Shown one piece after another: positions 1 to 64,000 of a DNA stretch of 64,000 bases (position 1 is its first letter; each line of letters begins with the position of its first letter). This DNA is from Conexibacter sp. S30A1 (GTDB lineage: Bacteria; Actinomycetota; Thermoleophilia; Solirubrobacterales; Solirubrobacteraceae). The translations under genes and the position numbers were made by a program. The stretch covers positions 2,728,001 through 2,792,000 of the forward strand of contig NZ_CP097127.1 of the NCBI RefSeq assembly GCF_023330665.1, read 5' to 3'. The notes beneath the pieces were generated by a model. That model was not told the DNA's origin. It saw only the letters and a program-made list of their open reading frames with translations, and made no database searches.

Positions 1-501
1 ATCTTGTGGATGTACGCCGTGGCCGTCACGCCGGTGGGGGTCGCGTTGATTCTCGCGATCTCGACGAACGCCTCGCCGAGATCCTCGTCCTTGACGATCG
101 AGAGCACCCCAATCTTCTTGACGAGCCGAAGGTCGTATGCATCGACCGGCGTGAGGCGGTAGACGAGGTGCTTGAGGTCGCGGTGCGTCGCCGAGTAGCG
201 CAGCCGAAACAGGGGAGCGAGTGACGCGATCGCCTGCCGGCGAGTTGGGGTCTCCATGTTCTGCGGCTCGTCCATGATCACGATCGGCCGGCAAGCACGG
301 AGGAACTCGATCGGCCGATAACCGTTCATCGCGTCCGTGGGACGATTGATGATGTTCGCGTCGTTCGCGAACGCGTCGATGTTGATCACCATGATCTGCA
401 AGTGCGACGCGGTCGCGAACTGCCGGACTCTCGTCAGCGCCTTGCTGTCATAGACGTAGTGATCGAACTGGAGTCCGTCGTAGATCTCCTTGATGTGGTC
501 T
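1..501 (-). pseudogene. res: Type III restriction Res subunit, downstream fragment cut by an IS and by the window edge
   Basis: Minus-strand reading from 494 downwards is open to the window edge and carries the helicase Walker B region of Type III Res subunits: IVIMDEPQN, followed by an FRLRYSATHR motif III-like stretch. It is the direct continuation of the fragment at 2074-2567. Joining base 2074 to base 495 (dropping the IS and one copy of the 6-bp target duplication) keeps the frame exactly and rebuilds ...LLKDHIKEIYDGLQF. Res subunits are ATP-dependent translocases with a C-terminal PD-(D/E)XK nuclease; the nuclease would lie outside the window. As it stands the gene cannot give full-length Res. 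The identification is firm; only the extent of the 3' part is unseen. Confidence 0.88.
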
Positions 502-2073
502 CTCGGGTTTCGCACTTTTGGGCCTGTAGCGGCATAGCGGCGTAGCAGGTGGTGGTGGACGGGGCCGTGGCGGGCTGGTGTGGCCTGTTGGCGCGGTGTC
601 GGGGAAGGAGCATCGGCGGCTTGCGCGAAAGCGGTTGCTGTCAACATAACCCGTCCGTCGCGGCCAAGGGGAGGCACGCTGCGCGGCTTCTCTTGGAGGC
701 TGCCGCCGATGCTCTGCGTCCCATCTTCGCTGAACGAGCTGCTTGTCCTGTTTGAGTCGTGTTTCACCCGTCCCACGTTTGAGACGTTCCGGGGGGTGTT
801 GGTCGGTCAGGTCTCGCAGACCTCTCTGCGGTGCGTGACCGGGATGCTGACAGGCTCAAGGCTGTCGGGGGTGTGGCATCACGCGCGTTGCCACCGGTTC
901 TTCGCCAATGCCCGCTGGTCCGTGGACGAGCTCGGGTTACGGCTCGCCTGCCTGATCGTTGAGCGGTTCACAGAACCGGGTGCGAGCGTGCTGGTCGCGG
1001 TCGACGACACGCTCCTGAAACGCAGGGGACGCCGGATCCACGGCACCTTCTGGCATCACGACGCGACCGCCAACAGCCGCTCAGGCTCGGTCGCGTGGGG
1101 GAACAACTGGATCGTGGCCGGGATCTGTGTCAAGCTGCCGTTCCTGCAGCGCACCGTATGTTTGCCGGTCCTGTTCCGGCTCTGGCAGCCGCGGCGCGAA
1201 CAGTTCGTCAAGCAGCACAAGCCCGATCCTGAGCGGCCCGGGAAGGTCAAGCTGGCCAGGGCGATGGTCTGCCTGCTCGCCAAACGGCTGCCGGATCGCC
1301 AGATCAACGTGGTCGGTGACAGCGCCTACATCAGCCAGGCGTGGCGTGCTGCACCCAAGCGGGTGACGATCACATCGAGGCTGCGTAGCAACGCGGTGAT
1401 CTACGCCCCTGCGCCGCCGCGCACCGGCAAACGCGGCCGGCCACGCAAATGGGGCAAACAGCTTGAAAGCCTTCAACAGATCGCAGCCGACCCCGCCACC
1501 GAATGGGTAAAGACGACCGTCAGGCGCTACAGCAAAACCGAGACGCTCGAGCTGGCTGAGATCAACTGCCTGTGGGAGCCGCTCGGCGCCGAAACCCCGG
1601 TCCGTGTGATCCTCGTCAAAGACGACACCAAGCCGTGCGGCTACCAGATCGCGCTGATCACCACCGACCTTCACGCCACCGCCGCGCAGATCGTCGAACG
1701 CTACGCAGACCGCTGGCCGATCGAAGTCGCCTTCCAGGACGGCAAAGAACTGTTCGGCGTCGGTGATGCCCGCAACCGGACCGAGAAAGCCGTGCAACGG
1801 ACCGTCCCATTCCAGTTCTTGGCGATGGACCTCACGATCATCTGGTACGCGCTCTACGGACATCACCCCGACATCGTCACAGAGCATCGCGCCCGCGCCC
1901 CCTGGTATGTCTCCAAGACCACCCCATCATTCCAGGACATGCTCGCCAAGCTACGACGAGTGATCATCGCCACCCAATTTCAACCCGAACAGGCCCGAAC
2001 CCCCACAACCCAGGAAATCAACCAAGTCCAGCAAGCATGGGCAGCCGCCGGCCTATGAACTGCGAAACCCGAG
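502..2073 (+). mobile_element. IS element inserted in the res gene, 1572 bp
   Basis: Perfect 13-bp terminal inverted repeats CTCGGGTTTCGCA (502-514) and TGCGAAACCCGAG (2061-2073) bound the element. A 6-bp direct repeat TGGTCT flanks it (496-501 and 2074-2079), read as the target-site duplication. One transposase gene fills most of the element. The perfect repeats and duplication argue for a fairly recent insertion. The family is not certain: the transposase is a DDE protein, but the 6-bp duplication differs from the 4-bp CTAG used by the IS701-family element at 57206. Confidence 0.93.
709..2058 (+). CDS. DDE transposase of the IS in res
   Basis: About 449 residues. The N-terminal half contains [17 protein letters not shown], a DDE-superfamily first catalytic Asp context, then a basic stretch [10 protein letters not shown]. 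The C-terminal third has [19 protein letters not shown], the usual last catalytic Glu context of IS4/IS701-like DDE transposases. The ATG at 709 is chosen because GGAGGC lies 9 nt upstream and the conserved part starts there; the frame is open back to 580 but that extension overlaps the IS end region. It is the only gene of the element and looks intact, so the IS may still be mobile. Confidence 0.85.
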
Positions 2074-2567
2074 TGGTCTTTGAGAAGTCGAAAATTCGAC
2101 AGGACACCCTCTCGTATCGCCACGCTCGGCACGACGATCACGAACTTCGCAAAGCCATAGCGCTGGTGGAGTTCAGCGATCGTCCGGAGGTATACGTAGG
2201 TCTTCCCTGTCCCTGTCTCCATCTCGACGCTGAAATCCGCTGGTACCTCAGTTGGTTCGACGGCCACCCGGAGATCGAGAGGGATGCGGGGGATCAGCTC
2301 GCCGGAATCGTCGACAGCGTCCCCATCCTGGATCCGTCGCAGATTCGCCTCGAGCGTCGATGCTCCGAGCGACAGGACGTTTCCGAAGACGATCTCGTGA
2401 AAGCCTTCGAGCGCCAGTTCATCGTGCAGCAGTCCGGCGTCCCCGCTGAGGGGAACCGCCCCGCCGGAATCACCCGCGGCCTGCTGACCCGCGAACAGCT
2501 CGACAACGCTATCGATCGCGTCCCGCTGGTACTGCTGGTTGGCATCGAACTTCAGCTCGACAGCCAT
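2074..2567 (-). pseudogene. res: Type III restriction Res subunit, N-terminal fragment
   Basis: N-terminal 165 codons of a Type III Res helicase-nuclease. Residues 1-20 have the Q-motif-like [17 protein letters not shown], and METGTGKT at about residues 116-123 is the Walker A motif, followed by [15 protein letters not shown] (motif Ia). The IS interrupts codon 165; the read-through frame ends in IS sequence at 1980. The ATG at 2567 overlaps the mod stop codon (TGATG), the usual translational coupling of mod and res. Without the 501-1 portion the fragment lacks motif II and the nuclease domain, so restriction is probably off while methylation persists. Confidence 0.9.
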
Positions 2568-4387
2568 CAGACCGTCTTCATCACGATGCCAAGATTCTTC
2601 GCGTTCGTTGCGGCGTTTGCCTTGACCGCGTCGACGCCGGCGAATCCGTCCTCCATGAAGACCACGACCTTCGCCCCAATCTCCAGGACCCCGTTCACAA
2701 GGTCGCTCGTGACGGCCGCCGACAGAACCACGGCTACGCTGCCGGCAACGACTACCTCGGAACCGGCGATCTCACGGCGACTCCACGGAACGTCAAGCGG
2801 CACCCCTTCCTTGAGAAGGACCTCGGCTGCGACTGCATCCCAATCTGGCTCGCCCGCCAGCGTCGACTCGCTGAGGTCGAAGAGGGTCTCAGACACCGCG
2901 GACTGGGCAAAATTGCTTTCGGCGAGGGAGAAGTCGCGAAGGCCGGACTTCGCCTCGACGGCCTGCATCGCGGCGCGGATTCGTGTTCGAGTAATGTCGG
3001 ACACGTGCACGTAGTCGTTGTATCCGGTCGGCTCGGGCAGCTGCACCAGTAGGAAGCGTCGGTTGCCGCCGTCCTCAGCGTTCTGCTGCAACACGGCATC
3101 GGCCGCCGAGCCAGACCCCGCGAAGAAATCTAGGACGAGATCGCCCGCGCTGGCGTCGGTAGCAAGCGCGAGCATTCGTCGGATCAGCTGCGTTGGCTTG
3201 GGCGTGTCGAAGACACTGTCCGAGGAGCCGAACTTCACACGGCTGAGCAACTGTTTCTTTGCATCCTGGGTGTGGCCTACCTCCTCATACGGCCAAAAAC
3301 TCTCAGGGACTCGCCCTTGCTGAACCTCACTGAGGAAGCGCTTGTAGGCTGGCCGACTCTGACCGTCCTTGCCAAACCATACCCGACCGTCTGCGAGCAG
3401 TTCCTCGTACCGCGGCTGGGTGTATCGCCACGCACCGCCAATCGGCGGCATGAAGCGATTCCCGGCGGGCGTGACAAGCTCATACGTCTGGGACGGGGTT
3501 GCGTGGCCTGCCGGCGCTGTGAAGTCGCTCGACTTCCACGGGCCGCGCGGATCGTTGTCCGGATTCTTGTACGCCTGGTCCTGCTCGGACGTCCGCGGGA
3601 GGAGGTTCGGTCGCCAAAGCAAGGCATTCCGGGCAAAGACGAGTAGATAGTCGTGGACAACGGCGAACTGCTGGCGATTGTTCATTGGCGAGTAGACCTT
3701 TTGCCACACAAGCTGCGCCACGAAGTTCTCGGGTCCAAAGACCTCGTCCATCAGCCCCCTTAGGTGCGACATCTCGTTGTCGTCGATCGAGACGAAGATG
3801 ACGCCGTCCTGGGTCAGTAGGTTCCTTGCCAGGACGAGCCGGGGGTACATCATCGACAGCCAACGGCTGTGTCGGCGGCCGCTCGTATCCGCTGCCGCCG
3901 ACGTTCGGTTGCCGTCGGCGTCGACTTGCCCCGTGAATTCGAGGTACGCGCGCAGGGTGTCCGAAAAATCGTCTGGGTAGATGAAGTCGTTGCTCCCGGT
4001 GTTGTAGGGCGGATCGATGTAGATCAGCTTGACCCGATCGTTGTAGGCCTTCTGGAGAAGCTTCAGTACCTCGAGGTTGTCGCCTTCGATAAACACGTTC
4101 TGCGCACTGTCGAACCCGATCGAAGCGTCCCGATTTGGCGCGAGCGTTCCTCGCGAGGGCGTCAACAGCGACCGGACGGCCTGCGCTTTCCCGGCCCACA
4201 TCAGTCCGAAGCGTTCGCGCGTATCGGCCGTGTGAGCGATATCGACGTCGAGGAGCGCCGCGAGGCGATCGGCGTCGAGCACTCCGTCGGCAAGGAGCCC
4301 CGGGAACAGGTCCTCAAGACGTGCGCGGTTTTCGGCCGCGAGGTCCGCGGTCTCAAGCTCGATCTTCTCCGGCTCCTCTCCGATCAT
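2567..4387 (-). CDS. mod: Type III DNA methyltransferase (Mod), N6-adenine, beta class
   Basis: About 606 residues. Methylates adenine within the asymmetric site that the Mod-Res complex recognises, using S-adenosylmethionine. [14 protein letters not shown] is catalytic motif IV (DPPY) and [16 protein letters not shown] is the AdoMet-binding motif I (FxGxG). Motif IV precedes motif I, the beta-class order typical of Mod proteins, with the variable recognition region between them. The ATG at 4387 is chosen because GGGAGAGGGG lies upstream and the open frame further back is antisense to the helicase gene. The stop overlaps the res start. Divergent from the helicase-nuclease gene with 81 bp between starts, which must hold both promoters. 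The gene appears intact. Confidence 0.93.
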
Positions 4388-4468
4388 CGTGTAGTCCAAC
4401 CCCTCTCCCAAAACATTCTTGTAATCATCTGGTCGTTGCGTCGAGTCGATTCCTGACCTAGCGTTCCA

Positions 4469-7231
4469 ATGGTGCCAGAGGAGACCGATCCGATTCCAGC
4501 AGCACCGACGCTCGAAGGGGATGCGGCGGCTGCCGTCGCCCACCGGGGCAGCCACATCCAGATCATCGCTGCCGCCGGCGCCGGCAAGACCGAGGTCGTC
4601 TCTCAGCGTGTCGCGGCGCTCCTCGCCTCGGGCGAGGATCCGAGCGGAATCGTCGCCTTCACGTTCACAGACAAGGCGGCCGCAGAACTCAAAGAGCGAA
4701 TCCGGCAGCGGACCGTGGCGGCAAGCGGCGCCGAGGCGGCAGACCAGCTCGGAAAGCTCTTCGTAGGGACGATCCACGCCTACTGCTTCCGGCTTCTGCA
4801 GAGCTTCGTCCCCAGATACGAGAGCTACACCCCGCTCGACGTCAACCAGCTCGTCAACCTCCTCTACCGGGAGGCGAACCGGCTGAAGCTCAAGGAGTTC
4901 GACAAGGATCGCAAGCTGTTTCGAGCGGTTGAGCTGTTCTCCAAGAGCGTCGACGTGATCGAGAACGAGCTCATCGACCCGGAAACCCTCCCGCGCGACC
5001 ACTTCCAAGCAACCGTCAAGCAGTACTACGCGATGCTCGACGGCTACCAGTTCATGTCGTTCGGAACCCAGATCGTGCGCGCCGTCGACGCGCTCCAAGA
5101 CCCGGGAGTGCACGCCAGGGTGACGGAAACACTCCGTCACTTGATCGTCGATGAGTACCAGGACGTCAACCCCGCCCAAGAGCGTCTCATCGAGCTGCTC
5201 GCCAAGCCAATCGGCGGTGCCGACCTCGTTGTGGTCGGCGACGACGACCAGGCCGTCTATCAGTGGCGCGGGTCCAACGTCCAGAACATCGTCACGTTCA
5301 AGGACCGCTACCCCAACGTCATCCCGTTTCGGCTACTCGTCAACCGTCGGTCCCGGCCGCCGATCGTCGCGCTCGCCAACGCATTCGCGCAGTCGATCAC
5401 AGGGCGACTCGACAAAGCGATGGGTCCCCACCGCGAAACCGACGGCCCTGCGCTGTCGATCGCTGCAGGATTCGAGGACGAGGAACTCGAAGCCGACGAG
5501 GTCGCCGTGACGATCGAGCGGCTCCACGCCCGCGGCATCCCGTACCGGGACATCGCGATCCTCGTTCGCGGCCGAACGGCGTATCCAAAGCTCCTCGAGG
5601 CTCTCGAGTTCGCGAAAGTCCCCGTCCAGCCCGGCGGTCGAACGGGACTCTTCGAGCAGTCCGAGGCCGCCGTCCTCGGAGCGACATATGCGTGGCTCGC
5701 CGACATCGAGTGGGCTCCCGGACGCTTCATCAAGCGGGAGAAGATCGTATTGCCAGATCTCGTCCGCGATTACGAGCTCGCATTCCAGATCGCGCCACCA
5801 GCCTCGGCCGCCCTCAGGCAGCACCTCATCGACTGGAAGCCCCAGACCCGTGAGACGAACTTCAACGTCAGTCTCGTCGGAGACTTCTACACATTGCTCG
5901 GTCTCCTCGGACTCTCAGCCTGGGACACGACCGCCAGCGAAGTCCGCAACCGGCTCGGGACGATCGCCCGGTTCACCACGGTGCTCGCCGACTACGAGAC
6001 CGTCACTCGCCGGTCTCGGAAGGATCCGAACAACCCTGGCGAGCAGGTCGGCGGCGCCCCGGGCGACGAGTGGTTCTACCGCAACCTCGCGCTCCTCCTC
6101 GTCAACTACGCCAACGGCAACTACGACGACTTCGACGGCGAGGAGGACCTCCTCACCGATGCTGTAGCGCTCGGGACTGTTCACGGCGCCAAGGGCCTCG
6201 AGTGGCCCGTCGTCTTCCTCCCATCACTTACCGAGTCGCGGTTCCCGTCGCGGCGCACCGGGCGGCTCGAGAACTGGTTGATCCCGCGAGACCGCTTTGA
6301 CGCAGCGAGGTACGAGGGATCCGACGCCGACGAGCGACGCCTCTTCTACGTAGCGCTGACCCGGGCACGCGACTGGGTTTCACTCTCGTCTCACCAACGC
6401 GTCAACAAGAACAACGTCGCCCCTTCCCCCTATCTGAACGAATGCATCGCGCATGCGAGCGCGGACACCGGTCACCCAACCGGAGCGCTCCCGACCTCCG
6501 TCTCGATCCCCGACCTCGCGGTCACCTACAGCCAGCTCGCGGCGTACGCCGAATGCCCGCAGAGCTACCTCCTCCGGAACGAGCTCGGCTTCATCCCGCC
6601 GATCAAACAGGAACTCGGCTACGGGAACGCGATTCACCACCTCATGCGAGTTATTGCGGAGCGGACCCAGGCCGCTGGCCGAACGCCCACCGATGCCGAG
6701 GTTGACGAACTCCTCACGACGGACTTCTTCCTGCCGTTCGCCAACAAGCCTGCGCACAAGGAGATGCGGGAGAAGGCGCAACGACTCGTCGGCACCTATC
6801 TGCGCGACCACCAGGACGACCTCCTTCGAACGTGGGCCACCGAACTCCCCTTCGAGCTCTACCTACCTGGCGTCGTCATCAGCGGCCGCGCCGACGTGAT
6901 CTACGACGAGCACGACGGCGTCCCGACGAACCTCGCGATCGTCGACTACAAGACCTCAACGCACGGCGACGTCGAGCCCCTCCAGCTCCAGGTCTATGCG
7001 GACGCAGGTCGGCGCGAGGGGCTTACGGTCGGGGCGGCGTTCGTCCACGACATGCAGACCGCCACGCGGCACCCGATCGCAGTTGACGCGGCCGCCGTCG
7101 CCGACGCGGAGAGCCAAGTCGTGACGACGTCCGCCGCCCTCATCCGCCGCGATTTCACACCTAAGCCAGAGCTCACAAAATGCCGCGCTTGCGATGTCAG
7201 AACGATCTGCTCCGCGGCACGTCTTACCTGA
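4469..7231 (+). CDS. UvrD/PcrA-like superfamily 1 helicase with C-terminal Fe-S PD-(D/E)XK nuclease
   Basis: 920 residues. Helicase motifs in order: AAAGAGKT (Walker A, about 34-41), DEYQD (motif II, about 228), GDDDQAVYQWRGS (motif III, about 255-268) and TVHGAKGLEWPVVF (motif V, about 571). The C-terminus has a RecB-family nuclease: SGRADVIYD and IVDYKTSTHG supply the D...DxK residues. Cysteines AECPQS (about 697) and CRACDVRTIC (905-914) follow the C...C-x2-C-x5-C pattern of the AddB/Cas4 4Fe-4S nuclease clamp. It would unwind and cut DNA, as in AddAB-like repair, but sits alone next to a restriction system in an island, so a defence role is plausible (inference). No strong Shine-Dalgarno is seen before the ATG. 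Confidence 0.92.
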   Translation: MVPEETDPIPAAPTLEGDAAAAVAHRGSHIQIIAAAGAGKTEVVSQRVAALLASGEDPSGIVAFTFTDKAAAELKERIRQRTVAASGAEAADQLGKLFVGTIHAYCFRLLQSFVPRYESYTPLDVNQLVNLLYREANRLKLKEFDKDRKLFRAVELFSKSVDVIENELIDPETLPRDHFQATVKQYYAMLDGYQFMSFGTQIVRAVDALQDPGVHARVTETLRHLIVDEYQDVNPAQERLIELLAKPIGGADLVVVGDDDQAVYQWRGSNVQNIVTFKDRYPNVIPFRLLVNRRSRPPIVALANAFAQSITGRLDKAMGPHRETDGPALSIAAGFEDEELEADEVAVTIERLHARGIPYRDIAILVRGRTAYPKLLEALEFAKVPVQPGGRTGLFEQSEAAVLGATYAWLADIEWAPGRFIKREKIVLPDLVRDYELAFQIAPPASAALRQHLIDWKPQTRETNFNVSLVGDFYTLLGLLGLSAWDTTASEVRNRLGTIARFTTVLADYETVTRRSRKDPNNPGEQVGGAPGDEWFYRNLALLLVNYANGNYDDFDGEEDLLTDAVALGTVHGAKGLEWPVVFLPSLTESRFPSRRTGRLENWLIPRDRFDAARYEGSDADERRLFYVALTRARDWVSLSSHQRVNKNNVAPSPYLNECIAHASADTGHPTGALPTSVSIPDLAVTYSQLAAYAECPQSYLLRNELGFIPPIKQELGYGNAIHHLMRVIAERTQAAGRTPTDAEVDELLTTDFFLPFANKPAHKEMREKAQRLVGTYLRDHQDDLLRTWATELPFELYLPGVVISGRADVIYDEHDGVPTNLAIVDYKTSTHGDVEPLQLQVYADAGRREGLTVGAAFVHDMQTATRHPIAVDAAAVADAESQVVTTSAALIRRDFTPKPELTKCRACDVRTICSAARLT

Positions 7232-7328
7232 GCGCCGCAGAGCTAGCCATCCGGCTCGTTGGAACAGTGCTCACAACCACGTCGTCTCGGCGGTGAGCCG
7301 CGGAACCTTGAGCCTCAAAGTCGCGGTA

Positions 7329-7373
7329 CGGCCGATTTCACGACGGGCATCCAGCCCGTCGCAAAATCGGCCG
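7329..7373. repeat. Long two-part hairpin downstream of the helicase gene
   Basis: Outer arms CGGCCGATTT (7329-7338) and AAATCGGCCG (7364-7373) are perfectly complementary. Inner arms GACGGGC (7342-7348) and GCCCGTC (7354-7360) close a 5-nt loop. No run of T follows, so it is not a classical intrinsic terminator. It could be a structured RNA end or a protein-binding site. Confidence 0.6.
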
Positions 7374-7397
7374 TCTATGTTGCCCATGACCACCGGC

Positions 7398-7423
7398 CCC
7401 AAGAATCAGATGATGTTCTTGGG
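7398..7423. terminator. Hairpin, possible terminator
   Basis: Inverted repeat CCCAAGAA (7398-7405) and TTCTTGGG (7416-7423) with a 10-nt loop, in the 300-bp gap between the helicase gene and the AlpA-like gene. There is no T tract, so terminator function is a guess. Confidence 0.35.
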
Positions 7424-7531
7424 ACTGCCTGGACCCGAGCAATATCGACCAACCGGAGGTGACGGGGTTCCCGAGCCGCCAAGCGAGGGGTTCGCGTCGC
7501 CGGAGGGCGGTAGCCCGTCCCACGGAGCGCG

Positions 7532-7753
7532 TCAGTCCTCGTGCGCCTGGTTGGGCCGGCGCTCCGCAGCCCACTGCTCCATCTCGGAGCGAAGCCACAG
7601 CTTGATCCGACCGCTTCCGAGGTTCACGACTGGGCGAGGCATATCCGAGTAACGGCGCTGGTACTGGCTCACGGTGTTGCGGTGAGACAGCTGAAGGATC
7701 TCGGCCACCCCGTGCGCGTCGACAAGGTCATTGGAGTCGATCAGCGGCGCCAC
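7532..7753 (-). CDS. AlpA/MerR-like small helix-turn-helix protein
   Basis: 73 residues. DAHGVAEILQLSHRNTVSQY is a helix-turn-helix of the excisionase/AlpA type, followed by the winged stretch MPRPVVNLGSGRIKLW and an acidic-aromatic tail. Such proteins act as excisionases or regulators of integrative elements or phages. Two 16-bp palindromes lie just upstream of its start, so autoregulation is likely. The ATG at 7753 is the only good start. Its exact role (Xis, regulator or antitoxin-like) is not decided by sequence. Confidence 0.75.
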   Translation of the reverse strand: MAPLIDSNDLVDAHGVAEILQLSHRNTVSQYQRRYSDMPRPVVNLGSGRIKLWLRSEMEQWAAERRPNQAHED

Positions 7754-7761
7754 TAGAAGAA

Positions 7762-7816
7762 GCCTACTTACGTAGGCGGGTCCGTCCGAGCCAAGCGATA
7801 GCCTACGTACGTAGGC
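7762..7816. promoter_or_regulatory. Pair of 16-bp palindromic operators upstream of the AlpA-like gene
   Basis: GCCTACTTACGTAGGC (7762-7777) and the perfect palindrome GCCTACGTACGTAGGC (7801-7816) differ by one base. Their centres are 39 bp apart, close to four helical turns, suggesting side-by-side dimers on one DNA face. The proximal site is 8 bp upstream of the AlpA-like ATG on the minus strand; the distal site lies 71 bp before the excisionase ATG on the plus strand. Confidence 0.7.
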
Positions 7817-7887
7817 AAGATCAATAGCTGGCCCCGGCGGTGGTGGAACACCCCGGGGCGCGGCCGGTACCCCAAGGAGGTCCCGAC

Positions 7888-8087
7888 ATGACGCAGGCTA
7901 CGCCGTTCTCCCTCGGACAGCTCGAGGGCAAGGCAACCATCACGTTGAGCAGGCCGCTCAGGTGCTCGGAGTTGGCCGCACCGCCGCGTACGACGCGGCC
8001 CGTCGCGGCGAGCTGCCGACTCGCCGACTCGGCCGTCGGCTGCTGGTCCCGGTTCCCGCACACCTCAGCTTCCTGGGAGCGGTCTGA
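7888..8087 (+). pseudogene. Excisionase-family DNA-binding protein with one-base frameshift
   Basis: ATG at 7888 has AAGGAGG 8 nt upstream and begins MTQATPFSLGQLEGKATIT. The frame then loses its family pattern. Dropping back one base near 7944 gives EQAAQVLGVGRTAAYDAARR followed by GELPTRRLGRRLLVPV, a textbook MerR/excisionase helix-turn-helix, ending at TGA 8085-8087, which overlaps the integrase ATG. A single missing G in ACG(G)TTGAG explains the break. Either the gene is inactivated or there is a sequencing error. Confidence 0.8.
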
Positions 8088-8683
8088 TGCAGGGGCACAT
8101 CCACAAGCGCGTCCGGATGGATAAGTCGGGCAAGGAGCGCACGCTCTGGTATGTGGTGCTCGACGAGGGCGTCGACCACGACGGTCGGCGTCGGCAGAAG
8201 TGGCATGGCAGCTTCCGCACCAAACGAGACGCAGAGACCGCTCGCGCCAAGCTCGTCGACCAGCTGCACTCCGGCAGCTATATCTCCCCGAGCCGCACGA
8301 GCCTCTCAGAATGGGCGATCGCCGGCTGGCTCCCTGTGATGGCCACGCGGATCAAGCCCAGCACCCTCCACTCCTATCGCCGGAACTTGGAGATGCATGT
8401 CCTTCCGGTACTCGGCGGGAAGCCGCTGCAGCAGATCACGCCGGTGATGCTGAACACGCTCTACGCCAACCTCGCCTCCCCCACGTCAGAGCGGGATGCG
8501 CTGAGCGCCAAGACGATCAGCTACATCCACACGATCGTCCACAAGGCACTGTCGGACGCGGTCGACTCTGAACTTCTTCAACGCAACCCGGCGGAGCGCG
8601 CCAAGCCGCCCCGGCCGAACCGGCGGGTGACGACCGGGATCCAGTCGTGGGTGTCAAGGATCACGAGATCTCCCCAGGTGTGA
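8087..8683 (+). pseudogene. int: Tyrosine-type integrase, N-terminal half only
   Basis: 198 residues. The first 70 resemble the arm-type DNA-binding domain (GSFRTKRDAETARAKLVDQL), then a SAM-like core-binding domain (SYRRNLEMHVLPVLG; SAKTISYIHTIVHKALSDAV). Tyrosine integrases run to about 370-400 residues with an R...HxxR...Y catalytic domain, which is absent. Family similarity stops at about NPAERAKPPRPNRR, after which the frame enters unrelated sequence. The ATG overlaps the excisionase stop, the usual xis-int arrangement. Non-functional as an integrase. Confidence 0.85.
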
Positions 8684-8920
8684 TCATGGTTTTTCCCCAC
8701 CTGTGATCGCGGGTCGGAGTGCGTTGCTGGCGTCGCTGTGGGCGCGCATGCGGTAGCTGTCGCCGTTGATCGCGCCCGACGGCCCATAGGCAACACCAGT
8801 CGTCTCACTCGCCGCACAATGCCCCGCAATCAACACCACCGCGGCCACGCAGGCGAGCACGCCGCCGAGCGGGCCGGCTAACAGCTCGCTCTTCGCGGGG
8901 CCGGCCGCAAGTGAGACCAT
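8684..8920 (-). CDS. Possible small membrane or secreted protein
   Basis: 78 residues with one hydrophobic segment (PLGGVLACVAAVVLIAGHCA, about residues 16-35) and a short polar tail. Start ATG at 8918-8920. Codon third positions are GC-rich as in real genes here, but there is no recognisable family and no clear ribosome-binding site. Could be noise next to the truncated integrase. Confidence 0.3.
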   Translation of the reverse strand: MVSLAAGPAKSELLAGPLGGVLACVAAVVLIAGHCAASETTGVAYGPSGAINGDSYRMRAHSDASNALRPAITGGEKP

Positions 8921-9040
8921 CGACACCTCGCTATCGCTCGCCCTCGTCGAAAAGGCCGTCAGACGAGCGGACTTCAAACAACGGAACCCTCCGACTGCCG
9001 GCGTGTGCCGGTAGGCTTCCAGGCGCACAGGGCGTGAAAC

Positions 9041-9304
9041 GTGAAGCCTCTGTACAGATACCTGCGATCGTGGCGGCCGGCCAACCCAAACGTCGGGGAC
9101 TACACGCTCGCGGGAGCGGCACTCATGGGAACCGCTGGTACGGTCACCGGCCTGATTGTCGGCCTCACCGTCTACGCACCGACCGCGTGGTTTGCAGCCG
9201 CCGAACTCGGCTTACCAGCCGCGATCGTCGGCGCCGTCGTCGGGTCCCTGGTCGGCGCGACCTTGGCAGCACGCAAAGCGATCCGGCGGCGCACACGCCG
9301 GTAG
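9041..9304 (+). CDS. Small two-helix membrane protein, unknown function
   Basis: 87 residues from GTG. Two predicted membrane spans: YTLAGAALMGTAGTVTGLIV (about 21-40) and LPAAIVGAVVGSLVGATLA (about 58-76), with basic ends (RYLRSWR; KAIRRRTRR) that suggest both termini are cytoplasmic. Gly/Ala-rich helices resemble glycine-zipper membrane proteins. No family recognised. It lies between the broken integrase and the tRNA fragment, so it is probably island cargo. Confidence 0.5.
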   Translation: MKPLYRYLRSWRPANPNVGDYTLAGAALMGTAGTVTGLIVGLTVYAPTAWFAAAELGLPAAIVGAVVGSLVGATLAARKAIRRRTRR

Positions 9305-9502
9305 GCGCCGCAACAAATGATCCGGCAGCACGACCGCCCAGCGCCCGTCCACGCCTGGCACGCAACCGCCACCGTGCGGTCCGACCACGCCGACTGCCCT
9401 CGACGACAATTTGGTACTCGCGCGCGGTACTCGCTGACCGATATCGCGCCAGCGAGACCCGATTCATAAACTCAAAAGCATCGCATTAGCTGGGCTTCTT
9501 CG

Positions 9503-9546
9503 AGTGGCCGTGCAGGAATCGAACCTGCAACCTTGGGATTAGGAGC
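9503..9546 (-). other. 3' fragment of tRNA-Arg(CCU): attachment-site remnant
   Basis: The minus strand reads an anticodon loop CTCCTAA (anticodon CCU at 9541-9543), the 3' anticodon strand ATCCC, an intact T-arm (TGCAGGTTCGATTCCTGCA) and the acceptor strand CGGCCAC. The 5' half is missing: the bases before the loop (TCGCG) cannot pair with ATCCC. Homology from the anticodon loop to the 3' end is what tyrosine-integrase elements duplicate at tRNA attachment sites. This fits an att scar beside the broken integrase. Confidence 0.75.
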
Positions 9547-9766
9547 GCGACCGTGGCATCTACGGGGATGAGCGTCCACTCAGCGAGCGACCGCCGATCT
9601 TGGTGCGTGGTCGGCCAGCCACGGGCCGCATCGCAGAGCAAGCCCGACCTTGCGCGTCAACAAACACTTCGGTTTGGTAGCCAACCGTGGTAGCCAAATG
9701 GCGTCACAAACGGTGCTCGCGCTCGCAAACGCCAAGAAACCGTCCCGTTACCAGGTGTTTCGGGAA

Positions 9767-9839
9767 TGGAGCCAAGCGGGATCGAACCGCTGACCTCCTG
9801 CGTGCAAAGCAGGCGCTCTCCCAGCTGAGCTATGGCCCC
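9767..9839 (-). tRNA. tRNA-Ala(UGC)
   Basis: Complete cloverleaf on the minus strand: acceptor GGGGCCA/TGGCTCC, D-arm AGCTCAGCTGGGAGAGC, anticodon loop TTTGCAC (anticodon UGC), T-arm AGCGGTTCGATCCCGCT, discriminator A. 73 nt; CCA is not encoded. Confidence 0.95.
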
Positions 9840-9905
9840 TTCCAGAGCGAGTTTAGAGACAGATGGAGTCGCCGGTGGTTCTACGGTCGGCTCGTTCAGT
9901 GGGCA

Positions 9906-10850
9906 TCAGCCGTTGAAGTCGAAGTCCTTGGGAGGTCGCTGCTCAAACCAGAGACGGTCGTGCTCAGGAGTGTCCTGAAGGAAGTCCGGCGTCTCTTCTA
10001 GGACGTCCTCCTGCGTGGTGTCGGCGTCTTCGTGCTGGACCCCAACCTCGAACTCAGTCGTCTCCTGCGTGTCGTCAACAGACGGTGGCAGGGTGGTCGC
10101 GCCACGGTCTGCCGGCGCCCCATCCGCCAGATCGTCTGGGACACGGGACCCTGCCGGGGAAGGCTCGCTTGAGCCCGCCCAACCGTCTCCAGAGGTGTCA
10201 GAGCCCATCTCCGCGGACGGATCCGCCGCGAAGGTGGGGCGTTTGGGTGGATGCTCAAATTGCAATTGCGGCGGCATGCCCCCTGCCGGCGGTGTTGACT
10301 CTTGGCTGGGGTAAGCCCCCTCGCTGAGATCTTCCGACCCACCGTGCTGATCGAATAGACGGCCGACGCCTTCCACTTGGTCTGAGTAGTGGAGGGGCTC
10401 GGCTTCGGGGCCGTGATCTCCGTCCGGACGGCGCTCTGCTCCATGTCGACCAAGGTTGAGGAAACGTCGTCGCGGCCGCTCATCGCTAGGCGGCCGCGTT
10501 ACTCGGTCATCTGAACGCTCGGGCATCCATCCGCTCTGCGCGTCCGGGAACTCTCCGATTCCCGCCACGGCATCGTGATGATGTTCGTGCAGATGCGGTG
10601 CGGTGCTGTCGTGGTAGCCGTGTTCTTGGAGCTCTTCGAGGTCCGTGAGGTGGTCCTCCTGGTGAACAGCGGGGTCGAAGAACTCGCTCCGCGCCTCTCG
10701 AGACCCGACGAAATACGCTTGGGACAACGGCGGCTCACGTCGTACGGGACCGAGCGCTTCGCGCTCCAGTCGTTCGATTTCGGCGGGATCACCTCCGCGA
10801 GCGCGCTTGAGGTCGAGGTGCTCGCGGATCGCGTCGTCCAGCAGACCCAT
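9906..10850 (-). CDS. Long disordered acidic protein with conserved ends
   Basis: 314 residues. N-terminus MGLLDDAIREHLDLKRARGG and an ERLEREALGPVRR segment form a short helical block. The middle 200 residues are low-complexity, rich in Pro, Glu, Asp, Ser and His, and predicted disordered. The C-terminus ETPDFLQDTPEHDRLWFEQ with PPKDFDFNG looks conserved. From memory this architecture is recurrent in Solirubrobacterales-like genomes, but no function is known. It lies alone between two tRNA-Ala genes. The start at 10850 keeps the conserved N-terminus. Confidence 0.8.
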   Translation of the reverse strand: MGLLDDAIREHLDLKRARGGDPAEIERLEREALGPVRREPPLSQAYFVGSREARSEFFDPAVHQEDHLTDLEELQEHGYHDSTAPHLHEHHHDAVAGIGEFPDAQSGWMPERSDDRVTRPPSDERPRRRFLNLGRHGAERRPDGDHGPEAEPLHYSDQVEGVGRLFDQHGGSEDLSEGAYPSQESTPPAGGMPPQLQFEHPPKRPTFAADPSAEMGSDTSGDGWAGSSEPSPAGSRVPDDLADGAPADRGATTLPPSVDDTQETTEFEVGVQHEDADTTQEDVLEETPDFLQDTPEHDRLWFEQRPPKDFDFNG

Positions 10851-11066
10851 GCAAGTAAGGGTACCGAGTCAGGCGCGTCGCGACTGCAAAGCTGCCTTCG
10901 TGCGCGATCGCGTGCGAACAGCTGACTGTCTCTGTCGGTCCGCGGACCCGCGGAGACAGACAAAACCCCGTGCATGACTTGCGCATGCACTTGGTCGACC
11001 CAGCCTGGACAACGGTGCTAGCACGCGCTCGGTGGCTGGCCGCACCGCTATGCTGGGGCTTAGCGC

Positions 11067-11139
11067 GGGGCTATAGCTCAGATGGGAGAGCGCCTGGATC
11101 GCACCCAGGAGGTCGCCGGTTCGATTCCGGCTAGCTCCA
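11067..11139 (+). tRNA. tRNA-Ala(CGC)
   Basis: Complete cloverleaf: acceptor GGGGCTA/TAGCTCC, D-arm AGCTCAGATGGGAGAGC, anticodon stem CCTGG/CCAGG with loop ATCGCAC (anticodon CGC), T-arm GCCGGTTCGATTCCGGC, discriminator A. 73 nt; CCA is not encoded. Confidence 0.92.
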
Positions 11140-11736
11140 CTCCTCAGGTCTTCGCGTCCGCCTTTGCGGTATGCAAAGGTTGGGGCCAAAAGGAGTCTGG
11201 ACGGCTGGCGGGACTGTCCGGTGGGGCGTGTCGTGGTGGTGTCGCGCTGTTCGTCCGGTTTGTTGGCTGTTGAAAACGTTTGTGCTTCGGACCTCGCGGA
11301 TGACGCTGGTGGTGGTGGCGAAGGGCGCGTTTTGGATCCGTCACGCCAAGCGGCCACCCGATTCCGCCAGTCCTCACCGGCCACGGAGCCCAAACCCGTG
11401 AACGCCTAGATACGCGAGCGGGCCAGCTTGGTCCCGCACGGCGGTCGCGACGGCGTCGTCACGCGCTCAATGGGGCTCGTTGCGAGGCGGCCGTGGCGCC
11501 GTCGCCATACGTGTCGCCGGGGGAAGTCCATTGCGCGGGTGGCATCGTCTACGATGGTGCGGCGGAGGCCCGCCTGCGCTGCTGTGCTGGCGCCGCGCCG
11601 CGCCAGGTTAGCCGCAGTTGACCCGCAGCTTCTATGGAGACCTCACGCTGGCCACCGTCTCGGAGGTAGTTTGGCTGTAGGGGGCTCAGGGTGGGGGAAC
11701 GGCAGCCGGTGTGCCGCACTAGACTCGCTCGGTGCC
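11140..11736. other. Gap without a convincing gene
   Basis: About 600 bp between tRNA-Ala(CGC) and the ATPase. Several open frames cross it, including a 103-codon upstream extension of the ATPase frame, but none shows a domain or consistent codon bias. No structured RNA was recognised. Confidence 0.5.
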
Positions 11737-14154
<2,418 letters not shown>

Positions 14155-14166
14155 CGTGCACGACGG

Positions 14167-14367
14167 GTGACGGGCCTTTCCCACGAGTCGCCGATGGGAT
14201 CGCGCTCCGGGGGCCCGTGCGAACTTAGGAGTAATGCTCGGTGGCAGAACCTTTCTACGAGCCAGAAGCTGGACCAGCAGTTCCCGGCATTCGAGATCGA
14301 GACCCACGGCATCGAAGTGCAACCGGGCGGCACCTACAGGATCCCGGCCCTGCGCGGGGAGCGGTGA
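14167..14367 (+). CDS. Possible small protein, unknown
   Basis: 66 residues. The C-terminal half FPAFEIETHGIEVQPGGTYRI has protein-like composition and GC-rich third positions; the N-terminal half does not. No family, and no clear ribosome-binding site. It could be the remnant of a longer gene following the ATPase. Confidence 0.25.
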   Translation: MTGLSHESPMGSRSGGPCELRSNARWQNLSTSQKLDQQFPAFEIETHGIEVQPGGTYRIPALRGER

Positions 14368-14400
14368 CTGTCAGCCGGCCGCCATCCGGCGTGCTGCTGG

Positions 14401-14895
14401 TTACGGGCTGCGGCGCACCGCGACGATCGCTGCGGTGCTTGCGGTGGTCTGGATCTCGCAGGCGAGCAGGCGTGGATCGCCGAGCAGCGCCTGACGCACA
14501 GGATCGCCGTCACTGGTCCGGCCGGGCGTGAGGTCATCCTTGACGAGGATGCCGCCGGGGGCGAGCATCGAGATGGCAAGCGCCGCGGACTCGGCGGCGT
14601 CGCCCGCGTCGAGAAAGACCAGGTCGAACGGTCCGCGCTCGGGCAGCAGCTCGCGCCAGTCGCCGAGCACCATCTCGGCGCGCGTGCCTGCGAGCCTCTG
14701 CGCCGCCAGCCGGAAGCGCTCGGGGTCGTTCTCGACGGTGACGAACGTCGCATCCGAGGGGAGAGCGGCCACCATGGCGCTTGCGCCCTCGCCATATGCG
14801 GTCCCCAGTTCGGCGATGCGCCCGTGTGGTTTGGCCGCCACCAGCGTTGCCAGGAGCCGGCGCACAGCCTCGATCGACGATCCGCCATCCGTCAC
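14401..14895 (-). CDS. Class I SAM-dependent O-methyltransferase
   Basis: About 164 residues. RIAELGTAYGEGASAM is the AdoMet-binding motif I, FVTVENDPER motif post-I, and FDLVFLDAGD the motif II region; the C-terminal part ends with a DDLTPG loop typical of catechol/caffeoyl-CoA O-methyltransferase-like proteins. The substrate is unknown. The GTG at 14895 gives a compact, complete domain; the frame stays open far upstream, but that part is antisense to the next gene. Confidence 0.8.
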   Translation of the reverse strand: MTDGGSSIEAVRRLLATLVAAKPHGRIAELGTAYGEGASAMVAALPSDATFVTVENDPERFRLAAQRLAGTRAEMVLGDWRELLPERGPFDLVFLDAGDAAESAALAISMLAPGGILVKDDLTPGRTSDGDPVRQALLGDPRLLACEIQTTASTAAIVAVRRSP

Positions 14896-14966
14896 AGCCC
14901 AGAACGGTAGCTGACAAACGCTGCGCGGGACTAGACTCGGCGGCGGACAGGCGCAGAACGGACCCA

Positions 14967-15755
14967 GTGGCCGATAGCACCGTGAGCGAGCAACGATCAG
15001 AGCCCGACGCTGAGCAACGCCCGGAGGGTCTGCGCGGGCGCGTGGTTGGAGGCCTGCGACAGGGCGCCGCTGCGGCGGTGGTGGCTGGGGGGCACGGCGC
15101 GACCGAGCTTGGACAGGCAACGCGGGCGCTGGCGCTGCAGATCGCCGATACGGGCCTGAAAGGTGAGCGTGCGCTGGTCGGGCACGTGATGGGCATGCAC
15201 CTGCTGATCCCGGCAAGCCATCTCCACGGTCCCCGCCAGGAGCCGGTCCTGATGTACCTCTTTGGGGATGCGCTCGCAATCCGTCCGACCCGCGACGCGC
15301 CGATGTCGTCGATTCCGCTGCCGGGCCTTCACATGCTGCTGCCGCCCGTGGCCGTGGCCCGTTGGGTCTACAAGGCTGGGCGGGTTGAGCACGCGAACCT
15401 CGACCTCGTAAGGGATGCGCAGCGCTTCGCCGACTCGCTCGCGCAGTGGACCGTCGATGACTTCGCGCAGGCCGACCCAGAGCTGCACGTGCACCTCGTC
15501 GCGGAGCTGCCGGAGCCGCTGCACGTCTACGGCCACCTGACCTACGCGCACATCTATCTCCCCGTGTCCGGTGGCCGAGCATTGCGTCTGAAGAGCGATC
15601 TGCCGGCGGCGCCGGGCGCGCTCGAAGAGCTGGGCGCGCTCTTCTCGAGCGTCACCTGGCCGCACGGCCTGAGCACGGAGGCGCCGCAGAGCGGCCCAGG
15701 CGACAGCTCGAGCGAGCGCCCCGGCGGAGCATCCGCCACTTCTGGCGGCGGCTGA
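14967..15755 (+). CDS. Hypothetical protein, actinobacterial
   Basis: About 262 residues from GTG (14967; GTG 14982 is an alternative). Soluble. A central block from about residue 60 (HVMGMHLLIPASHLHG) to 220 is well ordered, with HVYGHLTYAHIYLPVSGG near its end. The last 40 residues are Ser/Gly/Pro-rich. No recognised domain. Divergent from the methyltransferase with about 70 bp between starts. Confidence 0.6.
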   Translation: MADSTVSEQRSEPDAEQRPEGLRGRVVGGLRQGAAAAVVAGGHGATELGQATRALALQIADTGLKGERALVGHVMGMHLLIPASHLHGPRQEPVLMYLFGDALAIRPTRDAPMSSIPLPGLHMLLPPVAVARWVYKAGRVEHANLDLVRDAQRFADSLAQWTVDDFAQADPELHVHLVAELPEPLHVYGHLTYAHIYLPVSGGRALRLKSDLPAAPGALEELGALFSSVTWPHGLSTEAPQSGPGDSSSERPGGASATSGGG

Positions 15756-15868
15756 GGCCGGTCGCTCCAAAGTCCCTCTCGTGTGGGGTCAAGGCTGGCA
15801 CCCCGCAAGGGGCCGTGCAAGGGACGCGGATTAAGCGGTCGCACACCTGGGTATCGCATACTGCGACT

Positions 15869-17128
15869 GTGCCTGAGTACCTGAAGCTCGACAACACCCG
15901 GACGGGCCGCGGATGGGGTCCGCGCGTGCTGCTTGGGGTCCTTGGGCTCGTGCTCGTGCTCGTGGTCCTGGTGGTCGTGCAGTTGTTGCGGGGGACACCG
16001 CCGATCAAGGCGAGCGTGGTGATCCCAAATGCCGTCACGATTCCCGGTACACCGCCGGCGCTTCCCTGGCCCAAGTACGCGACGGCGGCGGTGGCGATCG
16101 AGGGCGTCGGGACGCTCGGTGGCGTCCGCACGGATGTGGCCAGGTCTCTGGCGAGTGTCGCGAAGCTGTTCACGGCCCTGGTTGTGCTCAAGCAACATCC
16201 GCTCAAGCTCGGCCAGAGTGGGCCGACGATCACGATCACCCCAGCCGATGCGACCAAGTATCAGATTGACGTCCGTGACCACGATTCGGTTGTGAAGGTC
16301 ACCGCCGGGGAGCACCTGACCGAGCTGCAGGCGCTTGAGGGGATGCTGATTCCATCGGCTGACAACCTCGCCAGGATGCTCGCCAACTGGTCTGACACGA
16401 GCCACAGCGCGTTCGTGCAGGCAATGAACAGTGAGGCTGCGGCACTCGGCCTGACACACACGCATCTGGCTGGTCCGTCTGGGCTGAACCCGGCCAGTGT
16501 CAGCACCGCCGCCGACCTCGTCAAGCTCGCCGAGGCCGTGATGGCAAACCCGGTGCTGCGCCAGATCGTCGCCATGGCACAGGTGACCCTGCCAGCCGCG
16601 GGCACCGTCTACAACGTCAACGACATGCTCGGCCGCGACGGAATCATCGGGATCAAGACCGGGTCCACACCGGCGGCCGGGGGCAACTTTGTGTTTGCCG
16701 CAAGCCACCACGTCCAGGGCAGGAACGTGACCGTGGTCGGCGCCATCCTCGGCGCCACCGGAGTACAGGCACTGCAGAATGCGCTCGACCTGGGTGCCAC
16801 GCTCGCGGGCGCCGCCGTGAAAGCGGTGCGCGAGGTCTCGCCGGTATCGCCGGGGGAGGCGGTCGTGAGGCTGCACGCGCCCTGGGGGCAGACGGCGGTC
16901 GGGCGCACTGGCGGCGCGCCACCGATCCTTGCCGTTCCCGGCGAGCAGGTGAGCGCGAAAGTGGTGCTCGAGCCTGCTGTGACTGATGGCAAGCTACGCC
17001 AGATCAAGGCCGGGCAGCGGCTCGGCACGCTCGAGCTGCAGGTCCGCGGCCACACGACCAGCCTGCCGATCACCGCCTCCGGCTCGATCTCCGCGCCGTC
17101 GCTCAGCTACAGGCTAGAGCGCTTCTGA
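15869..17128 (+). CDS. D-alanyl-D-alanine carboxypeptidase (S11 family penicillin-binding protein)
   Basis: About 419 residues. Trims the terminal D-Ala of peptidoglycan stem peptides outside the membrane. An N-terminal membrane anchor is clear (VLLGVLGLVLVLVVLVVV). Catalytic motifs: ASVAK (SxxK serine near residue 96), PSADN (the SxN position reads S-A-D, near 163) and IKTGS (KTG, near 263). A C-terminal beta-rich domain follows. The Asp at the SxN Asn position is worth noting. GTG 15869 leaves a short cytoplasmic N-terminus; an upstream in-frame start at 15815 is possible. The last 15 bases overlap the convergent Clp-N gene. Confidence 0.88.
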   Translation: MPEYLKLDNTRTGRGWGPRVLLGVLGLVLVLVVLVVVQLLRGTPPIKASVVIPNAVTIPGTPPALPWPKYATAAVAIEGVGTLGGVRTDVARSLASVAKLFTALVVLKQHPLKLGQSGPTITITPADATKYQIDVRDHDSVVKVTAGEHLTELQALEGMLIPSADNLARMLANWSDTSHSAFVQAMNSEAAALGLTHTHLAGPSGLNPASVSTAADLVKLAEAVMANPVLRQIVAMAQVTLPAAGTVYNVNDMLGRDGIIGIKTGSTPAAGGNFVFAASHHVQGRNVTVVGAILGATGVQALQNALDLGATLAGAAVKAVREVSPVSPGEAVVRLHAPWGQTAVGRTGGAPPILAVPGEQVSAKVVLEPAVTDGKLRQIKAGQRLGTLELQVRGHTTSLPITASGSISAPSLSYRLERF

Positions 17129-17791
17129 GCCCGGGCGCTCGGCCGGCGAGCGGTTCTCAGCCTCCGGCGCTGCGGCGTCGACCACCGCGAGCAGGTCTTC
17201 CAGACCAAACTCCTCCCGCTGATCTGCCAGCGCCCGCCCGGCGGCTGCCATCAGCAGCCGGCGCAACCCTCGATTCGGTCTGACGCTGAAGCCCGGAGCC
17301 GCGGTCGCCAGCGCCGCGGCCCGAGCGGTGGCGGAGCGCCCCTGTGGGTCGCGCTCCCCAGGCGGCAGCAAACGCAGCACCTCGCTCCTGATCTGCTCCG
17401 GCGTGAGGCCGGCGACACCGAGGATCTCGATCGCCGGCCCCTGGGGCTCGCGCAGCAGGCCAAGCAGGATGTGCTCGGTGCCGATGTAGTTGTGATGGAG
17501 CGCCAGCGCTTCGCGCAGCGCCAGCTCGAGCACCTTCTTGGCCCGTGGGGTGAACGGGATCTGGCCGCCCGGCGCCTCTGCGCCCTGGCCGACGAGCTCG
17601 ACCACGCTGGCGCGGGCGTGCTCGAGTGACAGTCCTTGCGCCTCAAGCGTGCGCGCCGCCGCCCCGTCACTGACGCCCAACAGGCCGAGCAGCAGGTGCT
17701 CGGTGCCGATGTAGCTGTGCCCGAGCTCGCGCGCCTGCGTCTGTGCCATCACCACGACCTGGCGCGCCGGCTCGGTGAAGCGCTCGAACAC
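17114..17791 (-). CDS. Standalone Clp N-terminal (double Clp-N) domain protein
   Basis: 225 residues with two Clp-N repeats: FTEPARQVVVMAQTQARELG and FTPRAKKVLELALREALALH, each followed by YIGTEHLLLGLL or YIGTEHILLGLL. This is the substrate/adaptor-binding domain of ClpA/ClpC, without any AAA+ ATPase module. Such free Clp-N proteins may bind adaptors or substrates of ClpC or have a separate stress role (inference). The C-terminal 60 residues are Ala-rich. Convergent with the carboxypeptidase. Confidence 0.88.
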   Translation of the reverse strand: MFERFTEPARQVVVMAQTQARELGHSYIGTEHLLLGLLGVSDGAAARTLEAQGLSLEHARASVVELVGQGAEAPGGQIPFTPRAKKVLELALREALALHHNYIGTEHILLGLLREPQGPAIEILGVAGLTPEQIRSEVLRLLPPGERDPQGRSATARAAALATAAPGFSVRPNRGLRRLLMAAAGRALADQREEFGLEDLLAVVDAAAPEAENRSPAERPGSEAL

Positions 17792-17841
17792 ACGCCAAGT
17801 ATCCCACCGGTCACAAGCGCGGGCCCTATCGTTACCTCCGC

Positions 17842-18847
17842 ATGGAGCTCGAGCTGCCGGAGAACCTCCGCGCCGCCGCGCGGACGCGAGGCGTGGCTTG
17901 CGGCCCTACCGGGTCTGTTTGCCGCCGCGCGCGAGCGGCTCGAGCTCGACTGGGTGGGGGCGCCGTTTCAGCCTGGCGGGATGACTGCCTGGGTCGCCCC
18001 GGTGCAAAGCGCCGTCCACGGCGAGGCGGTGCTGAAGCTCGCCTGCCGCCACGAGGAGGCGCAGGACGAAGCTGCGGGGCTCGTGGCCTGGCAGGGCACG
18101 GGCGCCGTCAGGCTCTATCACGCCGAGCAGGTTGACCGCCAGACGAGCGTGCTGCTGCTCGAGCGCTGCAAACCGGGGGGCTGGCTGCTGCACGAGCCGC
18201 CGCGGCGCCAGGACGAGGTCATCGCCGGGCTGCTCACGCGCCTCTGGATCGAGCCCCCCGCCCAGCCTAGCTTCCGGCCGCTGTCGGCGCTCTGTGACCT
18301 GTGGGCCGAGGGCTGCGAGCGCTGGGCGCAGGGCCATCGCGCCAAGGCGGGTAACGATGCCAAGCAGCTCGACCCCGGCCTGATCCGCGCCGGGATCGAG
18401 CTCTTCAGGGCGCTGCCGCGCGAAGCCGCCGAGCAGCGGCTCCTGTGCACCGACCTGCACGCCGAGAACGTGCTCGCTGCCCAGCGCGAACCGTGGCTGA
18501 TGGTCGACCCAAAACCCTACGTCGGTGACCCCAGCTTCGACCTGCTGCAGCACATCCTCAATGGCGCCGCCCGTTTCGGCCGCGAGCCGCGGGCGCTGTG
18601 TCAGCGGATGGCGGCGCTGACCGGCCAGGACCCGCGGCGGGTTGAGCTGTGGCTCTTTGCCCGCTGTGTCGCGGGCGCGCCGCACTGGCCGGAGCTGCTC
18701 GAGGTGGCCGCAGCGGTGGCGCCCGCTCAGCGCCGCTCGCCCACCGGTGTGGGCTCGAGCGCCTCGGCCAACAGCGTGGCGACGTCAGCGACGCGCAGCC
18801 CGGCGCCGGTCGACTGCACGCCATCGTCGAGCATCACCGTGCAGTAG
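17842..18847 (+). pseudogene. Aminoglycoside/streptomycin 6-kinase-like phosphotransferase with N-terminal frameshift
   Basis: The body (GREAWLAALPGLFAAARERL, WVAPVQSAVHGEAVLKLACR, then LLCTDLHAENVLAAQREPWL with VDPKPYVGDPSFD) matches the APH(6)/hydroxyurea phosphotransferase family: catalytic HxDxxxxN-like LHAEN and metal-binding VDPK. The natural start MELELPENLRAAAR at 17842 is in a different frame; a one-base change near 17885-17893 would join them. In the body frame no ATG/GTG start with a ribosome-binding site is seen, so the gene is either frameshifted or starts unusually. The 3' end runs about 120 bp into the convergent Fe-S gene. Confidence 0.65.
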
Positions 18848-20706
18848 GGGCAGGCGACCGCGAGCGTGCCCGCACCGGTCGCGGCGGCCTCGCGCACACG
18901 CTCCTCGTTGATCGGCTGGGCGCGCTCCTCCATCCACATGTGCGCGCCGCCGGCGCCGCAGCAGAAGGTCTCGCGCCCGGCACGGGCCATCGGCAGCGGC
19001 GTGCCAACCGCGCCGACCAGCGCCCGGGGCGCCTCGAGCACGTCGTTGTGGCGCGCGAGGTAGCAGGAGTCGTGGTAGGTGACCATCAGCGCCTCGTCGC
19101 GCGCGGGCGCCAGACGCCCGTCGGCGACCAGGCGCGCGAGCAGCTCGGAGTGGTGCACGACCTCGTAGTTGCCACCGAAGTCGGGGTACTCGTTGGTCAG
19201 CGTGTTGAAGCAGTGCGGGCAGTTGGCGATGATCTTGTGGATCCCGGCGTCGTTGAGCGTCTGCACGTTCTGCTCGGCCAGCGCCTGAAAGACGTACTCG
19301 TTACCCATGCGCCTGGCCGGGTCACCGGTGCAGGACTCGCGCGGCCCGAGGATCGCGAAGTCGACACCAGCGGCGCTCAGCAACCGGGCCGTCGCCTGGG
19401 CGGTCGCCCGCGCACGCTCATCGAACGACGAGGCGCAGCCGACCCAGTAGAGGTACTCGGGCGCGGGCTCGCCGGGCTCGAGCACCCGCACCCCGAGCCC
19501 TGAAGCCCAATCGGCGCGCTGGGCCTGCTGGTGGCCCCAGGGATTGCCGGAGCGCTCGACGTCACGCAGCATCGGCTCGGCCTCAGACGGGAAGCGTGAC
19601 TCCACCATCACCAGGTGACGGCGCAGGTCGACGATGTGGTCGATGTGCTCGATCGAGACCGGGCAGGCCTGGATGCAGGCACCGCAGGTGACGCAGTCCC
19701 AGACCGACTCCTCCGGCACGGCGCCAGGTACCAGCGCCGCCTCGCGGGCGCCGTCGGCGCTGTCAAAGAGCTGGTCGCGCAGCCCCATGATCACGAGCTT
19801 GGGCGAGAGCAGCTTGCCCGTCTGGTTGGCGGGGCAGACATCCTGACAGCGGCCGCACTCGGTGCAGGAGAATGTGTCGAGCACCTCCTTCCAGGTCAGG
19901 TCGGCGGCGGTGCCGGCGCCGAAACGCAGGTCCTCCTCGCGCTCGCCCTCCGCCGGCTCAAAGCGCAACGGCTCAAGGCGTCCGCGGGCGGCCGTGCGGC
20001 CGAACCAGACGTTGATCGCCGCGGTGGCGATGTGCAGGTGCTTTGAGTAGGGCAGGTAGGCGAGGAAGGCGAGGATCGTGCCGACGTGGATCCAGACGAA
20101 GACGCGCTCCAACACGCGCGCCGTCTCATCGCGTGCAAAGAGGTGCGAGAGCAGCCGCGAGACCGGCGACCAGCCGGCGGGCCACTCGTTCAACCCCAGG
20201 GCGATACGGGACGCGTGCCAGAGCAGCAGCGAGATCACGATCACCGCGATCATCGCGAGGATCAGGTCGGCCTCGCCCTTGTGGCTGCCCTCGAAACGCT
20301 TGGGCCGAACGACCTTGCGCACGTAGAAGGCGGAGGCGACTCCGAGCGCCACCAGCACGCAGAAGACGTCGACCATCAGCGCGTACCAGCCCTGCGCGCC
20401 CAGCCACGGCAGCGTCTGGTGGCGGTCGACGATACCGATCATCGCGATCAGGATCGACGGCGCCAGAACCAGAAATCCCCAGAAGACGAAGGCGTGCATC
20501 AGCCCCGGCCAGAAGCGCTGAAGCAGCTTGCGCTGGCCGAGCACGATCGTCAGCTCGTTGCGCGCCCGGGCCGCGTCATCGCCTGAGCGGTCGCTCGGCT
20601 TGGCGGCGCGCACGAGCGCGGTCAGGCGTGCCGCGCGCCGTCCCGCCAGCGTGCCGCTGACACCGAGCGCCGCCGCCAGCGCAACAGCCTCATACGGCGA
20701 GACTAT
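18727..20706 (-). CDS. Membrane-anchored Fe-S oxidoreductase (HdrD/GlpC-like), ETF:quinone-type
   Basis: About 659 codons. N-terminal third: membrane helices of the nitrate-reductase-gamma type (FVFWGFLVLAPSILIAMIG and others). Middle: two 4Fe-4S motifs, CTECGRCQDVC and CVTCGACIQAC. C-terminus: CCG-type cysteine domains (CPHCFNTLTNEYP; FCCGAGGAHMW). It would pass electrons from the adjacent ETF to the quinone pool. The start is unclear: the frame enters from inside etfA and no ATG/GTG/TTG follows the etfA stop before the first helix; ATA at 20706 overlaps the etfA TAG. Same operon as etfAB and the flavoprotein. Confidence 0.85.
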   Translation of the reverse strand: MVSPYEAVALAAALGVSGTLAGRRAARLTALVRAAKPSDRSGDDAARARNELTIVLGQRKLLQRFWPGLMHAFVFWGFLVLAPSILIAMIGIVDRHQTLPWLGAQGWYALMVDVFCVLVALGVASAFYVRKVVRPKRFEGSHKGEADLILAMIAVIVISLLLWHASRIALGLNEWPAGWSPVSRLLSHLFARDETARVLERVFVWIHVGTILAFLAYLPYSKHLHIATAAINVWFGRTAARGRLEPLRFEPAEGEREEDLRFGAGTAADLTWKEVLDTFSCTECGRCQDVCPANQTGKLLSPKLVIMGLRDQLFDSADGAREAALVPGAVPEESVWDCVTCGACIQACPVSIEHIDHIVDLRRHLVMVESRFPSEAEPMLRDVERSGNPWGHQQAQRADWASGLGVRVLEPGEPAPEYLYWVGCASSFDERARATAQATARLLSAAGVDFAILGPRESCTGDPARRMGNEYVFQALAEQNVQTLNDAGIHKIIANCPHCFNTLTNEYPDFGGNYEVVHHSELLARLVADGRLAPARDEALMVTYHDSCYLARHNDVLEAPRALVGAVGTPLPMARAGRETFCCGAGGAHMWMEERAQPINEERVREAAATGAGTLAVACPYCTVMLDDGVQSTGAGLRVADVATLLAEALEPTPVGERR

Positions 20707-21581
20707 GCGCCCCTCGCCTTCCGGATCTCGGCGGCGATCCCGGGCAGCACCGCGTGCAGATCGCCGACCACGCCGTAATCGGCGTGCGCGAAGATCGACG
20801 CCTCGCCGTCTGCGTTGATCGCCAACAGCTTCTTTGCACCCTTGCAGCCGGCCATGTGCTGGGTGGCACCGCTGATCCCGCAGGCGATGTAGAGCTCCGG
20901 GGCGACCTTGGTGCCGGTCTGGCCGACCTGGTCGGTGTGCGGGCGCCAACCCGCGGAGGTAACCGCGCGCGAGCAGCCGACGGCGCCGTGCAAAAGCCCG
21001 GCGAGCTCCTCGATGATCGCAAAGCCCTCGGCCGAGCCGACACCGCGCCCGCCGGAGACCACGACGCTCGCCTCCTCCAGTGTGACGCCGCCACTGCTCG
21101 CGCCGACCCGCTCGGTCGGCGCGAGCGCCAGAGCGTGACCGGAGGCCGGCACGGCCTCGGGCATGACGCCGGGGGCCTGCGCCGCGACGGCGTGTGGCGC
21201 GACCGTGATCAGCAGCGTGCGTGCGCGCAGCAGCGCCTGCTCGAGCAGGCTCCCGCCCCAGCGCACGCGCGTGACCGTGGGCGGGTCACCGGGCTCAAAC
21301 GCGGTCGTGTTGGCCGAAAGCGGCTCGTCGAGGATCGCGGCGGCGTGCGCCATCACCTCGTTGCCGCGCTCAGAGCCGGGTGCGATCACGGCGCGCGGGG
21401 CGCGGGCGCCGATCAGGTCGGCGACCGTCTGGCCGAAGGCGGCGGGGGCGTAGGGCCCGTCGATCGTGAACGCCGACGGCTCGGCACCGTCACCGCTGGC
21501 CTGCGCGAGCTCGCGTGCGAAGGTCAGCGCCTGCAGCGAGAGTTCGTCGTCTGCACCCTCCATCAAAACCAGCACGCTCAT
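20703..21581 (-). CDS. etfA: Electron transfer flavoprotein alpha subunit
   Basis: 292 residues. Holds the FAD of the ETF heterodimer. The C-terminal FAD domain shows GGRGVGSAEGFAIIEELA, GWRPHTDQVGQTGTKVAPEL and YIACGISGATQHMAGCKGA, all hallmark segments. The N-terminal alpha/beta domain contains the variable interface. The ATG directly abuts the etfB stop (TAG then ATG, no gap), so the two are translated together. It accepts electrons from the flavoprotein dehydrogenase at 22344-24872. Confidence 0.95.
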   Translation of the reverse strand: MSVLVLMEGADDELSLQALTFARELAQASGDGAEPSAFTIDGPYAPAAFGQTVADLIGARAPRAVIAPGSERGNEVMAHAAAILDEPLSANTTAFEPGDPPTVTRVRWGGSLLEQALLRARTLLITVAPHAVAAQAPGVMPEAVPASGHALALAPTERVGASSGGVTLEEASVVVSGGRGVGSAEGFAIIEELAGLLHGAVGCSRAVTSAGWRPHTDQVGQTGTKVAPELYIACGISGATQHMAGCKGAKKLLAINADGEASIFAHADYGVVGDLHAVLPGIAAEIRKARGA

Positions 21582-22337
21582 CTAGAGCACCCCCAGCTCG
21601 GACAGGATCTCGACGACCGCCGGGGCGGCGTCGGGCCCCTGCCCAAGGATCCGCACCTGCTTGCCGGCCTCGGGCGGCAGCTCGAGGCGCAGCATCTCGA
21701 GCCGCGCCGGTGGGCGCTGCGGTTGCGAGGCCGCAAGCGGCTTGCGCTTGGCGCGCAGCCGGCCCGGCACCGAGGGGTAGCGCGGCAGGTTGATGCCCTC
21801 CTTGACGGCGACCACGGCGGGCAGCGGTGCGTCGTAGACGTCACGGCCGCCGGGAACCTCCTGCTCGCAGCGGGCGCGCCCGCCGCTTATGTTGATCGCC
21901 TTGACGCCGGTCACGCACGGCAGCCCGAGCTGGTGTGCCACGCGCACGGCCACCTGGTAGTTACCGGCGTCGGCTGACTCGTTGCCGAACAGGATCAGGT
22001 CGGGTGGCTGCGGGTCTGAGCGGATCGCCGCGACGATCGCCGCCGCGGTGGCCTGCGGGTCCCACTCCTCGCCGTCACTCACCAGGTGCACGGCCTGGTC
22101 GGCGCCGATCGCCATCATGTCGCGCAGCTGCTCCTCGGACTCGGCCGGGCCGAGCGTCAGCACCGTCACCGAGCCGCCCTCGCGCTCGACGATCTGCACC
22201 GCCTCCTCCACCGCGCACTCCTCGTGCGGGCTGACGGTGAACCCGAGGTGCCTGGTGGAGATCGCGCGCTGATCGTCGGTCAGCGTGATCTGCCCGCCGG
22301 TCATCGGCACGCGTTTGACACATGCGTAGACGTGCAT
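21582..22337 (-). CDS. etfB: Electron transfer flavoprotein beta subunit
   Basis: 251 residues. Begins MHVYACVKRVPMTGGQITLT and contains the AMP-binding/signature segment GNESADAGNYQVAVRVAHQLG with PAVVAVKEGINLPRYPSV. Forms the ETF heterodimer with EtfA. The gene starts 6 bp after the upstream dehydrogenase stop, within a four-gene operon. Confidence 0.95.
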   Translation of the reverse strand: MHVYACVKRVPMTGGQITLTDDQRAISTRHLGFTVSPHEECAVEEAVQIVEREGGSVTVLTLGPAESEEQLRDMMAIGADQAVHLVSDGEEWDPQATAAAIVAAIRSDPQPPDLILFGNESADAGNYQVAVRVAHQLGLPCVTGVKAINISGGRARCEQEVPGGRDVYDAPLPAVVAVKEGINLPRYPSVPGRLRAKRKPLAASQPQRPPARLEMLRLELPPEAGKQVRILGQGPDAAPAVVEILSELGVL

Positions 22338-22343
22338 GTGCGG

Positions 22344-24872
22344 CTAGCTCCGGATGCGGCTGTTGTAGGGGTCAAAGAGCGCGGTCGCGTCGATGCTTGC
22401 GACCGTGACCGGGTAGCGCTCGCCCATGTACTGAACCAGCAGCCGCTCGCCGAGCTTGGCGTGCTCGGGCGGCAGGTAGCTCATCAGGATGTACTTGCCA
22501 AGCGACGGCCCGGAGCCCGCGCTTGTCACATATGAGCGCCTGCTCTTGCGGTCGGTGATCGGCTGGCCGTCCAGCGTGAGGATCGGCTCCTTGCCGAGCA
22601 TGTAGCGCTTGACGCCGGAGGCGGAGGTGTGATCGTCGACGGTGAGCGTGCACATGACGGCGGCGGGCTCCTCTTGGCGGTGGGCCACATGTGCGGCCTT
22701 GCCGATGAAGTCCTGCTCCTTGACGGCACCCCAGGCCATGCCCGCCTCGACCACGTTGTACTCGCCGTCGAGCTCGGCGCCGTAGGCGCGGTAGCCCTTC
22801 TCCAGGCGCCCGGTGGTGCCGTAGACGCCGCTGCCGGCGGCGATCAGCCCGTGCTCCCGGCCTGCCTCAAACAGCAGGTCCCAGAGGCGCTGGCCCTGCT
22901 CGATCGGCACGTAGAGCTCCCAGCCGAGGTCGCCGACATAGGAGATGCGCGAGGCGATCACCTCGAGCGGACCGAGCTCGAGCGCGCGCCAGTTGGCAAA
23001 CGGGAAGCCCTCGTGGGAGACGTCGCCGCGGGCGATGCTCGCGAGGATGTCGCGCGCCCGCGGGCCCCAGAGGCCGAGGGTGGTGATCGCGCTGGTCTGG
23101 TCGTGCACCTGGGCGGAGCCATCCTGCGGCAGGTGATCCTTGAACCACTTGAGGTCCGACATGCCGTAGGCACCGCCGGTGACCACGCGGAAGACATCGT
23201 CTGCCATGCGCATGATCGTCAGGTCCTGCTTGAAGGTGCCGCTCGGCGTGAGCAGCGGCGTGTAGACGACACGGCCGACCGGCACGTCCATCTGGCGCAT
23301 CGCCACGCGCTGCACGGCATCCAGCGCGCCCGGGCCGCCGACGTCGAAGATCGCAAAGGCGGTCAGGTCCACGATGGCGGCGCGGTCGCGCATCGCCAGG
23401 TGCTCGGCGTTGATGATCGGCGACCACCAGCGCGCCTCCCACTCGGACTCGCGGCGGCTGACGCGGTCACCGTACTCGTCAAGCAGGCCGGCGTTTGACT
23501 GGTACCAGGCGGGACGCTCCCAGCCTGCGGCCTCGTAGAAGACCGCGCCGAGCGCGCGCTCGCGCTCGTTGAAGGGTGAGAGGCGCACGCCGCGGTCTGT
23601 CTCCCACTGCTCGCTGGGGTGCACGATCCCGTACATCTTGTTGAAGCCCTCGCCGGCACGCGCGAACACGTGCTGGCGGGTCTTCATCGACGGGTAGGCG
23701 CGGGCGATGTTTGACTCAAAGACGTCGATCTCTGATTCGCCGTGGACCATCAGCTCGGCGACCGTCTTGCCGGCGCCCGGGCCCTCCTTGATCCAGATCG
23801 CCGCCGCCGACCACAGGCCCCTGACCTCCGGTGTCTCGCCGAGCAGCGGCAGCCCGTCGTAGGTGACCGAGAGCAGGCCGTTGATCGCGTACTTCACGCC
23901 GACGGACTCGTCGCCGACGATCTCCGGCATCAGCTCCAGGGCGATCTCCATCTGTGGATCAAAGTCGCCCTGGGTGAAGGGCAGCTCGGTCGGTGAGAGC
24001 GCCGATGCCTCGATCGAGGGGATGTCTTCGGCCTCCATCATGATCGGGCGGTGGGCGTAGGAGCCGATCTCGAGCCCGGTGCCCTCCTGGCGCTCGTACA
24101 TGTTGGTGTCGACGTCACGGACGATCGGGAACTCGATCATGCCCTTGGCGTTGGCGAAGCGTGGCACGGGGCCGATGTCGATCATCTGATGGACCGACGG
24201 GGCGATCGGGATGCAGGCGCCGGCCATGCGCGCGAGCTTGGGGCTCCAGCAGCCGGTCGCGATCACGACCCGCTGCGCCTCGATGTCACCGCGGGTGGTG
24301 CGCACGCGGCGGATGCGCCCGTGCTCTACGTCAAAGCCGATCACCTCGGTGTTGGCGGACACCGTGAGGCCGGCCGCCTGGGCGCGCTCGCGCATGATCG
24401 TTGCCGCCCGCAGCGAGTCAACGACGCCCGCGCCGGGCGTGTAGAAGCCGCCGAGCAGCAGCTTCTCGTTGATGAACGGGACGAGCTCCCTGATCTCCTC
24501 GGGGGTGATGATCGACACGGGCTCGATCCCCCAGGAGATGGCGGAGGAGACGCGGCGCTGGAGCTCCTGCATGCGCTCGGGGGTGCGTGCGACCTCGATG
24601 CCGCCGCTCTGGATGAAGACGTCCAGGTCCTTGTACTGACGCAGGCTCTCGAGCGTCAGCTGCGTCATCTCCTTGGAGTGGTCGACCGGGAAGATGAAGT
24701 TTGAGGCGTGGCCGGTGGACCCGCCGGGGTTGGGCAGCGGCCCCTTGTCGATCAGGGTGATGTCGTGCTCGCCGAGGCGGGTGAGGTGGTAGGCGAGGCT
24801 GTTGCCGACGATCCCGGCACCGATGATGACGATGCTCTGGGAGGCTGGAAGGGGCGTGCTAGGGCTGCTCAT
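22344..24872 (-). CDS. Dimethylglycine/sarcosine dehydrogenase-like flavoprotein (DAO + GcvT domains)
   Basis: 842 residues. Oxidative N-demethylation of a methylated glycine, with the methyl group moved to folate. Residues about 13-440 are a DAO-type FAD domain (IVIIGAGIVGNSLAYHLTRLG). Residues about 480-840 are a GcvT/aminomethyltransferase folate-binding domain (AMRDRAAIVDLTAFAIFDVG, WELYVPIEQGQRLWDL, GLEKGYRAYGAELDGEYN-like). Length and order match dimethylglycine and sarcosine dehydrogenases. The downstream ETF genes supply its electron acceptor. Which substrate is used cannot be read from sequence. A CTNATATATCA site sits 4 bp upstream of the ATG. Confidence 0.88.
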   Translation of the reverse strand: MSSPSTPLPASQSIVIIGAGIVGNSLAYHLTRLGEHDITLIDKGPLPNPGGSTGHASNFIFPVDHSKEMTQLTLESLRQYKDLDVFIQSGGIEVARTPERMQELQRRVSSAISWGIEPVSIITPEEIRELVPFINEKLLLGGFYTPGAGVVDSLRAATIMRERAQAAGLTVSANTEVIGFDVEHGRIRRVRTTRGDIEAQRVVIATGCWSPKLARMAGACIPIAPSVHQMIDIGPVPRFANAKGMIEFPIVRDVDTNMYERQEGTGLEIGSYAHRPIMMEAEDIPSIEASALSPTELPFTQGDFDPQMEIALELMPEIVGDESVGVKYAINGLLSVTYDGLPLLGETPEVRGLWSAAAIWIKEGPGAGKTVAELMVHGESEIDVFESNIARAYPSMKTRQHVFARAGEGFNKMYGIVHPSEQWETDRGVRLSPFNERERALGAVFYEAAGWERPAWYQSNAGLLDEYGDRVSRRESEWEARWWSPIINAEHLAMRDRAAIVDLTAFAIFDVGGPGALDAVQRVAMRQMDVPVGRVVYTPLLTPSGTFKQDLTIMRMADDVFRVVTGGAYGMSDLKWFKDHLPQDGSAQVHDQTSAITTLGLWGPRARDILASIARGDVSHEGFPFANWRALELGPLEVIASRISYVGDLGWELYVPIEQGQRLWDLLFEAGREHGLIAAGSGVYGTTGRLEKGYRAYGAELDGEYNVVEAGMAWGAVKEQDFIGKAAHVAHRQEEPAAVMCTLTVDDHTSASGVKRYMLGKEPILTLDGQPITDRKSRRSYVTSAGSGPSLGKYILMSYLPPEHAKLGERLLVQYMGERYPVTVASIDATALFDPYNSRIRS

Positions 24873-24876
24873 ATAA

Positions 24877-24887
24877 CTTATATATCA
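24877..24887. promoter_or_regulatory. CTNATATATCA site upstream of the flavoprotein operon
   Basis: CTTATATATCA lies directly before the ATG at 24872. A near-mirror half site CTCATATA precedes it at 24868-24875. It shares 10 of 11 defined positions with sites at 33876 and 45448. Candidate operator for the GntR regulator at 44780-45463. Confidence 0.5.
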
Positions 24888-25014
24888 GAGTCGGAGCTGC
24901 GGTTCGACGCTTCAACGCTCGCCGCGGCACACGGGCCGAGAGCTTCGCATGTAACGGATCGGCCGCTCCGGAGACCAACCGATGGAAGGCAAAACAACGT
25001 CGGAAGGAAACTCT

Positions 25015-26163
25015 ATGCAGATCAAGAGCAAGCTGGGCGCCGTGGTCATGGCCACGGGCGCGCTCACCCTCAGTCTGGGGGCCGGCTCGGCGCTGGCCGC
25101 GACACACCGCGCGCACGACGCCTGGGGCAGATCCAACTCCCCCGCCGTGTTCGTGCAGAGCGACGCGAGCACGGGTAACACCGTGAGCGTCTACGCGCGG
25201 GAGCAGGGCGGCCAGCTCGTCGCGGCCGGTACCTACGCCACCGGCGGCGACGGGGGCCAGCTCACCGGTTCGGTGGTCGACCACCTGGCCTCGCAGGGAT
25301 CCCTCCAGTACGACGCGGCAGCGCACCTGCTGTTCGCGGTCAACGCCGGCAGCAACACGGTCTCCCTTTTCAACGTGCGCGGCACCGAGCTGCAGCTGCG
25401 CCAGGTGATTCCGTCCGGCGGCAGCTTCCCGGTCAGCATCACCGTGCACGGCGGCCTCGTCTACGTGCTGAACGCGCTGAGCGGCGGCAACGTATCCGGC
25501 TTTTACCTCGACGGTCAGCACCTGAACCCGATCCCGGGCTCGACCCGGGCGCTCGGCCTGGACCCGAACGCCACACCGCAGTTCGTGAACACCCCCGGGC
25601 AGGTCGCGTTCACGCCATCCGGCAACGACCTGCTGGTGAGTACCAAGAACAACACCAACGCCATCGACGTGTTCGCGGTAGGTCGGTTCGGTCAGCTGGC
25701 AGCGCAGCCGGTCATCAACAGCGAGCCGGGCGCGGTCCCGTTTGCGCTGGCGTTCGAGGGCGATGGCCAGGTCGCCGTCGCCGAGGCCGGACTCAACGCG
25801 GTTGCGACCTTCAAGCTCAACTGGGACGGCACGCTCACCCAGACCGCGAGCGTCGCCACCGGCCAGGAGGCAACCTGCTGGCTGGCAGCCGATGGCTCGG
25901 TGCTGTTCGCCGGCAATGCCGGGAGCGGCAGCGAGAGCACCCTGCTCGACACCCCCGGCGGGCTTTCGCTGAGCGCGACGACGCCGACGGATGCCGGGAC
26001 GGTCGATGCGGCCGTCACGCCGGACGGGCGCTTCCTCTACGTCCAGACCGGCGCTGCCGGAATTGTGGACGAGTTCCAGGTGGGCCCCGGCGCGGCGCTC
26101 ACCGAGGTCGGCTCGGTCACCGTGCCGACCGCGGTCGGCGGCGAGGGCATCACCACCTCCTAG
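25015..26163 (+). CDS. Secreted beta-propeller protein (lactonase-like fold)
   Basis: About 382 residues. The signal peptide (MQIKSKLGAVVMATGALTLS...GSALA) is cut near residue 30. The mature part is a repeat of about 45-residue beta blades with motifs such as HLLFAVNAGSNTVSLFNV, GGLVYVLNALSGGNVSGFYL and GRFLYVQTGAAGIVDEFQV, as in the 7-bladed lactonase/YncE-like superfamily. Catalytic residues of true 6-phosphogluconolactonase are not evident, so binding or scaffold roles are possible. ATG 25015 is chosen because GGAAGGA lies 7 nt upstream. It ends before a strong hairpin. Confidence 0.85.
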   Translation: MQIKSKLGAVVMATGALTLSLGAGSALAATHRAHDAWGRSNSPAVFVQSDASTGNTVSVYAREQGGQLVAAGTYATGGDGGQLTGSVVDHLASQGSLQYDAAAHLLFAVNAGSNTVSLFNVRGTELQLRQVIPSGGSFPVSITVHGGLVYVLNALSGGNVSGFYLDGQHLNPIPGSTRALGLDPNATPQFVNTPGQVAFTPSGNDLLVSTKNNTNAIDVFAVGRFGQLAAQPVINSEPGAVPFALAFEGDGQVAVAEAGLNAVATFKLNWDGTLTQTASVATGQEATCWLAADGSVLFAGNAGSGSESTLLDTPGGLSLSATTPTDAGTVDAAVTPDGRFLYVQTGAAGIVDEFQVGPGAALTEVGSVTVPTAVGGEGITTS

Positions 26164-26182
26164 CGGTGCCCCGGGGCCCGTG

Positions 26183-26214
26183 GACGGCGCGGCACATGTG
26201 AGTGCCGCGCCGTC
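26183..26214. terminator. Strong GC hairpin after the beta-propeller gene
   Basis: 13-bp perfect stem GACGGCGCGGCAC / GTGCCGCGCCGTC with a 6-nt loop, starting 20 bp after the stop codon at 26163. No T tract follows, which is common for actinobacterial terminators. Confidence 0.7.
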
Positions 26215-26232
26215 TACGCTCCTCCAGGCGAC

Positions 26233-26874
26233 ATGCCCCGCTTCAAGCCGCGCAATCGCAGGCCCATCGCCGGCCCCGGTGGCGCGGATGATGACGCGCA
26301 GCTGCTCGAGCGGCTGCGGTCCGGGGACGAGGCCGCGTTCAGCGCACTCGTCGAACGACACCACGATCCGATGCTGCGCCTGGCGCGAACCTTCGTCCAG
26401 AGCCAGGCGGTCGCCGAGGAGATCGTGCAGGACACCTGGGTGGCTGTGCTGCACGGAATCGAGAACTTCGAGGGCCGCTCTTCGCTGCGCACCTGGCTTC
26501 TGGCGATCCTCGTCAATCGCGCTCGCAGCACCGGCGCTCGCGAGGCGCGGACGGTGCCGAGCGCCGATCCCACCCCGGCGGTCGACGCCGCGCGCTTCAA
26601 CGCGGGCGGTGGCTGGTCGACGCCGCCCGAGCAGTGGGCTGAGGATGTGGAGGCCCGGCTGAGCGCGGACACGCTGGCGCCCGTGATCCGTGAGGAGCTC
26701 GAGCGGATGCCGGCCCGCCAGCGGGCGGTGGTTATGCTGCGCGATGTCGATCAGCTGCGCAGCGACGAGGTGTGCCAGGTGCTGGGCCTCTCGGCCGTCA
26801 ATGAGCGGGTGCTGCTACACCGTGGACGCGGCCGCCTGCGCCAGGCGCTGGAAGACGCAATCGGAGGATGTTGA
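26233..26874 (+). CDS. ECF-type RNA polymerase sigma factor
   Basis: 213 residues. Region 2: FSALVERHHDPMLRLARTFV and AEEIVQDTWVAVLHGIENFE with SLRTWLLAILVNRARS. Region 4: ELERMPARQRAVVMLRDVD and SDEVCQVLGLSAVNERVLLH. Redirects RNA polymerase to its own regulon, under control of the anti-sigma factor encoded next. Its stop overlaps the anti-sigma start by a few bases, so the two are co-translated. The upstream hairpin at 26183 separates it from the propeller gene. Confidence 0.93.
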   Translation: MPRFKPRNRRPIAGPGGADDDAQLLERLRSGDEAAFSALVERHHDPMLRLARTFVQSQAVAEEIVQDTWVAVLHGIENFEGRSSLRTWLLAILVNRARSTGAREARTVPSADPTPAVDAARFNAGGGWSTPPEQWAEDVEARLSADTLAPVIREELERMPARQRAVVMLRDVDQLRSDEVCQVLGLSAVNERVLLHRGRGRLRQALEDAIGGC

Positions 26875-27158
26875 GGCCCGTGCTACGCCGCCAAGAACTC
26901 GTGTGCCAGCAGGTCGTCGAGCTGGTCAGTGACTACCTCGAGGATGCGCTGTCGCCACGCGACCGGCGGCGCTTCGAGCGCCATCTGGCCATCTGCCCGC
27001 ATTGCACCGTCTACCTCGCGCAGATGCACGAGACGCTGCGACTAACCGGACGGCTTGTGCCGGAAGATCTCGCACCCGAGGTTGCCGACGAGTTCACGGA
27101 GATCTTCCGGCGCTGGAGCGCCGAGCGCAACGGACCCGGCGATCGGCCGCCACCGTGA
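26868..27158 (+). CDS. Anti-sigma factor with zinc-finger (ZAS/zf-HC2) domain
   Basis: 96 residues. CQQVVELVSDYLEDALSPRD...FERHLAICPHCTVYL is the HxxxCxxC-type anti-sigma zinc finger, which holds the sigma factor inactive until oxidation or another signal. No membrane helix is present, so it is a cytoplasmic type. Starts at ATG 26868 with GGAGG just upstream, inside the end of the sigma gene. Confidence 0.9.
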   Translation: MLRPVLRRQELVCQQVVELVSDYLEDALSPRDRRRFERHLAICPHCTVYLAQMHETLRLTGRLVPEDLAPEVADEFTEIFRRWSAERNGPGDRPPP

Positions 27159-27204
27159 TCCCCGACCCACCGGAGTTCCACACAGCCGTGGAGAAGCCTC
27201 TACG

Positions 27205-27693
27205 ATGAATCTCCATGAGGGTCTCTCTGCGGTTTCGGCTCGCGCTGTGGCCGCGGTCGCTGTGGCCGCCTGCGTCGTCGGCGTGTCTTCGGTTCGGCTC
27301 GCTCATGGAGCTGGGGTCAAGGGCCAGCGTCGCAGTGCCTGGGTCTGCCCGGCGCACGCGGCGGCGATTCCCAGGCGTGGCTTCCAGCGGGCAGCGGGCC
27401 GCGCGGCGCAGCACTTCATGACCCACGTGCCCCGTAGCCAATTCCCAGGCTCATGGGCCAGGCGCACGGACCGCATGGATAGAGGCAGTCGGGTGCTGAA
27501 CGCGTCCCTGGCCGGGAAGTTCCGCTCCTGGAGGGACGCGACACGACTGCTGTGCGGCTCGGAGATGGTCGACCGTAACGTGGTGGTGAACCTGCGCTTC
27601 CCGCATGTGACCGGGTCGGGCGAGATCGGGACCGTGTTCGTCATGCGCACTCCGGGCGGTGCCTACCGCGTCTGGTACCTCTGGCACCCGTGA
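27205..27693 (+). CDS. Secreted protein of unknown function in the sigma operon
   Basis: 162 residues. The N-terminal hydrophobic segment (AVAAVAVAACVVGVSSVRLA) is a signal peptide or anchor. The rest has a pair of cysteines (WVCPAH; RLLCGSEM) and ends GTVFVMRTPGGAYRVWYLWH. No family recognised. It follows the anti-sigma gene by 46 bp and is probably the third gene of that operon, perhaps a target of the sigma factor. Confidence 0.6.
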   Translation: MNLHEGLSAVSARAVAAVAVAACVVGVSSVRLAHGAGVKGQRRSAWVCPAHAAAIPRRGFQRAAGRAAQHFMTHVPRSQFPGSWARRTDRMDRGSRVLNASLAGKFRSWRDATRLLCGSEMVDRNVVVNLRFPHVTGSGEIGTVFVMRTPGGAYRVWYLWHP

Positions 27694-27699
27694 CGGCGG

Positions 27700-27722
27700 G
27701 CACGGCGGCGCCGGCCCCGTGC
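27700..27722. terminator. Shared hairpin between convergent genes
   Basis: GCACGG (27700-27705) pairs with CCGTGC (27717-27722) around a GC-rich loop that can itself pair. It lies in the gap between two convergent stops (27693 and 27723), the expected place for a bidirectional terminator. Confidence 0.5.
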
Positions 27723-29024
27723 TCAGGCGGCGAGCCCGCCCGGCGCGACGGCGCTGCAGCCGCTCGTGTAGAGCAGCGCCGTGACATCGGCGGTGGTGAA
27801 GCCGCTGGCGCCGTGCGCCGAGAGCCCGGAGCCGGCAAGGGTGCTCGAGCCGATCCCCTGGCTGAGCGCGATCAGCCGGCGGATCGCCAGGGCGAGGCGA
27901 CCGGGGTGGCTGGCCAGTGGTCCGGTGAAGAGGGTGGCGGAAAGGCCGGTGAGCGCGACGTTGCGCCCGCCGGGCAGCTTGCGCGTGCTGGGGCTTGAGG
28001 CGATCACCTGGCCGGGGGCGCCGCGCCGCGCCGCGCTGGCGGCCGTGATCGCGACCCGCACAGCCCCGGGCGTGGGCGCGGTGCTGACCGCGAGCCCCTG
28101 GGCGCGGGCGGCGGCGACAAGCTTCACGATACGCGCGGAGATCGCGGCGGGCAGCGAGCCCGACAGCACGAAGCGCACCGCCTGGCAGGCTCGCCCCCAG
28201 GGACGCCCGATCACCGGCGGCCGCTCGCCCGGGCCGAGGAAGGCGAGATAGCCGGGGGCCTTGGGGATCGTCATCTCGGCCAGGCGGTGGGCGAGCGCGG
28301 CGAGCCCCGTGACCGCGACCGGCCGCTGTGGCGGTGCGGGCGCCACACGCTCACCCCAGGCGGAGATCAGGATCGTGCCGTGTGCGACGATGTGCCCGCC
28401 GCGGCGAAGCTGTGTGGAGACCCGCACCGGCAGTGGGTCCGAACCGCCGGTCACATACAGGGTCTGTGTGCTTGAGACGCCCTTGGGCGCGCCTGGCATG
28501 GCCCCGTCGATCGCGGTCAGGCGCCGACCCGCGACTCGCACGCCAGTGTGCAGGCGCAGGGCACCGACGGGCACGAGCTCGGCGATGGCCGACGGCGCGG
28601 TCACATCGACGGCCACGCTGCCGTAGCCCGAGTCGGCGTGGCTGAAGCTAACCCAGCGCGAGCCGATAGCCGCGGCGACCGCCGCGGGGAAGCCGAAGTA
28701 GTGCGCCAGCGCCGTGTAATTGCCGGACAGGTAGGCGCGGCCCGAGGCGACGATCACCACCGCGCGCACCCCGCTCGAGGTGGTGATCTCCTGTCTGCCG
28801 GCGCTCGCCCCGATGTCGGCCACGAAGCCGACGCGGGCGCCGCTCTCCACCTGTGAGATCAGCTCGTGGAAGGATTGCTGCGAGCGCGCGTCGGCCACCG
28901 TGCGGGCGAGCAGCGTCCTCGCGGCGCCGGGGCTCGCCGCGCGGGCGCCGCCGGCCACGAGCAACACGATGACAAAGGCGCCCGGCAGGGCGCGGCAAAG
29001 CGCGGACCAGGCCCTGATCAGCAC
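27723..29024 (-). CDS. Secreted protein of unknown function, downstream of sdaA
   Basis: About 433 residues. GTG 29024 overlaps the end of sdaA (GAGTGCTGA). A signal peptide ([20 protein letters not shown]) is followed by an ordered domain ([40 protein letters not shown]) whose layout recalls lipid-binding LppX/LprG-like folds, though no lipobox Cys is seen. The C-terminal 150 residues are a second Ala/Gly-rich domain. No family assigned with confidence. Confidence 0.6.
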
Positions 29025-30382
29025 TCGACCACGTTGACGGCCAGGCCGCCCAGCGAGGTCTCTTTGTAACGGTCGCTCATGTCTTTGCCGGTTGCATACA
29101 TCGTGCGGATCACGGCGTCCAGTGACACATAGTGGCTGCCGTCGCCGCGCAATGCAAGCTGGCAGGCGTTGATCGCCTTGACTGCGGCGATCGCGTTGCG
29201 CTCGATGCACGGCACCTGCACCAGCCCGCCGATCGGGTCGCAGGTCAGGCCCAGGTTGTGCTCCATCGCGATCTCGGCGGCGTTCTCCACCTGGCGGGGC
29301 GTGCCGCCCAGCACCTCGCAGAGGCCGGCGGCGGCCATCGAGCAGGCCGAGCCGATCTCGCCCTGGCAGCCGACATCGGCGCCGGAGATGGAGGCGTTCT
29401 CCTTGACGATCGAGCCGATCGCCGCCGCCGCCAGCAGGAAGCGGTGCACGCCCTCCTCGTCGGCACCGGGCACGAAGCGGGCGTAGTAGTGAAGGACCGC
29501 GGGCACCACGCCGGCGGCGCCGTTGGTCGGGGCGGTCACGACCCTGCCGCCCGCGGCGTTCTCCTCGTTGACGCTGAGCGCGAACAGGTTCACCCACTCG
29601 AGCTGGCGCAGCGGCTCGTCCCGGTCGCAGACGGCCAGCTGCGCGTGCAGCTTGGCGGCGCGGCGCGGGACGTGCAGCCCGCCGGGCAGCTCCCCCTCCT
29701 GGGTCAGCCCGCGGGCCACGCACTCCTGCATCGTCGTCCAGATCAGCGCAAGCCCCGCCTGAAGCTCCTCCTGGCTGCGCAGCGCCAGCTCGTTGGCGCG
29801 CGCCAGCTCGCCGATCGTGAGCTCGGCTATCTCGGCCGCGGCGACCAGCTCGGCGGCGCTGTGAAACGGGTGCGGCAGCGCCGGCGCCGGTGGCGGACCC
29901 GCCTTGAGCTCCGCCTCGCTCAGGATGAAGCCGCCGCCGATCGAGAAGAACGTCTCGCTGGCCAGTTGGGCGCCGCGCGCGTCGTGGGCGCTGAAGCTGA
30001 GGGCGTTTGAGTACTCCGGCCGGCGCTCGCCGCGGCGGCGGACGATGTCGGCGGCCGGGTCAAAGGCGATCTGGTGGCGGCCCAGCAGGGCTAGCTGGCA
30101 GGCGCGCTCGATCGTCTCAACGCGGGCCGGCACCGAGGCGACCGCGATCGTCTCGGGGCGCTCGCCCTCGAGCCCCATCAGCACCGCCGTGTGCGTGCCG
30201 TGGGCGTGGCCGGTCAGCGCCAGCGAGCCGTAGAGCTCGACCCGCACGCGTGCGACCGCGTCGAGCCCGTGGTCGTGCTCGAGCGCCTCGGTGAAACGCC
30301 GCGCCGCGCGCATCGGCCCGACCGTGTGCGAGCTGGAGGGGCCGATGCCGACCGAGAAGAGCTCAAAGACGCTTACGGTCAT
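29018..30382 (-). CDS. sdaA: L-serine ammonia-lyase (single-chain, Fe-S)
   Basis: 454 residues. Converts L-serine to pyruvate and ammonia with a 4Fe-4S cluster acting as Lewis acid. N-terminal beta domain: [21 protein letters not shown]-terminal alpha domain: [56 protein letters not shown], which carry the cluster cysteines. Single-chain form as in E. coli SdaA. In this setting it would finish a betaine-to-glycine-to-serine route. A strong hairpin separates it from the permease gene. Confidence 0.95.
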
Positions 30383-30407
30383 GGGGTGTGCTGCTGAGCG
30401 CGGTGGT

Positions 30408-30439
30408 CCCGCCCGCCGTCCAGCGGGACGGCGGGCGGG
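30408..30439. terminator. 13-bp hairpin between the permease and sdaA genes
   Basis: CCCGCCCGCCGTC (30408-30420) and GACGGCGGGCGGG (30427-30439) form a perfect stem with a 6-nt loop, 28 bp after the permease stop and 25 bp before the sdaA start on the minus strand. It could be a partial terminator or an mRNA-stabilising stem in the operon. Confidence 0.6.
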
Positions 30440-30467
30440 GTGAAGCGGCCCTCAGGATCCCCCGGCG

Positions 30468-32090
30468 CTACTCGGCCGGGATCTCCCCGTAGACGAGGCT
30501 GAGGTCTATCCCCTGGCGTTTGCGCACGATCTGCGATACGACGTAGATGCCGATCGCGAGCACGTACATGCCGCCCATCAGGTAGTAGGAGTCGGTGTTG
30601 TTGACTCCGTAGGCGGCGTCCGAGAACCACTTGACGAGCGCCCAGATCAGGATGACCGCGAACATGATCGCGGCGGCCGTGATCAGCGGCAGGCCCAGCA
30701 CCTTGTACTTGGCGATCGGCGAGGCGTTGTAGATCTCCGGCTTGCGCCACGGCAGGATCGCCGCCGAGACGGTGGTGCCGAGGAACGTGATCGCGATCAC
30801 CAGCGTCGCGTCCAGGGTGTAGGACTCAAACGTCTTGCTCCACGCGTAGAGCGCCGCCAGTGGGATCGACGGCACCAGCATCAGCGCCAGCGCCCAGAAC
30901 GGCACGCCGTTGCGCGAGACGCTTGCGACCTTCTCGGGCAGGATGCGGTCAAACGAGGCCGCGAACACCACCCGGGTTGAGGACAGGAACACCGATCCGA
31001 CCCAGCCGAAGAACCACAGCGACATCACCGCGATCAGCACGAACTGCAGCACGGGGCTCGAGAAGATCATCGCCGCCAGCGTCGCCGGGTAGGGGAAGAC
31101 GCCGATCGGCAGCGTGCCGGCGTAGTAGGCGTTGTTGCCGCCCATGTAGAAGTTCCAGCCGAACGTCTTTGAGAACAGCAGGAAGAAGATCCCGGCGACG
31201 ATCGTGGTGGCGATCAGGGCGCCGCCCATCGCGTAGATGTTCTTGCGGAAGTCGGAGGCGCCACGGACCTCGCCGTACAGGGTTGCGCCCCAGTTGGACC
31301 AGAGGTTGAAGAACAGAAGCATCGGGATCAGCACCAGCACGCCGCTGAAGTTGAACGAGCCGACGGAGGCCGGGGTGTAGCCCTTGGTGCCGGCCTTCAG
31401 GGTGGCCGCATAGGCGTTGCCGGTCGTTCCGTAGAGCTTGTGAGCCTGACTGTTGAAGTCGCTGATGAAGGCCGCGTGCGAGGTCACAAGCAGCATGATC
31501 GCCATCACCGCCAACCCGATCAGGCCGCCGTAGAAGCAGATCTTCTGGATCCGCCCATAGGTGCGGATGCCCAGCGCGATGAACAACGAGGCCAGCCCGG
31601 CGGTGATCACCGAGGCGACGAACACGCCCAGGTGTCCGGACCAGAAGGTCACCCCACCGTGCCAGCCGACGATCGCCGACAGCGGCCCCAGCACCTCGAT
31701 GTTGAGGATGTTGGCGTAGATCGGGACCCAGTACCAGAGGATGAACCACCAGCCGGCGACCGCCAGCACGAAGCCGATCCCGCCGCCGAGCACGCGGCTC
31801 ATCCAGACGTAGTCGCCACCTGCGCGTGGCATCACCGAGATCAGGCCGGCGTAGGTGATCGCCTGGAAGATCAGAAACGCGCCGGAGACGATCACCGACC
31901 ACAGGAGTCCCCCGTTGGGGATGAACGGCGCCGAGGCGAAGATGAACCAGCCCAGCGTGACCAGATTGATCGCGAAGGTCGCGTAGATGAACGCGTCGCG
32001 CACCGACCAGCCGCGCACCAGGCCCGTGGCCTTGCGCACGAATACGGCGCGCTCCTCGTACTCGCTGCCACCCGTAGCGGTAGCCGCCAT
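30468..32090 (-). CDS. APC-superfamily amino acid permease
   Basis: 540 residues with about 12 membrane helices (FAINLVTLGWFIFASAPFIP, YAGLISVMPRAGGDYVWMS, LGGGIGFVLAVAGWWFILWY and others). PRAGGDYVW is the APC-family helix 2 motif. Secondary uptake of an amino acid or amine; the substrate is unknown, but the position next to serine dehydratase suggests an amino acid or choline-related compound. In a minus-strand operon with the phosphoesterase (13 bp gap) and nucleotidyltransferase upstream. Confidence 0.85.
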   Translation of the reverse strand: MAATATGGSEYEERAVFVRKATGLVRGWSVRDAFIYATFAINLVTLGWFIFASAPFIPNGGLLWSVIVSGAFLIFQAITYAGLISVMPRAGGDYVWMSRVLGGGIGFVLAVAGWWFILWYWVPIYANILNIEVLGPLSAIVGWHGGVTFWSGHLGVFVASVITAGLASLFIALGIRTYGRIQKICFYGGLIGLAVMAIMLLVTSHAAFISDFNSQAHKLYGTTGNAYAATLKAGTKGYTPASVGSFNFSGVLVLIPMLLFFNLWSNWGATLYGEVRGASDFRKNIYAMGGALIATTIVAGIFFLLFSKTFGWNFYMGGNNAYYAGTLPIGVFPYPATLAAMIFSSPVLQFVLIAVMSLWFFGWVGSVFLSSTRVVFAASFDRILPEKVASVSRNGVPFWALALMLVPSIPLAALYAWSKTFESYTLDATLVIAITFLGTTVSAAILPWRKPEIYNASPIAKYKVLGLPLITAAAIMFAVILIWALVKWFSDAAYGVNNTDSYYLMGGMYVLAIGIYVVSQIVRKRQGIDLSLVYGEIPAE

Positions 32091-32103
32091 TAGAACTCCC
32101 TCC

Positions 32104-33045
32104 TCATCCGCTTGTTAGGACGAACTTCTTGACCTGCTTGCCGTTCTCGATATCGATCACGGCGCCCAGCAGCTGCCCCTGTTCGTAGGAGCTGCCGGGG
32201 TTCACGCACAACGTCTTGCCGAGCCTTCTGGTGCCGCGTGACTCGTGGATGTGGCCGTGCAGTGAGAGCGCCGGCCCGAAGCGTTCGATCGCCTCACGCA
32301 CCGCCGTCGAGCCGACCGGCTTGACGGCGTGGCCCGCGTCCTTGAGGTCCATCTCCGCGGTCAGCTCCGGCGCGTCGTCAAGGCCCGTGCCGTAGGGCGG
32401 GCAGTGCAGGCTGAAGATCGTGCGCTCGGGCGGGTTTGTGACCTGCGAGACCATCGCCTCGATCCGCTTGGCGAGCTCCGGCTCGTCCTCTTCGCGGTAG
32501 GTGTCCCAGGGGGTGCGGTTGGCCCAGCCGCTCGAGACCATCTGGTAGCCGCCGAACTCGACCACGCGGCCCTCGCCGAGCTCGACCGCCTTGGCCTCGA
32601 GCACGACGTCGTCGACCTCGAGCTGGTCGTCGTTGCCGGGGCAGACGAAGCAGCGGATGCCGGTGCCTGCCAGGCGCTCGTCGGCCAGCTCCATCCACTC
32701 GCGCACCGTGTTCAGCATGTGCTCGTCAAAGAGCGCGTGCCAGCGGCCCTCGTCGGCGCTGAGCTCGGCCAGGGCGTCGGGGTCGGTCCGAAACGGGTAG
32801 TAGCCACGGCGCTTGACAGCCTGCTCAAAGGCAGCGACCTGCTCTTCGCCCGAGAGCACCTCACGGTTCTCCAGCAGCGTGGAGTGCCAGTTGCCGCCGC
32901 CGTCAGAGATGATCGGCACGAGCGCCTTGCCGGTCATGTCGCCGCCGAGGATGATCACGTCGGCCTTGTAGTGCTTGCCGGAGTTCAGGAACTTGCGCCA
33001 GCAGGTCTCCGACCCGTGCACGTCGGTTGCAAAGAAGATCCTCAC
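32104..33045 (-). CDS. Calcineurin-like metallophosphoesterase
   Basis: About 313 residues. Metal-binding motifs: IFFATDVHGSE (DxH), VIILGGDMTG (GD), CFVCPGNDDQ (GND, with Asp where GNHE is usual), SLHCPP (H) and LHGHIHESR (GHxH). Hydrolyses phosphomono- or diesters; the substrate is unknown. GTG 33045 is chosen because AAGGAG lies 9 nt upstream and the family start (RIFFATDVHG) follows at once. Sits between the nucleotidyltransferase and permease genes, a pairing that could be a nucleotidyl-modification/removal module (inference). Confidence 0.85.
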   Translation of the reverse strand: MRIFFATDVHGSETCWRKFLNSGKHYKADVIILGGDMTGKALVPIISDGGGNWHSTLLENREVLSGEEQVAAFEQAVKRRGYYPFRTDPDALAELSADEGRWHALFDEHMLNTVREWMELADERLAGTGIRCFVCPGNDDQLEVDDVVLEAKAVELGEGRVVEFGGYQMVSSGWANRTPWDTYREEDEPELAKRIEAMVSQVTNPPERTIFSLHCPPYGTGLDDAPELTAEMDLKDAGHAVKPVGSTAVREAIERFGPALSLHGHIHESRGTRRLGKTLCVNPGSSYEQGQLLGAVIDIENGKQVKKFVLTSG

Positions 33046-33061
33046 GGGGTCAGCTCCTTGT

Positions 33062-33811
33062 TCACCGCTGGACCTCCTCGGGCAGGTCATACCAGCGTTT
33101 GCGTTCTCCGATCTTGGCCCGGAGCTTCCAGCCGCGGCCCTTGGGGGCGGCCTCGATGTGGTCGAGCAGCGCCCTCAGCCGGTCGCGCACGCGACCGCGG
33201 TCCTGCTCATGCAGCTCGTAGACGTCGACCTCGGTGACGCAGCGCTCAAGGTTGGCGGTGATCGTGCGCCACAGCCCCCAGTCCTCGGCGCAGAGCGCGG
33301 CGACACGGGCGCCGTTGACAGCGTCCTGGTCGTGGTCTGCGACATCGTGGCCGTGCAGGATGAGCACCGTGTCTCGGATGTCCTTCTCGTTGAGCTCGAT
33401 GATCTGCAGCTTGGTCAGCAGAAGCTCGGCCAGCGGCACCGTGTCAGCGCCAGCCTCGAGGCGGTCTGAGAGCGGGATCTCGTGGCACATGCGAAACGAG
33501 CCGACGAAGACATCGACCTGACGACCGTGCTCGGTGTCGTGGAAGAGCAGCCGCTCCTTGCCGTTCATCGCGTTGAAGACCACCTGCGGCTCGTAGCCCG
33601 CGTCGGTCAGCAGCTGTCCGGCGACGCGCCCGCCACCGCGCGGCACCGCGAAGTCCAGGTCCTTGTACTCGCGGTCAAGCGACGGGGGAACCTCCGGGGC
33701 GTGCAGGCGTACGGCGACGCCGCCGAGCAACGCAAAGGTCGCGCCGCGCTCCCGCGCGAGCGCGAGCAGCCTTTCGCCCTCGTCGACCAGATCGGGGAGA
33801 ATCGCGCTCAC
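33062..33811 (-). CDS. Nucleotidyltransferase-fold protein
   Basis: 249 residues. FALLGGVAVRLHAPE and REYKDLDFAVPRG match the GG/GS...DxD signature of minimal nucleotidyltransferases (AbiEii-like). The second half ELLLTKLQIIELNEKDIRD fits the helical part of this family. First gene of a five-gene operon (phosphoesterase, permease, sdaA, secreted protein). Function unknown; it could be a regulator by nucleotidylation or a toxin-like relic. Confidence 0.7.
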   Translation of the reverse strand: MSAILPDLVDEGERLLALARERGATFALLGGVAVRLHAPEVPPSLDREYKDLDFAVPRGGGRVAGQLLTDAGYEPQVVFNAMNGKERLLFHDTEHGRQVDVFVGSFRMCHEIPLSDRLEAGADTVPLAELLLTKLQIIELNEKDIRDTVLILHGHDVADHDQDAVNGARVAALCAEDWGLWRTITANLERCVTEVDVYELHEQDRGRVRDRLRALLDHIEAAPKGRGWKLRAKIGERKRWYDLPEEVQR

Positions 33812-33875
33812 CTGAAACCCTCCCGGTCAGTATTCGAAGCTCTAGATATCGCCACGCCACATCACTGTTATTAGA

Positions 33876-33886
33876 CTCATATATCA
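33876..33886. promoter_or_regulatory. CTNATATATCA site between divergent operons
   Basis: CTCATATATCA lies about 64 bp upstream of the nucleotidyltransferase start and about 60 bp upstream of the aldehyde dehydrogenase start. It shares the core NATATATCA with sites at 24877 and 45448. Confidence 0.5.
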
Positions 33887-33945
33887 CCGTTTCGGTTCGT
33901 AAGTCAACTGGGGGGTCCCGATGATTGAAGCTGGGGTTGTGGCAG

Positions 33946-35379
33946 ATGGCAACTGAGCTGCTGATCGGTGGGCGCTGGCAGCCTGCGCTGGCCGGCGAGA
34001 CCTTGCCGGCGACGAGCCCCGCCACCGGCGAGGAGATCGCGCAGGTGGCGCAGGGCGACCGCGAGGACGCTCAGGCGGCCGTGGCCGCCGCGCTGGCGGC
34101 GTTTCGCGGCTGGTCGGGCGAGACGGCCTTTGCCCGCGCTCGCGCGCTTCACCGCATCGGGGAGGTGTGCGCCGCGCGCCGCGACGAGCTCGCGCGGGCG
34201 GCGACGCTCGACCAGGGCAAGCCGCTGGCGGAGGCCTACGACGAGGTTGACGAGCTGGTGGCGATGTGGCACGCCGCCGCCGAGGACGGCGTGCGGCTCG
34301 AGGGCTCGATCCCGTCGAGCATGGGGCCTGGCAAGCGGGTGCTGGTGATGCGCCGTGCAGTCGGCCCCGTGGCGGTCGTGACCCCCTGGAACTGGCCCTA
34401 CACGATGCCGGCTGAGATCATCGCGCCGGCGCTTGCGGCCGGCAACACGGTCGTCTGGACGCCCGCGCCGAGCACCGCGTACTGCTCGGCGCTGCTGGCC
34501 GCGGCGATCGCCGACGCCGATCTGCCGGCGGGCGTGTTCAACTTCGTGACCGGCCCCGGGCCGGTGGTCGGCGACGAGCTCGTCGGCCACCCCGACGTGG
34601 CCGCGGTGGGGTTCATCGGCTCGACCGCCACCGGTCTTGCGATCGCCCGCCGCGCGGCGGGTAAGCGGCTGCTGCTCGAGATGGGTGGCAACGGGCCGCT
34701 GGTGGTGATGGAGGACGCCGACATCGACGCGGCCGCGCGCGCGGCCGTGGTTGGGTGCTTCCTCTGCGCCGGGCAGAGCTGCACCGCCGGTGAGCGGATC
34801 CTGGTGCACGAGGCTGTGCGCGAGCGCTTCGTCGCGGCGCTGGCGGAGCTGGCGGGCGCGCAGGCGACGCTCGGTGACCCGTTCGCTGACGGCACCCAGC
34901 TCGGGCCGCTCAACAACGACGCGGTGGCGGCCAAGATGGACGCCCATGTGGCCGACGCGGTTGCGCGCGGCGCGCGGGTGGTGGCCGGCGGTCGGCGGGC
35001 CCAGGGGTTCCCGACCGACCTCTACTGGCCGGCGACGGTGATCGACGGGGTACCCGCCGACGCGCTTGCGGCGACCGAGGAGACCTTCGGGCCGATCGCG
35101 CCGGTGATCGGCATCGGCTCGCTGGAGGAGGCGATCGCGCTGACAAACGCCTCGCCCTACGGGCTTTTGGCGGCGATCTTCACCGCCGATTTGGCCGCCG
35201 CGTTGCGCTTTGCCGACCAGGCGCGGACTGGGCTTGTGAACATCAACGAGACGACCAACTACTGGGAGAACCACCTGCCCTTCGGCGGGCGTGCGGGCAC
35301 GCTCAGCGGTGTGGGCCGGGTCGGTGGCCGCCACGCCTTTGACTCGCTCACCGACCTGCAGACGGTTGTGATCGGCTGA
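33946..35379 (+). CDS. NAD(P)-dependent aldehyde dehydrogenase
   Basis: About 477 residues. Oxidises an aldehyde to the acid. VVTPWNWPYTMPAEIIAPAL is the Rossmann entry, LLLEMGGNGPLVV carries the catalytic Glu, and CAGQSCTAGERILVHEA the catalytic Cys. ETFGPIAPVIGI and FGGRAGTLSGVGRVGG close the domain. Betaine aldehyde or succinate semialdehyde would be typical substrates; the nearby choline dehydrogenase favours betaine aldehyde (inference). ATG 33946 gives the usual N-terminus MATELLIGGRW. Divergent from the sdaA operon. Confidence 0.92.
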   Translation: MATELLIGGRWQPALAGETLPATSPATGEEIAQVAQGDREDAQAAVAAALAAFRGWSGETAFARARALHRIGEVCAARRDELARAATLDQGKPLAEAYDEVDELVAMWHAAAEDGVRLEGSIPSSMGPGKRVLVMRRAVGPVAVVTPWNWPYTMPAEIIAPALAAGNTVVWTPAPSTAYCSALLAAAIADADLPAGVFNFVTGPGPVVGDELVGHPDVAAVGFIGSTATGLAIARRAAGKRLLLEMGGNGPLVVMEDADIDAAARAAVVGCFLCAGQSCTAGERILVHEAVRERFVAALAELAGAQATLGDPFADGTQLGPLNNDAVAAKMDAHVADAVARGARVVAGGRRAQGFPTDLYWPATVIDGVPADALAATEETFGPIAPVIGIGSLEEAIALTNASPYGLLAAIFTADLAAALRFADQARTGLVNINETTNYWENHLPFGGRAGTLSGVGRVGGRHAFDSLTDLQTVVIG

Positions 35380-35423
35380 GGCGCGGGGCCGGCGGCAGGG
35401 TCCCGGCGCGGAGACCTGGGCGC

Positions 35424-35846
35424 CTACGAGAGCTCGGGCGGTAGCGCCCTCGGTCCGTCGGGATATAGCTCAGCCAGCAGCTCCGGGGTCATCTCGAGCG
35501 TGTTCGCGGCTTCGGCCGGCGCGCCGACGATCAGCCACAGCGCGTCCGCCTCGGTGTCGTTGAAGACCTGGCGCACCTCGCCCGGTTCGACCAGCAGGCT
35601 TGACAGCGGTGTCAGCGTCAGCAGGTCCGACCCGACACGCACTCGGCCGGTACCTTCGAGCAGCACGTAGAGTTCGTGCTGCGCGCGGTGGCGATGGCGC
35701 GTGGACGCCTGACCGGGGGCAAGCCGCCAGAGCCTCGCGCCAAGCGTCGTGGCGCCGAGCTGCTTTGCCAGGTCGGTGTTCTGGACGCCCATCTGGTTTG
35801 ACGGCCGCCAGTGGGCGTCGGCGGCGGTGAGGATCGTGTAGCCCAT
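35424..35846 (-). CDS. Cupin-domain protein
   Basis: 140 residues. ARLWRLAPGQASTRHRHRAQHELYV is cupin motif 1 (H..H...E) and SSLLVEPGEVRQVFNDTEAD motif 2, with His replaced by Gln in the usual PxGxxH. Single metal-binding beta barrel; small-molecule binding or catalysis unknown. ATG at 35846. Convergent with the aldehyde dehydrogenase gene. Confidence 0.82.
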   Translation of the reverse strand: MGYTILTAADAHWRPSNQMGVQNTDLAKQLGATTLGARLWRLAPGQASTRHRHRAQHELYVLLEGTGRVRVGSDLLTLTPLSSLLVEPGEVRQVFNDTEADALWLIVGAPAEAANTLEMTPELLAELYPDGPRALPPELS

Positions 35847-35860
35847 GGCGCGATTGTCGC

Positions 35861-35946
35861 TCAGCGACCGGGGAACTGCTCGGAAGTCTGCGCCAGCCCG
35901 CGCGCTATCGCCTCTTGGCCGGTGGCCGAGTCGGCGAGCATCGCCT
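35861..35946 (-). pseudogene. Duplicated tail of the amidase gene
   Basis: The minus strand reads MLADSATGQEAIARGLAQ then TSEQFPGR and a stop. This closely matches the C-terminus of the amidase at 36426 (TLADSAAGQEAIARGLAHAA...). About 85% of bases agree over about 88 bp (by eye). No upstream part of the amidase is present, so it is a partial duplication or the rest of a deleted paralogue. Confidence 0.75.
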
Positions 35947-36031
35947 GGCTGGCGCTCCAGCCCCCGCTCAGCGGATATGCCCAATCGCACCCGTCGTCCA
36001 CGGACGCCCGGGTGGCCAATCAGGGCATTGA

Positions 36032-36319
36032 TTACCGCGGCACCACGGTGATGACGCAGCGGGTATCGGGCGCGCGGCCGAGTCGGGCATCGGCTGTCAT
36101 GAGCGCGCAATCCAGGCGCTCGGCGAGAGCGACGCGGTCAAGCGCCTCCCAGGCAATATAGGGGGCCAGCCGCCCGGCCGCGACGTGACGGCGGTGCGCG
36201 TTGGCGACCTCGGAGTCGATGAGGTGCGGGACGTGAAGTTGCTCATCGCCAAAGGCTCGCCGCGCCGACCCGTTGTTGAGCAGCGCCGATTAGGCCGCTT
36301 CGATGTCGGCCACGATTAC
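36032..36319 (-). pseudogene. Broken VapC (PIN-domain) toxin
   Basis: The minus strand carries VIVADIEAA, an in-frame TAA, then SALLNNGSARRAFGDEQLHV, PHLIDSEVANAHRRHVAAGR and, after a clear internal deletion, ALAERLDCALMTADARLG and VITVVPR. This is the usual order of VapC proteins with the premature stop at codon 10 or so and about 40 central residues missing, including part of the acidic site. No antitoxin gene is visible beside it. Confidence 0.78.
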
Positions 36320-36425
36320 GGTCGGGTCGACACCGAGATCGGGAAGGACGCCGAGCAACACCACGCACTGTGCGTGATCGTGGGCACCCGGGGCCCCTCC
36401 GAGGAGCACCAACCTAACGGGGCGC

Positions 36426-37307
36426 TCAGCGGTCGAGGAACTGCTCGGCGGCGTGCGCCAAGCCGCGCGCGATCGCCTCCTGGCCGGCGGCCGAGTCGGC
36501 CAGCGTCGCCTCCGGCGCGTTGGTCAGAAACAGCGGCTCGATCAGTGCCGCCGGCACCCGCGTTGGCGTGCGCAGATAGCCGCGCTTGGGCGGGCCGAGC
36601 AGCGTCAGGTGGCCGTAGGCCTGGGCTCCCGCCGAGGCCAGGTCGCCGTAGCCGACGTCGTTGTGCACGCCCAGGTTGGGGACCGAGTGGCCGCTGGCGG
36701 CCAGGCTCGCGAGCACGTCGCGCTGCACGAGCGTCGCCAGGCGCAGGTTGGCGGCGTGGTAGGGACGCTGAGCGTCATAGAGCGTGACGCTGCCGGCGGC
36801 CTGTGGCGAGGCGGCCGCGTCCTCGTCGATCCCGAGCACGATGTTGGCGTGCGAGAGGTCGGCGCAGAGGTTGCGCGCGACGAGCTCGCGCCGCTCGCCG
36901 AGCACGGTGTAGAGGCCGCCGGAGAAGTCCCCCGGCTGCGGCCGCGCGACCGGGTTGGGCCCTGTCCGCGAGAGCACGACGCTGAAGCCGCGGCGGCGCA
37001 AGAGCACCGCCGCGTCCCTGGCGACCAGCACGTTGAGCGGTGCCTCGCTGACCGCCTTGCCGGCAAGCGTGGTGCCGGTGCCGCCGGGGTCGATGCCGCC
37101 GTGGCCGGCGTCGATGAAGACCCGCAGATGCCGGTTACCGGCCGTCGGGGTGAAGAGGATGCACGAGCCCGGCTCAAAGCGTGATGGCGCGACCGGGTGG
37201 GAGGCCGCCTGTGCGGGTGTGCAGGCGAGGAGCGCCACGGCGCTGGCGGCGGCGGTTGCGAGGGCGATCCGGGCCTTCGCCGCGCGAGCCATCAGCGAGC
37301 GGCTCAC
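36426..37307 (-). CDS. N-acetylmuramoyl-L-alanine amidase (Amidase_3), altered zinc site
   Basis: 293 residues with an N-terminal signal/anchor (IALATAAASAVALLACTPAQ). The fold is clear: VFIDAGHGGIDPGG (first Zn His), SEAPLNVLVARDAAVLLRR (Zn Glu), RRELVARNLCADLSHANIV, and C-terminal PAALIEPLFLTNAPEA (catalytic Glu). Where the family has SIHAN, this protein has GIDEDA: the second Zn His is replaced by Asp. It may still bind metal, or be an inactive binding protein. Its ATG overlaps the stop of the GntR gene upstream. Confidence 0.85.
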   Translation of the reverse strand: MSRSLMARAAKARIALATAAASAVALLACTPAQAASHPVAPSRFEPGSCILFTPTAGNRHLRVFIDAGHGGIDPGGTGTTLAGKAVSEAPLNVLVARDAAVLLRRRGFSVVLSRTGPNPVARPQPGDFSGGLYTVLGERRELVARNLCADLSHANIVLGIDEDAAASPQAAGSVTLYDAQRPYHAANLRLATLVQRDVLASLAASGHSVPNLGVHNDVGYGDLASAGAQAYGHLTLLGPPKRGYLRTPTRVPAALIEPLFLTNAPEATLADSAAGQEAIARGLAHAAEQFLDR

Positions 37308-37654
37308 CCCTCTGTGGCCTCGATCATCGCGATCAGCTCGCTCTTGCGGTAGCCGCTGCGCCGCGCGGCCCTGACGAGCTCGTGCACCTGGACGAGCAGG
37401 TCGCTCTGCTCGCTGGTGCCGGTGACGGTGATCCCACGGCCACGACGGAACTCGAGCAGGCCCTCGTCGCGCAACAGGTGCAGCGCCCGCAGGACCGTGT
37501 TGCGGTTCACGCCCAGCACGGCCGCCAGGTCGCGTGCCAGCGGCAGCCGGTCGCCCGGGCCGGCCTCGCCGTCGGCGATCGCGCGGCGGATCTGGGCGGC
37601 GACCTGCTCGTGCAACGCCAGCGGGTCGCCCTTGTCAACAGCCTCAAGCGGCAT
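37304..37654 (-). CDS. GntR-family transcriptional regulator (YtrA type, no effector domain)
   Basis: About 116 residues. LHEQVAAQIRRAIADGEAGP and LPLARDLAAVLGVNRNTVLR form the GntR winged helix; LHLLRDEGLLEFRRGRGITV is the wing. The C-terminal 35 residues are one helical dimerisation segment, as in short YtrA-type regulators. Translationally coupled to the amidase gene, which it may regulate. Start at ATG 37654 (37666 possible). Confidence 0.88.
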   Translation of the reverse strand: MPLEAVDKGDPLALHEQVAAQIRRAIADGEAGPGDRLPLARDLAAVLGVNRNTVLRALHLLRDEGLLEFRRGRGITVTGTSEQSDLLVQVHELVRAARRSGYRKSELIAMIEATEG

Positions 37655-37736
37655 GGTGTCACACACAGTAGTACCAATTCATCTGAGCAGAGAGGCGTGG
37701 CTCGCGGCGTCTACGCAGACATCTACGATCGCGTTT

Positions 37737-37985
37737 ATGAGAGCCGCTACGACGATCAGGGTCAGCGAGCACGCGAGGGACCGCCTCAATGAGCTCGCGC
37801 GGGCGGCATCGACCACGACGATCGACTACGTCGATCAGCTCGTTGCTCGTCTTGAAGAAGACGAGCTCCTGGGTCGGATCGTCGCCTCGCTCAATGATCC
37901 TGCGATGGTCGAAGAGTCCGCGGAGCTCGATGGCACGCTGATGGATGGCCTTGACGCCGGCGAAGACTTTGCGATGTGGCGGTGA
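37737..37985 (+). CDS. MazE-like antitoxin
   Basis: 82 residues. TTIRVSEHARDRLNELARAA is a ribbon-helix-helix DNA-binding block; the acidic tail (DELLGRIVASLNDPAMVEES) is of the kind that neutralises MazF. The stop overlaps the GTG start of the toxin gene. ATG 37737 precedes the RHH motif by three residues. Confidence 0.82.
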   Translation: MRAATTIRVSEHARDRLNELARAASTTTIDYVDQLVARLEEDELLGRIVASLNDPAMVEESAELDGTLMDGLDAGEDFAMWR

Positions 37986-38323
37986 CCGCGCCACGGCAGG
38001 GCGAGGTGTGGTGGTGCGCGCTCGACCCGGTCGTAGGCACCGAGATCGCAAAGGCTCGCCCGGTGCTGATCGTCAGCATCGATCGCATGAACCTACAGCC
38101 GGCACGCCGCTCGATCGTGGTGCCGCTCACGAGTACCGAGCGGCCAGCGGGCGTCCCGATCGAGCTCGAGGTGGGGGGCATCGTCAGGGTGAGCTACGCC
38201 GAGGCCTACCAGGTGCGGACCGTCAGCCATGACCGGCTGATCGCCAGGCTCGGCACGGCCAGCCTCGAAGCCCGGCAGGCCGTCGCCAAGCAGATCGCGC
38301 TACTCGCCCGGACGCCGGCTTAG
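37976..38323 (+). CDS. MazF/PemK-type endoribonuclease toxin
   Basis: 115 residues. RQGEVWWCALDPVVGTEIAK and ARPVLIVSIDRMN are the MazF beta-barrel start; RSIVVPLTSTERP and YAEAYQVRTVSHDRLIARLG follow the family pattern, with the catalytic Arg/Thr region (VPLTST) present. An mRNA-cleaving toxin blocked by the upstream antitoxin. GTG 37976 or 37982. Intact module. Confidence 0.88.
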   Translation: MAVTAPRQGEVWWCALDPVVGTEIAKARPVLIVSIDRMNLQPARRSIVVPLTSTERPAGVPIELEVGGIVRVSYAEAYQVRTVSHDRLIARLGTASLEARQAVAKQIALLARTPA

Positions 38324-38334
38324 ACTGCCTCGTC

Positions 38335-38790
38335 GTGCTCCACCTGGCCCCAATGTCTGAGGCCGACGCGCGGGCGATCACCAGCTGGCGCTACGCGCCT
38401 CCATACGACTTCTACGACGGGTCCGAGGCGGACGTCGTCGTGATGCTCGACCCGGTCAACCGCTACCGGTCGATTCGTTTCGAGGGTGAGCTTGTCGGAT
38501 ACGTCTGCGTGGGGCCCGACGCGCGGGTCGCCGGCCAGCTGGCCGCGTCCGAGATCGACGACATCGGCTACGGCTTCCGGCCAGACCTGACCGGCCGGGG
38601 GATCGCGAGCGGCTGGCTGCCGGAGGTGCTCGAGACGCTCGATGATCTGCTGCGCGCACCGAGACAGCGCGTTGTGGTCGCCGCCTGGAACGAGCGCTCG
38701 CTGGCGGTCGCGCGCAGGCTCGGGTTCCGGGACGCCGCCAGCTTCGAGAACGATCACGGGCGCTGGCTGGAGCTGGTCCGAGCGCGGTGA
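38335..38790 (+). CDS. GNAT-family N-acetyltransferase
   Basis: 151 residues. DIGYGFRPDLTGRGIASGWL is the acetyl-CoA pyrophosphate-binding motif A (R/QxxGxG/A), and VVVAAWNERSLAVARRLGFR motif B. Acetylates an unknown amine or protein terminus. Starts 11 bp after the toxin stop, so may be co-transcribed with it. Confidence 0.85.
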   Translation: MLHLAPMSEADARAITSWRYAPPYDFYDGSEADVVVMLDPVNRYRSIRFEGELVGYVCVGPDARVAGQLAASEIDDIGYGFRPDLTGRGIASGWLPEVLETLDDLLRAPRQRVVVAAWNERSLAVARRLGFRDAASFENDHGRWLELVRAR

Positions 38791-38815
38791 GCGCCACGGG
38801 CGGGCCGACGCGTGC

Positions 38816-39277
38816 TCAGGGCTTGAAGCACATCAGCGCGATGATCGCGACCATCAGCGCCAGCGAGACGTAGTTGGCCGCAAGCGAGGCGCGGTCGTCG
38901 AGCAGGGCGCGCAGCTCCGCGCTCGCCGGCTTGTCGTCCCGGGCCAGGCGGGCGGCAAGCAGCCGTGCCTGCTTGGGTCGCTGGCCGCCGAAGCCGCCGA
39001 GCGCGAGCGCGGCGAGGTAGAGCACGATCGAGGCGTCGACCCAGCCGGTCCCGTAGCTCCACCTGCCGAGGTGCACGAGCCACAGGCCGAAGCCACCGGC
39101 AAGCAGCGAGCCGACCGCCACGAGCACGACGCCCGCACGCGTGAGCGACAGCAGCAGCGCGATCTCGCCAGGACCACGCCGGCGCCTTGCGGTCTCAAAG
39201 GCCACGCCGGCGAGCACGATCCCGGAGATCAACAGGATCGCCCCGATGATGTGGAAGAAGAACGCGACGTTGTACAT
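38816..39277 (-). CDS. Four-helix integral membrane protein (DUF2269-like)
   Basis: 153 residues. Helices: FFFHIIGAILLISGIVLAGV, AGVVLVAVGSLLAGGFGLWL, ASIVLYLAALALGGFGG and NYVSLALMVAIIALMCFKP. His11 and the layout resemble DUF2269/DUF2214-type possible haem or copper membrane proteins. Function unknown. 26 bp from the ferredoxin stop, on the same strand. Confidence 0.7.
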   Translation of the reverse strand: MYNVAFFFHIIGAILLISGIVLAGVAFETARRRRGPGEIALLLSLTRAGVVLVAVGSLLAGGFGLWLVHLGRWSYGTGWVDASIVLYLAALALGGFGGQRPKQARLLAARLARDDKPASAELRALLDDRASLAANYVSLALMVAIIALMCFKP

Positions 39278-39303
39278 CGCCAGAGACCCTCAGCCTATCC
39301 GGA

Positions 39304-39567
39304 TCAAGCGCGGCGGTAGTACTCCGCGTTTATGGCGATGAAGTGCTGCCACTGTTCGGGCACCTGGTCCTCGGGGAAGATTGCGTCGACCGGGCAGGCC
39401 TCCACGCACGCGTCGCAGTCGATGCACTCCTCGGGGTCGATGTAGAGCATCTCGACGGTGGCGAAGGCCGGCTCCTCCGGGGTCGGGTGGATGCAGTCAA
39501 CCGGGCAGACCGTGACGCAGGAGCTGTCCTTGGTGCCGATGCACGGCTCGGCGATTACGTAGGCCAT
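39304..39567 (-). CDS. fdxA: 7Fe ferredoxin (FdxA-type)
   Basis: 87 residues. One-electron carrier with one 3Fe-4S and one 4Fe-4S cluster. MAYVIAEPCIGTKDSSCVTV plus CPVDCIH is the N-terminal half, with the CxxxxxxxCxxxCP spacing of 7Fe ferredoxins; CIDCDACVEACPVDAI is the standard second motif. ATG 39567. A long inverted repeat lies 13 bp upstream, between it and the divergent SufR-like regulator. Confidence 0.93.
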   Translation of the reverse strand: MAYVIAEPCIGTKDSSCVTVCPVDCIHPTPEEPAFATVEMLYIDPEECIDCDACVEACPVDAIFPEDQVPEQWQHFIAINAEYYRRA

Positions 39568-39580
39568 ATCTACCGTCCGA

Positions 39581-39613
39581 AATAGTTTTACGAAGCATGC
39601 TCGTAAAACTATT
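39581..39613. promoter_or_regulatory. 13-bp inverted repeat between ferredoxin and SufR-like genes
   Basis: AATAGTTTTACGA (39581-39593) and TCGTAAAACTATT (39601-39613) are perfectly complementary around AGCATGC. The A/T-rich arms stand out from GC-rich surroundings. Placed between two divergent genes, it is a likely operator for the regulator encoded at 39655. Confidence 0.75.
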
Positions 39614-39654
39614 GTACATCCGAGGACGCGGACCGGTTGTGGGAGACTGAACGG

Positions 39655-40338
39655 GTGTCCGGAGCCGCCACCGACGATGCCGCCGACGTTCTGGGCCAGC
39701 GCACGCGGGCCCAGTTGTTTGCGCGGCTTGCGGACCTGGGCAGGCCGGCGCAGACCGACGAGCTGGCGGCCGCGCTGGGGCTGCACGCAAGCGGCGTGCG
39801 TCTGCACCTCGAGCGGCTGCGCCGTGCCGGACTGGTCACGCGCGAGCGCGTGCCGCAGGCGACCGGCCGCCCGCGGGACGCGTGGACGGTCGCGGCGGAT
39901 GCGCCGCCGGGCAGCGAGCCGCCGGGGGCCTACGCCAACCTGGCCGGCTGGCTTGCCCAGAGCATCTCGCCGAGTCCAGCACGGCTGCGCGAGCTCGAGC
40001 GCGCGGGCCGCCAGGTCGGCGCGCAGCTCGTGCCCGGATGCGATGGCGGCTCGGAGGCGGCGCTGGGGAGGGCGCTCACCGCGCTCGGCTTCGCGCCCCA
40101 GCACGAGCGCGAGCGCAGCGGGCGCACCGTCTTCAGGCTCGGGAGCTGCCCCTACCGCGAGGCGGTGCGCGCCAACCAGCCGGTGGTGTGTGCGCTGCAC
40201 CGCGGGATCACCCGCGGGTTGCTCGACCGGATCGAGCCGGGCGCGAAGCTGACGCTGTTTGAGCCCCATGACCCCGACCAGGCGGGCTGTGTGATCCAGA
40301 TCGCCGGCCTGGCGAGCGAAACGGCTTTGGCCAGATGA
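39655..40338 (+). CDS. SufR-like Fe-S-sensing transcriptional regulator
   Basis: About 227 residues. Winged helix: RTRAQLFARLADLGRPAQTD and LAAALGLHASGVRLHLERLR (DeoR/ArsR-type). The C-terminal domain has GSCPYREAVRANQPVVC (two Cys with 13 residues between), a nearby His (ALHRG) and a last Cys (AGCVIQIAG), the C-x12/13-C...H/C layout of SufR/COG2345 Fe-S sensors. Divergent from a ferredoxin gene, fitting Fe-S-dependent control. GTG 39655 has GGGAGA at a good distance; 39637 is an alternative. Confidence 0.8.
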   Translation: MSGAATDDAADVLGQRTRAQLFARLADLGRPAQTDELAAALGLHASGVRLHLERLRRAGLVTRERVPQATGRPRDAWTVAADAPPGSEPPGAYANLAGWLAQSISPSPARLRELERAGRQVGAQLVPGCDGGSEAALGRALTALGFAPQHERERSGRTVFRLGSCPYREAVRANQPVVCALHRGITRGLLDRIEPGAKLTLFEPHDPDQAGCVIQIAGLASETALAR

Positions 40339-40916
40339 CGCTGCCCGAGCGCGTCACGATCCCGACCTGCATCGGCTGCGGGTCGCTGCGTCTGTTCGCA
40401 GACTGCGAGCCGGGCTGCAACGAGGAGAAGCTCGAGCTGATCCACGCCGAGGCATACGACGAGCTCGCCGGCCGGCTCGCTGAGCAGCGGGCGCTGCTCG
40501 GGGCGGTCGCGCAGGCCGCCCAGCGGCTGGCGGCGCCGAGCTCAGGCGGGAGCGAGGCCGGCTACCGTGCGGCGCAGGAGATCGCCCGGGCCGTGCTGCG
40601 CGCCCACCCATCGGGCGGCGCCCAGGAGACCGAGCCCGAGCCGCCGGACGTGAGGACCGCCTGGTGGTGCCCTGAGTGCGGCGGGATCGAGGACTGGCAG
40701 GAGTGCCTGGGGATCTGTGTGTGGCGGCCGCTCGAGTGGGTCAGCCGCGAGCGCTACGCAGAGCTCGAGGAGCAGCTCGTCGGCCAGCGGGAGCGGGTCG
40801 CGCGGGCCCGCGAGATGCTTGCCACGCTCGCCCACGTGACCCCGCGGCCCGGCCACTGGGACCAGTCGCTTGCCCTGCTCGCGGCGCAGGCGGGCGCCCT
40901 ACTGGCCCCGCCGTGA
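40335..40916 (+). CDS. Putative zinc-ribbon protein, unknown function
   Basis: 193 residues. Two cysteine knuckles: CIGCGSLRLFADCEPGC near the N-terminus and CPECGGIEDWQECLGIC near residue 115. Between and after them are coiled-coil-like helices (EAYDELAGRLAEQRALLGAV; RYAELEEQLVGQRERVARAR). The two Cys-helix units look like an internal duplication. ATG overlaps the regulator stop, so it is co-translated with the SufR-like protein and may assist it. Confidence 0.65.
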   Translation: MTLPERVTIPTCIGCGSLRLFADCEPGCNEEKLELIHAEAYDELAGRLAEQRALLGAVAQAAQRLAAPSSGGSEAGYRAAQEIARAVLRAHPSGGAQETEPEPPDVRTAWWCPECGGIEDWQECLGICVWRPLEWVSRERYAELEEQLVGQRERVARAREMLATLAHVTPRPGHWDQSLALLAAQAGALLAPP

Positions 40917-41393
40917 GTCGGCGATCCCAGCGATCGTCCAGGTCGTGGTTGCTCGCGCCACGATCCGCCAGCGCCCATGCCCGCGCAGGACGCTTGCGGG
41001 GTAGGCGTTGCCCCATGAGCCGGTGCCGTCACACGGCTTGACCGCGAAGACCACTGAGCTTCCGTGCAGCACCTTGAGCCAGCCGCCGCCGACGGCGCAG
41101 GTGAGATCGATGTGGATGAAACGGCCCCTGGCTTTGAGCAGGCGGATGTAGCCGTCTCCCCGGCCGCTTGTGCGCGCGATCAGCAGCGGCCCAGGACCAC
41201 TCAAGAAGTACGTCGGCTGCTTTGTGTTGCTCAGGCCGGCGAACGTGCGGATGTAGAAGCGTCCGCGCCCGGCCCGCTCAAGCGATATCACCGGATACGC
41301 CGCATGCGTGCGCTTGGCGCGGGCGGCCGCGTGCGCCCCGGCCTCCACGCTGCCCACGCCGAGCAGCAGCCAGGAGGCGAGCACAGCCACCAA
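40899..41393 (-). CDS. Secreted protein of unknown function
   Basis: 164 residues. Signal peptide (VAVLASWLLLGVGSVEAGAHA). The mature part is beta-rich with two Cys likely in a disulfide (DLTCAVGGG; AVKPCDGTG). No family recognised. A run of 17 G lies 38 bp upstream of the start, between possible promoter elements. The 3' end overlaps the convergent zinc-ribbon gene by 18 bp. Confidence 0.6.
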   Translation of the reverse strand: MVAVLASWLLLGVGSVEAGAHAAARAKRTHAAYPVISLERAGRGRFYIRTFAGLSNTKQPTYFLSGPGPLLIARTSGRGDGYIRLLKARGRFIHIDLTCAVGGGWLKVLHGSSVVFAVKPCDGTGSWGNAYPASVLRGHGRWRIVARATTTWTIAGIADSRRGQ

Positions 41394-41430
41394 GGCGGGT
41401 CTGAGCTTATGAATGACAAGCAGGATATTT

Positions 41431-41447
41431 GGGGGGGGGGGGGGGGG
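41431..41447. repeat. Poly-G tract, 17 bases
   Basis: Seventeen consecutive G on the plus strand (C on the coding strand of the secreted protein gene). On the minus strand a TTGACT (41453-41458) lies upstream of the tract and AAATAT/TATCCT (41422-41430) downstream, so the tract sits where a promoter spacer would be. The tract length is likely unstable in replication and in sequencing. Confidence 0.85.
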
Positions 41448-41462
41448 CGCAAAGTCAAGCGC

Positions 41463-42854
41463 TCAGCCGATGGCGGCGCGTGCCGCGCGCTCCCAGGTCT
41501 GGGCGCCCAGCTGGATCGCGTCCCACGGCGAGCCGAGCGGCGGGGTGTAGGAGAGGTCGAGGTCTGAGAGCTCTGAGATCGTCAGCCCGTTGTGGATGGC
41601 GGCAGCGGCGACGTCGGCGCGCTTTGCGACCTCGCTGCCGAGTTGGCCAACCAGCTGCAGCCCGAGCAGGCGCCCGTCACGCCGCTCGGCGGTGAAGCGC
41701 ATCTGGATCGGGTGGCTGCCGGGGTAGTAGGCCTTGTGGTCGTCGGCCCGGGAGGCGACCGTGAGCGGCTCAAAGCCGGCGGCCTGCGCTTCGTGATCGC
41801 GCAGGCCGGTGCGGGCGATCACCAGGTCAAAGACCTTGACGACCTGCGTGCCGAGGCTGCCTGCGAACTCGCGCTCGCGCCCGAGGATGTTCTCGGCCGC
41901 GACGCGCCCCTGCTTGTGCGCGGTTGTGCCGAGCGGAAGATAGGTCGTGCCGAGCAGCCGGTGGTGGGTCTCGACGCAGTCGCCGGCGCCGTAGACGTGC
42001 GGGAGGTTCGTGCGCATGCGGCGGTCCACGGCGATCGCGTCCCTGAAGCCGAGCTTGACACCGGCGCTCGCCGCAAGTTCGCTGTTGGGGCGCACGCCCA
42101 CGACGACCAGTACGACATCAGCTGGGTAGCTGCGCGGCTTGCCGTCCGGGCCGGTCGCGCTCACGACAAGCGCTCGCTCACCGCGCTCGGCTGGCGCGAT
42201 CGCCTCGACACGGGTGCCGCAGGCGACGGTCACGCCGTGCTGCTCGAGCTCGGCGTGGACCAGCGCGCCGAGCTCTGGGTCGACCGTCGGCAGCACCTCG
42301 GGCAGCTGCTCGATCTGGGTGACCCGCAGGCCGCGGGTCGTGAGGCCCTCGGCCATCTCGAGGCCGATGTAGCCGGCGCCGACGATCACGGCCCGGGAGA
42401 TGCCGGCGCGCTCGAGCGTGTCTGTCAGCGCGAAGGCGTCGTCCATCGAGTGCACCAGATGCACGCCCTGCTCGGGTCCAAGCGCATCCAGGCCGGCGAT
42501 CGGCGGCGCGATCGGCAGCGCACCGGTGCCGATCATCAGCGCGTCGTAGCCGAGCGCCTCCTCGTTGCCGTTGCGGTCTGCGACAACGAGCCGCCTGGTG
42601 TCTGCGTGGATGCGGGTCGCGCGCGTGTCCAGGCGCAGACGCATGCCGGTCGCCTCGAGGTCGGCGCGGGTGCGGTGTGCCAGGTTACGCCAGTGCGTCA
42701 CCTCGCCTGAGATGTAGTACGGGATCCCGCAGATGGAGAAGTTCGGATAGGCGTCGGCGGCCACGACGGTCACCTCGACGGCGGGATCGAGCTCGCGGGC
42801 CCGCAGAGCGGTGCTGATGCCGGCGTCGCTGCCGCCGATCGCGATCACATGCAT
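41463..42854 (-). CDS. CoA-disulfide reductase/NADH oxidase-family flavoprotein
   Basis: About 463 residues. FAD motif VIAIGGSDAGISTALRAREL, redox-active Cys in FSICGIPYYISGE (single Cys, as in CoA-disulfide reductase and NADH oxidase), NAD motif VIVGAGYIGLEMAEGL, second FAD motif THLPHVYGAGDCVE-like (NLPHVYGAGDCVETHH). Reduces disulfides or oxygen with NAD(P)H. ATG 42854 is chosen because the FAD motif begins there. Upstream is a broken ArsR gene. Confidence 0.85.
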   Translation of the reverse strand: MHVIAIGGSDAGISTALRARELDPAVEVTVVAADAYPNFSICGIPYYISGEVTHWRNLAHRTRADLEATGMRLRLDTRATRIHADTRRLVVADRNGNEEALGYDALMIGTGALPIAPPIAGLDALGPEQGVHLVHSMDDAFALTDTLERAGISRAVIVGAGYIGLEMAEGLTTRGLRVTQIEQLPEVLPTVDPELGALVHAELEQHGVTVACGTRVEAIAPAERGERALVVSATGPDGKPRSYPADVVLVVVGVRPNSELAASAGVKLGFRDAIAVDRRMRTNLPHVYGAGDCVETHHRLLGTTYLPLGTTAHKQGRVAAENILGREREFAGSLGTQVVKVFDLVIARTGLRDHEAQAAGFEPLTVASRADDHKAYYPGSHPIQMRFTAERRDGRLLGLQLVGQLGSEVAKRADVAAAAIHNGLTISELSDLDLSYTPPLGSPWDAIQLGAQTWERAARAAIG

Positions 42855-42902
42855 GGTGGGGAGCGCTCCGTGGTCGTTCGGTTGACAGGTACGCAAGGCT
42901 AT

Positions 42903-43070
42903 CTATCGACGTCTGTAAGTTAAATCGACAGATGTGTATTGATGAGCGTCGGCCAGGTCGCGTTGGCAGATGCTCTGCGGGCTGCGGCGCAGCACGTCGA
43001 GGATCTGCACCCGCAGCGGTTCGCTGAGCGCCCTGGCACCCGGTGCGATCCGCCCCTGGTACCCCCGCGC
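42903..43070 (-). pseudogene. ArsR-type regulator fragment
   Basis: The minus strand reads IAPGARALSEPLRVQILDVL followed by RRSPQSICQRDLADA, the dimer helix and start of the ArsR recognition helix, then HQYTSVDLTYRRR and a stop. The recognition helix and wing are missing and there is no start codon before the upstream betA stop. A truncated relic. Confidence 0.65.
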
Positions 43071-44783
43071 TCAGGCGACGGGCGCGGCGCTGTGGCGGTA
43101 GAACGGCACGTCGTCCAGCGGCTCAAGCGGCGTGTTGCCGCGGATCAGGTCAGCCGCCTTCTCGGCGAGCATCACGACCGGCGCGTAGATGTTGCCGTTG
43201 GTGACGTAGCGCATCGAGGAGGCGTCGACCACGCGCAGACCCTCGGTGCCACGCACCTTGAGCGTGTCGGGGTCCAGGACGTCAAGCTCGCCGGTGCCCA
43301 TGCGGCAGGTGCAGGAGGGGTGAAGCGCCGTCTCGGCGTCGCGCGCGACCCAGTCGAGGATCTCCTCGTCGCTTGAGACACCGGCGCCGGGTGAGAGCTC
43401 GCCGGCGTTGAAGGGGTCAAAGGCGGGCTGGGTGAGGATCTTGCGCGCGGTGTGGACCGCCTCAAGCCACTCGCGGCGGTCCTGCTCGGTGGAGAGGTAG
43501 TTGAAGCGCAGCTGCGGGTGCTTGTACGGGTTCACGGAGACGATCTTCACCGAGCCGCGCGCGTCCGAGTACATCGGGCCGACGTGCACCTGGTAGCCGT
43601 GGCCCTGGGGGGCGCTGCCGTCGTAGCGGATCGCCAGCGGCAGGAAGTGGAACATCAGGTTCGGGTAGGCGACCTGGTCATCGCCGCGGACGAAGCCGCC
43701 GGCCTCGAAGTGGTTTGTCGCGCCCGGTCCGGAGCGGAACAGCAGCCACTGCAGGCCGACCTTTGGGCGGTTTTTGTACTTGAGCGCCGGGGCGACCGAG
43801 ACCGGCTGCTTGGAGGCGTACTGGACGTAGACCTCCAGGTGATCCTGGAGGTTCTCGCCCACACCCGGCACGTCGGCCACCACGCCGATGCCAAGCTGCT
43901 CGAGCTCGCGGGCGTTGCCGACGCCCGATAGCTGCAGCACCTGGGGCGAGTTGATCGCGCCGCCGCTGAGGATCACCTCGCCGGCGCTGACCCGCTGGCG
44001 GTTGCGCCGTTGCGGGTTGGCGGCGCCTGGGATCAGGCCGCCGGCCAGCGGGCCGGCGGCCGTGAACTCAACGCCCGTCGCGCGGTCCTTGTCAAAGACT
44101 ATGCGCTCGACCATCGCCCGGCACTGGACGTCGAGGTTCGGCCGCGACATCGCGGGGTGCAGGTAGGCGCGCGCGGCGCTCAGCCGCCGGCCGCGGTAGA
44201 TCGTGCGGTCAAAGGCGGCAAAGCCCTCCTGGCGGTAGCCGTTTACGTCGGAGGTGAGCTCGTAGCCGGCCTGTTTGACCGCTTCGAAGAAGGCGCGAAA
44301 CAGCGGGTTTGTGGCCGGGCCGCGCTCGAGCTTGAGCGGACCCGAGCCGCCGCGCCACTCATCCGCCCCCGCCAGGCAGGTCTCCATGCGCTTGAAGTAG
44401 GGCAGGCAGTGCGCGTAGTTCCAGCGCTCCATGCCTGGGTCGGCCGCCCAGCGCTCGTAGTCGAGCGGGTTGCCGCGCTGGAAGATCATGCCGTTGATCG
44501 AGCTCGAGCCACCGAGCACCTTGCCGCGCGCGTGGTAGATCCGCCGGCCGTGCATGAACGGCTCCGGCTCAGACTGGTAGCGCCAGTCGTAGAAGCGGTT
44601 GCCGATCGGGAAGGAGAGCGCGGCCGGCATGTGGATGTAGAGGTCCCAGAGATAGTCGGGCCGACCGGCCTCCAGGACCAGCACCGTGGTCGACGGATCC
44701 TCGGTCAGGCGTGCCGCCAGCACGCTGCCGGCGGAGCCGCCGCCGACGATGACGTAGTCATAGGTGGATCGCAACTCGCTCAC
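43071..44783 (-). CDS. betA: Choline dehydrogenase (GMC oxidoreductase)
   Basis: 570 residues. Oxidises choline to betaine aldehyde with [23 protein letters not shown] is the FAD dinucleotide motif; [20 protein letters not shown] is GMC signature 1; [19 protein letters not shown] is signature 2. The C-terminus has [11 protein letters not shown] and [18 protein letters not shown], where BetA proteins keep the catalytic His and Asn. Segment-by-segment likeness to E. coli BetA is high (for example [16 protein letters not shown]). Its start overlaps the GntR stop. Other GMC substrates cannot be excluded. Confidence 0.88.
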
Positions 44784-45463
44784 AGCACACTCCTGATCTC
44801 GCGTTCGAAGGTGTCAACGTGGCCGGCCGCGATCTGCGCGGCGCGCTCCGGCTCGCGGGCGGCGATCGCCTGAAGCATCGTCTCGTGCTCGTGCACGCGC
44901 TGGAAGAGGTGCGGCAGCCGGTCTATCACCAGGTACCAGATCCGCAGCGAGAGGTTGAAGTAGCGCTGCAGCGTCTCGGCCAGGAACGGGTTGTCGCAGG
45001 CCCTGTAGATGAAACGGTGGATGCGGGTGTCGAGCGCCATCAGCGCCGCCATGTCCTCGCCGCCGCGGCTCGCGCGCAGCTCGGCGATGAGCGAGTCGAG
45101 CTCTGAGCGGGTCGTCGCGGTCAGGCGTTCGGCGGCCAGCGCGGCGGCGCGTGCCTCGAGCACCATGCGCACCTCGGTGATGTGGGCCAGGTCCTTGATG
45201 TTGATCTCGGCCGCGAACGTGCCGCGGCGCGGGAAGACCGTGACCAGGTTCTCGAGCGCGAGTCGCTTGATCGCTTCGCGGATCGGGGTGCGGCCCATGG
45301 CCAGCTCCTGCCCCAGGCGCTCCTCGTCGATCGGCTCACCCGGCCGGATGCGCAGCGTCACCAGGCGGTCGCGCAGCTCCTCGTAGGCCTGGTCGGCGAG
45401 CAGCGCGGGCGGGTTTGGCGCGTGTGTCTCGCGCAGGCCGCCGAGCGCTGATATATCACTCAT
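44780..45463 (-). CDS. GntR-family regulator, FadR/FCD subfamily
   Basis: 227 residues. [20 protein letters not shown] and [20 protein letters not shown] form the GntR winged helix. The FCD effector domain follows ([60 protein letters not shown]), with the His/Asp metal site typical of FCD. Co-transcribed with betA. A palindrome TGATATATCA overlaps its own start, suggesting autoregulation. The annotated ATG 45463 places the palindrome in codons 2-5; a later start is possible. Confidence 0.9.
45448..45458. promoter_or_regulatory. CTNATATATCA site at the GntR-betA operon
   Basis: CTGATATATCA, containing the perfect 10-bp palindrome TGATATATCA (45449-45458). Matches sites at 24877 and 33876. 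Lies at the very start of the GntR gene. Confidence 0.55.
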
Positions 45464-45579
45464 AGATCTGGAGACTACCTGGCGACGGGGCGCGCGTGAA
45501 GGGTGAGCGTGTCAGGACGTGTCTGGCAACGTGTCTGGCGCGGTCCGCGCGGCGGACCACCGACCACGAGGAGGGACGC

Positions 45580-45939
45580 ATGGAGCAGAAGGTCAACCTG
45601 GCGGAGAAATTCGCGCTGCTCGACGGCCCCTACAAGCCGGGGATCGTCGGGTACCTCAACGACTACAAGCTGCAGGTGGTGAAGGTTCTGGGGCCGTTCG
45701 TCTGGCACCGGCACGAGGAGACCGACGACTTCTTTCTGGTGATCAGCGGTCGGCTGACGATCCATCTGCGCGACCGGGACATCGAGCTTGGCCCGGGCGA
45801 GCCCTACGTCGTCCCCCGTGGCGTTGAGCACTGTCCGGAGGCCACGGAGGAGACGCTCGTGCTGTTGATCGAACCCGACGGCACGCCCAACACCGGCGAT
45901 GCCGGCGGTCCGATGACAGCTGCACCGCGCAGCATCTGA
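45580..45939 (+). CDS. Cupin-domain protein
   Basis: 119 residues. VLGPFVWHRHEETDDFFLVI is cupin motif 1 (HxH...E) and ELGPGEPYVVPRGVEHCPEA motif 2 (G..P.G..H), all metal ligands present. GAGGAGGG precedes ATG 45580. Divergent from the GntR regulator, so possibly part of its regulon. The 3' end overlaps the convergent acetyltransferase gene by 136 bp. Confidence 0.87.
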   Translation: MEQKVNLAEKFALLDGPYKPGIVGYLNDYKLQVVKVLGPFVWHRHEETDDFFLVISGRLTIHLRDRDIELGPGEPYVVPRGVEHCPEATEETLVLLIEPDGTPNTGDAGGPMTAAPRSI

Positions 45940-46496
45940 TCTGATCGCCATTCGGTTTCGAGCATCGCGAAGTCGATCTCGTCGCTCCAGCCGCCCTTGA
46001 ACCACTCGTTTTCGACCAGGTGCGCCTCGCGGCGCATCCCCAGCCGCTCGGCGAGCCGCAGCGACGGACCGTTGCGAGCGTCGACCCGCGCGACGATCCG
46101 GTGCAGACTGAGCTCTTGGAAACCCAGCCGCATCAGCTCAGCGGCCGCCTCGGTCGCGTATCCATGGCCGGAGTGCGCGGGATCGAGGATCCAGCCAATC
46201 TCCGCGCAGCGATGAAGCTCGCTCCGCTGAAACAGAGTGACGTCACCAACAAGCCGTGCGCCATCGGCGAGCTCGACGCCCAGGATCACGCCCGCGTTTT
46301 TGGCCGTGAACGCGGTCTGTGCCCAGCGACCCTCGAGCTTCTCCATGATCATCGCGCGGCTCATGGGCTCAAACGGCACGAATCGGCAAACCTCCTCAAG
46401 CGACCGATAAGACAGCAGCGCATCGGCGTCGCCGACCGTCAGCGGACGCAGCAGAAGTCGGGCTGTGCGGAGCGGATAGGCCGGTCGGAGCTCCAC
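45804..46496 (-). CDS. GNAT acetyltransferase (RimJ/RimL-like)
   Basis: About 230 residues. LRTARLLLRPLTVGDADALL is the typical start; AEIGWILDPAHSGHGYATEA carries the acetyl-CoA motif and RIVARVDARNGPSLRLAERL the second motif, then HLVENEWFKGGWSDEIDFAM. Likely acts on an N-terminal amine or small molecule. The last 45 residues beyond the domain overlap the cupin gene and may be non-native. GTG 46496 chosen for the domain start. Confidence 0.85.
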   Translation of the reverse strand: MELRPAYPLRTARLLLRPLTVGDADALLSYRSLEEVCRFVPFEPMSRAMIMEKLEGRWAQTAFTAKNAGVILGVELADGARLVGDVTLFQRSELHRCAEIGWILDPAHSGHGYATEAAAELMRLGFQELSLHRIVARVDARNGPSLRLAERLGMRREAHLVENEWFKGGWSDEIDFAMLETEWRSDQMLRGAAVIGPPASPVLGVPSGSINSTSVSSVASGQCSTPRGTT

Positions 46497-46787
46497 TGAC
46501 GCGATGCTAGACACGGGCGCGGCAGCGCACCGCGAGGCGGCACCGGAGCACCTCAAGGCGCGAGCTTATGGCGCGCTCGCAACTCCGCGGAGTTGTGCTT
46601 GCGCTTGCAACTATCTGCGCTGATGTCGAGGCCGCGGACGCTGGTCGTTGTGCAGCCAGTGGACCCGCGTGTGGCGAGGAGCGCGTCTCTCGGGCCGCCG
46701 GTCGCGGTACCCGTTTTGCTGCTGGCCAGGCGCAACCACGCTTTGTACGAGGTCAGGCGTGTTTTGTGCAATCTCTGTGTGGCGAGC

Positions 46788-47027
46788 ATGAGCATCAGCG
46801 CCGCGCGCCAGAACCTCTCGGGAGCGGTTGACAGGGCACAGGTCGAGCCAGTGGTTCTCGAGCGCTACGGCCGCGCGGCGGCGGTGCTGGTCAGCGCTGC
46901 GCACTACGCCCGGCTTGTGGCCGCGCTCGAGGACGTCGAGGACGTCGAAGTGTTTGACGCCGCCATGGCCGAAGCAGGCCCGAACGTTCCCTGGGAGCAA
47001 GCCAAGGCCGACCTGGGCTGGGAATGA
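46788..47027 (+). CDS. Phd/YefM-type antitoxin
   Basis: 79 residues. MSISAARQNLSGAVDRAQVE with PVVLERYGRAAAVLVSAAHY is the Phd/YefM fold, followed by an acidic tail. Its stop overlaps the start of a RelE-like toxin gene that is broken. Intact antitoxin without a working partner. Confidence 0.82.
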   Translation: MSISAARQNLSGAVDRAQVEPVVLERYGRAAAVLVSAAHYARLVAALEDVEDVEVFDAAMAEAGPNVPWEQAKADLGWE

Positions 47028-47192
47028 GCCGATATCGGATCGAGCTGCGCCCAGCGGCCGTCCGGGCGCTGCGCAAGCTCGACCCGCCGGTTTCCTTCGC
47101 ATACAGGCAGCGATCGCTACACGATCAAAGACGGCCTGCTACTTGTCGTCGTGGTCATGCCCGGCCACCGATGCGACGTCTACGGGCGATGA
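47024..47192 (+). pseudogene. RelE-family toxin with internal deletion and frameshift
   Basis: Starts normally (MSRYRIELRPAAVRALRKLD), then loses about 25-30 residues. The C-terminus DRYTIKDGLLLVVVVMPGHR followed by CDVYGR and a stop is in another frame, ending at 47192. RelE proteins of this kind have the two parts joined by a helix and two strands that carry catalytic basic residues. Non-functional. Confidence 0.8.
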
Positions 47193-47391
47193 AGATGGGC
47201 CGGCCACAATGACCGTTTCGTGTACAAGGACGACTGCGCGGTGCCTACGCACATTGCGCCAGGAACACCGAGCGGCCGAGACGCCGGCCGGCGCCGTCGT
47301 CGGAGGCGCCGTATGTCGCCGAAGCGATCATCGGGTGGGGCGCGCTTTGGAGTCGGAAGCAATCGTCACCTTGACCGGCTAGCTTCGTGGC

Positions 47392-48114
47392 ATGTCTGGC
47401 CGTTCATCCGCAGGCGCATACCAGCAGGAGCGGTACGAGCATGGATTGCGCTCGTGGAGAAGTCGCATGCTTCCCCGACTGCGGCTGCTGACATTTCCGA
47501 TTATCGCGCTGGGCCTCGGATACTTGGTTTTCGGGCCAGCCACGAAGATCCAGTTCACCGTGGGCGGCATCGCCGGCGGCTTTCTGGCGCTCTACATGTG
47601 GGTCCGCGACGAGCCCCCAGAGCATGTCAAGCGTCACAGGGATGGTGCCGAGGGCGAACGAGCGACCGCCAAAACGCTCAAGCCGCTCACGGACGCCGGC
47701 TGGCGTGTAATCCACGACATAGATACAGGCCGTGGCAATCGTGATCACGTTCTCATCGGGCCGGCGGGGCTGTTTCTTATCGACTCAAAGAAGCTCGGCG
47801 GGAGGATCACGATCGAGGGCGACACCGTTCAAGTCGAGAGACTTGACGACGAGAGAGACTCTTACTCGTTGCCGAAGCTCGCCGGCTCGTTGCGCGGTGA
47901 GGCGGCGAGGTTGTCTCGCGAGATCCTTGCAGGCGTCGGAGTCCAGGCCTGGGTTACCGCCGTCGTGGTCTTCTGGTCGCCGTTCCCGGCAGGCGTGGTC
48001 GAGGGCAGCAACATCGTCTTCGTCCACGGTGATGAGCTCATACAGTGGCTCCGCAGCAAGCCCGATCGCATGAGCGCACCTATCGTCAGCCGTATCGTCA
48101 CCCACCTCGCCTGA
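47392..48114 (+). CDS. NERD-domain membrane protein
   Basis: 240 residues. Two helices (LRLLTFPIIALGLGYLVFGP, FTVGGIAGGFLALYMWV) followed by a NERD nuclease-related domain: EGERATAKTLKPLTDAGWRV, GRGNRDHVLIGPAGLFLIDS, KKLGGRI, the E...D...K pattern of the PD-(D/E)XK-like NERD family. Function unknown; NERD proteins are thought to act on nucleic acids or in defence. ATG 47392. Confidence 0.82.
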   Translation: MSGRSSAGAYQQERYEHGLRSWRSRMLPRLRLLTFPIIALGLGYLVFGPATKIQFTVGGIAGGFLALYMWVRDEPPEHVKRHRDGAEGERATAKTLKPLTDAGWRVIHDIDTGRGNRDHVLIGPAGLFLIDSKKLGGRITIEGDTVQVERLDDERDSYSLPKLAGSLRGEAARLSREILAGVGVQAWVTAVVVFWSPFPAGVVEGSNIVFVHGDELIQWLRSKPDRMSAPIVSRIVTHLA

Positions 48115-48276
48115 CCCGTCGTCGCCAAAGCTCTCGTGCTGTTGGTTACGGAGTAATAGTGGAAGCGTTAGTGGTCGCGCGGGCTTGCTATGCGCGCGCC
48201 ACTGAGGTGTGATCCCAGGGGCCGCCGGACGCGCGCAGCGCACGCAAAGGGGACTGACATCGGAGCGGGAGCGCAG

Positions 48277-48846
48277 CTATCGGCCGATCAGCGGTACTGA
48301 GACGCAGACCTGCCCGGAGGTCCACCACCGCTCGATCTCTGAATCCGCCATCACCAGCAACGCCGGCATCGTGAGTGCCGCCCACCATGCCAGCGCTTCG
48401 TCGGTGGACTTGTCTCGGCAGGCCCATGCCGTCAGCACGAGCCCGTGCGTGCAGATCACGATGCGATCACCGCTCGAGCTGCCAACGACATCTCGTAGCG
48501 CACGATCGAACCGTGCCGCTGCAGCGTCTGCGGTCTCCCAACCTGGCAACGGCGGACTCGAACGGACCGTGAAGAACCTGCGGACCGTATCGCGGTAATC
48601 ATCCAGCCAACCCGCACGCGACACCTCTGCCAGCTCGGGCACAACCTGGTAGGGCAGATCGGTCAGTAGCCGCAGCGTCGCCGTTGCCTTGTGCTCTGGA
48701 GAACTGAACCAGCTGAGATCTCGACCTTGCAGCCATGCCCGGAGTGGCGCACAGGCCGCGGCCGCCTGGTGATCGAGCGTCCACGATGATGCGGAGGTCT
48801 GCCTGTCAACCATCACTGCAGCGTGCCGAACAAAGATGACCATCAT
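48277..48846 (-). CDS. Histidine phosphatase family protein
   Basis: 189 residues. VIFVRHAAVMVD is the RHG-like motif with Ala in place of Gly, WFSSPEHKATATLRLL the second phosphate-binding Arg/Lys region (KAT where RAxxTA is usual), EVSRAG the acid position and ICTHGLVLTAW the second His. Dephosphorylates a small molecule or protein; substrate unknown. Overlaps the upstream GNAT gene (ATGA). Confidence 0.82.
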   Translation of the reverse strand: MMVIFVRHAAVMVDRQTSASSWTLDHQAAAACAPLRAWLQGRDLSWFSSPEHKATATLRLLTDLPYQVVPELAEVSRAGWLDDYRDTVRRFFTVRSSPPLPGWETADAAAARFDRALRDVVGSSSGDRIVICTHGLVLTAWACRDKSTDEALAWWAALTMPALLVMADSEIERWWTSGQVCVSVPLIGR

Positions 48847-49292
48847 TCCGATCGGCGTTGCAGGTCTCGCTGGTAGACGATGAACCCGCGGTTCTCGGCG
48901 ACCTGGTCATACAGCACGCGAGCTTTTGCGTTCGAGGCGTGCGTGCGCCAGTACAACTGGCTGCAACCCTGCTGCTGTCCCCAGGCGGCGACGTACTCGA
49001 TCAGCGCTCGGCCGACCCCGCGGCCCCGGAACTGCTGATCAGTGAACAGGTCCTGCAGGTAGCAAACGTCGGCGGCGTTGGTGTGAGGATGAGTCAGGAA
49101 GTGAGCGATCCCGACCACGCGCCCGTCATCCCGTGCCACACGACCGTGAATCCCGCTGTCGGCCTGGAGGCGCTGCCAGGCCAGCTCATATTCCTCGTCG
49201 CTCAGCGTCCGCTGATAGAAGTCGATGTAGCCGCGGAAGAGGCCCTCCCAGGCATCGCGGTCGCCGAGCTGGAGTCTGTCCATGGTCAGCAA
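48843..49292 (-). CDS. GNAT-family N-acetyltransferase
   Basis: 149 residues. CYLQDLFTDQQFRGRGVGRA is motif A with the QxxGxG acetyl-CoA loop (RGRGVG), and YWRTHASNAKARVLYDQVAE motif B. Resembles polyamine/amino-glycoside-type small acetyltransferases. First gene of a two-gene operon with the phosphatase. Confidence 0.87.
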   Translation of the reverse strand: MLTMDRLQLGDRDAWEGLFRGYIDFYQRTLSDEEYELAWQRLQADSGIHGRVARDDGRVVGIAHFLTHPHTNAADVCYLQDLFTDQQFRGRGVGRALIEYVAAWGQQQGCSQLYWRTHASNAKARVLYDQVAENRGFIVYQRDLQRRSE

Positions 49293-49413
49293 AGAGCTGT
49301 CAGTCTACGCCCGGCACCTACCGGCCCCGAACTCGTATCGATGGGCTATAGCTTCAATCTGGGAGCGCCGTCGCCTCAGCGGATCGCAAAGGCGAGGTTC
49401 GGTGATTTGCTGG

Positions 49414-49827
49414 TCAGTCGATCGAGCCGGCCGGCAGGAGCCATTCAGTGCTCTGGCCGGTGACGCTCGCGATGCGATCGAAGTCCCCGTCGTAGTGCAG
49501 GACGATCAGACCCTCGGCCTCGGCGGCGGCCGCGATCAGCAGGTCGGGCAGCTTGCGGCCTCGTTGGTGCTTGGCGGCCAGAAGCCGTTGCACCTGCCTG
49601 GCGCGGCGAATGTGGTCGCTGGTCGTCTCGATGAGATCGAAGAGCTCGAGCGCTCCAGCGAGCCGGTCCCACTCCGACGCGCTGCGCGCCGAATATCCGA
49701 TCTCCAAGTCACTGATCCCGGCACGAGCCAGTTCGCGCCGCTCGACCCGGGACTGGATTGCCTTGCGAACCTCGGTTCGAGCCAGGCGCGTGAGCACACT
49801 GGTGTCGACCAGGTGCGTCAGCGCCAT
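49414..49827 (-). CDS. vapC: VapC-type PIN-domain toxin
   Basis: 137 residues. HLVDTSVLTRLARTEV (first Asp), ISDLEIGYSARSASEW (Glu), RGRKLPDLLIAAAAEAEGLI (Asp of PDLLIAA) and YDGDFDRIA (last Asp): all PIN acidic residues are present. RNA-cleaving toxin. Overlaps its antitoxin gene by 10 bp. Intact. Confidence 0.9.
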   Translation of the reverse strand: MALTHLVDTSVLTRLARTEVRKAIQSRVERRELARAGISDLEIGYSARSASEWDRLAGALELFDLIETTSDHIRRARQVQRLLAAKHQRGRKLPDLLIAAAAEAEGLIVLHYDGDFDRIASVTGQSTEWLLPAGSID

Positions 49828-50012
49828 GCCTGCTCGCGTGGGGCGAGCTCGGCACGGGCGAGCACGTCGAGCAGTTTGTTGACGTCGTCGCCTCGTCGCG
49901 GGACGCTCTGACGCAGCGCGAAATTGATGGTGTCCTTGATCGTGTTGGTCCCCAGCTCACGTTTGGCGTCGGCAAGCGCGTCTTCATCTATGTCCACGAG
50001 ATGTTTGGCCAT
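49818..50012 (-). CDS. vapB: VapB-type antitoxin
   Basis: 64 residues. HLVDIDEDALADAKRELGTN and TIKDTINFALRQSV are the ribbon-helix-helix of VapB; the tail NKLLDVLARAELAP binds the toxin. Its promoter carries the inverted repeat at 50021-50048. Confidence 0.9.
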   Translation of the reverse strand: MAKHLVDIDEDALADAKRELGTNTIKDTINFALRQSVPRRGDDVNKLLDVLARAELAPREQAWR

Positions 50013-50020
50013 ACCTCCAA

Positions 50021-50048
50021 GTATATATCGTGCAGTTCACATATATAC
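50021..50048. promoter_or_regulatory. Operator of the vapBC pair
   Basis: Perfect inverted repeat GTATATAT (50021-50028) / ATATATAC (50041-50048), spacer 12 bp, starting 8 bp upstream of the VapB ATG on the minus strand. Typical position for RHH antitoxin autoregulation. Confidence 0.75.
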
Positions 50049-50169
50049 GTCAGCGAGCGCCGCTGCCCGCTGCCGCACGATCGCTTCCACTCTCAAACTG
50101 ATCCGACGGCGACGATCGCATTGGCGACCGAGCAGCGATTGGGGGTGTTGTTGGTCTGCCGTAGAACGC

Positions 50170-50184
50170 GCTAGCATTGCTAGC
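50170..50184. promoter_or_regulatory. Operator of the second TA pair
   Basis: GCTAGCA T TGCTAGC, a 7-bp inverted repeat with a 1-bp centre, immediately upstream of the antitoxin start at 50187. No Shine-Dalgarno fits between, so the transcript may be nearly leaderless. Confidence 0.65.
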
Positions 50185-50186
50185 AG

Positions 50187-50401
50187 TGAACCGGCGGGTG
50201 ATGATCCAGGCAGATGAGGCGCTGCTCTCGCGGGCACGAAACGTTGCAAGCGATCGCGGGATCACCTTCCCGCAGCTTGTTCGCCAGGCGCTCGAGCACG
50301 AGATCGACCTCAAATCCTGGGAGCCGCTCTCCTCAACAGCGACTGTCGAGAGCGGCGGAGCGGCGCGACAGCGCGAATACCAGCCGGACGCTTGGCGCTG
50401 A
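50187..50401 (+). CDS. VapB-like antitoxin
   Basis: About 71 residues. NRRVMIQADEALLSRARNVA and GITFPQLVRQALEHEIDL form a ribbon-helix-helix; the tail is polar. Stop overlaps the toxin start. GTG 50187 follows the operator by 2 bp. Confidence 0.78.
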
Positions 50402-50802
50402 TTCTCGATACTGGGCCGCTGGTCGCGCTGCTAGACCGCAGCGACCCTGATCATGACCGTTGTCGCGAACTCATCAACGCAGCCACGGAGCTGCGAATCG
50501 TGCCGGTCTGCACGCTCGTGGAAATCGAGTACCAGTTACGGCCCTGGCGCGATGGTTTCGCTGCTCTTATGAGCGACATTAGGGCTGGTCGTTTGGAGGT
50601 ACACGTTCCCGACGCTGGCGAGGTTGCACGAGCGGCCGCGCTCGTAGAGCAGTACGCCGACCTCCCGTTCGGGCTTGTTGACGCGAGCGTGCTGGCATGC
50701 GTCGAGAGGCTGCGCGAAACGAAGCTTGCGACGCTCGACCGGCGCCACTTCAGCGTCGTGCGCCCCGCGCACATCGGCCATCTGGAGCTTCTTCCGGACT
50801 GA
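50392..50802 (+). CDS. PIN-domain toxin (VapC family)
   Basis: 136 residues from TTG. LILDTGPLVALLDRSDPDH (first Asp), VCTLVEIEYQLR (Glu), LPFGLVDASVLACVERL (Asp) and TLDRRHFSVV (last Asp) are the PIN acidic residues. Intact. Divergent from the vapBC pair at 49414-50012, giving two back-to-back modules. Confidence 0.87.
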   Translation: MALILDTGPLVALLDRSDPDHDRCRELINAATELRIVPVCTLVEIEYQLRPWRDGFAALMSDIRAGRLEVHVPDAGEVARAAALVEQYADLPFGLVDASVLACVERLRETKLATLDRRHFSVVRPAHIGHLELLPD

Positions 50803-51135
50803 GCCGGGAGACGGTCGGAGATCCACAGACGCGGGTCTGCGGCACACGATCGCTTCGATCATCCATATCCGAGACCCCTACGCGAATGCTTCGGCGACAA
50901 CTCGCCCCTCTGCAGATGCACGGTATTGGCGAAAAGCAGGTGCGCGGACCCGACGCGTGGCGAGACCCGCTTCCGTGCGCCCGCGGGTCTCGATCCGGCG
51001 CCGCTTTCGTGGCCAAGGTTTATTTGAGAGCAGAAGCCATCGTGGGCTCGCGAGCGCCGACGTGCGAGTGCCGGTTCGTGGTTGCAGCCGCCTCGCCGGC
51101 TGCCAACGACGACTGCCGGCGCTAAGCTTCAATCA
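50803..51135. other. Gap without recognised gene
   Basis: 333 bp between the PIN toxin and the cupin gene. Open frames exist on both strands but none shows a domain, ribosome-binding site or consistent third-position GC. Nothing else recognised. Confidence 0.45.
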
Positions 51136-51678
51136 TTGATCAAGAGAGCGGAGCTGCTGGCGAGCTCAACAGGTACCGTGCGCACCGGCGAGGGCTGGTT
51201 CGTGCTCAACGCGCGGGAGGCCCGTTGGAGTCACGCCCTTGGTCGCAGTGCGGTGTGCGAGTTTGAGGGCGAGGTCCCGTTCGAGCAGATCGGGATCAAC
51301 CTCAGCTCGTTGAACCCGGGCGAGGCGATGGCTCAGTACCACTGGGAGGCTGACCAAGAGGACTTTCTGGTCCTCGCGGGCGAGGCGCTGCTGATCATTG
51401 AGGGTGAGGAACATCCAATCAAGGCGTGGGACTTTGTCCATTGCCCACCCGGCGCCAGCCACGTCATCGTTGGTGCGGGCAACCGTCGCTGCGTTGTGCT
51501 CGCCATGGGTGCTCGAGACCGATCAACCGGAGACGATTGGGGGGCCTACCCGGTCGATCCCGTCGCGCTCAGACACGGCGCGGGCGTCGATCGAGAGACC
51601 AGCGTCCCTGCTGAGGCCTATGCCGGGCTGCCCCGGCGCAGACCGGCGGCATTCGAGCCCTCTTGGCTCCCCGAGTAG
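51136..51678 (+). CDS. Cupin-domain protein
   Basis: 180 residues from TTG 51136. Central cupin: INLSSLNPGEAMAQYHWEAD (motif 1, with YHW) and KAWDFVHCPPGASHVIVG (motif 2, PPGxxH). The 50-residue tail (PVDPVALRHGAGVDRETSVP...) is extended. Small-molecule role unknown. The IS1634-family element is inserted 9 bp after its stop codon. Confidence 0.78.
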   Translation: MIKRAELLASSTGTVRTGEGWFVLNAREARWSHALGRSAVCEFEGEVPFEQIGINLSSLNPGEAMAQYHWEADQEDFLVLAGEALLIIEGEEHPIKAWDFVHCPPGASHVIVGAGNRRCVVLAMGARDRSTGDDWGAYPVDPVALRHGAGVDRETSVPAEAYAGLPRRRPAAFEPSWLPE

Positions 51679-51687
51679 GCGGCTGCA

Positions 51688-53469
51688 CTAGCCCCATTTT
51701 CCGCAGGTCGTGAGGGCATGGTCTGCCTGTTGTGGCCAGGGCGGCTGGATCTGGAGTAGGTCCAGGATGTGCTGCTGGGTGTCGGTGAGCGGGTCGAGTT
51801 GGATGCCGGTGTGGGTGTAGGTGAGACTGAGGCCTTGGAACGCGGCGAGGATGTTGCGGGCGGTCGGTTTGGCGGGGCGGCCTTCGGGCAGTAGCCCGGG
51901 GAGCTGCTGGGTCTCGCCGAGCGCGGCCCGGGTGCGGGCTTCGATCAGTCCGAAGATCAGCAGCGCGATGCCGAGGATGCTGATCAGTGCGTGGATACGG
52001 TCGTCGTTGTGCAGGAAGATCGGCCGGACCTTCAGTGTTTGTTTCATGTCGCGGTGGCGGCGCTCGACGATCTGCTGGTCCTTGTAGAGCCGCAGGATCT
52101 GTCCGGCGGTGATCGGTCCGGGCAGGTTCGTCGCGAGCGCGTAGATCCCGTCGAAGCTCGCGGCAGTGGCGATGGCGTCCTGGTTGCGGTGCCAGTCGAG
52201 TGTCAGCTTGCCGTCGTGGGTGGTGGCGGTCGCGTCGATCAGTCCGGTGATGTTGACGCCGATGATCTGCCCGATCCGGCGTTGCACCTGCGCTTCGGTC
52301 TTGTAGTAGCGGCCGCCCAGTCCGTTGCGCATCCGCTCAAGCGCGTCCTCGGCTTTCACAAGCGCGCGCTCGCGGGCGTCAGCAACCTGGGTCGCTTCCT
52401 CGGAGGAGTGGATGTACGCGACTCGCAGCATCAGCGGCGGGTGCGTGTCGCTGCCGGGGATCTCCCAGTCGCGCAGCGCCCCCTTGAACACAGTCCGCAG
52501 CTTGGCCGGGAGTTTCGCTTCACGCTCGGGCACGTACCGCACAGGGCGCAACGCACCATGGCCGACATCCTGCAGGAACCGTTCGCGGAACCCCGCGCTC
52601 GCGCGGAGCGGCACCACGAACCGTACGCCGGCCTGGTCGATCTGACGCATCGTCTTGGGCTGACCCATCGCAGAGTCGCACACGATCAGAAGCCCCGGCC
52701 CGGAGATCGCCAAGAGTCGCTCAAGTGACGCGCCAACCAACGTCAATTCCGCCGCGTTGCCGGGATCGGGGCGGCTGTAGAGCACCGTCCCGTCCGCCGT
52801 TGACGCCTGCAACGTCCGGACCTGACGGGCGACGCGGCGGTCTGACGCCCACCCCTTGCAGACCAGCGCCGAGTGCTCATACGCGCCCGACACGCCGACC
52901 GTCGTGAGATCGACATGCAACCGGCCCGCAGCGACACCGAACCGCTCGATCGCCCCGGCCGCGACGCTCGAGCGGACCGACTCGGCATACACCGCGAACG
53001 TCTCCAATGCCCGCCCGAGCCGGTCATCGTTCAACAACGCCGGCGGGATTCCGAGCAGCTCATGCACCGCCGCGCCCGAGGCCCACCCCGCGACGTCATA
53101 AAGCGGGGAGGGCGAGCACAACCGGCTCGCGATCAGCGCGCACACCACCTCACCGACCGACAGCACCGACCGTGCGCTACGCGGCAGCGCCCCATCAACC
53201 GTGTCCTTGACCGCGAGCTCCCGGAGGAAATGCTCGACCAGCAACAACGGCCCGACACTCCGGCGCGTCCCAGTCATCGGCGGGTCCAGCCTTGCGAACG
53301 ATCCGGCGAGCGCTTCGAGCTGCCCGGAGTCCTTCAGCACGTCCTTGCGACCCAGGTTTGCCACAACACGATGGCGAACCTTGCCGCTCTCATCGCGGTA
53401 ACCCTCCACCAGCTGCAGATAGCTGTACGCGCGGGCGCCGCGCTTGACCTTGGTCTCCTTGACGAACAT
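51688..53469 (-). CDS. IS1634-family transposase
   Basis: 593 residues. N-terminal domain YSYLQLVEGYRDESGKVRHR typical of IS1634. DDE residues in contexts AAGRLHVDLTTVGVSGAYE (first Asp), LLIVCDSAMGQPKTM (second Asp) and LRLYKDQQIVERRHRDMKQ (Glu). The reading frame passes through the inverted repeat and stops at TAG, whose last three bases belong to the flanking CTAG. So the element itself may encode no stop and borrows one from its target. Confidence 0.9.
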   Translation of the reverse strand: MFVKETKVKRGARAYSYLQLVEGYRDESGKVRHRVVANLGRKDVLKDSGQLEALAGSFARLDPPMTGTRRSVGPLLLVEHFLRELAVKDTVDGALPRSARSVLSVGEVVCALIASRLCSPSPLYDVAGWASGAAVHELLGIPPALLNDDRLGRALETFAVYAESVRSSVAAGAIERFGVAAGRLHVDLTTVGVSGAYEHSALVCKGWASDRRVARQVRTLQASTADGTVLYSRPDPGNAAELTLVGASLERLLAISGPGLLIVCDSAMGQPKTMRQIDQAGVRFVVPLRASAGFRERFLQDVGHGALRPVRYVPEREAKLPAKLRTVFKGALRDWEIPGSDTHPPLMLRVAYIHSSEEATQVADARERALVKAEDALERMRNGLGGRYYKTEAQVQRRIGQIIGVNITGLIDATATTHDGKLTLDWHRNQDAIATAASFDGIYALATNLPGPITAGQILRLYKDQQIVERRHRDMKQTLKVRPIFLHNDDRIHALISILGIALLIFGLIEARTRAALGETQQLPGLLPEGRPAKPTARNILAAFQGLSLTYTHTGIQLDPLTDTQQHILDLLQIQPPWPQQADHALTTCGKWG

Positions 53470-53630
53470 GTTGCCACAACACTACCGGCCCCATCGGACG
53501 GCACAAAAACCAGGATACGACCAGCGTTGCCACAACAGCATCAACCCCAAGCACCCCGAAACCACACACAAACCCACACCCCACCTCAACCTCCCCACGA
53601 ACTACCCGACCCCAACCGCGGAAAATGGGA
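51692..53630 (-). mobile_element. IS1634-family insertion element
   Basis: Ends CCCCATTTTCCGC (51692-51704) and GCGGAAAATGGGA (53618-53630) are inverted repeats with one mismatch. CTAG flanks both sides (51688-51691 and 53631-53634), read as a 4-bp target duplication. 1939 bp. One transposase gene. The right CTAG is shared with the IS4-family element that follows. Confidence 0.88.
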
Positions 53631-53807
53631 CTAGCCGCAATACCGTTAAGTTAAGCCGCTAGGATGGTGATTGAGTCCTCGGGCGGGTTGGTTGGTTGTG
53701 GCCGGTCGCGGTGCTCGGGGCGTTTGACTGCCCAGTTGCTCATCTTGCGTTTGATCACGCGCGGGTTGGCGCGCAGGCGTCGTTCGGGCAGCGGCTCGTG
53801 GAGGATC

Positions 53808-55019
53808 TCACTGATCGCTTGCTGTTGGGCGGCGGCGATCGTCTGGGGGGGAAAATCCCGGGTGGGATCTGGTGCTGCGACGGGCGGCGCGGAGGCCTCT
53901 GGTGAACGATAAGCGGTCAGGGTCGATGTCGGCTCGGAGCGCGGCGTCGTGCATCAGCCGGCGGATCGCGTAGTGAGTGCACAGGTAGCCGTAGGCTTCT
54001 TGGTAGATGCCGGCGGGTTGCTTGGAACGCAGCACGACGCGCGGGCCGCGCTGGTGGGTTTTCAGCTCGTCGAGGGTGCTCTCCAGCTCCCAGCGCTCGC
54101 TGTAGAGCGCGGCGAGCTCGGAGGCGGGCGCCCGGTCTGGGTCCTCGATCGTGCACAACAGCCGGTAGCGCTCCTCGGCCTGCGGCACGCCGGGATCATC
54201 GATGCCGTACTCCACGACCCGCACCTGTGCGCCGTCGCGATGGGCGTGACGGTCTGAGAAGGAGTACACGGTGGACAGATACGAGCCGTCGGGAAGCGGT
54301 CGCTCGCGCGGCAGGACCATGTTCGACTTCACGCGCCAGAGCAGCTGCGCCCCGGCACGTCGGGCGTTTTGGAAGCGCTCGAAGCTGTAGAAGCCACGGT
54401 CGGCCAGGCACAGCATTCCGGGTGAAAGCGCCCCCAACAACTGGTCGGTCAGCTCCTGCTCAGAACTGGTGTACGGGCCGAGCGCCGCGCCGGTGATCGC
54501 GTGCGTCCCGCATTCGGACAGCGCAACCAGACGCAACTGCGGGAACGCTCCCCCACCCTCGCGCCGTGACGAGCCAGGACGCCCGAACGCCTCGTCATTC
54601 GCGGCCGTGTCGGGCACATCCAGACACGTCCCGTCGAGGCTCATCAACCGCAGACCGCGATAGAACGCCCCGCGCGTCGCCGCTGCAGCCAAGGGCGAGC
54701 AGGCGGCCCCGAACAACAACTGCAAAGGCTCGGACCCCAGCCGCTTGCGCGCCATGAAGATCGCCGGCTTGCTCGGCACCTCCCACGCCCGCTGCCAGCC
54801 CGACTCCCACGCCAACCCCTCGACCAGCAGGCGCATCACCTCCTCATAAGAGGAACCCGAGAACAGCGCCATCGCCAGCACGTAGTAGACAACCACCCGC
54901 GCCGGCAGCAACCGCTGCCGGCGCTCCACGCGTCCAGCTTCGGCGACCACCGCGTCAACCAGCTCCGGCGGGAATACCCGCGTCAGAACACACTGTTGAG
55001 CGACACGCTGGATGGTGAC
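53808..55019 (-). CDS. IS4-family transposase
   Basis: About 400 residues. VFPPELVDAVVAEAGRVERR is the N-terminal IS4 helix block; LMSLDGTCLDVPDTAANDEA carries the first Asp (DGT), PGMLCLADRGFYSFERFQNA the second (DRGF), and LYSERWELESTLDELKTH the Y-(2)-R-(3)-E-(6)-K signature with Glu. No ATG/GTG/TTG occurs in frame close to the conserved N-terminus; the frame stays open to 55619, so the true start is not resolved and 55019 is approximate. Confidence 0.82.
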   Translation of the reverse strand, partial: VTIQRVAQQCVLTRVFPPELVDAVVAEAGRVERRQRLLPARVVVYYVLAMALFSGSSYEEVMRLLVEGLAWESGWQRAWEVPSKPAIFMARKRLGSEPLQLLFGAACSPLAAAATRGAFYRGLRLMSLDGTCLDVPDTAANDEAFGRPGSSRREGGGAFPQLRLVALSECGTHAITGAALGPYTSSEQELTDQLLGALSPGMLCLADRGFYSFERFQNARRAGAQLLWRVKSNMVLPRERPLPDGSYLSTVYSFSDRHAHRDGAQVRVVEYGIDDPGVPQAEERYRLLCTIEDPDRAPASELAALYSERWELESTLDELKTHQRGPRVVLRSKQPAGIYQEAYGYLCTHYAIRRLMHDAALRADIDPDRLSFTRGLRAARRSTRSHPGFSPPDDRRRPTASDQ

Positions 55020-55315
55020 GGTTGGGCCCTCAAACGTCGTTGAGCGTGGTGATGTGATCGGCTGTTGATCGCCGTCAACGCCAGGATCGTGGTGATGACC
55101 GGCCGGGTCGCGGTAGTCGTCCGTAATTTGCGGGTGCTGGCCGCTGCCGTGCCGCCAGCGGTGATGCTGCTTATCACCATGCTGGTGGCGGCGTTTGCCG
55201 GTGCGGCCGGGGTCTGATATGCCTTCCAACACGAGTTCCCCCGGGGGCCTCGTGGGAGGGGCCGTTGGGAGCGTTGGCCAGGTGAGGAGCGTGGTGTGGT
55301 GTGTGCGTGATGGCG

Positions 55316-55885
55316 ATGAGCGCAGAGCAGGTGGTGGCGGAGGATGATCTGGTGGCTGGGCGTTTGTGTTGCCCGGTTTGTGACGGGCCGCTTGCGCCGT
55401 GGGGGTTTGCGCGCGAGCGCACCGTGCGCCTGCTTCACGAGACACGCTTGCTGCGGCCACGGCGAGCGTGCTGTCGGCGCTGCGAGCGGACACACGTGCT
55501 GCTTCCGGCCTGGGCGCTCGCCAGGCGGCGTGACGGGACGGAGGTGATCGGCCGGGCGCTTTTGGCCAAGGCCAACGGTCAGGGACATCGCACGATCGCA
55601 GCGGCGCTGGGGCGCCCACCAGGGACGGTGCGTGGCTGGTTGCGGACCTTCACGCGCCGCGCCGGGGCGATCACCACGACCGCTCGCCTGTGGGAGCGTG
55701 TGCTTGACCCGTCAGCCGACCAGCAGCTCGTGTGCGGCCCGCCGCTGGTTGGGGCCGTTGACGCGCTCGGTCGTGCGGCCCGGGCATGCCGGCTCCAGCT
55801 CCAGCTCACAGCGTCACCGTGGGAGCTTGCTGTGGTGTTGACGGGCCTGTTGCACGGGCCGGGACGCGACCCACCAGGGTTCTGA
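55316..55885 (+). CDS. Zinc-ribbon and helix-turn-helix protein carried by the IS4-family element
   Basis: About 189 residues. LCCPVCDGPLAPWGF and RACCRRCERTHVLLPAW are two Cys pairs of a zinc ribbon (DUF6431-like layout). HRTIAAALGRPPGTVRGWLR is a helix-turn-helix. It resembles the DNA-binding front half of some transposases without a catalytic domain. Divergent from the transposase within the same inverted repeats: a passenger or helper gene. Start could be any of several close ATG/GTG codons from 55301. Confidence 0.6.
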   Translation: MSAEQVVAEDDLVAGRLCCPVCDGPLAPWGFARERTVRLLHETRLLRPRRACCRRCERTHVLLPAWALARRRDGTEVIGRALLAKANGQGHRTIAAALGRPPGTVRGWLRTFTRRAGAITTTARLWERVLDPSADQQLVCGPPLVGAVDALGRAARACRLQLQLTASPWELAVVLTGLLHGPGRDPPGF

Positions 55886-56901
55886 CACCCACGGGGCGGG
55901 CACCAACGCGCGGTGGGTCGCATCGCTCGGATCGCACACGCCCGCACCCCGACAACATCCCGCGTCCTGGCGCTACGCCCCTGCCGAGCGATCAACAGCG
56001 AAAGCGAAGCGGTCACAGACGCGCAACGCACCACCACACGCCCCCGTGCCCCCCTGTTTCTCTTCCTTGCCGCCGTTCCGAGGGCCACAGGAGCACGCTG
56101 CAAGGGGCTTTGGTCGTTCGGTCGTTCATGACCCAGATCATCACCCCCGATGACGCGATCATCACCATCCAGCATGTCCGTCAACAGAACACCGATAGAG
56201 ATGTGATCCGAGAGCCGCTGATCACTCGCAGGCTTGACCCAACCAGCACGAGGCACGCGATAACGATAACCCCACCCCCGGACACTAACTTAACGGTATT
56301 GGTGCGCCACGAACAAATGGAGAGCTTGATGTAGAAGGTCAAGGACGAAGTTTGATGCTGTGCCAGTGATGGAGGAACCGACCCTCCGTGGCCGTCTTGC
56401 AGGAGATGGCTGCAAACCACTGTCAGGTGCGCCGGTAAAGAGCCGGGGTGCTGAGCGTGACGGAAAAGGCGGGATGTGATCTCGTCAGGTATGGATCAGG
56501 AAGGCGAGCGAGAGCGAACCATCGATGACGTGTCGAAAGTTTATGGGTGACATCAAAACCGGGGTCGCAATACAGCTCCGGGATGAGTCTGGCGGGTGCC
56601 TGTTGATTGGCCAGGCGATGTCCGGCATAAAGGTGGCGCGAGCCTGGTCTGGGCGCTGGTGCGGAACGTGGGAACCTGTCGCCTCGTGCTTATGGGCGGC
56701 CAGTGGTGCGGTGTTGGCCTGCGGTCGTTTCATCGAAGCGAGAACCTCAAGCAGCAGATCTGCAAGGGGGAGAGTAGCGATGCGAGGCACAGGGACGGAC
56801 TGTCCCGTAGTAGTGGTGATGCCTGGTAATGCGGGCGGAGCGAAGGGGGCAGCTGATCCGGGTTTTCTCGGCAGTCAACCACCGCTGGGTGGGATGAGCT
56901 G

Positions 56902-57205
56902 ATGAGCGAGCCAAGGTCACAGACGGCGAAGCCGTTTGATATTTCCAAGCGGGTTGTTTGGGATGCGTATTTGAAGGTGAAGGCTAACAAGGGCGCGGCT
57001 GGTGTTGATCGGGAGTCGATCGAGGAGTTCGAGCAGGACCTGCGAGGGAATCTGTTCAAACTGTGGAACCGGCTCTCGTCAGGGAGCTACTTCCCGCCAC
57101 CGGTGCGTGCGGTGCAGATACCGAAGAAAACCGGGGGAGTGAGGACTTTAGGTGTGCCGACCGTTGCGGACAGAATCGCTCAGACTGTGGTTCGTAGCTA
57201 TCTAG
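56902..57205 (+). pseudogene. ltrA: Group II intron reverse transcriptase/maturase, 5' part
   Basis: First 101 codons: FDISKRVVWDAYLKVKANKG (RT-0 region), AAGVDRESIEEFEQDLRGNL, then PVRAVQIPKKTGGVRTLGVP and TVADRIAQTVVRSYL (RT-1/2). The IS701-family element enters at CTAG inside TAT-CTA-GAG. Removing the IS and one CTAG restores VVRSYLEPGVERVFHPDSYG in frame with the 3' part at 58673. ATG 56902 gives the usual N-terminus. Confidence 0.92.
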
Positions 57206-58668
57206 TAGTACTTTGTTACTCTTCGGGAGTGTGTCGTAGCGGCAGCTCGGCGAGGTCTATCGGTCGTTGGCAGGTGTGGCAGTGTCCGGACCAGCAGTCG
57301 AAGATGGGCATGAATAGGCGGACCGCTTGGGGGAGTGTGAGGCCCGCCGCTGGGCTTTTGGGTCGGTGCGCTCCAATGTCAGGAACGCGTGCGCGGTGCT
57401 GACCAGTGCCGTGTGGTGATACCAGCCGATGTAGGAGCGGCCTTCATAGTGATCGAGGCCGAGCTCGCCTTTGAGCTGGCGGTAATCAAGCTCGATCATC
57501 CATCGCAGTCGGGCGAGCCGTGCGAGACGCTGGGGCTTGGTGCGGGCCGGGAGGTTCGAGATCCAGTAGTCACTGGGCGTCTCAGCACCTTCGGGCCATT
57601 CGATGATCAGCCATTCCGTACGTGGCGCGACGCGGTCCCGGGTGACCGGATGCGCGGCCGTGATCCGTTTGAACGCGAACCTCGAGGACACCCTTGTCTT
57701 GCCGGTCCCGCGGAACGCGACGGTCTGGAAGTCCTCGCCGGTCAGTGTCGCGGCATACTCCCCGACCGACACCGGGTCAACGTCGGCGTGATATGCGGCC
57801 GGTGAGCGCCCGCGGGCGCCGGGCTTGCGGTCCGGGACCGCGAACACCGCACCCGGCGCGAAGATGGTCGTCTCGGGGTTGATCGACAGCACGTACTGAA
57901 ACCCGCCCGTGTCAAGCTCACCACGCAGCTGCGTGTTCTCACCATAGGCAGCGTCACCGAGCACCGGCGCAACATCGATCGCCCAGCCCGATGCCTGCTT
58001 GACCAGCCCGAGCCCGAGCTGCGGCTTGGTCTGAAACGTCACCTCCGCAGGGATCTTCGCCTTCCGGCGACGCTCCTGATCAGCGCACCAGTCCTCCGGC
58101 AGATACAGCGCCCACCCCAACGGCAGCGTCGCATGCTCAGACACCGCATGCAGCGACACGCCGATCTGACAGTTCCCGATCTTCCCAAGCGTCCCCGAGT
58201 ACTGGCGCTTGACCCCAGGAGACTTCTTCCCGTCCTTCGGAAACCCCGTGTCATCAAGCACCCACGCCTCCGCGGCGACGATCGGCGCGACCCGCTCCAC
58301 CACCGCCTGCATCAATCGCCCCGGCTCCCACGGACTGTCGGCCAAAAACTGCTGCAGACTCTGATAGTCCCCATCACCATCCAGCCGCTCCACCAACGGC
58401 TCAAGGGACTTACGCGCACCTGCTGTCAACAAACCACGAACGTACACCTCAGCATTGGAGCGCTGCGCCGGATGCTTCATCGCCACGCCACTCACCGCAG
58501 CCATGAACGCCTCCATCCGATCCTTCACGTCCCGCGCCAGCGACCCCGCCGGCATCTCCTGCTCCATCACCGAAACGGCCATCCGCACCATCCTGCATCG
58601 AATAACACCAATGCAGGATGGGTTCGCGCTACAGCGACTAACACCTCCAGCAGACTAACAAAGTACTA
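57206..58668 (-). mobile_element. IS701-family element inside the intron ORF
   Basis: Perfect 13-bp inverted repeats TAGTACTTTGTTA (57206-57218) and TAACAAAGTACTA (58656-58668), flanked by the 4-bp duplication CTAG (57202-57205 and 58669-58672). 1463 bp with one transposase gene. Perfect repeats and exact frame restoration suggest a recent insertion, the youngest layer of the nest. Confidence 0.95.
57257..58591 (-). CDS. IS701-family DDE transposase
   Basis: 444 residues. EAWVLDDTGFPKDGKKSPGV with KRQYSGTLGKIGNCQIGVSL is the IS701 first catalytic Asp region; APVLGDAAYGENTQLR the second Asp; RLRWMIELDYRQLKGELGLD holds the last Glu (followed by HYEGRSYIGWYHH). Appears intact and could mobilise the element. 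Confidence 0.92.
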   Translation of the reverse strand: MVRMAVSVMEQEMPAGSLARDVKDRMEAFMAAVSGVAMKHPAQRSNAEVYVRGLLTAGARKSLEPLVERLDGDGDYQSLQQFLADSPWEPGRLMQAVVERVAPIVAAEAWVLDDTGFPKDGKKSPGVKRQYSGTLGKIGNCQIGVSLHAVSEHATLPLGWALYLPEDWCADQERRRKAKIPAEVTFQTKPQLGLGLVKQASGWAIDVAPVLGDAAYGENTQLRGELDTGGFQYVLSINPETTIFAPGAVFAVPDRKPGARGRSPAAYHADVDPVSVGEYAATLTGEDFQTVAFRGTGKTRVSSRFAFKRITAAHPVTRDRVAPRTEWLIIEWPEGAETPSDYWISNLPARTKPQRLARLARLRWMIELDYRQLKGELGLDHYEGRSYIGWYHHTALVSTAHAFLTLERTDPKAQRRASHSPKRSAYSCPSSTAGPDTATPANDR

Positions 58669-58672
58669 CTAG

Positions 58673-59622
58673 AGCCGGGTGTGGAGCGCGTGTTCCACCC
58701 CGATTCTTATGGTTATCGACCAGGGCGTTCCGCTCATGACGCGTTGGGTAAATGCCGCGAGCGCTGCTGGAAGTATGACTGGGTGATCGATCTTGATCTC
58801 CGGGCGTTCTTCGACAGCATTCCTCATGATCTAATGGTCAAGGCGGTAGAAGCTCACACGGATCTGCGGTGGGTGATGCTCTATGTCAAGCGGTGGCTGG
58901 TCGCACCACTACAACATGACGATGGCACCGTCGTTGAACGTGACCGCGGAACCCCTCAAGGGTCAGCGATCTCACCCTTGTTGGCTAACCTGTTCCTCCA
59001 CTATGCGTTCGATTTATGGATGGTCCGGGAGTTCCCGGACTGTCCTTTTGAGCGCTATGCGGATGATGGTGTCACACACTGTGTAAGTCAAGCGCAAGCC
59101 AAGGAGGTTCTTGGTGCGCTTCACGGGCGGCTGGCGCAGGTCGGTCTGGAGCTAAATCTGGACAAGACCCACGTTGTGTATTGCAAAGACTCGAACCGCA
59201 CCGGCTCATCAGAGCACGAGCAGTTCAGCTTCCTTGGATACACGTTCAGAGCGAGGCTGGCCAAGAACCGGCGAGGGCAGCATTTCGTCAGCTTCTTGCC
59301 GGCGATCAGCAACGACGCCGCCACAGCCCTCCGCCAAGAGATCCGATCCTGGCGGATCAACGTGCACAGCGACAAGACCCTCGATGAGATCGCGTCGTTC
59401 ATCAACCCGATCGTGCATGGGTGGTGCAACTACTACGGGCGCTTCTACAAGTCCTGGTTGCATCGCTCGCTACGGCAGATCAACGAGTACCTGATTCGTT
59501 GGGCTCGCAGGAAATACAAACGGTTGCGGACCAGCGCCCGCAGGGCCTGGCGATGGCTACGCGGAGTTCAACACCGCGCGCCAGAACTATTCGCTCACTG
59601 GGCGTTCGGTTCCGTCGCCTGA
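58673..59622 (+). pseudogene. ltrA: Group II intron reverse transcriptase/maturase, 3' part
   Basis: Continues the RT: FHPDSYGYRPGRSAHDALGK (RT-2a/3), WVIDLDLRAFFDSIPHDLMV (RT-3, first Asp), GTPQGSAISPLLANLFLHYA (RT-4), FERYADDGVTHC (RT-5, catalytic YADD), LNLDKTHVVY (RT-6), FSFLGYTFRAR (RT-7). The maturase X domain follows (INPIVHGWCNYYGRFYKSWL). No HNH endonuclease domain. The rejoined protein would be about 417 residues. Confidence 0.92.
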
Positions 59623-59638
59623 CAAGACTGGGTCAGAA

Positions 59639-59711
59639 GAGCCGGATGACGGGAGACTGTCACGTCCGGTGCTGTGAGAGCCGGGGGCTGAAACGCCCCC
59701 GGCCACTCGAC
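59639..59711 (+). ncRNA. Group II intron domains V and VI
   Basis: GAGCCGGATGACGGGAGACT onward is the 34-nt domain V hairpin with the AGC catalytic triad, GGGAGA-type tetraloop region and the two-base bulge before CGTCCGGTGCT. Then a GC stem CCGGGGGC / GCCCCCGG with TGAAAC loop (domain VI) and the 3' end CCACTCGAC. The branch-point A cannot be fixed by eye. Confidence 0.85.
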
Positions 59712-59718
59712 GGACTAG

Positions 59719-59966
59719 CTCCTGTGTCATCGTCGCCGCGGCAGGTATCCACCGCAGCGCTGCTCTTCGCATACGGAAGAGTCCCCGCGCCCAACGTGGC
59801 CGCTGAAGGCGTGAACTGGTGGCGCGGTCGGCGACCGCCCGGACCTGCTCTGCGACTGCCACGGGCACCGGGAAGCCACGGCCGACAGCCCGCAACGTGC
59901 GGGGAGGTGGAGCCGGCGCCCGATGTTGGTGCCGAAGTTGACCTTATCTTGCGGGTTGTCGCTGGG
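59719..59966. other. Gap after the mobile-element nest
   Basis: 248 bp of GC-rich sequence. This is the right flank of the original CTAG target and would have followed the cupin gene directly. Minus-strand frames are open but show no domain. Nothing recognised. Confidence 0.4.
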
Positions 59967-60266
59967 TTAGCGGTGTCGCGCGACGTATTCGTCTAGCGCT
60001 TCGCGGCTGACGTCCGCCAACCGACGACCCTGTTGGTGGGCGATCTCTTCAAGGGCCGAGCGGACATCGGGCCGGACACGCACAGTAAGCGGCGGGGTAT
60101 GTGCGCTACCGCCGATCAGCGACGGACGACCGGCCCGCCGCTGCTCGAGCACGCGCTCGGCGAGCTGCTTGGCGCCCGCTTCGGTCAGACGAGAGCCGTC
60201 GGGCAGGCGGACCTCTTCCTCGTCGAGGTCGATGTCAGGACCGATTGGCCCGATCTGTTCTGTCAT
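59967..60266 (-). CDS. Ribbon-helix-helix antitoxin (BrnA-like position)
   Basis: 99 residues. The C-terminal LTVRVRPDVRSALEEIAHQQ and RRLADVSREALDEYVARH form an RHH DNA-binding domain; the N-terminal part EEEVRLPDGSRLTEAGAKQL is a charged linker. Follows the toxin relic (60263-60512) with an ATGA overlap: toxin-first order, as in BrnT-BrnA modules. Confidence 0.75.
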   Translation of the reverse strand: MTEQIGPIGPDIDLDEEEVRLPDGSRLTEAGAKQLAERVLEQRRAGRPSLIGGSAHTPPLTVRVRPDVRSALEEIAHQQGRRLADVSREALDEYVARHR

Positions 60267-60512
60267 CGGTTGCGTCCTCTCTTTCGGAGACTGGTCGGCA
60301 TCACGTGGATGACCAGGAGGCAGTCAGCGGGTCTTGATCGCGACGATCTTCAGCTCGCGCTGACGGCTGTCGTTTGCGATCCAGGTCAGCGTCGGCTGGT
60401 TGGTCTGCGGGTCGGTCACGATCGTCGGCTCAGAAGTGGACATGACGTGGTAGGTGTGGGCTTTGCCGATCTTGTGTCGCTGTGCGCTACGGCTGAACCT
60501 GATCGACTTCAC
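60263..60512 (-). pseudogene. BrnT-like toxin with frameshift
   Basis: GTG 60512 begins VKSIRFSRSAQRHKIGKAHT followed by YHVMSTSEPTIV...WIANDSRQRELKIVAI; the frame stops early at TGA (60324-60326). One base earlier or later, the reading continues as DCLLVIHVMPTSLRKRGRNR to a TGA overlapping the antitoxin ATG. This matches the ELEIVAV...LLVIHVMPTxxR end of small toxins of this kind. A one-base insertion in the GGG run near 60329-60331 explains it. Confidence 0.72.
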
Positions 60513-60627
60513 CCAACAATTGTGGCATACACAACCCCGGACACCAAAGACCCGCTCCGATGGCCGCACGCGCATCTCAGCCAACGGCCGCGACAGACCT
60601 GCAACGCGCGGTCGGCAGGGCGGGCGG

Positions 60628-60655
60628 TTGACAAGCCGTCCGTTACATGTAACCT
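60628..60655 (+). promoter_or_regulatory. Promoter and operator of the mazEF pair
   Basis: TTGACA (60628-60633) with TAACCT (60650-60655) 16 bp downstream makes a sigma-70-like promoter. The perfect 12-bp palindrome GTTACATGTAAC (60642-60653) overlaps the -10 box and ends 8 bp before the antitoxin ATG, a natural operator for autoregulation. Confidence 0.7.
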
Positions 60656-60661
60656 GTTCGT

Positions 60662-60889
60662 ATGTCTTCAAGTCGCGACCGAGTGCGCCAACATCGGGAG
60701 CGGCTGCGGCGCCAGGGGCTGCGTCCGGTGCAGATCTGGGTGCCCGACGTGCGTGCACCTGAGTTCATCGCTGAAGCTCACCGGCAATCCGTTGCGATCG
60801 CGACGAGCGAGAGCGAAAAAGACGATCAGGCGTTCGTTGACTCGATCTCGGTCGGAGTGGACGAGGACGACGGCGAACCGTCCGCGTGA
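60662..60889 (+). CDS. MazE-family antitoxin (DUF3018-like)
   Basis: 75 residues. RDRVRQHRERLRRQGLRPVQ and IWVPDVRAPEFIAEAHRQSV match the DUF3018/MazE-type antitoxins found with MazF in actinobacteria and proteobacteria. The acidic tail (DSISVGVDEDDGEPSA) is the likely toxin-binding part. Stop overlaps the toxin GTG. Confidence 0.85.
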   Translation: MSSSRDRVRQHRERLRRQGLRPVQIWVPDVRAPEFIAEAHRQSVAIATSESEKDDQAFVDSISVGVDEDDGEPSA

Positions 60890-61227
60890 CACGGGGCGAG
60901 ATCTATACGGCGGCGGCTCGTGGCGCCTACAGCGGCAAACCACGACCAGTGCTCATCGTTCAACACGACCACTTTGACGCGACCGCGTCGGTAACCGTCT
61001 GCCCACTCACAACCAGTCCGGTTGATGCACCACTGATCAGGATCCCTATCGAGCCATCAGACGACAACGGACTGGACCGTCCGAGCAGTGTCATGGTCGA
61101 CAAGATCACGACCATGCCGAGATCAGGTCTGGGCGAGCGACTCGGCCGTCTCTGCGACGACGAACTCGTGCAACTGAACCGATCACTAATGGTGTTCCTC
61201 GGACTCGCCTCAGCCACACAAACCTGA
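60886..61227 (+). CDS. MazF/PemK-type endoribonuclease toxin
   Basis: 113 residues. TRGEIYTAAARGAYSGKPRP, VLIVQHDHFDATASVTVCPL and TTSPVDAPLIRIPIEP follow the MazF barrel, with VMVDKITTMPRSGLGERLGR as the conserved later strand/helix. Arg and Thr of the active site are present (GKPRP; PLTTS). Intact module with its own promoter. Confidence 0.88.
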   Translation: MTRGEIYTAAARGAYSGKPRPVLIVQHDHFDATASVTVCPLTTSPVDAPLIRIPIEPSDDNGLDRPSSVMVDKITTMPRSGLGERLGRLCDDELVQLNRSLMVFLGLASATQT

Positions 61228-61359
61228 ACCGCTGACAGTCCTGCTTCGCGCCACCGGTGCGCACGCCGAGATCCGATGGGAGAGACGTGCTCCGCGCGGA
61301 CACGAGGGTCGAGCACGCACCGATGCCGTCCGCGAGCCGGTTATCTAATCTGCCAGCCA

Positions 61360-62286
61360 ATGTTGGATGGACCTCTTGACGTCGCGTTGGCCCGACGCAT
61401 CTTTGAGTCTGCGCACTTGTCTGGCGAGTTTGTGCTCCGCTCCGGGCAGAGCAGCACGGAGTACTTCGACAAGTACCTGTTTGAGGCCGATCCTCTCCTG
61501 CTGAGGGCTGTCGGCGAGGCGCTCGTCGGGTTGTTGGCGCCCGACGCTGATGCTCTCGCGGGCTTGGAGCTTGGCGGGATCCCGTTGGTGACGATCCTTT
61601 CCCAGCTCACCGGCCTGCCTGCATTGTTTGTCCGCACGCTGGCCAAGGAGTACGGGACATGTCGTCGCGTGGAGGGCGGGCAGCTCGCCGGTCGGCGTTT
61701 GGTGGTCGTCGAGGATGTGCTGAGCACGGGCGGGGCGGTCATCGACACAGCCCGACAGCTACGCGCCAGCGGCGCGGAGATCATTTCGGTTCTCTGTGTG
61801 GTCGACCGCGAGTCCGGCGGGCGCGAGAATCTCGCTGCGGAAGGTCTCAAGCTCCACGCCGTGTTCACTATGAGTGAGCTGCTGGCCGCGGCCGCCTCCC
61901 CCGAAACGCCGATCATTGGCGATGTGGTCAGCCTTGACCACGTCCAGCTCGCTGCGCCCAGCGGATGCGAGGACCAGGCACGCCGCTTCTTCAGCGGAGT
62001 TCTGGGGCTATCGGAGATCGAGAAGCCGTCGCTGTTGAGTGGGCGTGGTGGAGTGTGGTTCGCGCTGGGCTCCCATCAACTGCACATTGGTGTCCAAGAA
62101 CCGTTCTCACCGGCGCGCAAGGCGCATCCCGCGCTGCGGGTGACACCCGGACGGCTCGACGAGATGGCGGCACGGCTGGTGAGAGCTGGCGCCCCGGTCA
62201 GCTGGGATGAGGCCCTCCCCGGATATCGGCGCTTCTACACAGAAGATCCCTGGGGCAACCGGATCGAGCTGCTGAGCGCCAGATAG
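61360..62286 (+). CDS. Fusion of orotate phosphoribosyltransferase-like and VOC (glyoxalase) domains
   Basis: 308 residues. Residues 1-187: PyrE/type I PRTase. FVLRSGQSSTEYFDKYLFEA is the OPRT start, LFVRTLAKEYGT holds Lys residues of the flexible loop region, and VVVEDVLSTGGAVIDTARQL is the PRPP-binding loop. Residues about 190-308: a VOC domain, SLDHVQLAAPSGCEDQARRF, FSGVLGLSEIEKP, ...FYTEDPWGNRIELLSAR, as in glyoxalase/bleomycin-resistance proteins. The reading frame is continuous, so this is a real fusion, not two genes. The substrate of the pair is unknown. ATG 61360 starts the PRTase. Confidence 0.87.
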   Translation: MLDGPLDVALARRIFESAHLSGEFVLRSGQSSTEYFDKYLFEADPLLLRAVGEALVGLLAPDADALAGLELGGIPLVTILSQLTGLPALFVRTLAKEYGTCRRVEGGQLAGRRLVVVEDVLSTGGAVIDTARQLRASGAEIISVLCVVDRESGGRENLAAEGLKLHAVFTMSELLAAAASPETPIIGDVVSLDHVQLAAPSGCEDQARRFFSGVLGLSEIEKPSLLSGRGGVWFALGSHQLHIGVQEPFSPARKAHPALRVTPGRLDEMAARLVRAGAPVSWDEALPGYRRFYTEDPWGNRIELLSAR

Positions 62287-62407
62287 GCAGAGCCCTAGGA
62301 CGCACCGCGCGACCCCAGGGAGACGACCTGGTTTCGTCCAGCGGCGTGCGCCTCGTCGACGCTAGCCAGCGTAATGCTTTGTGCTGGTTGCGCGGAAGTC
62401 GCGTTCG

Positions 62408-62809
62408 CTAGCTGGGTACTGCGATGAGTCGGAGTCCGGGGACCCGATTGAACTCGCGTGCGTTGCCGGTCGCTAGACCCAGTCCGTGAGCCAACGCGGT
62501 TGCGGCGATCCAAAGATCGTGCGCGCCGATTACTTCACCTCGTGCGGCGAGCTGCGCCCAGATCTCGGCGTGAACGCGCGCGACCTGCTCGGTGATCTCA
62601 AGCGCCCGCATACCGGCGAGGAGATGCTCGACGAAGGCGCTACGGCGCGCGCGCTGTGCGCCGTCGGCGCGGTGTACGGCGTGCAGCAGTTCGCTGACCG
62701 TGATCACGCTGATGGCACGGTCTTCGTCGCCGATTGCGGCATCAACCTTGGGGTTCGCGACGCCGCGCTCGAGATCGACCAGCAGCCCGGTGTCGATCAG
62801 GACGGCCAC
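62408..62809 (-). CDS. vapC: VapC-type PIN-domain toxin
   Basis: 133 residues. VLIDTGLLVDLERGVA (first Asp), SVITVSELLHAVHRAD (Glu), GEVIGAHDLWIAATALAHG (Asp of HDLWIAA) and NAREFNRVPGL (N/D last position). The PIN site is complete. Overlaps its antitoxin by 13 bp. Confidence 0.9.
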   Translation of the reverse strand: MAVLIDTGLLVDLERGVANPKVDAAIGDEDRAISVITVSELLHAVHRADGAQRARRSAFVEHLLAGMRALEITEQVARVHAEIWAQLAARGEVIGAHDLWIAATALAHGLGLATGNAREFNRVPGLRLIAVPS

Positions 62810-63045
62810 GGATCCTTGGGCGCCGCTACGGCTTCACGGATGGCTTTGACATCGTCGATGAACCCGGTGTCGGGCGCCGGCGCGGTGGCGATCGACTCGC
62901 GGAAGCGAGCTGCTGACATCAGCTTGCCCCTTGGTGGTGAGATCACGGCCACAGACGCGCCGCTGCGTGTGATTTCGATCTCTTCTCCGTCGGCGACTCT
63001 GTTGAGCACGTCGGAGAAGCTCCTTGAGGCGTCGGTGGCGGTCAT
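62797..63045 (-). CDS. Phd/YefM or VapB-type antitoxin
   Basis: 82 residues. TATDASRSFSDVLNRVADGE with EIEITRSGASVAVISPPRGK is the Phd/YefM N-terminal fold; the C-terminal helix (FIDDVKAIREAVAAPKDPW) binds the PIN toxin. Start ATG 63045 (GTG 63063 possible). Operator palindrome upstream at 63067-63082. Confidence 0.88.
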   Translation of the reverse strand: MTATDASRSFSDVLNRVADGEEIEITRSGASVAVISPPRGKLMSAARFRESIATAPAPDTGFIDDVKAIREAVAAPKDPWPS

Positions 63046-63066
63046 CTGGGTCACAAACCTCACGCT

Positions 63067-63082
63067 ATCAGATAAATCTGAT
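63067..63082. promoter_or_regulatory. Operator of the vapC (62408) module
   Basis: ATCAGAT AA ATCTGAT, a perfect 7-bp inverted repeat, 21 bp upstream of ATG 63045 and 3 bp upstream of the alternative GTG 63063. The A/T-rich block also contains a possible -10 element. Confidence 0.7.
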
Positions 63083-63247
63083 GGTGGTGAACTGTGGCTG
63101 CTGCTGCTGCTGCTCTCTGGGCGTAAGGACCTCGACCTCAGCGCCTAAGCAACGTGCAATGCGCGGCGTGCGCGGCCGGGGCGATGGAGGCCATCTTCGC
63201 TACCTCGCTGGAAGCCCTCAGTGGTGGTTGCCGTAGGCTGTGTTTTG

Positions 63248-63652
63248 ATGTCTCTCACGGTCGAGGATCGCAACCGGAGGATGCTCCGAGCGCGTGACGC
63301 GATGGACAGCGGCTTCGCGCAGGCGCTTGACGTGGCGGCCTTGGCTCGGGTCGCGCGTGTCTCGCCCGCGCACTTCAGCCGTCAGTTCCGCGCCACCTTC
63401 GGGGAGACGCCGCACAGATACCTGCAGCGACGGCGGGTGGAGCGGGCGATGGAGCTTTTGCGCGAGACCCGCCGCCCGGTGACCGAGATCTGCTTTGATG
63501 TCGGCTTCAGGAGCCTCGGGACGTTCAGCCGCACCTTCCGGGAAATCGTCGGTGAACCGCCGTCCGCCTACCGCGACCGATTTGCCGGTAACGGCGCGAG
63601 GCTGCGGGTCCCGGCATGCTGGGCGATGACCTGGCTTCGCCCCGTCGGCTGA
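63248..63652 (+). CDS. AraC-family transcriptional regulator, DNA-binding domain only
   Basis: 134 residues. ALDVAALARVARVSPAHFSR and RPVTEICFDVGFRSLGTFSR are the two AraC helix-turn-helix motifs; FRATFGETPHRYLQRRRVER joins them. No effector domain precedes, so it is a short MarA/SoxS-like form. ATG 63248. The glyoxalase-like gene follows by 52 bp and is the likely target. Confidence 0.88.
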   Translation: MSLTVEDRNRRMLRARDAMDSGFAQALDVAALARVARVSPAHFSRQFRATFGETPHRYLQRRRVERAMELLRETRRPVTEICFDVGFRSLGTFSRTFREIVGEPPSAYRDRFAGNGARLRVPACWAMTWLRPVG

Positions 63653-63704
63653 TTGAGCAGGTTCGGAGAAGCGTTTCCCGCCCGTGGCGGGTAGCGTGCG
63701 CGCC

Positions 63705-64000
63705 ATGCTCAAGCGAATCACCCACACGTTCATTCACGTCCTGGATCAGGACGAGGCGACCGAGTTTTACGTCGGGAAGCTGGGAATGGTTGTCAACACC
63801 GATGCCGACCTTGGCAACATGCGCTGGCTCACCGTCAGTCCGCCAGGGCAACCAGAGTTCCAGCTGGTTCTGATGCAGCCCGGGCCACCCGCTTATGACG
63901 ACGCCACCGCCGAGGAGATCCGCGCACTCGTCGCCAAGGGCGGAGGCGGCGGCGGTCTGATATTCGAGACCGACGACTGCCGGGGCACATACCAGAAGCT
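63705..64000 (+). CDS. Glyoxalase/VOC-family protein, cut by the window end
   Basis: 98 residues visible. ITHTFIHVLDQDEATEFYVG and KLGMVVNTDADLGNMRWLTV are the VOC start with the first metal-ligand position (His7 or His11). GGLIFETDDCRGTYQKL is the second half start. AraC regulator plus VOC protein in tandem is a common pair. The C-terminus lies beyond the window. Confidence 0.85.
   Translation, partial: MLKRITHTFIHVLDQDEATEFYVGKLGMVVNTDADLGNMRWLTVSPPGQPEFQLVLMQPGPPAYDDATAEEIRALVAKGGGGGGLIFETDDCRGTYQK

Follow-up and report, generated by a model that had tools for sequence, protein, structure and literature searches.

The helicase-nuclease fusion encoded next to a type III DNA methyltransferase gene in the window (the whole 64,000-nucleotide stretch of the Conexibacter sp. 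S30A1 genome analysed here) belongs to a real, recurrent and already published association with type III restriction-modification (R-M) genes, of which this genome carries a Mod-plus, Res-broken example. Judging from gene neighbourhoods, the fusion is repeatedly encoded beside type III Mod(-Res) or other defence genes, and its partners have changed over evolution. We favour, with a probability of about 0.5, a role as accessory effector in R-M and in further DNA-targeting defence systems, in which the fusion would degrade DNA starting at the ends that its partner produces. What the original prediction had regarded as a possibly unnamed system is thus a documented association of the fusion with type III Mod/Res: no name for the combination was found, but the association has been in print since 2017, as the available text of PMC5704561 indicates.

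Table 1. Features of the window and its surroundings, and genes of related loci used for comparison (window positions unless a locus is named).
Feature	Location	Strand	Size	Match or content
Gene row left of the window	L017:9545-14299			HerA/DUF87, 683 aa; protein of no assigned family, 471 aa; D12 methyltransferase, 428 aa, PD-Lambda-5_B-like
res remainder	1..501, on leftward past the window to about G000:C1:2726242	-		PADLOC REase_III 2e-51
IS701-family element inside res	502..2073	+		NCBIfam transpos_IS701_3 6e-88
IS701-family transposase	580-2058	+		
res 5' part	2080..2567	-	codons 1 to about 163	carries Walker A; PADLOC REase_III PDLC03647 7e-38
Type III DNA methyltransferase Mod, intact	2567..4387	-	606 aa	
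Divergent mod/fusion intergenic region, presumed promoter region	4388..4468		81 bp	
UvrD-type SF1 helicase + PD-(D/E)XK nuclease fusion	4469..7231	+	920 aa	
Helicase part of the fusion	about aa 19-643			
Nuclease part of the fusion, C-terminal	aa 685-914, nt 6521-7210			
Integrative-element remnant, excisionase-like HTH frame	7944-8087	+		sequence
Integrative-element remnant, tyrosine integrase N-terminal half	8087-8683	+		Pfam Phage_int_SAM_3, Arm-DNA-bind_4
tRNA-Ala genes	9767-9839; 11067-11140			
Second UvrD-helicase/Cas4-like nuclease	L074:2483-5629 (G000:C1 about 1.931-1.935 Mb)		1048 aa	
Mod genes compared	L010:8072-9901; L013:8086-9888			
Three-gene accessory operon	L009:1204-5149; L010:12750-16710; L011:12735-16692; L013:12738-16710; L027:9914-13841; L069:about 7760-11598			
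908-aa + 520-aa operon with different Mod/Res class	L012:5518-9803; L015:17631-22033			

The fusion matches the Pfam families UvrD-helicase (PF00580, 1e-51), UvrD_C (PF13361, 6e-32) and PDDEXK_1 (PF12705, 2e-24). Across an alignment of 15 fusion homologues, helicase motifs I, II, III, V and VI are kept, nuclease residues D809, D826, K828, Q839 and Y843 are conserved, and the Fe-S cysteines of the AddB/Cas4 kind (C696, C905, C908 and C914) are present in all 15 sequences. These matches and residues bear out the predicted fusion of a UvrD-like helicase to an AddB/Cas4-type Fe-S nuclease, and they identify the protein, at the level of sequence, as a UvrD-Cas4-type helicase-nuclease with an intact SF1 motor and a RecB/Cas4-family Fe-S nuclease. 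The divergent gap of 81 bp separating it from an intact type III mod gene was likewise confirmed, by the coordinates and by PADLOC and Pfam matches; no sigma70-like site was found within this gap.

Mod itself matches PADLOC MTase_III (PDLC03634, 9e-169) and Pfam N6_N4_Mtase (4e-32), and the order of its motifs (DPPY, then FFAGS) is that of the beta class. The ATG of res (position 2567, minus strand) overlaps the Mod stop codon, and the res reading frame is split by an IS701-family element (Table 1) that ends in 13-bp inverted repeats, ctcgggtttcgca, and is flanked by the 6-bp direct repeat TGGTCT at 496-501 and 2074-2079, the target duplication. Both pieces of res can be aligned to the intact Res of locus L013 (Nocardioides cavernae), the 5' piece to residues 1-158 (63.6% identity) and the remainder (L017:14266-16503), which has motif II and the nuclease part without Walker A, to residues 156-905 (64.6% identity). 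The element occurs in about 17 copies in the 3.46-Mb genome, 9 of them identical and about 8 at 99-100%, a copy number and identity that indicate a recent transposition burst. Given these near-identical copies across the genome, the insertion in res looks recent as well, and since it parts Walker A from the rest of Res, type III cleavage, and with it restriction, has probably been lost in the window strain. Neither Mod nor the fusion gene showed any sign of decay in its sequence, and both probably persist in this genome without type III cleavage. The description of the interval as a type III R-M system therefore holds for Mod, which is intact, and not for Res, which lies outside the interval originally delimited and is broken.

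The window locus probably sits on a decayed mobile element, as suggested by the excisionase/integrase remnant to the right of the fusion and by a closely similar integrase start that also flanks the related system at L027. Two tRNA-Ala genes lie further to the right of the integrase remnant, and the gene row to the left of the window is convergent with the broken res.

Orthologues of the fusion were defined by at least 50% identity, which gave 10 intact ones besides the window copy. They derive from a fusion-seeded genome scan, which returned eight loci including two remnants (L014 and L016), and from genomes drawn at random, 396 from the phylum and 385 from another class; the window genome was searched in pieces. 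A type III Mod gene adjoins 7 of the 10 orthologues, with three Mod classes represented, as the proposed co-occurrence with mod had anticipated, and a recognised defence gene adjoins 9 (7 type III, 1 GmrSD, 1 Tiamat). Random expectation for type III adjacency is about 0.5%, a rough estimate that takes about 20 kb of 4 Mb and grants every genome one such locus. The count of seven carries a seed bias, five of these orthologues stemming from the fusion-seeded scan; among the four from the random draws, type III Mod was found beside two and Tiamat beside one. The pairing of the fusion with type III Mod thus appears to be real rather than random, which supports a functional link of the fusion to R-M.

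The divergent arrangement of Mod-Res and fusion is common to the window, L009, L010, L013 and L027, with Mod-Res intact in the last four, and Res was found at every other type III locus that carries the fusion. At L012 the fusion is partnered with another Mod/Res class (PDLC03645; PADLOC), to which L015 was assigned because its Mod is 62% identical to that of L012, whereas the partners at L011 are GmrSD and a helicase-MTES_1575 protein. The draw of 396 genomes added three orthologues, L027, L028, where the fusion adjoins a PDLC03632-class Mod and a ResIII protein, and L029, where it directly follows Tiamat TmtA. Besides the centre genome, the draw of 385 genomes added one orthologue, L071, near which no R-M or other recognised defence gene was found. 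All three of the more distant homologues on plasmids, from Athalassotoga, Haloferax and Priestia (26-31% identity), have a DNA methyltransferase gene next to them or one gene away: a type III partner (PDLC03646/03654) in Athalassotoga, a DNA methyltransferase neighbour in Haloferax, and Dcm with an MspI-type restriction endonuclease in Priestia. A Dcm/Vsr context was seen in one distant fusion homologue, and no R-M gene was found near the homologues at L030, L032 and L033 (31-33% identity, another family). These three loci and L071, all without a nearby R-M gene, weaken the case for an accessory role.

With Res as the query, relatives at 56% identity or more turned up in 2 of the 396 phylum genomes, each of which also has the fusion, a number too small for statistics; relatives at 35-47% identity lie at loci that have no fusion nearby, some of these loci being short contigs. 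Searches of viral contigs yielded no relative of Res and a single match to the fusion, which is weak and partial (25% identity, 2e-6). The absence of type III genes beside the fusion at L011, L029 and L071, together with the clustering of defence genes, would be compatible with an independent defence gene that merely shares an island with R-M genes. We consider this explanation improbable, as type III adjacency in 7 of 10 orthologues and a DNA methyltransferase gene or its operon beside all three plasmid homologues exceed what island clustering would give.

Could the fusion instead serve DNA repair? In the window genome, RecB and RecD score above curated cut-offs (RecBCD), and an AddAB-like pair is encoded in addition; the statement that the fusion lacks an AddA or AddB partner is therefore correct for the locus and does not extend to the genome. 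A second UvrD-helicase/Cas4-like nuclease is encoded away from the R-M genes of the window (Table 1). Ordinary AddAB/RecB repair is unlikely as the main role of the fusion because separate RecBCD and AddAB-like genes exist, because the fusion scores 113 bits with the NCBIfam addA profile (addA_Gpos) against a cut-off of 708 and has no match to the addB profile, and because it is rare in the phylum and associated with mobile elements. A more specialised variant would have a RecB/AdnB-like fusion handle host breaks caused by leaky restriction and so lower autoimmunity. The helicase domain has PcrA/UvrD as its nearest sequence relatives, and a repair-like role is partly suggested in the available text of PMC5704561, both in keeping with this variant. 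We nevertheless regard it as improbable, given that RecBCD and the AddAB-like pair are already present and that the fusion is sporadic, occurring at 50% identity or more in 4 of 396 phylum genomes and there inside mobile defence loci. The sequences themselves are compatible both with post-cleavage degradation and with repair of self-inflicted breaks.

A comparison of L010 and L013 bears on whether the fusion depends on a particular modification. Between these loci the fusion is about 94%, Res 93% and the accessory genes 91-93% identical, whereas Mod is 22-47% identical between the catalytic motifs and 87-100% at its ends. The target-recognition region of Mod has been replaced here amid flanks that are about 90% or more identical, which amounts to a recent change of specificity, and the target-recognition block between the motifs is hypervariable among relatives. 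The fusion appears INDEPENDENCE from sequence specificity, the target motif having evidently changed between L010 and L013 with the fusion unchanged, and because the middle of Mod differs while the fusion is near-identical, the fusion does not seem to be tied to one methylated motif. In a tree of the fusions, moreover, the L011 and L012/L015 lineages nest among Mod-A-partnered members, so that partners must have been exchanged; the partner range comprises three type III Mod classes, GmrSD, Tiamat and Dcm/MspI. A fusion that reads one methylated motif is disfavoured by the hypervariability of Mod and by this partner switching, and the earlier suggestion that the nuclease uses the Mod mark does not fit a variable target-recognition region, a near-identical fusion and changing partners.

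For the accessory role that we favour, the partner restriction enzyme would cut DNA, and the fusion would load on the resulting ends, translocate with UvrD-like 3'-5' polarity and degrade the cut invading DNA much like RecB/AdnB-type nucleases; Mod would block the initial cut, and host DNA would be spared. This reading is weakened by the window locus itself, which retains no functional partner restriction enzyme, although the IS burst looks recent. The same break affects the idea of a composite of fusion, mod and res, which gains from the non-random pairing and loses here the Res that it needs. An alternative is that the fusion binds Mod, or unmethylated sites bound by Mod, and unwinds and degrades unmodified DNA beside or instead of Res. 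The divergent placement of the fusion at about 80-125 bp from mod in the ModA loci and the intact state of Mod and fusion in the window despite the broken Res are consistent with such an effector, and Bad, a different Fe-S helicase-nuclease adjoining a type III Mod gene, has been suggested to form part of a new restriction enzyme (PMC7430649). We find this alternative doubtful: the partners GmrSD, Tiamat and Dcm/MspI have nothing in common beyond DNA targeting, which makes a specific contact with Mod unlikely, all other type III loci seen keep Res, and an IS insertion as recent as this one cannot show that Res is dispensable. Taken together, swapped Mod specificity with a near-identical fusion, unrelated partners, and one genome in which Res has just been broken are natural experiments that make the roles considered for UvrD-Cas4 fusions (post-cleavage degradation, alternative effector, repair) directly testable.

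An unannotated operon of three genes, encoding proteins of about 363, 522 and 434 aa, lies beside the fusion or Mod-Res in four type III relatives (L009, L010, L013 and L027) and in the GmrSD relative (L011); the window genome lacks it, as searched with the 522-aa protein. Pfam identifies the 434-aa protein as an SF1 ATPase, through general AAA/helicase models only, and neither Pfam nor PADLOC gave a match for the products of the other two genes, of 363 and 522 aa. Six homologues of the 363-aa protein share D169, E187-x-K189, Q209-x3-Y213 and cysteines 39, 305, 309 and 315, a pattern that, on motifs only, is Cas4-like; profile comparison with the nuclease domain of the fusion was not significant, and a Foldseek search with its AlphaFold model, a poor one (pLDDT 45), found nothing. 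The model of the 522-aa protein is also poor (pLDDT 40). At L012 and L015 we found a 520-aa SF1 ATPase homologous to the 434-aa one (hhalign probability 99.4) and a 908-aa protein with similar Cas4-like motifs (GDAK, CxxC..C), apparently a remodelled version of the accessory module. In genome G252 (L069), neither the fusion nor any R-M gene adjoins the three operon genes (37-47% identity), and the operon can therefore stand alone. We tentatively raise the possibility, which we hold at less than even odds, of an Actinomycetota six-gene restriction machine made up of Mod, Res, the UvrD-Cas4 fusion and the 363/522/434-aa operon, with the 908-aa and 520-aa pair as a remodelled version accompanying a different Mod/Res class. 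If this were true, the window copy would represent a reduced relic that has lacked or lost the operon and whose Res is broken by the IS element.

Among known systems, Gabija was rejected: the GajB profile (PDLC00114, PADLOC) matches the helicase domain of the fusion at 3e-55, the similarity is confined to the helicase, no GajA adjoins (the neighbours are Mod and the xis/int remnant), and the window fusion, unlike GajB, has a fused PD-(D/E)XK nuclease. AddAB, AdnAB and RecBCD share with it an SF1 helicase, a RecB-family nuclease and, in the case of AddB, the Fe-S cysteines; the window fusion differs from AddAB and AdnAB in being a single chain, next to Mod and an integrase remnant, instead of two subunits encoded side by side. 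Type III systems of the m4C kind carry a third gene, for an SF2 ATPase, 5' of mod (PMC8259958) and thus share with the window locus an additional, conserved gene for a motor protein next to mod, but their ATPase is without a nuclease motif. Geobacillus Bad is also an Fe-S nuclease-helicase fusion adjoining a type III Mod gene; it is DNA2-like, moves 5'-3' and has its nuclease ahead of the motor (PMC7430649), whereas the window fusion is UvrD-type with a C-terminal nuclease. The available text of Hudaiberdiev et al. 2017 (PMC5704561) treats UvrD-Cas4 fusions as one monophyletic branch within pfam12705, names type III Mod and Res as their commonest neighbourhood and Dcm/Vsr as a second context, and proposes an ancillary role; the literature searched since then yielded neither a functional test of these fusions nor a name for the system. 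The broken Res sets the window locus apart from the fusions described in that available text, which mentions neither GmrSD or Tiamat as partners nor the three-gene operon. In domain order, families, Fe-S cysteines and type III Mod-Res neighbourhood, however, the window protein resembles these fusions, and we infer that it falls in the same clade as the UvrD-Cas4 branch that they form.
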